From a virus: a stretch of 20,179 bases of DNA. Shown here in pieces: positions 1 through 20,179 of this stretch. The number at the start of each line of letters is the position of its first letter. The stretch's first letter is position 1. Made by a program: the position numbers and the translations under genes. The stretch is taken from IMG/VR virus record IMGVR_UViG_3300025141_001016, positions 1-20,179 of that record. One strand, given 5' to 3'. The notes under the pieces are model-generated. The model was not told the DNA's origin, did no database searches, and saw only the letters and a program-made list of their open reading frames with translations.

Positions 1-1
1 T

Positions 2-217
2 AATTATATTAGTCTTAATTACCCTCAATTGCTTCTATATGCCTGTTTGGTAGAAGCATATGGATTTTTAAAAGGTCCAATGGATATGTTGACACTATAT
101 GAAAATAAGTATAAAACTGAACTACAAAAATTTGCAAGTGTGCAAATTGGGAGACGGAGAAGAGACGACTATACGGATGGTACTGTTCGTATACCAATCG
201 AATCACCGCCTCAATAA
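2..217 (+). CDS. Head-tail adaptor-like protein, C-terminal fragment
   Basis: The reading frame is open from the left edge and ends at TAA 215-217, leaving about 71 residues of a gene that begins upstream. Visible sequence starts NYISLNYPQLLLYACLVEAY, followed by a helical stretch (GPMDMLTLYENKY) and a basic RRRR segment near the end. The 'YPxLLLYAxLVEA...YExxY' pattern resembles the C-terminal helix region of phage SU10-type adaptor proteins, which join the portal to the tail nozzle. That family assignment is from memory of the pattern and has not been searched. Its position just ahead of tail-appendage genes fits. Do not use the TTG near position 29 as a start: the frame is open before it. 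Confidence 0.6.
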   Translation, partial: NYISLNYPQLLLYACLVEAYGFLKGPMDMLTLYENKYKTELQKFASVQIGRRRRDDYTDGTVRIPIESPPQ

Positions 218-230
218 TTAGGAGATAAAT

Positions 231-671
231 ATGGCAATAACATCGGCAATTTGTAATAGCTTTAAACAAGAAATTCTAGAAGCAGAACATAATTTTACAG
301 CTTCTACTGGAAATACTTTTAATTTAGCATTGTATACTAGTTCCGCAACTCTAGGAGCAAGCACAACTGCTTATACTTCTAGTAATGAAATAACAAATTC
401 ATCTGGAACTGCTTACAGCGCAAAAGGAAAAGCTCTGACAAGTGTTACACCAACATTAGATTCATCAACTGCAGTTTGTGATTTTGCAGATGTCTCTTGG
501 ACATCAGCTTCATTCACAGCTAATGGATGTTTAATTTTTAATGATTCACATTCAACGGACGCTTCAGTTTGTGCAGTAGCTTTTGGTGGAGACAAAACTG
601 TATCTAGTGGAACATTTACAATTCAATTCCCAGCAGCAGCAGCAACTACAGCGATAATCCGTATAGCATAG
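231..671 (+). CDS. Putative virion structural protein, small beta-rich
   Basis: A 146-residue protein that begins MAITSAICNSFKQEI and ends in FTIQFP...AIIRIA. It is rich in Ser, Thr and Ala with alternating hydrophobic residues, as in beta-sandwich tail or neck proteins. Proteins with this beginning and this ending, including a central LALYTSSATL segment, recur in uncultured marine phages beside tail-fibre genes, where they are usually called hypothetical or structural. A good ribosome site (AGGAG at 220-224) lies 6 bases before the ATG. The gene starts 13 bp after the adaptor fragment. There is no signal peptide or membrane segment. The exact virion role is unknown; a neck, tail-decoration or fibre-attachment protein would all fit. 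Confidence 0.7.
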   Translation: MAITSAICNSFKQEILEAEHNFTASTGNTFNLALYTSSATLGASTTAYTSSNEITNSSGTAYSAKGKALTSVTPTLDSSTAVCDFADVSWTSASFTANGCLIFNDSHSTDASVCAVAFGGDKTVSSGTFTIQFPAAAATTAIIRIA

Positions 672-684
672 GGAGTAAGTCCTT

Positions 685-1611
685 ATGGCTAATACTTGGA
701 ACAGAACCGGCACCACCTGGAGCCAAGGTCTTTGGGGTCAGCAAGATAATAATGCAGTTGAACTTACTGGTTTATCAGTAACCTCTAGCTTAGGTACTCC
801 TGCAGTTGATTTATCAGTTGGATGGGGTAGAGCCGAATGGGGTGAAGAACCTTGGGGAGATAGTTATAGTCCCGTTATTACTTTAACTGGAGTTTCAGCA
901 ACAGTAAGTCTTGGAGAATTAACATACGCTCAAGCAACCGATGGTTGGGGACGTAATACATGGGGAGATAACAACTGGGGGGAAAATACTACAACAGCTG
1001 TTTTAACAGCTCCTGATGGACTAACAGCAGATCTTCCAAACGTAGGATGGGGATATCAAACATGGGGTGAAGATGGATATGGTGGAATTTTCTATTTAAA
1101 TCCTGCAGATGTTGTAGGGTTAACAGGAGTTTCAGCAACTGCTTCAGTACCAACTCAATTAGATATACCAGAACAAATTTCAGGTCTAGGTGCAACTTCT
1201 TCTATAGGTCAATTCAGTATTAATAATGGAGCAGATCATGTTCAAGGTTTAGCTTCTTTATCAGCAACTGCATCAAATGGAGATATTGGTCCTGCTGATG
1301 TAGTAGGAATAAGTGGAGTTTCAGCAACAGTTTCCGTTGGATCTGCAGAAGCAAATGATGCTCAAATAATAGATGTAAGCGGATTAAGTGCAACGGCTAG
1401 TGTAGGTGCTATTACTCCTACAGAAATGGCTGTAGGATTATCTGGTGTTTCAGCAACTGCAAGTACTGGTTCTATTTCTCCTACACAAATGACTATAGGA
1501 TTGACAGGATTATCTGCAACTGTTACACTGGGTCAAGTAGGGGGTCCAATAGCATGGAAAAAAGTAACTCCTACGCAAGGTGGTAGTTGGAGTAAAGTTT
1601 CACCACCATAA
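685..1611 (+). CDS. Repeat-rich tail/appendage protein (LTGxSATxSxG repeats)
   Basis: A 308-residue low-complexity protein built from two repeat types. An 11-residue unit of the form (L/I/V)(T/S)G(L/V)SAT(A/V)S(V/L)G appears nine times, at about residues 27, 67, 146, 166, 189, 209, 231, 252 and 273. A Trp-Gly motif (for example WGRAEWGEEPWGD) appears at about residues 47-58, 88-100 and 121-131, with a related WNRTGTTWSQGLWG at the N-terminus. The C-terminus ends in WKKVTPTQGGSWSKVSPP. Each repeat could form one beta strand or turn of a fibrous stack. The ribosome site is GGGAG at 671-675. Neighbours are structural genes, so a tail fibre, sheath-like decoration or adhesin is likely. No enzymatic motif is visible. 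Confidence 0.72.
   Translation: MANTWNRTGTTWSQGLWGQQDNNAVELTGLSVTSSLGTPAVDLSVGWGRAEWGEEPWGDSYSPVITLTGVSATVSLGELTYAQATDGWGRNTWGDNNWGENTTTAVLTAPDGLTADLPNVGWGYQTWGEDGYGGIFYLNPADVVGLTGVSATASVPTQLDIPEQISGLGATSSIGQFSINNGADHVQGLASLSATASNGDIGPADVVGISGVSATVSVGSAEANDAQIIDVSGLSATASVGAITPTEMAVGLSGVSATASTGSISPTQMTIGLTGLSATVTLGQVGGPIAWKKVTPTQGGSWSKVSPP
763..1533 (+). repeat. Nine degenerate copies of an 11-codon repeat
   Basis: This span of the appendage gene codes for nine copies of LTGLSATASVG-like units. Spacing is irregular: about 40 and 79 codons between the first copies, but about 20-22 codons between most of the later ones. The DNA copies differ more than the amino acids, so selection seems to hold the protein pattern rather than recent slippage creating it. 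Confidence 0.7.
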
Positions 1612-1617
1612 TATTAA

Positions 1618-1641
1618 ATATATAATGTTGACATTATGTAT
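1618..1641. promoter_or_regulatory. Inverted repeat between appendage genes
   Basis: Arms ATATATAATG (1618-1627) and CATTATGTAT (1632-1641) can pair as nine Watson-Crick pairs and one G-U pair around the loop TTGA. It lies in the widest gap of the window (70 bp). There is no T-run after it on the + strand, so it is not a typical intrinsic terminator. It overlaps the possible -35 element described next, so it could be an operator or an mRNA stabilising or processing hairpin. In AT-rich DNA some such repeats arise by chance. Confidence 0.35.
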
Positions 1642-1656
1642 AAAACAAATTAAAAA
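1628..1656 (+). promoter_or_regulatory. Candidate sigma70-like promoter
   Basis: A perfect TTGACA (1628-1633) is followed after 17 bp by TAAAAA (1651-1656, 4 of 6 matches to TATAAT), 26 bp before the ATG at 1682. Spacing is ideal and the gap is otherwise unexplained. The weak -10 and the AT-rich background make this a candidate only. Confidence 0.28.
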
Positions 1657-1681
1657 TAACGAATTAAGCAGGAGATAAATT

Positions 1682-2410
1682 ATGGCTTCAACATATACAC
1701 CTTTAGGTGTTGAAAAAATGGCAACCGGTGAAAATGCCGGTACATGGGGAACAAAAACCAATACAAACTTAGAAATTATCGAGCAATTTGCTGGTGGTTA
1801 TACTACTCAAGCAGTATCTGATTCTGGAGATACAGATCTTTCAGTTACTGATGGTGGAACCGGAGCAACTCTTGCTCACAGAGTAATTGAATTAACAGGT
1901 GCACTTACAGGTGCAAGAAACGTAACTATTCCAATTGACGTACAACAAATGTACGCAGTTAAAAACTCTACAACAGGATCACAAGCTGTAACATTTAAAT
2001 ATGTAAGTGGTACTGGAAGTAGTGTTACATTTGCGGGTGGAGATACTTCTACAAAATTTCTTTATGGAACTGGATCAGGAACTAATCCAAATGTTGTTGA
2101 CATTGGATTTGTTACAACAACTGGAACACAGACTTTAACAAACAAAACTTTAACCGCACCTAAAATTGGAACTTCAATTTTAGATACTAACGGAAATGAA
2201 TTATTCTTATTAACAGCAACAAGTTCAGCGGTTAATGAACTTACTTACGCTAACGCGGCTACTGGAAATGCCCCTTCATTTACGGCTTCTGGTGGTGATA
2301 GTAATATTGGAATAAACTTTGTTCCTAAAGGAACTGGTACAGTTCAATCCGGTGGGAACACATTAGCAACAATGGGAAAAGCTATTGCAATGGCAATAGT
2401 TTTCGGATAA
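1682..2410 (+). CDS. Putative tail fibre protein
   Basis: A 242-residue protein starting MASTYTPLGVEKMATGE, with WGTKTNTNLEIIEQF at residues 22-36 and the motif TGTQTLTNKTLTAPKI in the middle. Both are recognisable signatures of tail-fibre or fibre-base proteins in cyanophages, pelagiphages and other marine phages. The rest is Ser/Thr/Gly-rich beta sequence ending in KGTGTVQSGG and a short hydrophobic tail. The ribosome site AGGAG (1670-1674) precedes the ATG by 7 bases. It sits in a run of appendage genes, so it probably trimerises as part of the fibre and does not act as an enzyme. Confidence that it is a virion fibre component is fairly high. Which fibre segment it forms is not visible. 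Confidence 0.78.
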   Translation: MASTYTPLGVEKMATGENAGTWGTKTNTNLEIIEQFAGGYTTQAVSDSGDTDLSVTDGGTGATLAHRVIELTGALTGARNVTIPIDVQQMYAVKNSTTGSQAVTFKYVSGTGSSVTFAGGDTSTKFLYGTGSGTNPNVVDIGFVTTTGTQTLTNKTLTAPKIGTSILDTNGNELFLLTATSSAVNELTYANAATGNAPSFTASGGDSNIGINFVPKGTGTVQSGGNTLATMGKAIAMAIVFG

Positions 2411-2435
2411 AAGATAAGCAAGGAGAAAATAAAAT

Positions 2436-2801
2436 ATGGCAAATCCAAATCTAGTAGCAGTAACGTCGATATATGGTAAATCCGTTCAAGCGACTTTAGA
2501 TACAACTCTTACTACAGAGATCCTAGCATGTCCTTCAGACAAACTATTAAAAGTAAATAATATTTTAATAGCTAATATTGATGGTTCAAGTGCAGCAGAT
2601 GTATCAATTGCAATTACAAAATCTGGTGGTTCACCGATTATGATTGCAAGTACAATATCTGTACCAGCGGATTCTACTTTAGTAGCAATTGACAAGAACA
2701 GTGCTTTATATCTGCAAGAATCAGATAATATCGAAGCAGGTGCAAGCGCAAACTCTGATCTTACAATTACTATAAATTATGAAGAAATGGATGACGCGTA
2801 G
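2436..2801 (+). CDS. Small beta-sandwich virion protein, hypothetical
   Basis: A 121-residue protein (MANPNLVAVTSIYGKSV...) with regular beta strands, including LLKVNNILIANIDG, VSIAITKSGG and LTITINYEEM. The pattern is that of a small phage decoration or fibre-associated beta sandwich in which a backbone of 'NNILIAN...IxAGASANSDLTITINY' is kept. It looks distantly similar in layout to the product of the gene at 11469-11804, suggesting related folds. The ribosome site is AAGGAG at 2420-2425. It overlaps nothing and lies 25 bp after the fibre gene. The function is unassigned; virion location is inferred from the neighbours. Confidence 0.65.
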   Translation: MANPNLVAVTSIYGKSVQATLDTTLTTEILACPSDKLLKVNNILIANIDGSSAADVSIAITKSGGSPIMIASTISVPADSTLVAIDKNSALYLQESDNIEAGASANSDLTITINYEEMDDA

Positions 2802-2816
2802 GAGGGTCGGAACTAA

Positions 2817-3323
2817 ATGGCTCACTTCGCTGAAATCAATAACACAGATAACGTAGTTGTTAGAGTAATCGTAATTGACAATGATGTAGTTGACGCTAAC
2901 GGCGGAGACTTATCAACGGAAGCTGAAAATTACTGTGCTAGTTTATTTCCCGAGAATCCAAATACTTATTGGAAACAAACTTCATACAACAATAACTTTA
3001 GAGCTAACTTGGCTGACTGCCAAGGCGGCGTTTACAGACCAGCTGAAGATGTTTTTGTTCCGGCAAAACCATCATTATATCCAAGCTGGGTTTTAGACAC
3101 TGACGTTTGGAGATATTTACCACCACTTGAATACCCGGGGTCATCGAGACCTAATGGTGCAAGTGAAGATGTATGGACTTGTATTTGGAATGAAGAATTA
3201 TGGAACAGTTCAGGAAACACGAACGGTTGGACAAGTATGTTGGCATCTGATATAAATAACCCAGATACAACTAGATATTATTTAGATCAAGCAACAATGA
3301 CATGGAGTCTTATAAATGACTAG
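2817..3323 (+). CDS. Putative tail appendage protein, 'MAHFAEI' family
   Basis: A 168-residue protein starting MAHFAEINNTDNVVVRVIVI. Proteins beginning MAHFAxI followed by a VVxVIVI strand, and containing 'WKQTSYNxNFR' (here residues about 52-62) and a 'PxPSWxLD' segment, are common beside tail-fibre genes of cyanophages and other marine phages. This match is strong by eye. The ribosome site AGGAGG (2800-2805) overlaps the stop codon of the previous gene. The last codons overlap the next gene by 8 bases (ATGACTAG), implying coupled translation with the glycine-rich protein and perhaps a shared structure. Four cysteines and many tryptophans are present. The biochemical role is not known. Confidence 0.7.
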   Translation: MAHFAEINNTDNVVVRVIVIDNDVVDANGGDLSTEAENYCASLFPENPNTYWKQTSYNNNFRANLADCQGGVYRPAEDVFVPAKPSLYPSWVLDTDVWRYLPPLEYPGSSRPNGASEDVWTCIWNEELWNSSGNTNGWTSMLASDINNPDTTRYYLDQATMTWSLIND

Positions 3324-4203
3324 TACTTTAGGATCAGACAACAATAACGGTGGAATTGTAGGACCAACAAACGATGCTCAAGCAGCATCTGATCAAGTAA
3401 CACAAATTACAGGAAGCGGAACTTATACACCTGTTGCCACAACTGGAAACGTTTTAGTTGTAGGTGGCGGCGGACCAGGCGGTCAAAACGGCGGCGGCGG
3501 AGGCGGCGGTGGCGGATCAATCTTCTACCCTGATTACCCTATGCCAGGTTCAGATTTAGCAGTTGTTATTGGAGGAACTGGAGCTGATACAGAATTTAAT
3601 GATGGAGCATCAGCAAGTTTAGAGCTTGTCGCAAAAGGTGGCGGCGGCGGAGGAACACAAGGTGGGGGCGGATCAGGCGGCTGCGGCGGTGGCGGCGGTC
3701 ACCAAGGTAACCCAAATAACTCACCTGGAGGATCTTCTACTCAAGTACCAAGTATGCCTAGTCCCTTACAACCATTTGGTTTTGGAAACGCAGGTGGAAC
3801 TTGGAACGGCCCACCATCAGGAGCAGGCGGTGGCGGCTCAGGCGGAGCAGCAACTAACCAAAATACAACAGGAGGAGCTGCTAAAAACTTTGGAGCTTCA
3901 CCATCAACTTCATCTGATTCTACATTTGCACCTTACGGCGAATCAGGATATTTTGCAGGCGGTGGCGGCGGTGCCAATGGAACTGCATCACCCGGAGCAG
4001 AAGGCGGAGCTGGAAACAGCAACCAAGCTGCAACGGCAAATACCGGTGGCGGCGGTGGCGGCGGCTTAACACCACCACAATCTGGAAAAGCTGGAGGATC
4101 CGGAGTGGTCCTTGTTCACGAAGTAGCAACAGCACAAGCAAACGGTGTTTGGAATATGCAAACTGCTTATAAATGGATAAAAGCTGCTTCTTGGCCTACG
4201 TAA
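3316..4203 (+). CDS. Glycine-rich tail fibre tip/adhesin-like protein
   Basis: A 295-residue protein with long polyglycine tracts at about residues 50-67, 108-128, 170-177, 214-219 and 244-250. It opens a glycine-rich domain with GSGTYTPVATTGNVLVVGGGG and closes it with GGSGVVLVHEV, the usual frame of phage 'glycine-rich domain' fibre proteins. Such tracts can pack as polyglycine II helices, as described for the T4-like gp38 fibre-tip adhesin. The C-terminus GVWNMQTAYKWIKAASWP is a tail-fibre ending common in marine phages. The start overlaps the stop of the previous gene by 8 bases. Glycine codons in the tracts are mostly GGC/GGA, making a local GC-rich island in an AT-rich genome. It likely contacts the host surface and is the last gene before the accessory cassette. 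Confidence 0.75.
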   Translation: MTSTLGSDNNNGGIVGPTNDAQAASDQVTQITGSGTYTPVATTGNVLVVGGGGPGGQNGGGGGGGGGSIFYPDYPMPGSDLAVVIGGTGADTEFNDGASASLELVAKGGGGGGTQGGGGSGGCGGGGGHQGNPNNSPGGSSTQVPSMPSPLQPFGFGNAGGTWNGPPSGAGGGGSGGAATNQNTTGGAAKNFGASPSTSSDSTFAPYGESGYFAGGGGGANGTASPGAEGGAGNSNQAATANTGGGGGGGLTPPQSGKAGGSGVVLVHEVATAQANGVWNMQTAYKWIKAASWPT

Positions 4204-4211
4204 TATTTATA

Positions 4212-4239
4212 TTGTAATCCCTATCTTTTGTAATATATT
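4212..4239 (+). promoter_or_regulatory. Weak candidate promoter before the accessory cassette
   Basis: TTGTAA (4212-4217, 4 of 6 matches to TTGACA), 16 bp, then TATATT (4234-4239, 5 of 6 matches to TATAAT). It lies in the 53-bp gap before the carbamoyltransferase. If used, the transcript would start only about 10 bases before the ATG. Matches of this quality are frequent in AT-rich DNA, so this is listed only because the cassette may have its own transcription. Confidence 0.2.
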
Positions 4240-4240
4240 G

Positions 4241-4254
4241 TCCTTAATAAAGGA
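4241..4254 (+). promoter_or_regulatory. Hairpin containing the ribosome site of the carbamoyltransferase
   Basis: TCCTT (4241-4245) and AAGGA (4250-4254) pair perfectly around AATA. AAGGA is the only ribosome-site-like sequence for the ATG at 4257, but it ends just 2 bases before that ATG, closer than is usual. The ribosome site is thus both self-paired and poorly spaced, suggesting low or conditional initiation. The start itself is secure because MKVLGINLSHNAS is the conserved family N-terminus. Confidence 0.4.
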
Positions 4255-4256
4255 TA

Positions 4257-4272
4257 ATGAAAGTATTAGGTA
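4257..4272 (+). repeat. 16-bp direct repeat, copy 1, at carbamoyltransferase start
   Basis: ATGAAAGTATTAGGTA here is identical to 5876-5891. Both copies begin exactly at a start codon and encode MKVLG. The two copies bracket the whole carbamoyltransferase coding region, 1619 bp apart. Confidence 0.85.
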
Positions 4273-5879
4273 TAAATCTTAGTCATAACGCATCAATCTC
4301 TGTTGTAGAAAACGGAGAACTTCTATTATCATTAGAACAAGAAAGAGTTTCAAAAAGAAAAAAAGACGATCAAATTGATATAGTATGTCAGGGTTTAAAG
4401 GACACTCATTTTGATATAATTGGATATACTTCCTATAATATGGTTAATGAAAACGTTGAGGGGTATACTCATTTAGTCAAAGCTTGTCTTACAAAATACA
4501 ATATAACTTGCGATAAATTAATGTCTTATGACGAACATCACTTAACACATTGCTATAGTTCATTTTATAATTCAGGTTTTGAAGAAGCCATTTGTTTAGT
4601 TATAGACAATGGGGGCACCAATTACACTATTGATAAAGTTGAGTTAGGAAAAGAAAACATTTCTATATATAAAATGTCTTACACTAAAGAACCCCACCTA
4701 TTATTTAAACTTTGTAGGGATTGGTCAGGGAGAGATATATCCGTTGGAGACTATCACACCTACAATTGTATGAGTCCAGCAGGTGTGTTTGAAATGTATA
4801 AAGAAGTATTAGGGTTTAAAGAACCTGGTTCTATTATGGGGTTAAGTTCTTATGGAAAACCTAATGTTGAAATACCTAAATTATATGATGAGTCTAATTT
4901 ATTTTGTAAATTAAATGTATGCTTTAATGATGTTATATTAAGAAGAAAAACTTTTCACCCTAAAGGTGTAGTTCCTGATGAAGATTTTGCTTATCGAATA
5001 CAGACAGACGCGACAGAAGTAGTTAAAAAATATATTCAATCAATTATTAAACAGTATAAAACTAATGTGTGTTTAAGTGGTGGATATTTTCAAAACTCTA
5101 TTGCTAACTATGAATTTTTAAAACTTAATAAAAACATTTTTGTAGACCCTGTTTGTCATGACGGAGGCACCTCTATAGGTTTAGCTCATTACTTAGATTT
5201 TAAATACGGTGGCCATAAACCAAAACCATATACTGATTTATATAAGGGTCCTGTTTATGAAAACATAGGAGAACTTTTAAATTCTTATAAAGTATCTAAG
5301 TCTCATGCCACTAAACAACAATATAATATTCTTGATTCTAATAACTTAAATGTTGCAAAGCTTTTACAAGCTAATAAATCTGTAGGAATATATCAGGGTC
5401 GATCTGAAATGGGACCTAGAGCATTAGGCAACAGGTCTATTTTATTTAATCCTAGTAATCCACAAGCAAAAGAAAAAATGAATCTTATAAAAAACAGAGA
5501 ATGGTTTAGGCCATATGCTGGAACTGTTTTATATGAACATACTAAAGACTGGTTTAATTTAGAGGGTAAAGATGAGACCCCCTTTATGTCTTACGTTGTA
5601 GGGGTAAGAAAAGATAAGTTAAAAGATATATCTGGAATATGCCACATAGATAATACATGTAGAATACAGACCCTTAAAGAAAAACAAAATAAAAATTTTT
5701 ATGATATAATAACCGAGTTTTATAGACTCACAAATGTTCCTATTGTTTTAAACACTTCCTTAAATACAGCTGGAAAACCTTTGGTTGAAACTGTTGAAGA
5801 CGCACTTAATCTTATGTTAACATCTAATTTAGACTATCTGTATTTCCCTGAATGTGGTAAACTATTGGAGAGCATATGA
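4257..5879 (+). CDS. NodU/TobZ-family O-carbamoyltransferase
   Basis: A 540-residue enzyme expected to transfer a carbamoyl group from carbamoyl phosphate, through a carbamoyl-adenylate, to a hydroxyl of an unknown acceptor. The N-terminal (Kae1/YrdC-like ATPase-fold) domain shows MKVLGINLSHNAS (1-13), EQER (27-30), the metal-site region DEHHLTHC (92-99), VIDNGG (115-120), MGLSSYGKP (194-202), LSGGYFQNS (273-281) and DGGTSIGLAH (302-311). The C-terminal domain shows YQGRSEMGPRALGNRSIL (379-396), REWFRPYAG (414-422) and VLNTSLNTAGKPLVET (497-512). Length and motif order match the family and all key motifs appear intact, so it is probably active. It heads a cassette and overlaps the next gene by ATGA. 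The acceptor cannot be read from the sequence: known family members act on Nod factors, antibiotics and other sugars. Confidence 0.93.
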   Translation: MKVLGINLSHNASISVVENGELLLSLEQERVSKRKKDDQIDIVCQGLKDTHFDIIGYTSYNMVNENVEGYTHLVKACLTKYNITCDKLMSYDEHHLTHCYSSFYNSGFEEAICLVIDNGGTNYTIDKVELGKENISIYKMSYTKEPHLLFKLCRDWSGRDISVGDYHTYNCMSPAGVFEMYKEVLGFKEPGSIMGLSSYGKPNVEIPKLYDESNLFCKLNVCFNDVILRRKTFHPKGVVPDEDFAYRIQTDATEVVKKYIQSIIKQYKTNVCLSGGYFQNSIANYEFLKLNKNIFVDPVCHDGGTSIGLAHYLDFKYGGHKPKPYTDLYKGPVYENIGELLNSYKVSKSHATKQQYNILDSNNLNVAKLLQANKSVGIYQGRSEMGPRALGNRSILFNPSNPQAKEKMNLIKNREWFRPYAGTVLYEHTKDWFNLEGKDETPFMSYVVGVRKDKLKDISGICHIDNTCRIQTLKEKQNKNFYDIITEFYRLTNVPIVLNTSLNTAGKPLVETVEDALNLMLTSNLDYLYFPECGKLLESI

Positions 5880-5891
5880 AAGTATTAGGTA
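5876..5891 (+). repeat. 16-bp direct repeat, copy 2, at first oxygenase start
   Basis: Identical to 4257-4272 (ATGAAAGTATTAGGTA). MKVLG is native to carbamoyltransferase N-termini but not an expected beginning for an oxygenase, so this copy probably derives from the upstream gene. Recombination between the copies would remove the carbamoyltransferase and leave an intact oxygenase gene. Confidence 0.85.
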
Positions 5892-6508
5892 ATCAAAAAG
5901 TAGAAAATAAAATTGTTGTAGTAGATAATTGGTATTCTGAGCAAGAATTAAAAGCTGTATGGAAAGAAATAGATTTTTATACAGAAAGTCAAGACTTAGA
6001 AAGAGCCACTCAAAATTTAACAGTAACGGGAACAGACAAACAAGGAAACTCACAAGCAGAATGTTTTAGAATATACTTTGATAATTTTTATCAACCAAAC
6101 AAAAGACATATGTCCCCTATACTTTCTTTACAGAAAAAATTTTTAGACCCAGAAGTACATCAAAAATTTAAAACTATTCCTATGGGTAGACAGTTTCCAG
6201 AGACAAATAGAGACACCTCGTTTATATCTTACTATGAAAACAAAGATCATTTTAAACCACATTTTGATGTGTTTCAATTTACAGTCCTTATTTGGTTATA
6301 TAAAGAACCTAAAAAATTTACCGGAGGAGATTTAATATTACATGATTTTAATAATGAAATGGTAGAACTTAAAAATAATAGGTTAATATTTTTTCCGTCT
6401 TATTATATTCATTCAGTAAATGAAATTAAAATGGAGACTGAAGAAAAACATATGGGACGATATTGTATTAGTCATTTTTTTTATACAGTGGATACAGGTA
6501 GAACATGA
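5876..6508 (+). CDS. 2OG-Fe(II) oxygenase 1, prolyl-hydroxylase-like
   Basis: A 210-residue 2-oxoglutarate and Fe(II)-dependent dioxygenase. The double-stranded beta-helix core is visible: YYENKDHFKPHFDVFQFT carries the iron-binding HxD (H129, D131), then WLYKEPKKFTGGDLIL, then FFPSYYIHSVNEI with the distal iron histidine H179. GRYCISHFF supplies R195, the likely 2-oxoglutarate C5-carboxylate binder. The full triad plus Arg suggests activity. The fold resembles prolyl 4-hydroxylase and other protein or small-molecule hydroxylases; the substrate is unknown. The start overlaps the carbamoyltransferase stop as ATGA, and its first 16 bases repeat that gene's start. The end overlaps the next gene by ATGA. 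There is no signal peptide, so it is cytoplasmic. Confidence 0.88.
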   Translation: MKVLGNQKVENKIVVVDNWYSEQELKAVWKEIDFYTESQDLERATQNLTVTGTDKQGNSQAECFRIYFDNFYQPNKRHMSPILSLQKKFLDPEVHQKFKTIPMGRQFPETNRDTSFISYYENKDHFKPHFDVFQFTVLIWLYKEPKKFTGGDLILHDFNNEMVELKNNRLIFFPSYYIHSVNEIKMETEEKHMGRYCISHFFYTVDTGRT

Positions 6509-7122
6509 TTTATAAAAATATGTATTGGTTGTTTAAGCAAGCTATACCAAGCGACGTCTGTGATAAAATAATAGAGCATGGAAAGAGCTTAGTAGATGAA
6601 ACAGCTAGGACTGGAAATTTTGAAGGGCCTTTAAATAAAGAGGCTCTAAAAATATTAAAGACAGAACAAAGAGATTCGAATGTAAGTTGGATTGGAGATA
6701 AATGGATATTTGATTATCTTACACCTCATATACAAACAGCCAATAAAAATGCTAATTGGAACTTTGACATACATTCAGCGGAACCAGTTCAATTTACAAA
6801 GTATAAATTAAATCAGTTTTATAATTGGCACTGTGATACCAGTGAAGAAGTAATTCATAGACCACAAGTTCCTCATGCGCATGGGAAAATTAGAAAACTT
6901 TCTTGTGTTGTTTTTTTATCAGATCCTAAAGATTATGTAGGTGGTCAATTTAAATTTGATTTTAGAAATAACAGGGTAGGGTGTAATATTATGGAAGTAA
7001 CAGAAAATCAAAAAGGTAACATAATTGTTTTTCCTTCTTATTGTTGGCACAAAGTTTTTCCAGTTACTAGTGGTGAAAGATATTCTTTAGTGGGATGGTA
7101 TTTAGGGGCTCCTTACAAATGA
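6505..7122 (+). CDS. 2OG-Fe(II) oxygenase 2, PKHD-like
   Basis: A 205-residue dioxygenase different from its neighbour. FYNWHCDTS gives the HxD iron motif (H109, D111). GKIRKLSCVVFLSDP followed by YVGGQFKF is the typical second strand pair of PKHD-type (YbiX/PiuC-like) hydroxylases. NIIVFPSYCWHKVFPV holds the distal H182, and GERYSLVGWYLG holds R192. The whole facial triad and the 2-oxoglutarate arginine are present. The ATGA start overlap (6505-6508) implies coupled translation with oxygenase 1. The gene after it begins inside its stop codon. PKHD-like relatives are mostly of unknown substrate; some are tied to iron metabolism. The substrate here is unknown. Confidence 0.88.
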   Translation: MIYKNMYWLFKQAIPSDVCDKIIEHGKSLVDETARTGNFEGPLNKEALKILKTEQRDSNVSWIGDKWIFDYLTPHIQTANKNANWNFDIHSAEPVQFTKYKLNQFYNWHCDTSEEVIHRPQVPHAHGKIRKLSCVVFLSDPKDYVGGQFKFDFRNNRVGCNIMEVTENQKGNIIVFPSYCWHKVFPVTSGERYSLVGWYLGAPYK

Positions 7123-7718
7123 ATCTTTTTACTTTACCTAACTCACCAATTCTTAAAGACACTGTTCCTAATGAATTATATGATTCTTTATTAAAAGAAG
7201 CTCATCAAAGCTTTAACCAAAAAACATCGGCCCATAACAAAAAATTAGTTGGCCATATAAAACACGAATATGTTTTAAAAGAAAATACGCGCGTGTTGAA
7301 TCCCTACATAAGACATCTAGCACAATATCTTTCTGCAAACTTAGACAAAGGAGATAAAAAAGGATACGGTGGTAATAACTATATACTAAAAGATCTTTGG
7401 GTTAACTTTCAAAAAAAACATGAGTTTAATCCAATACATGTTCATGATGGTATATTTAGTTTTGTTATTTTTATGACAGTCCCCTATGAATTAAACGATG
7501 AAATGAAAGTCTTTAATGCTAATGGTGACCATGCGTCTAGACTAGAGTTTGTATATTCTAACACATTGGGGCGAATAATACAGTATGTTTTAGACATAAA
7601 CAAGTCAGACGAAAAAAGCATTGTTATGTTTCCAGCGTCTTTAAACCACGTTGTTTATCCTTTTTATACCAGCGATGATTATAGAATAACAATATCAGGT
7701 AATGTTTATGGAGAATGA
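7119..7718 (+). CDS. 2OG-Fe(II) oxygenase 3, Oxy_5-type, with HxH motif
   Basis: The ATG at 7119, which overlaps the upstream stop as ATGA like the two genes before it, is preferred over an in-frame ATG at 7095. This gives 199 residues, MNLFTLPNSP onward. LWVNFQKKHEFNPIHVHDG (93-111) resembles the iron-site strand of the putative 2OG-Fe(II) oxygenase family (2OG-FeII_Oxy_5) found in cyanophages. The metal pair would be H107 and H109 (HxH) with D110 adjacent, rather than a standard HxD. SIVMFPASLNHVVYPF provides H177, and DYRITISGNV provides R189. The family match is good by eye. Catalytic competence is less certain because of the altered carboxylate position. It overlaps the next gene by 17 bases. 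Confidence 0.75.
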   Translation: MNLFTLPNSPILKDTVPNELYDSLLKEAHQSFNQKTSAHNKKLVGHIKHEYVLKENTRVLNPYIRHLAQYLSANLDKGDKKGYGGNNYILKDLWVNFQKKHEFNPIHVHDGIFSFVIFMTVPYELNDEMKVFNANGDHASRLEFVYSNTLGRIIQYVLDINKSDEKSIVMFPASLNHVVYPFYTSDDYRITISGNVYGE

Positions 7719-8367
7719 TTTTAAAAAAAATAAATATAAGATTATTAAAAATTTAATTAGTCCACAGCTGGCTAGTTTTTTATTTACTTATTTATTTATG
7801 AAAAGAAATGTTCAAATTACTATGGTTAAGGAAGGACTTATAGCACCTTTTTCAAATTACTTTGGAAGTTTTAAAGACCCTCAAGTTATGAATACTTATT
7901 CTCATTATGCAGACATTGCTATGGAAACTCTTTTATTTTTAATTAAACCAAAATTAGAAAAAATTATGGGTACATCATTAATTGAAACATACTCTTATTG
8001 TAGAATGTATAAAAATGGTGACATATTAAAACGACATAAAGATAGACCATCTTGTCAGCTGTCAGCGACTGTAAATTTAGGAGGGGACCCATGGCCTATA
8101 TTTGTAGAGCCAGATGAAACAAAAGGTGGAGATACAAATAAAGGATATGTTTCTGCAAATACTTCTGGAGTACGTGTTGATCTAGAACCGGGAGACGCCT
8201 TTCTTTATGAAGGATGTAAGTTAGAACATTGGAGAGAACCTTTTGAAGGTGAAGCGTGTGGACAAGTATTCTTACATTACAATAGTGATAATAATCAACA
8301 TAACTTATATGATGGAAGACCCCACTTAGGTTTACCATCGGAACTTAAAAAAAATGTTATATCCTAG
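7702..8367 (+). CDS. 2OG-Fe(II) oxygenase 4, prolyl-4-hydroxylase-like
   Basis: A 221-residue protein. The start at 7702 is one of two close ATGs (the other, at 7708, would remove two residues); both overlap the upstream gene. ETYSYCRMYKNGDILKRHKD carries HxD (H112, D114), followed by the strand CQLSATVNLG and WPIFVEP. LEPGDAFLYEGCKLEHWREP carries the distal H176. At the usual 2-oxoglutarate arginine position the sequence reads CGQVFLHY, with Gln188; I recall relatives in marine phages with the same glutamine, and R178 may substitute. It resembles cyanophage prolyl-4-hydroxylase-like proteins. The substrate is unknown. The gene ends in an A-rich stretch in which the next gene starts (14-base overlap). 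Confidence 0.8.
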   Translation: MFMENDFKKNKYKIIKNLISPQLASFLFTYLFMKRNVQITMVKEGLIAPFSNYFGSFKDPQVMNTYSHYADIAMETLLFLIKPKLEKIMGTSLIETYSYCRMYKNGDILKRHKDRPSCQLSATVNLGGDPWPIFVEPDETKGGDTNKGYVSANTSGVRVDLEPGDAFLYEGCKLEHWREPFEGEACGQVFLHYNSDNNQHNLYDGRPHLGLPSELKKNVIS

Positions 8368-9043
8368 TTTACAAGTACATAATGTTTTTAGACAACCAGA
8401 TCAGGTTGTAGAGTACGCTAAATCTTTAGAGTATAAACAAGATCCTGAGGGAAGGTGGCCGGGCAAAAGGTCTAAATTTGTACATGTTCTTAATTATGAT
8501 TTATTTAATATGGTGTGCAAAAGAACTTTGGCTGCTTTATATCCAATGAATTATCATCACATGAGATTTAAAGCTCATTCTCAATTTCAAACTATTCCTG
8601 CTGCACATGCCGGAGGTGAGGGATGGATTCACCAAGATATATACTCTCAGATTACTTGCATTATATATCTATCTCATCACACCAATTGTGGTACAAATTT
8701 ATATATACCAGAAAATGAAGTTATGAGACCTACTTTTGAAAAGAATGCGTCTGCATCTTTTGATGTTAATAAAATTAAAGAGACACACTACCTTCAAAAT
8801 AAACCTTTTGATGAAACGTATTATAAAGCATTAAAAATAAATAATTCTAATTTTATTAAAACAACTTCATTTAACTCAATATATAATAGTATGGTTGTTT
8901 TTGATGGACATACTCACCATAATGCCAATGGGTTTGTCGACCCTAATTGTCCTGGTGATAGGCTAACTTTAGTAACCTTTTTTGACGATATTACTTCAAG
9001 TGAAACCCTGAAATATTCAGGAAGTGAACTGTTGAAAATCTAA
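8354..9043 (+). CDS. 2OG-Fe(II) oxygenase 5, DUF6445-like
   Basis: A 229-residue protein beginning MLYPSLQVHNVFRQPDQVVEYA. The segment FQTIPAAHAGGEGWIHQDIY contains the HxD motif (H93, D95), followed by ITCIIYLS and a glycine that opens the next strand (CGTNLYIPE). NSMVVFDGHTHHNANGF holds the distal histidine, most likely H189. GDRLTLVTFF holds R203. This layout matches the DUF6445 group of putative 2OG-Fe(II) oxygenases; the call rests on motif layout only. It closes the cassette and overlaps the previous gene by 14 bases. It is followed by a 57-bp gap before the next virion gene. No substrate can be inferred, though the histidine-rich active-site loop (HTHH) is notable. Confidence 0.72.
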   Translation: MLYPSLQVHNVFRQPDQVVEYAKSLEYKQDPEGRWPGKRSKFVHVLNYDLFNMVCKRTLAALYPMNYHHMRFKAHSQFQTIPAAHAGGEGWIHQDIYSQITCIIYLSHHTNCGTNLYIPENEVMRPTFEKNASASFDVNKIKETHYLQNKPFDETYYKALKINNSNFIKTTSFNSIYNSMVVFDGHTHHNANGFVDPNCPGDRLTLVTFFDDITSSETLKYSGSELLKI

Positions 9044-9060
9044 TAAAACTCAGATAAACT
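9032..9060 (+). promoter_or_regulatory. Candidate promoter before the nozzle-like gene
   Basis: TTGAAA (9032-9037, 5 of 6 matches) and TAAACT (9055-9060, 4 of 6 matches) are separated by exactly 17 bp, overlapping the end of the oxygenase cassette. A transcript would begin near 9067 with a leader of about 34 bases. It would let the nozzle and ejection genes be expressed independently of the cassette. Unproven. Confidence 0.28.
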
Positions 9061-9073
9061 GGAGCTTCTCAAA

Positions 9074-9091
9074 TTACTAAAACTATAGTAA
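9074..9091. promoter_or_regulatory. Small inverted repeat in nozzle gene leader
   Basis: TTACTA (9074-9079) and TAGTAA (9086-9091) pair around a 6-base loop just before the ribosome site AGGG (9091-9094) of the gene at 9101. The stem is only six A/T-rich pairs, so it may be chance; a mild translational or stability effect is possible. Confidence 0.22.
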
Positions 9092-9100
9092 GGGATAGGT

Positions 9101-11305
9101 ATGCTACAAAAAATAGGTTTTTTACCAGGATTCAATAAACAGATTACCCCAACAGGAGCTGAGGCTCAATGGACAGGAGGGGAAAATGTACGTTTTAGAT
9201 ATGGTACTCCTGAAAAAATAGGTGGTTGGAAATCCTTAGGAGACAAAAAATTAACTGGTGCTACTAGAGCCATTCATCATATGGTAAACAAAGATGGTAT
9301 TAAATATTCCATCATAGGAACCAATAGAATTTTATACGCATACTCAGGTAGTGTCTTCTATGACATCCATCCTTTAGTTAATCCATCAGGAACCGCTATT
9401 ACAAGTGCTTTTACTACTACTAATGGGGATACAACTGTTACACTAACTTTTTCTTCTTCTCATGGCTTTGTAGCAGGTGATATAATTTTATTTGGAGATT
9501 CTTCTACATTTAGTTCTATTACTGACTCTGTTTTTAATGCTACTACTTTCTGTGACAAAAAATTTATGGTGTTATCGGTACCTACTGGTGATACTCTTAC
9601 TATTAATGCCGGAGCTACTGAAACTGATTCAGGAGCCACTACTTCTGGAGGCATAACTTATTATAGATATTACCACGTAGGTCCAGCTGACCAGGTGGGA
9701 GTATTTGGGTGGGGTATATCTCAATTTGGTGGTACGGTAACTAATCCACAAACAACAACTTTAAACGGAGCATTAAATGCTGACTCTGCTGGAACCGGAG
9801 GAACAGGAACTTCTATTAGTTTAACTAGCACTGTAGGATTTCCAACCACAGGTACAAATTATATTCAAGTAGACAGTGAAGAAATTTCTTACACTGGAGT
9901 TTCTGGAAATGACTTAACAGGAATTACTAGAAATGTTAGAGGAACAACTAATGCCTCTCACAGTAATGGAGCAACAGTTACCAATACAAGTGACTATGCT
10001 GCCTGGGGTCAAGCAGCGGCGTCAACTGATAAAGTTGCTGAACCTGGTTTGTGGTCTTTAGATAATTTAGGATCTACTTTAGTAGCTTTAATTTTTAATG
10101 GAGCTGTGTTTGAATGGGATGCAGATCCAGTTAATGCAACCAATATAAGAGCAACCATTGTATCTGGAGCGCCAACAGCTTCCAGGGATATGATTGTATC
10201 AACACCCGATCGTCACTTAGTTTTATTTGGAACTGAAACAACAATTGGAGACACATCTACACAAGATGATATGTTTATAAGATTCTCTTCTCAGGAGGAT
10301 ATCAACACTTGGACACCTACTGCACTCAATACAGCGGGTACACAAAGACTGGCTGCCGGATCACGGATCATAGGAGCTAGGCTTGGTAGAAATACTATTT
10401 ACGTATGGACAGATACCTCATTATTTACCATGCGTTTTGTAGGTCAACCGTTTACTTTCGCTTATGAGCAAGTAGGTACCAACTGTGGTTTAATTGGAAA
10501 AAATGCAGCCGTTGAGGTTGATGGTGCAGCCTACTGGATGTCTGAAAATGGTTTCTTTAGATTTACGGGTAAACTAGAATCCTTAGACTGTTTAGTAGAA
10601 GACTATGTTTATGATGATCTTAATAAAACTTCTAATCAAATGATTTATTGTGGATTAAATAACTTGTTTGGAGAAGTAATATGGTTTTATCCAACCTCTG
10701 ATTCTAATGTTAATAATAGATGTGTAGTATACAGCTATTTAGATTCTACTATTAACAGACCTATTTGGTATACCAATGCTAATTCTTTATTTCCACGTAC
10801 TGCTTGGATTGACTCAGCAATATTTGGTTTGCCTCATGCAACTTATTATGATGCTGATACTGATTCGTCTTTTGATGTGACAGGTAATACCGATGGTGTT
10901 ACATATTATTATGAACATGAAACAGGAGTTAATCAAGTTAAAATTGGGACAACGAGTGCAATACCTGCTAATATATTATCTGGAGATTTTGATATTACAC
11001 AAGATCAAAGACAAGGGATTACTTTTAGAGGAGACGGAGAATATGTAATGAGAGTTAGTAGATTTTTACCAGACTTTATAACTCAAGCAGGGAATACAGT
11101 TGTTACATTAAACCTTAGAGATTTTCCAAATGACACAGCAGCTAGTTCAACATTAGGACCATTTACCGTTACATCTTCTACTCAATATAAATCTTGTAGA
11201 GCTAGAGGTAGAGCTGTTGCCGTTAAGATAGCAAATACAGCTGTAGATTCTAACTGGAAATTAGGAACTTTTAGATTAGATGTACACGCAGGAGGAAGAA
11301 GATAA
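9101..11305 (+). CDS. Putative tail nozzle/hub protein, large beta-propeller-like
   Basis: A 734-residue virion protein. The start MLQKIGFLPGFNKQIT, followed by GGENVRFRYGTPEKIGGW (26-43), is a hallmark of a protein widespread in marine phages and is comparable to P22 gp10/SU10 nozzle-type tail proteins. Repeated strand patterns at residues about 50-95 and 310-600 (for example IYVWTDTSLFTMRF, GAAYWMSENGFFRFTG) suggest a beta-propeller. Residues about 235-295 form an inserted small domain with YIQVDSEEISYTGVSG and GITRNVRGT, a motif common in tail proteins. The C-terminus RARGRAVAVKI...WKLGTFRLDVHAGGRR is also typical. The ribosome site is AGGG at 9091-9094. It probably closes the channel at the tail end. 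Nozzle identity is inferred; structural identity is firm. Confidence 0.75.
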   Translation: MLQKIGFLPGFNKQITPTGAEAQWTGGENVRFRYGTPEKIGGWKSLGDKKLTGATRAIHHMVNKDGIKYSIIGTNRILYAYSGSVFYDIHPLVNPSGTAITSAFTTTNGDTTVTLTFSSSHGFVAGDIILFGDSSTFSSITDSVFNATTFCDKKFMVLSVPTGDTLTINAGATETDSGATTSGGITYYRYYHVGPADQVGVFGWGISQFGGTVTNPQTTTLNGALNADSAGTGGTGTSISLTSTVGFPTTGTNYIQVDSEEISYTGVSGNDLTGITRNVRGTTNASHSNGATVTNTSDYAAWGQAAASTDKVAEPGLWSLDNLGSTLVALIFNGAVFEWDADPVNATNIRATIVSGAPTASRDMIVSTPDRHLVLFGTETTIGDTSTQDDMFIRFSSQEDINTWTPTALNTAGTQRLAAGSRIIGARLGRNTIYVWTDTSLFTMRFVGQPFTFAYEQVGTNCGLIGKNAAVEVDGAAYWMSENGFFRFTGKLESLDCLVEDYVYDDLNKTSNQMIYCGLNNLFGEVIWFYPTSDSNVNNRCVVYSYLDSTINRPIWYTNANSLFPRTAWIDSAIFGLPHATYYDADTDSSFDVTGNTDGVTYYYEHETGVNQVKIGTTSAIPANILSGDFDITQDQRQGITFRGDGEYVMRVSRFLPDFITQAGNTVVTLNLRDFPNDTAASSTLGPFTVTSSTQYKSCRARGRAVAVKIANTAVDSNWKLGTFRLDVHAGGRR

Positions 11306-11469
11306 TGGCAAAGATAGTTCAAACTTTAACTAGGGCTAGTGAAGATTACAGACAAGACGTAGCACAATCACTTGTGCGAGACTTAGACGCCGTGTTAGAG
11401 AAATTAAATACAACGTTTCAAGAAGAATTAAAACAGGAGATAGAAGCTAGAGCTTTCTTTTTAGAATAA
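11305..11469 (+). CDS. Small coiled-coil protein, hypothetical
   Basis: A 54-residue gene whose ATG uses the last A of the upstream TAA (TAATG) and whose own TAA is shared in the same way with the next gene. The product MAKIVQTLTRASEDYR continues as a charged amphipathic helix (residues about 12-50) with heptad-like Leu/Val spacing and ends FFLE. The perfect fit between two genes, each joined by a one-base overlap, supports it as real. It probably serves as a virion assembly or scaffold-like partner of the nozzle protein. No family is recognised. Confidence 0.75.
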   Translation: MAKIVQTLTRASEDYRQDVAQSLVRDLDAVLEKLNTTFQEELKQEIEARAFFLE

Positions 11470-11804
11470 TGGCAGTAGTAAACCAATACAAATTTGTAGG
11501 AACAGACAATGATACTACTAATGGAGAATTAAATCCTTTTGGTAGTGGTAATCCTTTAGTAACTGAAACGTATGTTATTAAATCTATTTTAGTTACATCA
11601 GCTGGTACTCCTAGTGTGACTGTAACAAACAATTCTATTACAACTATTAAATCAGCGGCTTTAACCGCTAATGAAACTAAAGAATTATTAACCCAACCGT
11701 TAATAGTTGAGGGTGGAAATACCCTTACAATTAAAGCTGGCAGTACAGATTCCTTTGATTTTGCTGTGAGCTATTTAAACATTAAAAAAGAGGTAACAAC
11801 ATAA
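11469..11804 (+). CDS. Small beta-sandwich virion protein, hypothetical
   Basis: A 111-residue protein starting MAVVNQYKFVGTDNDTTNGE, with beta strands YVIKSILVTSAG, PSVTVTNNS, EGGNTLTIKAGS and FDFAVSYLNIKKE. The strand order, with an 'IxxGNTLTIKAGSTDSFDFAVSY' ending, parallels the protein encoded at 2436-2801, suggesting a related fold. TAATG overlaps on both sides indicate coupled translation with small neighbours. No enzyme motif or membrane segment is seen. It is likely a tail or head decoration protein; the role is otherwise unknown. Confidence 0.72.
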   Translation: MAVVNQYKFVGTDNDTTNGELNPFGSGNPLVTETYVIKSILVTSAGTPSVTVTNNSITTIKSAALTANETKELLTQPLIVEGGNTLTIKAGSTDSFDFAVSYLNIKKEVTT

Positions 11805-11974
11805 TGAGAGTTATAGAACCAAAAGAAATAATAACCACTATTTCTAACATTAAAACAGGGGAAGTATATAAAAACGAAGAAGAATGGAAGGTAAAAGGCA
11901 TTGAAGAAAAAGACATCCGAAGGGATGTAAGAGTCATTATGCCAGACCTTGATTTGTTTGCAAAAACAAAGTAA
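11804..11974 (+). CDS. Small conserved phage protein, hypothetical
   Basis: A 56-residue gene that starts with a TAATG overlap and ends at TAA 11972-11974. The product begins MRVIEPKEIITTISNIKTGE, continues with an EEEW...GIEEKDIRRDV segment and ends VIMPDLDLFAKTK. I recall very similar small proteins ('IEPKE...KDIRRDVxVIMPxLDLF') in other uncultured marine phages at the same place, between tail and ejection genes. The function is unknown. The beta-hairpin plus helix content suggests a compact domain and not a random reading frame. Confidence 0.72.
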   Translation: MRVIEPKEIITTISNIKTGEVYKNEEEWKVKGIEEKDIRRDVRVIMPDLDLFAKTK

Positions 11975-12006
11975 TATAACAAACCCAAGTAAAATTAGGC
12001 AAAAAT

Positions 12007-12618
12007 ATGGCAATAACAGATATTAATATTTCAGAACAATTAGAAACAGGAGCACCTTCAATTAAATATAGAGGTAAAGAAGGACCAAGACCCCCAATGC
12101 AATCACAAGAAGAAATGATGATAGCTAAACAAATATGGGAGGCTATGGGTCCAGAAGAACAAGGTCAGTTTTCTAACTTTGATGAATTTTTTAAAAGTGG
12201 TGTTTGGAAACAAATACTTCAACAAGCACAACAAGATGATATGCAAGAACAAGGAGGCATCGGGAGTCTTGGACCACGGAACATGGAACAACCAATGCAA
12301 ATGGCAAACAGAATGCCAGCAGCTTCAGGTGGATCTATGGAACAAATAAGAAAACTAATGCAAGGCCTTAGACCTGGTGCTGTAGATTCAATGGAAAACA
12401 TAAGAGAAACAATCGATACTCCACAAGGAATTGAAACGCTAGATGAAACCGAAACTATGCAAGTAGCTGGCGGTGGTCTTAGAGGATGGAAAGCTCAAGA
12501 GATAGCTGAAGATCTAGCTTACGAAAGATACGGAAGAGAATTTTATGATCTTTCTCATGTAATACAAATGGAACTTTATAACGAAGCATTAGATATTTGG
12601 GACAGCAGAGGAGAATAA
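12007..12618 (+). CDS. Conserved phage protein, probable internal virion component
   Basis: A 203-residue acidic, Gln/Met-rich protein. The N-terminus MAITDINISEQLETGAPSIKY is a recurring beginning in marine phage proteins. A helical region follows (EEMMIAKQIWEAMGPEEQGQF, FDEFFKSGVWKQILQQ at residues about 35-72), then a low-complexity Met/Gln/Gly linker (about 75-125), and a folded C-terminal part (RGWKAQEIAEDLAYERYGREF...ALDIWDS). It starts 32 bp after the previous gene with only a poor ribosome site (AGG near 11997). Its stop is shared with the next start (TAATG). It is placed at the head of the ejection-type block, so a role in DNA ejection or virion assembly is inferred only from position. 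Confidence 0.68.
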   Translation: MAITDINISEQLETGAPSIKYRGKEGPRPPMQSQEEMMIAKQIWEAMGPEEQGQFSNFDEFFKSGVWKQILQQAQQDDMQEQGGIGSLGPRNMEQPMQMANRMPAASGGSMEQIRKLMQGLRPGAVDSMENIRETIDTPQGIETLDETETMQVAGGGLRGWKAQEIAEDLAYERYGREFYDLSHVIQMELYNEALDIWDSRGE

Positions 12619-14933
12619 TGCCATTCAAATCAGAGAAACAAAGAAGATACCTATGGGCTAACGAGCCAGATATTGCAAGAGACTGGACCGATAACTATGG
12701 AAGTAGAATTCAAAAAAATGATGGTGGGATAACTAGAATACCTTTTAAAAAAGGAGGATGGAGTCCCGGAGCTGGTAGAGATAGTAGTGGTTATCAAAGT
12801 AGTCATACAAAGTCATCATCAAATGAAAGAAGACAACCTGGACATTCACATTCAAATGAGAGAAGACACACACCTAAACCTCCTCCACAAGAGGATAAGA
12901 GAGAAAAATATATTGCTACAAGACCCCCGGTTACAACAACACCAAAAGATGGAGGAACATGGAAGGAAAAAGAGAAAAGAGATCTTGACAAAGCTAAGCA
13001 AATTGCAAAAATAAAAAACATTAAACCTGTAGGCACTTTGGCTCAAAGAGGTTTATTTAATTTAATTCCTAATGATCCTAACCTTGCATATCAGTTTTTA
13101 AAAAATTTAAGCGAGGATGAACAAGAGTTATTTGATAGTTTACCAGAAGAGTTAAAAGGGTTAGTAGGGGTAGCTAAACCTGGGGGAGAACATCCTGAAA
13201 TTGATTTTGATAAGTGGAGCATGTTATCACAGGTTCCAGGCTATGGAAAGTATCTATCAGATAGAGGTAAACCTGGAGTATTACATGGAGGTGATCTTAA
13301 GAACGTTGGTGAGAGATTTGTTAAATATACAATAGATGAAGATGGAAATAAAGTTAAACAAAAAGATAAATATGGAAATGTATTATACGGTTACCATGAA
13401 CCAACTGGCGATAATGAAGGTCAAATGAGAGAATTTCAAAGATCAGGTTATCCTAGTTTTGACGCATGGCTAGCCTCTCAAAATCAAGGTGGCGGAGGTG
13501 GAGGAGTAACTACGCCAGCTACACCAACTACAACTACATCACCATTTCAACAGTCATTAAATACTGGAATAGCACAAGGAGCTTCTCCTTATTATGTTGG
13601 AGCTAATCCAACAGCTGCTAATTTAGCATGGGGACAACAGTTTAATGTAGACCCAAGAACTATGTACAGAACTACATGGGCTGATGGTGGACCAATCAGA
13701 CAAAGATATTTTTTAGGTAAGATAGTTAAGAAGATAGGAAGAGCTGCAAAGAAAGTTATTAAGAGTCCGATAGGTAAAATTGGAATAGGGGCTTTAGCAA
13801 TGGGCATGCCTTTTGGAGGAGGTGCTTGGTTTGGTGCTGGAAGTGGCTGGGGTAAAATGGCTCCATACTTAATGGGAACGGGTGGACCTCAAAATTTATC
13901 TTCGTATAAAGGCGGTTTGTTAAAGAAAATCTTTGGAGGCGGTAAAGGAGCTTTGGCATCCGGCTGGAACCCTTGGAAAATAGGAATCGGTGCAGCTTCA
14001 GCTTTACCTTTCTTAATGGGTAGTGGTGACGATGATGACGATAAAGACAAAGCTTTCGATTATGAAGGAGCTAAAAATGCATACCAAAATGAGCTTATGA
14101 GAATTAAAAGAGAGGCTTTGGCTGGAACTTTAGATCCAAGTCAATTTGTTTATCAAGGAATTAAAGATGGTGGAAGAATTGGATATCAAGGTGGTGGAAT
14201 GGAAGACCCAATGTTAGTAGAGGAATATAAAAAGTATGTATTTGAAATGGAAGAAATGGGATTACAACCTATGTCTTTTGAAGAATTTAGAGCTCAAGCT
14301 ATAGCAGGTATGGCTAGTGGTGGAAGAGCAGGATATTACACAGGTGGACAATCTATTCCATCAGAAAACTCAATGGAAGATGCTAGAAAAACTGCGATGC
14401 AAGATAGACTAGGTGGTATTACAGAAGTAATGAAACAAGCAGACCTATATCGTCAAGGAGACGTAGGTCAAATGTACATGTCTGAAGGTGGTGTGGCTGG
14501 TATGAGAGAAGCATTAAAAAATAAAGGATACGATTGGTTAGATAATGCAGATGATAAAACGGTTAGACAAATTTTTAATAGTGAAATGGGGACATGGACT
14601 GCTTCGGATGTTTGGAGACCAGGTAAGCAAGAAGGTGGGAGCATGCAAGAAGAAGGGATCATGAACCTTGGAGGTGTAGAAAAAGATTACAGAGAAACTG
14701 GTGGGTTTGTTCCTATCGGTAAAGAAGAAAAAGCTGATGACGTTCCAGCAAGACTAAGCCTTAACGAATTTGTGATGACAGCTGATGCAGTTCGTGGTAT
14801 GGGTGAGGGAGATATAGATAAAGGTGCAGAACGTATGGAAGATCTTATGGAAACATTAGAAGTAAAAGGTAAAAGAAATCAAGGAGCTCAAGATATGTTT
14901 GAAGTTTCGGAAAGGTTAAGCGCGGTAGTATAA
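12618..14933 (+). CDS. Large probable internal/ejection protein with GGRxGY motifs
   Basis: The ATG at 12618 (TAATG overlap) is chosen over an extension from 12597 because MPFKSEKQRRYLWANEPDIA is a well-conserved N-terminus in marine phages. This gives 771 residues. Layout: conserved N-terminal segment (1-35); basic disordered region (45-120); helical region (120-285); GGGGGG linker (291-296); cationic amphipathic stretch KIVKKIGRAAKKVIKSPIGK (368-387) followed by hydrophobic glycine-rich segments to about 468 that could insert in a membrane; an Asp run (471-475). GGRIGY (518-523) and GGRAGY (568-573) repeat a motif common in these phages. The C-terminal DDVPARLSLNEFVMTADAVRG (707-727) is a conserved tail. 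Membrane-active segments and position suggest a DNA-ejection protein. Not proven. Confidence 0.72.
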   Translation: MPFKSEKQRRYLWANEPDIARDWTDNYGSRIQKNDGGITRIPFKKGGWSPGAGRDSSGYQSSHTKSSSNERRQPGHSHSNERRHTPKPPPQEDKREKYIATRPPVTTTPKDGGTWKEKEKRDLDKAKQIAKIKNIKPVGTLAQRGLFNLIPNDPNLAYQFLKNLSEDEQELFDSLPEELKGLVGVAKPGGEHPEIDFDKWSMLSQVPGYGKYLSDRGKPGVLHGGDLKNVGERFVKYTIDEDGNKVKQKDKYGNVLYGYHEPTGDNEGQMREFQRSGYPSFDAWLASQNQGGGGGGVTTPATPTTTTSPFQQSLNTGIAQGASPYYVGANPTAANLAWGQQFNVDPRTMYRTTWADGGPIRQRYFLGKIVKKIGRAAKKVIKSPIGKIGIGALAMGMPFGGGAWFGAGSGWGKMAPYLMGTGGPQNLSSYKGGLLKKIFGGGKGALASGWNPWKIGIGAASALPFLMGSGDDDDDKDKAFDYEGAKNAYQNELMRIKREALAGTLDPSQFVYQGIKDGGRIGYQGGGMEDPMLVEEYKKYVFEMEEMGLQPMSFEEFRAQAIAGMASGGRAGYYTGGQSIPSENSMEDARKTAMQDRLGGITEVMKQADLYRQGDVGQMYMSEGGVAGMREALKNKGYDWLDNADDKTVRQIFNSEMGTWTASDVWRPGKQEGGSMQEEGIMNLGGVEKDYRETGGFVPIGKEEKADDVPARLSLNEFVMTADAVRGMGEGDIDKGAERMEDLMETLEVKGKRNQGAQDMFEVSERLSAVV

Positions 14934-15796
14934 TGGCAACAGAAACATCGGTAACTAGACAGGCCCCCTATATTGAGGCCCTAGGTGAACAGTACGGAAA
15001 AGATTTAACGGCATTAACTGCCAAAAAAATGCCAACGGCAACCTATGCGCCAACGGTTGCAGCTCAAGATCAAGCACAAAAAGATGCCTACACAATGGCT
15101 ACAACACAAGGCCAAGGTATTGGAGCTTATGCCCCATACATAACACAAGCTGGAGCATATCAACAACAAGCTGCAGGATTAACGGGAACGGGAGCAGGAA
15201 CTGGAGTAGGATCAATTGCTTCTTACATGTCTCCTTATCAACAACAAGTTATTGATGAGACTTTAAAACAATATGATATTCAATCACAAAAAGGATTAGC
15301 AGGTATAGGACAGCAAGCAGCTATGTCTGGTAATTTAGGTGGTGGTAGAGAAGGTGTAATGAGATCAGAATATCAATCACAATCAGATTTAAATAGAGCA
15401 ATGTTAAATGCTCAAATGTTACAACAAGGATACGGTCAAGCTCAACAAGCAAGAGGAGCAGACTTTGGTCAAACCAGACAATTAGCAGGAGATCAAATGG
15501 CAATGGCTGGGACTGTACCAGGATTATATGGTCAAGATATTTCTAGATTAGGATCAGCGGGCGCGATCCAACAGACTCAAGATCAAGCTGTTCTTGATGC
15601 ACAAAGAGAAGCAAATAGAATGGCAGCTTATGATCCTTATGAAAGACTAGGATATATGGGAGCAGGACTTGGAAATATTCTAGGAGGAATGGGTGGCCAA
15701 TATCAAACAACAATAAGACCTGATCCAACACCGTTGCAGAGTGCGTTAGGTATACTATCAACAGGAATAGGAGCATATCAAGCTTTTAAAAACTAA
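14933..15796 (+). CDS. Probable internal/ejection protein, Gln/Ala-rich helical
   Basis: A 287-residue protein beginning MATETSVTRQAPYIEALGEQ, joined to its neighbours by TAATG on both sides. The middle contains IASYMSPYQQQVIDETLKQY, then GLAGIGQQAAMSGNLGGGREGV, a pattern I recognise from many marine phage virion proteins of unassigned function. The rest is Gln/Ala/Gly-rich helix, with a hydrophobic glycine-rich end (YMGAGLGNILGGMGG and LGILSTGIGAYQAF) that could associate with membranes. The composition is like that of podovirus internal core proteins. No catalytic motif (for example a lytic transglycosylase site) is visible. The function is inferred only from composition and neighbours. Confidence 0.7.
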   Translation: MATETSVTRQAPYIEALGEQYGKDLTALTAKKMPTATYAPTVAAQDQAQKDAYTMATTQGQGIGAYAPYITQAGAYQQQAAGLTGTGAGTGVGSIASYMSPYQQQVIDETLKQYDIQSQKGLAGIGQQAAMSGNLGGGREGVMRSEYQSQSDLNRAMLNAQMLQQGYGQAQQARGADFGQTRQLAGDQMAMAGTVPGLYGQDISRLGSAGAIQQTQDQAVLDAQREANRMAAYDPYERLGYMGAGLGNILGGMGGQYQTTIRPDPTPLQSALGILSTGIGAYQAFKN

Positions 15797-16716
15797 TGAG
15801 TAGAGTATTTTACAGACCTATGTTTAGAAGTGGAGGAAGCTCCAACAATGGTATTACATCTGGATTAAGATCTGGGTATGATAATGGAGGTCCAGCTAAA
15901 CTTCAAAAAATTTTATCACTTATGGATGCGTATGCACCTGAACCAGAACTTCCTAAAAGTACAGCAGGTTCAGATTTTTTAATTGATTTTGGTTTAGATT
16001 TAGCAAGCAGAAGTCCGCAAGGAAACATAATTCAAACTGCAGCTATGTCAGCAAGAGAACCTTTTGACAGATTTCGAAAATCAAGAATGGCAGAGAAAGC
16101 TATGGAGTATCAACAAGGATCAGACCGAAGAAAATTAATAGGGGATTTAGCTTCTGATTTGTTTGATGATAAAACTTTAAGTGAGATAGATAGAAAAGTT
16201 GATCTATGGAAAAAATCTCATAAACCTTTAGAAAACGAATCTGATAGCGCTTATACTGATAGAGCTTACAAAGAAGTGTGGGAAACATTTGAATTTAGTA
16301 AGTCAGGACATGTAAGACCTGAAGAAAAATATAATCAAGACATAGACATGCAAGTTAATATATTAGCTGACAGTATTAGAAAACCTCCAGGTGAAGTAAT
16401 TAGAAAAGTTGCTGAACATAAACATAAGATATCACAGAGTCTATACCCTGAAGCACTCCAAGCTCAAATTGTAACTGGAAGAAACAGTTGGATTAATCAT
16501 AGTCCAACGGCAGGAGACATAGATATTAGTGCTAAACCTATAACAAATGACGAAGGTCAAATTACTATGTACAAAATAAAAGATGAGATGATTCCATTCT
16601 GGAAAATGGATAATGGTGGTCTTACATATGATTATAAAACAGGTAATCTATATAGAATTAGAATTACAGAAACAGATGCATTTTTTGAATTAGTACCGGA
16701 TCCTAATAAAGAGTAG
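15796..16716 (+). CDS. Probable internal virion protein, hypothetical
   Basis: A 306-residue protein beginning MSRVFYRPMFRSGGSSNNGI, followed by SGLRSGYDNGG, related to the glycine-arginine-tyrosine motif in the gene at 12618. A conserved-looking segment, SDFLIDFGLDLASRSPQGN, lies at about residues 59-77 and is followed by charged helices (REPFDRFRKSRMAEKAMEY...). The C-terminal half is mixed alpha/beta and ends ITETDAFFELVPDPNKE. The start overlaps the upstream stop (TAATG). The stop codon TAG at 16714-16716 lies within the strong ribosome site of the next gene. Proteins with this beginning are found in related phages in the same order. The function is unknown; it may be tail or ejection associated. 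Confidence 0.68.
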   Translation: MSRVFYRPMFRSGGSSNNGITSGLRSGYDNGGPAKLQKILSLMDAYAPEPELPKSTAGSDFLIDFGLDLASRSPQGNIIQTAAMSAREPFDRFRKSRMAEKAMEYQQGSDRRKLIGDLASDLFDDKTLSEIDRKVDLWKKSHKPLENESDSAYTDRAYKEVWETFEFSKSGHVRPEEKYNQDIDMQVNILADSIRKPPGEVIRKVAEHKHKISQSLYPEALQAQIVTGRNSWINHSPTAGDIDISAKPITNDEGQITMYKIKDEMIPFWKMDNGGLTYDYKTGNLYRIRITETDAFFELVPDPNKE

Positions 16717-16720
16717 GAGG
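16715..16720 (+). promoter_or_regulatory. Strong ribosome site deciding the start at 16725
   Basis: AGGAGG is a perfect anti-Shine-Dalgarno match 4 bases before ATG 16725. It overlaps the stop codon of the previous gene, so terminating ribosomes could restart directly. This fixes the start of the giant gene. Confidence 0.7.
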
Positions 16721-16724
16721 TACC

Positions 16725-19700
16725 ATGGTATTTGGATTTGACCCTAGAAAACTTGTTGAAGAGCGAAAAAAACTAGAACAAGAAAAAGAAAATGATGCTG
16801 TTAAGAAACAACAGCTAGCAGATCAAGAACGTATTGATAAAGAAAATAGTTTAAGAAGAAACAGTAATTTTAAAAATGCTTTAGACTCTGCTACAAGAGC
16901 TATTCGTGAATTTAGATTTTTAAAAAATCATGGTGAAGATAAATACTATGATGCTAAAAAATCTTTAGATCCAAACTATAGAGACCCTAGAGATTATACT
17001 GAAACAGAAAATAAAGAATACTATCGAGGTGAATTTAAAAAAATGGAAGGCCTTTTCGAAGGTGTTACCATGGATTGGAAAACTTTAGATACCATATGGC
17101 CTGAAGATTTAAACGAAAATCAAAAAAGATTATTAAATAAAAAATATAAAACTGTAGGACAGGAATATGGAGAGACTGATGACACAGAAGATAAGTATTC
17201 AAATCAAATTGTTCTGGCTAGCACTCAATCACAGCCAGAAGATTTAAAACCAAAAGTAAAATGGGAAAGCTCGGGCAGAGCCAGTGATCCTTTTGAAAAT
17301 GAAGTAGGTATTTCTGAATCTATTTTAGGAGCCCTGGTATCAGGGGGAATAAAAATTCCTTATGGATGGGCTAACGTAAGTGCAATGTTAATGGACTGGG
17401 CAGATAAAGAGAATGTACCTTTTGACCAAAGTCGAGTTGCTAAATTAGAAGCATGGTTTGACAATACTATGTTTGGTACTGCTATGGCTTGGGGAGAAGA
17501 TAGAGCAAGAGAAAGTGCTATTGGACATATCACAGAAGCCATGGTTCAAATGTATGGAAACTGGAAAACAGTGGGAACCAATGCTGTAAAAGTTACGGAT
17601 GAAGCTATTAAAATAGCAACCAAAGCTTTTAAAGGAATTAAAAGTGGAAAGTATGTAAGAACTGCTAGGAATGGAAACTTATATGAAGCTGCTAAAACAA
17701 CTAAAAGATTAAATAGTATTGGAACTGGAGCAAGAAAATTTACTGCAGTAGCTGTAGGTGGTGGAACAGCCGGAGCTTTAGTTTATGACACAGAAGATAT
17801 TGGAACTTTTGGAGATTGGTTTTTTGACAAAGGAGAATACACAGCTTTAGATAGAAAAAAACGAGGAGGCTCAAAAGAAGAAGCAACTCGTATGCTTTAT
17901 AATAAATTAAAGTTTGGAGGAGAAATGGGCTTCCCTATTATTCCAGCTATTTTTGGGTTAGGTAAGCTGGGAAAAATTATTTATTATGGAGATAAGTATA
18001 ATGCTTACAGTAATAAATGGACTGAAAGATTTATTGATAAACATTTAGCTAAAAGATTTAGAGCAAGAAATCAAAACCCCGAAGAAATATTTGAAGCGGG
18101 TCAAAGAATGACAGGAAAAGAAATGTCTTCTCAATTATTAGCTAATGATTATTTAAAATCTTTAGACCAAGTAACCAAAAGAATTTCTAAGTATACTCAA
18201 AAGGCATCTAATGCTTCTGGAATGACAGATGAATTATCTTCATGGCTTGTTAACACAATTAGAAGTGGTAACTTAGGAGTTAAAAATGGAAAGGTTGTAG
18301 TAACCGGTTATAAAAAAGAAACATTAAATAAAATGATGAAGTCTTTAACTAAAGACTTAAAAGTAAAACCAGATGATGCAGTTGCTTTAATTGATGAACT
18401 TATAAAAGTTAATGGAAGCTGGGCTGAATTTATGAACACTATCTTTAAAGGTGGTAATGTGACTACTAAATCTTTAACAGAATTTGTAGAGCATATGTCT
18501 AGTAGAATAAGAAATAATTTAACTACTCAGTATAGAATCTTTAATGATAAAGGAGTTAGAGTTTTAAATGAATATGCACCATCTGCTGACGTTAAAAAAG
18601 AAGTAGCTCAAATCTTTATGAAGAATGCATCTAATAGTAAAACACTTCATACATTAACAAAAAATCAAGCTGATGAAATTGTTAATCTTATTATTAAAAA
18701 CGTAGAGTTAGATCCTATGACCGCTAAACCTGTGTTTAAGTGGCCAACTTATGATCCTTTAGCAGATAAGAAAATGATTACTAAAAATTTAGCTGAAAAT
18801 ATTACAGGTGGAGGAAAATTTAAACCAGATAAAGAAGGTGGATTAATACAAACTAAATCAGATCTTGCATCATTTAATAAATTGTTTGGTAGTTATGAAC
18901 AAGCAAATAATGTAATTGCAAATGTAACCACGGACCTTGCGGGAATTGCCGCTAGAGATAGATTTTATAATAAACTTGCAAGTGACTCTAGAAGATTAGA
19001 AAAAATGGGAGAGCCAGCTTTGGTTTATGATGATCCTTTAAAAGCTAGCAGAGCATTTAATAGTGCAGTCTCAGGTGAAAAAATTATAAACACTCCTTTA
19101 AAACTTCCTCAAAGTTTAGCTGAAGAAGTATATACTGTTCCATTAAATGGAATGTGGACTACAGAAAATATTGCACACGGCTTAAGGTATGGAGCAGAAG
19201 TTTCTTTATCAAGAAAAAATATGCCTATGTGGTATCAAATAGGAATAATGATTCCTAAAGGATTAGTTCAAGCAGGTAAAACAGTTTTCGGTCCTTTTAC
19301 TCACACAAGAAACTTTTCATCAGGAGCAGTTACAACTATTGCAACAGGTAATATTGCTATCCCTCCTACTGAAATAATTAAAGCATGGCGAACAGCTTAT
19401 AGATCTATTCAACCACAAATATTAGGAAAGAATAGACCGGGATTAAAAGTAGCTGTCGATACATCAATGCCAGGTAAATTGAGACCAGGAGCTAACACTA
19501 CTGATCCAGATAAATTAATAGCGGCCACTGAATTTGTAGAAGAAGGTGGTCAATCTTTATATAGATTTTTACTTGACGAAGGAATGGTTAACGCCAGTGC
19601 AACTTACAGAGACTTAATGGGTCTAATCGATGACACATCTAAAGTAGGTTTCTTTGACACAATTGGTAAAGCTATGGATGCTAAACTTCTTAAATACTTT

Positions 19701-20179
19701 AAAAAATTTGGAAGAAAGATGCAAGAATTGTATGTAGCAGAAGATGATGTCTGGAAAATATTTAACTTTGCAGCTGAGTCTTACAGAATTAGAAGATCGT
19801 ATGCTAATGCATTAAAAGCAGGCAAAATTAAAATGAAAGATGTCCCTGGTGGTAGTTTAGAGTCGGTAGATATATTAAAGATGGCAACTAAAAATGTTAG
19901 AGATATGTTACCTAACTATAACTACGTATCAGAATTTGTACAAGGTTTTAGAAGAGCACCTATATCTAACTTCGTATCTTGGCCTTCAGAAATTATAAGA
20001 GGTAGCACTAACATGTTACTTAAAGCTAGATCAGAAATTAGAGATCCAGTTTTAAAAAGAATGGGTTATGAAAGACTAGGTGGAATGATTACAGCCTGGG
20101 CAACCTTACCCCCTCTTGCAGTGTGGGGATTCTCACAACTCTATGGATTTACTAAAGAAAAAATGAATGCTTTAAGAGA
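16725..20179 (+). CDS. Very large virion/ejection-type protein, 3' end outside window
   Basis: Translating by hand from ATG 16725 gives no stop to the window edge, at least 1151 residues. The N-terminus is a charged helix (residues about 10-45, EERKKLEQEKENDAVKKQQL). Short hydrophobic segments lie at about 340-354 (AVAVGGGTAGALVY), 401-422 (MGFPIIPAIFGLGKLGKII) and 1119-1142 (GGMITAWATLPPLAVWGF). Around residue 852 KTVFGPFTHTRNFSSGAV matches a segment I recall from large marine phage proteins. Most of the rest is Lys/Glu-rich helix. Size, gene order and mixed helix/membrane character fit the giant internal core protein of short-tailed phages (in the position of T7 gp16). No transglycosylase motif is evident in the visible part. 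Assignment is inference. Confidence 0.75.
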   Translation, partial: MVFGFDPRKLVEERKKLEQEKENDAVKKQQLADQERIDKENSLRRNSNFKNALDSATRAIREFRFLKNHGEDKYYDAKKSLDPNYRDPRDYTETENKEYYRGEFKKMEGLFEGVTMDWKTLDTIWPEDLNENQKRLLNKKYKTVGQEYGETDDTEDKYSNQIVLASTQSQPEDLKPKVKWESSGRASDPFENEVGISESILGALVSGGIKIPYGWANVSAMLMDWADKENVPFDQSRVAKLEAWFDNTMFGTAMAWGEDRARESAIGHITEAMVQMYGNWKTVGTNAVKVTDEAIKIATKAFKGIKSGKYVRTARNGNLYEAAKTTKRLNSIGTGARKFTAVAVGGGTAGALVYDTEDIGTFGDWFFDKGEYTALDRKKRGGSKEEATRMLYNKLKFGGEMGFPIIPAIFGLGKLGKIIYYGDKYNAYSNKWTERFIDKHLAKRFRARNQNPEEIFEAGQRMTGKEMSSQLLANDYLKSLDQVTKRISKYTQKASNASGMTDELSSWLVNTIRSGNLGVKNGKVVVTGYKKETLNKMMKSLTKDLKVKPDDAVALIDELIKVNGSWAEFMNTIFKGGNVTTKSLTEFVEHMSSRIRNNLTTQYRIFNDKGVRVLNEYAPSADVKKEVAQIFMKNASNSKTLHTLTKNQADEIVNLIIKNVELDPMTAKPVFKWPTYDPLADKKMITKNLAENITGGGKFKPDKEGGLIQTKSDLASFNKLFGSYEQANNVIANVTTDLAGIAARDRFYNKLASDSRRLEKMGEPALVYDDPLKASRAFNSAVSGEKIINTPLKLPQSLAEEVYTVPLNGMWTTENIAHGLRYGAEVSLSRKNMPMWYQIGIMIPKGLVQAGKTVFGPFTHTRNFSSGAVTTIATGNIAIPPTEIIKAWRTAYRSIQPQILGKNRPGLKVAVDTSMPGKLRPGANTTDPDKLIAATEFVEEGGQSLYRFLLDEGMVNASATYRDLMGLIDDTSKVGFFDTIGKAMDAKLLKYFKKFGRKMQELYVAEDDVWKIFNFAAESYRIRRSYANALKAGKIKMKDVPGGSLESVDILKMATKNVRDMLPNYNYVSEFVQGFRRAPISNFVSWPSEIIRGSTNMLLKARSEIRDPVLKRMGYERLGGMITAWATLPPLAVWGFSQLYGFTKEKMNALR

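Follow-up and report, generated by a model that had tools for sequence, protein, structure and literature searches.

The stretch of DNA analysed here (20,179 nt, referred to as the window) contains at positions 4257–9043 six overlapping + strand ORFs. The first specifies an O-carbamoyltransferase of the NodU/TobZ type (CbT), and the other five specify 2OG-Fe(II) oxygenases that are distinct from each other (Ox1–Ox5). A glycine-rich gene lies upstream of the block, 53 bases away, and a tail-nozzle gene lies 57 bases downstream. The ORFs are at the positions given in an earlier, sequence-only reading. The features of the locus are as follows:

2817..3323, + strand, small protein (phrog_7759, 7e-29)
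3316..4203, + strand, glycine-rich (Gly_rich_2) protein (PF21722, 9e-13), presumed tail-tip or adhesin gene
4257..5879, + strand, CbT, NodU/TobZ-type O-carbamoyltransferase, 540 aa
5876..6508, + strand, Ox1, 2OG-Fe(II) oxygenase, PF13640 type, HFD...H...R
6505..7122, + strand, Ox2, 2OG-Fe(II) oxygenase, PKHD/PiuC-like, HCD...H...R
7119..7718, + strand, Ox3, putative 2OG-Fe(II) oxygenase, PF13759 type, HxH...H...R
7702..8367, + strand, Ox4, 2OG-Fe(II) oxygenase fold, HKD...H, given as 'ferrochelatase' in phage records
8354..9043, + strand, Ox5, DUF6445, 2OG-Fe(II) oxygenase fold, HQD...H...R
9101..11305, + strand, nozzle/stabilisation-type virion protein (phrog_3287, 6e-94), downstream border of the slot that holds the cassette

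The nozzle protein is 47% identical to that of phage 023Pt_psg01, and the 20-kb record, which does not extend to the PolA, primase, helicase and capsid genes, shares both this protein and the late virion gene order with HTVC023P-type phages, indicating that the virus is probably an HTVC023P-type podovirus infecting SAR11. The longest ORF for Ox3 begins at 7095, but as the orthologues begin at the position equal to 7119, the latter is most likely the true start and would give a 4-base ATGA overlap. The G+C content of the cassette is lowered (0.30 versus 0.38), whereas GC3 matches that of the flanks; the dip is an amino-acid effect, and a recent transfer was dropped as its explanation. Recent tandem copying is likewise ruled out for Ox1–Ox5, which are divided over four PHROG families with a best pairwise BLAST E of 6e-4. 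A promoter scan returned 26 hits against 27 expected by chance, and Rfam and tRNA searches of the window found nothing.

CbT carries both the N- and C-terminal carbamoyltransferase domains in a single chain above the Pfam cut-offs (Carbam_trans_C, PF16861, 2e-58; Carbam_trans_N, PF02543, 1e-16) and matches phrog_1601 at 2e-128. Its matches in the PDB include NovN (3e-48), GdmN (4e-45) and TobZ (1e-30). A His-rich metal motif and the nucleotide-site motif GRSEMGPRALGNRSI are present, and HHLTH and GRSEMGPRALGNRSIL line up with NovN. The NodU equivalog model gives CbT 128 bits, below its cut-off of 1000, which makes CbT a member of the family rather than NodU itself. The findings indicate a carbamoyltransferase of the NodU/TobZ type and not an enzyme of pyrimidine synthesis.

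Ox1, Ox2 and Ox3 all exceed the Pfam 2OG-FeII_Oxy_3/_5 cut-offs. Ox1 (PF13640, 4e-9; phrog_61, 4e-18) retains the HxD/E...H triad and the Arg/Lys for 2-oxoglutarate in 6/6 sequences, and Ox2 (PF13640, 1e-15; phrog_61, 3e-39; PKHD-type hydroxylases in the PDB, 8e-9) retains them in 78/78. The sequence-only reading had assigned an HxD(H)...H...R layout to all five proteins. HxD is seen in Ox1, Ox2, Ox4 and Ox5 but not in Ox3 (PF13759, 2e-9; phrog_81, 3e-26), whose family exhibits HxH in 77 of 78 members and therefore lacks the usual carboxylate ligand. As Ox3 nonetheless lies above the PF13759 cut-off, it is classed as a putative oxygenase only.

Ox4 matches phrog_2954 (1e-49) and gives no Pfam match, ferrochelatase included. 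Its AF2 model (pLDDT 86) has a prolyl-4-hydroxylase as best PDB match (1.6e-8), and among the best 50 matches almost all are 2OG oxygenases and none is a ferrochelatase. H112, D114 and H176 are found in 60/60 sequences; no basic residue is present near +10 after the distal His, whereas R178 (+2) and R101 are conserved. Structure predictions thus support a double-stranded beta-helix 2OG-oxygenase fold with HxD...H. A ferrochelatase identity is rejected on both predicted fold and Pfam, indicating that the label carried by this family in 156 phage records is wrong. In bacterial genome collections the family occurs mostly on phage contigs; single-gene homologues on two chromosomal-looking Rickettsiales MAG contigs mean that it is not strictly viral, and such copies, which show that its members can function where phage tail proteins are lacking, are a counterpoint to a tail-tip reading. 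Ox5 (PF20043, 2e-8; phrog_1644, 2e-26) likewise has a model (pLDDT 86) that matches 2OG oxygenases, with H93, D95, H189 and R203 invariant across 25 sequences, and structure prediction supports this fold for Ox5. Profile–profile comparisons of Ox5 with Ox1, Ox5 with Ox2 and Ox4 with Ox2 were not significant, the profiles being shallow.

The sequence-only reading had named, as one outcome that would count against it, that the six genes are never together elsewhere and show relaxed selection. The six genes do form a conserved unit: the CbT-Ox1 pair of the window type keeps its order in 13 other contigs, a recurrence beyond chance, and NG86 dN/dS between the window and its diverged orthologues is 0.14–0.34, such that the cassette genes are under purifying selection. 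Its view that five oxygenases in a row are unusual does not survive, as complete slots in related contigs hold between 0 and 9 each. The nozzle protein is 88% identical to that of the cassette-less L014 and 55% to that of the cassette-bearing L008; the cassette and the glycine-rich gene are exchanged independently of the nozzle. A single acquisition of CbT at the slot is rejected by AU tests, in which the slot CbTs are polyphyletic (one clade, p-AU 5e-5), and capping enzymes have thus been recruited repeatedly into oxygenase-rich slots. Other enzymes found in the slot are VirX1-type tryptophan halogenases, sulfotransferases and one sulfotransferase-Asp/Asn-hydroxylase fusion. In L008 a halogenase lies between CbT and Ox1 and matches VirX1 (PDB 6qgm) at 1.7e-111, a counterpart that is absent from the window; across slots, halogenases have no association with CbT or Ox1.

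The wide variation in slot content could mean that there is no joint pathway, and that the slot is a hot spot of unrelated accessory genes acting singly on host metabolism through 2-oxoglutarate drain, nitrogen signalling, repair or antibiotic chemistry. Papers on cyanophages have put forward such roles for their oxygenases, carbamoyltransferase and halogenase (PMC3037559, PMC9964418, PMC9146016). However, the slot is strongly biased to oxygenases and hydroxyl-capping or halogenating enzymes rather than mixed accessory genes, the overlapping genes hold their order in diverged cassettes, and the sulfotransferase-hydroxylase fusion unites both steps in one protein; a drain on 2-oxoglutarate would moreover not need several distinct oxygenase families. 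We therefore regard independent action as improbable, and consider it very likely that the six genes form one functional unit.

Marine cyanophages and pelagiphages are rich in 2OG-Fe(II) oxygenases, for which DNA repair and nitrogen signalling have been among the guesses since at least 2010. S-SCSM1 alone has 24 (PMC9964418). In HTVC023P-type pelagiphages, the same virus group as the window, several non-orthologous 2OG-Fe(II) oxygenases lie near each other with a 'ferrochelatase' partner (Wittmers et al. 2022, PMC9599517) that belongs to the Ox4 family. That paper describes the oxygenases as nearby rather than adjacent and accepts the ferrochelatase label, and its main text makes no mention of a carbamoyltransferase or halogenase. 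The T4-like cyanophages S-CAM8, P-RSM4, S-SSM5 and S-MS29 resemble the window in that CbT lies beside tail fibres with an adjoining oxygenase cluster that includes Ox2-like and Ox4-like genes, contrary to the expectation that the two enzyme types occur only singly in marine phages. They differ in that CbT is ∼37% identical to that of the window and on the strand opposite to the array, the oxygenase set is another one, and the backbone is that of a myovirus. In the literature found, this linkage is annotated gene by gene and not discussed as a unit. In Pelagibacter phage HTVC008M the tail-fibre genes are followed by a row of five genes of oxygenase families, including Ox4-like and Ox2-like ones, but this row is without CbT; the phage has its CbT in a glycan cluster at a distance of 70 kb.

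Such contexts bear on a second alternative, in which the cassette alters either a glycan of the host envelope or some small, diffusible molecule (e.g. to hide a receptor or to exclude other phages) and CbT carbamoylates a sugar hydroxyl or natural product, as do NodU and TobZ. Sugars or natural products are the substrates of NodU, TobZ, NovN and GdmN, the last three being PDB matches of CbT, and the predicted fold of Ox5 resembles the natural-product oxygenases EvdO2 (PDB, 1.1e-6), GriE and SnoN, although fold resemblance is a poor guide to substrate. The CbTs of HTVC008M, S-CAM1, S-SCSM2R and Bellamy are found in sugar-nucleotide or glycosyltransferase clusters. In contrast, no glycosyltransferase or sugar-nucleotide gene was found in the window or at the slot of cassette-bearing contigs, and the cassette swaps together with a glycine-rich gene of structural type. 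On balance, a glycan or small-molecule target appears unlikely, though still worth serious consideration.

DNA could also be the acceptor, if CbT carbamoylates a hydroxymethyl base that is produced either by a cassette oxygenase or by a hydroxymethylase encoded at another place in the genome. A phage 5hmC carbamoyltransferase of the same family that acts on a hydroxyl is real (eLife 2021, PMC8670742), some cyanophage CbTs adjoin thymidylate synthase, and thymidine-hypermodification genes lie near PolA in some HTVC023P-type phages (PMC9599517). However, the 5hmC enzyme is tied to thymidylate synthase and DNA modification, whereas the CbT of the window is tied to oxygenases and tail genes, in a slot that is late and virion-linked. 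In the data of PMC8670742, CbT and thymidylate synthase were seen together on a contig only in modified contigs; searches of the window genes turned up neither a thymidylate synthase nor a hydroxymethylase, and thymidylate synthase and dCMP hydroxymethylase are absent beside CbT in the window and its cassette relatives. The thymidylate-synthase-linked cyanophage CbTs are split into two genes, unlike that of the window, and Ox1–Ox5 give no TET/JBP match. DNA modification is thus highly improbable.

A virion target, which the sequence-only reading had favoured over DNA from the late position alongside a receptor glycan, gains from the fibre and tail neighbours seen in podoviruses and T4-like phages alike, and we give it an even chance. 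The candidate substrate is the glycine-rich protein (3316–4203), which may have an adhesin or tail-tip role and exhibits the invariant motifs YPxYPMPGS and TQVPSMP; its PDB matches are weak and of low complexity, with no meaningful relative. Window-type copies occur in 9/12 slots with CbT and 0/45 without, a raw table confounded by kinship, and the independent contrasts are 4:0 (p=0.125, not significant). The small protein (2817..3323) may be a second substrate or a tip component, as homologues of phrog_7759 are found near oxygenase arrays in other marine phages (L002, L003, L005, L006, L094) and, by same-family match, in S-CAM8. The fibre linkage could itself reflect a hot spot of gene uptake, and other marine phage CbTs sit in glycan or nucleotide contexts; both are counterpoints to a tail-tip reading, as is the lack of the usual carboxylate ligand in Ox3. 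In the literature searched, no paper connected these enzymes with modification of phage tails.

We propose, with the case finely balanced, that the cassette and its neighbours are a swappable tail-tip modification set. The six genes behave as one late cassette that is exchanged together with the glycine-rich gene. During virion assembly the oxygenases, with O2, 2-oxoglutarate and Fe(II), would hydroxylate residues of a neighbouring tail-tip protein, most likely the glycine-rich one. CbT, with carbamoyl phosphate and ATP, would then convert one of these hydroxyls to a carbamate, a step that a halogenase or sulfotransferase may supplement or replace in other viruses. That CbT acts on a hydroxyl made within the cassette, the make-then-cap scheme suggested earlier, may well go either way; its support is indirect, in that varied carbamoyltransferases and sulfotransferases recur in the oxygenase-rich slot, once as the fusion. 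Receptor-binding tips would as a result vary in their chemistry and be exchanged as sets of protein plus enzymes. More tentatively, and with somewhat less confidence than doubt, marine phage adhesins may be tailored by a RiPP-like multi-enzyme line that hydroxylates, carbamoylates, halogenates or sulfates residues of the tip protein, with an enzyme set per tip protein, such that chemistry and not sequence alone sets receptor specificity. The linkage offers a testable answer to the purpose of these oxygenases, namely tailoring of the tail tip jointly with capping enzymes. If true, receptor binding of very abundant ocean viruses would rest on chemistry that is invisible to sequence-based host prediction.

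The window is an IMG/VR virus record of 20,179 bases. An ORF check bore out the positions of the six plus-strand genes at 4257–9043 that the sequence-only reading had proposed as a cassette for making and capping hydroxyl groups. The cassette and its neighbours are as follows.

3316–4203, +, glycine-rich gene
4257–5879, +, CbT, NodU/TobZ-type O-carbamoyltransferase
5876–6508, +, Ox1, 2OG-Fe(II) oxygenase gene, PF13640-type
6505–7122, +, Ox2, 2OG-Fe(II) oxygenase gene, PF13640-type
7119–7718, +, Ox3, 2OG-Fe(II) oxygenase gene, PF13759
7702–8367, +, Ox4, 2OG-Fe(II) oxygenase gene, phrog_2954 (labelled ‘ferrochelatase’)
8354–9043, +, Ox5, 2OG-Fe(II) oxygenase gene, DUF6445/phrog_1644 (labelled ‘minor coat protein’)
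9101–11305, +, nozzle gene

Profile searches find both carbamoyltransferase domains in CbT, with a phrog_1601 match spanning it end to end, and PDB comparison gives NovN, GdmN and TobZ as the nearest solved structures. For Ox4 and Ox5, the two doubtful oxygenases, structures were predicted and compared with the PDB. The Ox4 model (pLDDT 86, pTM 0.84) has a Pseudomonas prolyl-4-hydroxylase as its top match (E 1.6e-8), and its best 50 matches are 2OG oxygenases nearly throughout. The Ox5 model (pLDDT 86, pTM 0.85) matches EvdO2, GriE, SnoN and proline hydroxylases, and H93, D95, H189 and R203 of Ox5 are invariant in an alignment of 25 sequences. Judged by these predicted folds and invariant residues, the current labels of both families appear wrong. 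Active-site motifs are kept in diverged relatives (Ox1 HFD...H...R, Ox2 HCD...H...R, Ox4 HKD...H, Ox5 HQD...H...R). Ox4 lacks the usual Arg ∼10 residues past the distal His, for which R101 or R178 may stand in. With HxH replacing the HxD/E of 2OG oxygenases in 77 of 78 slot members of its family (the slot being the cassette's position upstream of the nozzle gene), Ox3 lacks the usual carboxylate ligand, which leaves its chemistry and iron ligands uncertain despite the family name. Lone Ox4 homologues (53% and 32%) also lie amid housekeeping genes in Rickettsiales MAG contigs (L268:8004-8714, L285:6277-6834).

CbT/Ox1, Ox1/Ox2 and Ox2/Ox3 share 4-base ATGA overlaps, the last provided that Ox3 starts at 7119, as its orthologues do; the overlap is 17 bases for Ox3/Ox4 and 14 for Ox4/Ox5. 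The cassette and its flanks have equal GC3, and the G+C dip of the cassette is therefore due to protein composition. Relaxed selection, which the sequence-only reading would have counted against a joint pathway, was not found: comparing the window with diverged orthologues gives an NG86 dN/dS of 0.14–0.34 over the six genes (0.11–0.36 once relatives are also compared among themselves), values that are rough because dS (∼0.9–1.6) is close to saturation.

The nozzle gene is closest to that of phage 023Pt_psg01 (47%) and to those of Pelagibacter phages HTVC027P and HTVC023P, and contigs of the same layout carrying Ox4 (e.g. L269, L272) occur in Pelagibacteraceae single-cell assemblies; both point to SAR11 as the likely host. 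The order of flanking and internal virion genes is common to the window and its relatives. Window-type CbT followed by Ox1, directly or after a halogenase, recurs in 13 other contigs (L007–L013, L113–L116, L119, L120), which fall into four or more groups when sorted by identity to the window but include near-identical viruses and so are not 13 independent cases; two further contigs (L112, L124) begin past CbT. Ox5 is missing in some. A tryptophan halogenase sits between CbT and Ox1 in L008 (match to VirX1, 1.7e-111), L009 and L119, and precedes Ox1 in the truncated L112. Among 57 contigs having both slot borders, gathered by searches with nozzle, CbT and Ox1 so that counts are not population frequencies, the slot holds zero to nine oxygenases (at least one in 55; nine consecutive in two contigs), CbT in 12, a tryptophan halogenase in 11, a sulfotransferase in six and a glycine-rich gene in 50. 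In L018 and L019, which probably represent a single virus lineage, one open frame (L018:7400-8766, L019:1093-2256) encodes a sulfotransferase domain, with its P-loop SGFPRAGNT read in that frame, fused with an aspartyl/asparaginyl beta-hydroxylase domain, which would unite hydroxylation and hydroxyl-capping in one chain. A Porticoccaceae MAG contig with phage structural genes (L284:7197-15343) carries two tryptophan halogenases along with genes resembling Ox2, Ox4 and Ox5.

Slot CbTs are scattered over several places in the maximum-likelihood tree, and AU tests rule out a single slot clade (p-AU 0.0036 for 21 rows and 5e-5 for 26), although exact placements are uncertain because of long branches. 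Contigs L132 and L133 each bring together a gene like Ox1, a halogenase, a gene more loosely resembling the window's glycine-rich one and a CbT of another lineage, whose joining to the window clade is rejected (p 6e-4). Carbamoyltransferases divided over two genes, with the C-terminal part first (L099:5986-7604, L106:6971-10550, L097:9923-11391), have a thymidylate-synthase-like neighbour in S-RIM44 and S-SCSM1 and, by position, in AG-345-D19.

Contig L014, with a nozzle 88% identical to the window's and gene 231–671 98% identical, has neither the cassette nor the window-type glycine-rich gene, whereas L008, with nozzles at 55% and cassettes at 53–74% identity, has the same glycine-rich gene. 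On the nozzle tree this gene accompanies CbT in 4/4 informative independent pairs (p 0.125, pairs too few for significance). Its invariant non-glycine stretches, YPxYPMPGS and TQVPSMPxPxQPFG, would be natural candidate modification sites. A virion-region protein with Trp/Gly repeats GWGRxxWGxxxWG (window 685–1611, longer in L011:3065-4615) is a possible substrate of the slot tryptophan halogenases in relatives. Podoviruses, HTVC008M, HTVC033P, S-CAM8 and the freshwater phage DSL-LC04 carry, near oxygenase genes, homologues of a small protein encoded at 2817–3323 (motifs WKQTSYNNNFR, YPSWVLD).

Multiple oxygenases are already known in pelagiphages and cyanophages (PMC3037559; PMC9599517; PMC9964418); in the literature searched, mostly outside subscription journals and preprints, we found no report linking a carbamoyltransferase, halogenase or sulfotransferase to fibre-adjacent oxygenase arrays. 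In the T4-like cyanophages S-CAM8, P-RSM4, S-SSM5 and S-MS29, CbT lies between tail-fibre genes and an oxygenase-family cluster with Ox2-like and Ox4-like members, and their CbTs form a weakly supported group with the window's in the 21-row tree. HTVC008M has five consecutive oxygenase-family genes after its tail fibres but, unlike the window, no CbT there. The strongest alternative target is a glycan or small molecule, as some other marine phage CbTs sit among glycan genes. DNA modification is retained at low weight because other such CbTs sit with thymidylate synthase, a characterised phage CbT yields 5-carbamoyloxymethylcytosine (PMC8670742) and thymidine-hypermodification genes lie near PolA in some HTVC023P-type phages (PMC9599517). 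Since the tail-fibre neighbourhood, and not DNA or sugar metabolism, is common to podoviruses and T4-like phages and to SAR11 and cyanobacterial hosts, we favour the reading that the cassette enzymes would tailor tail-tip proteins.
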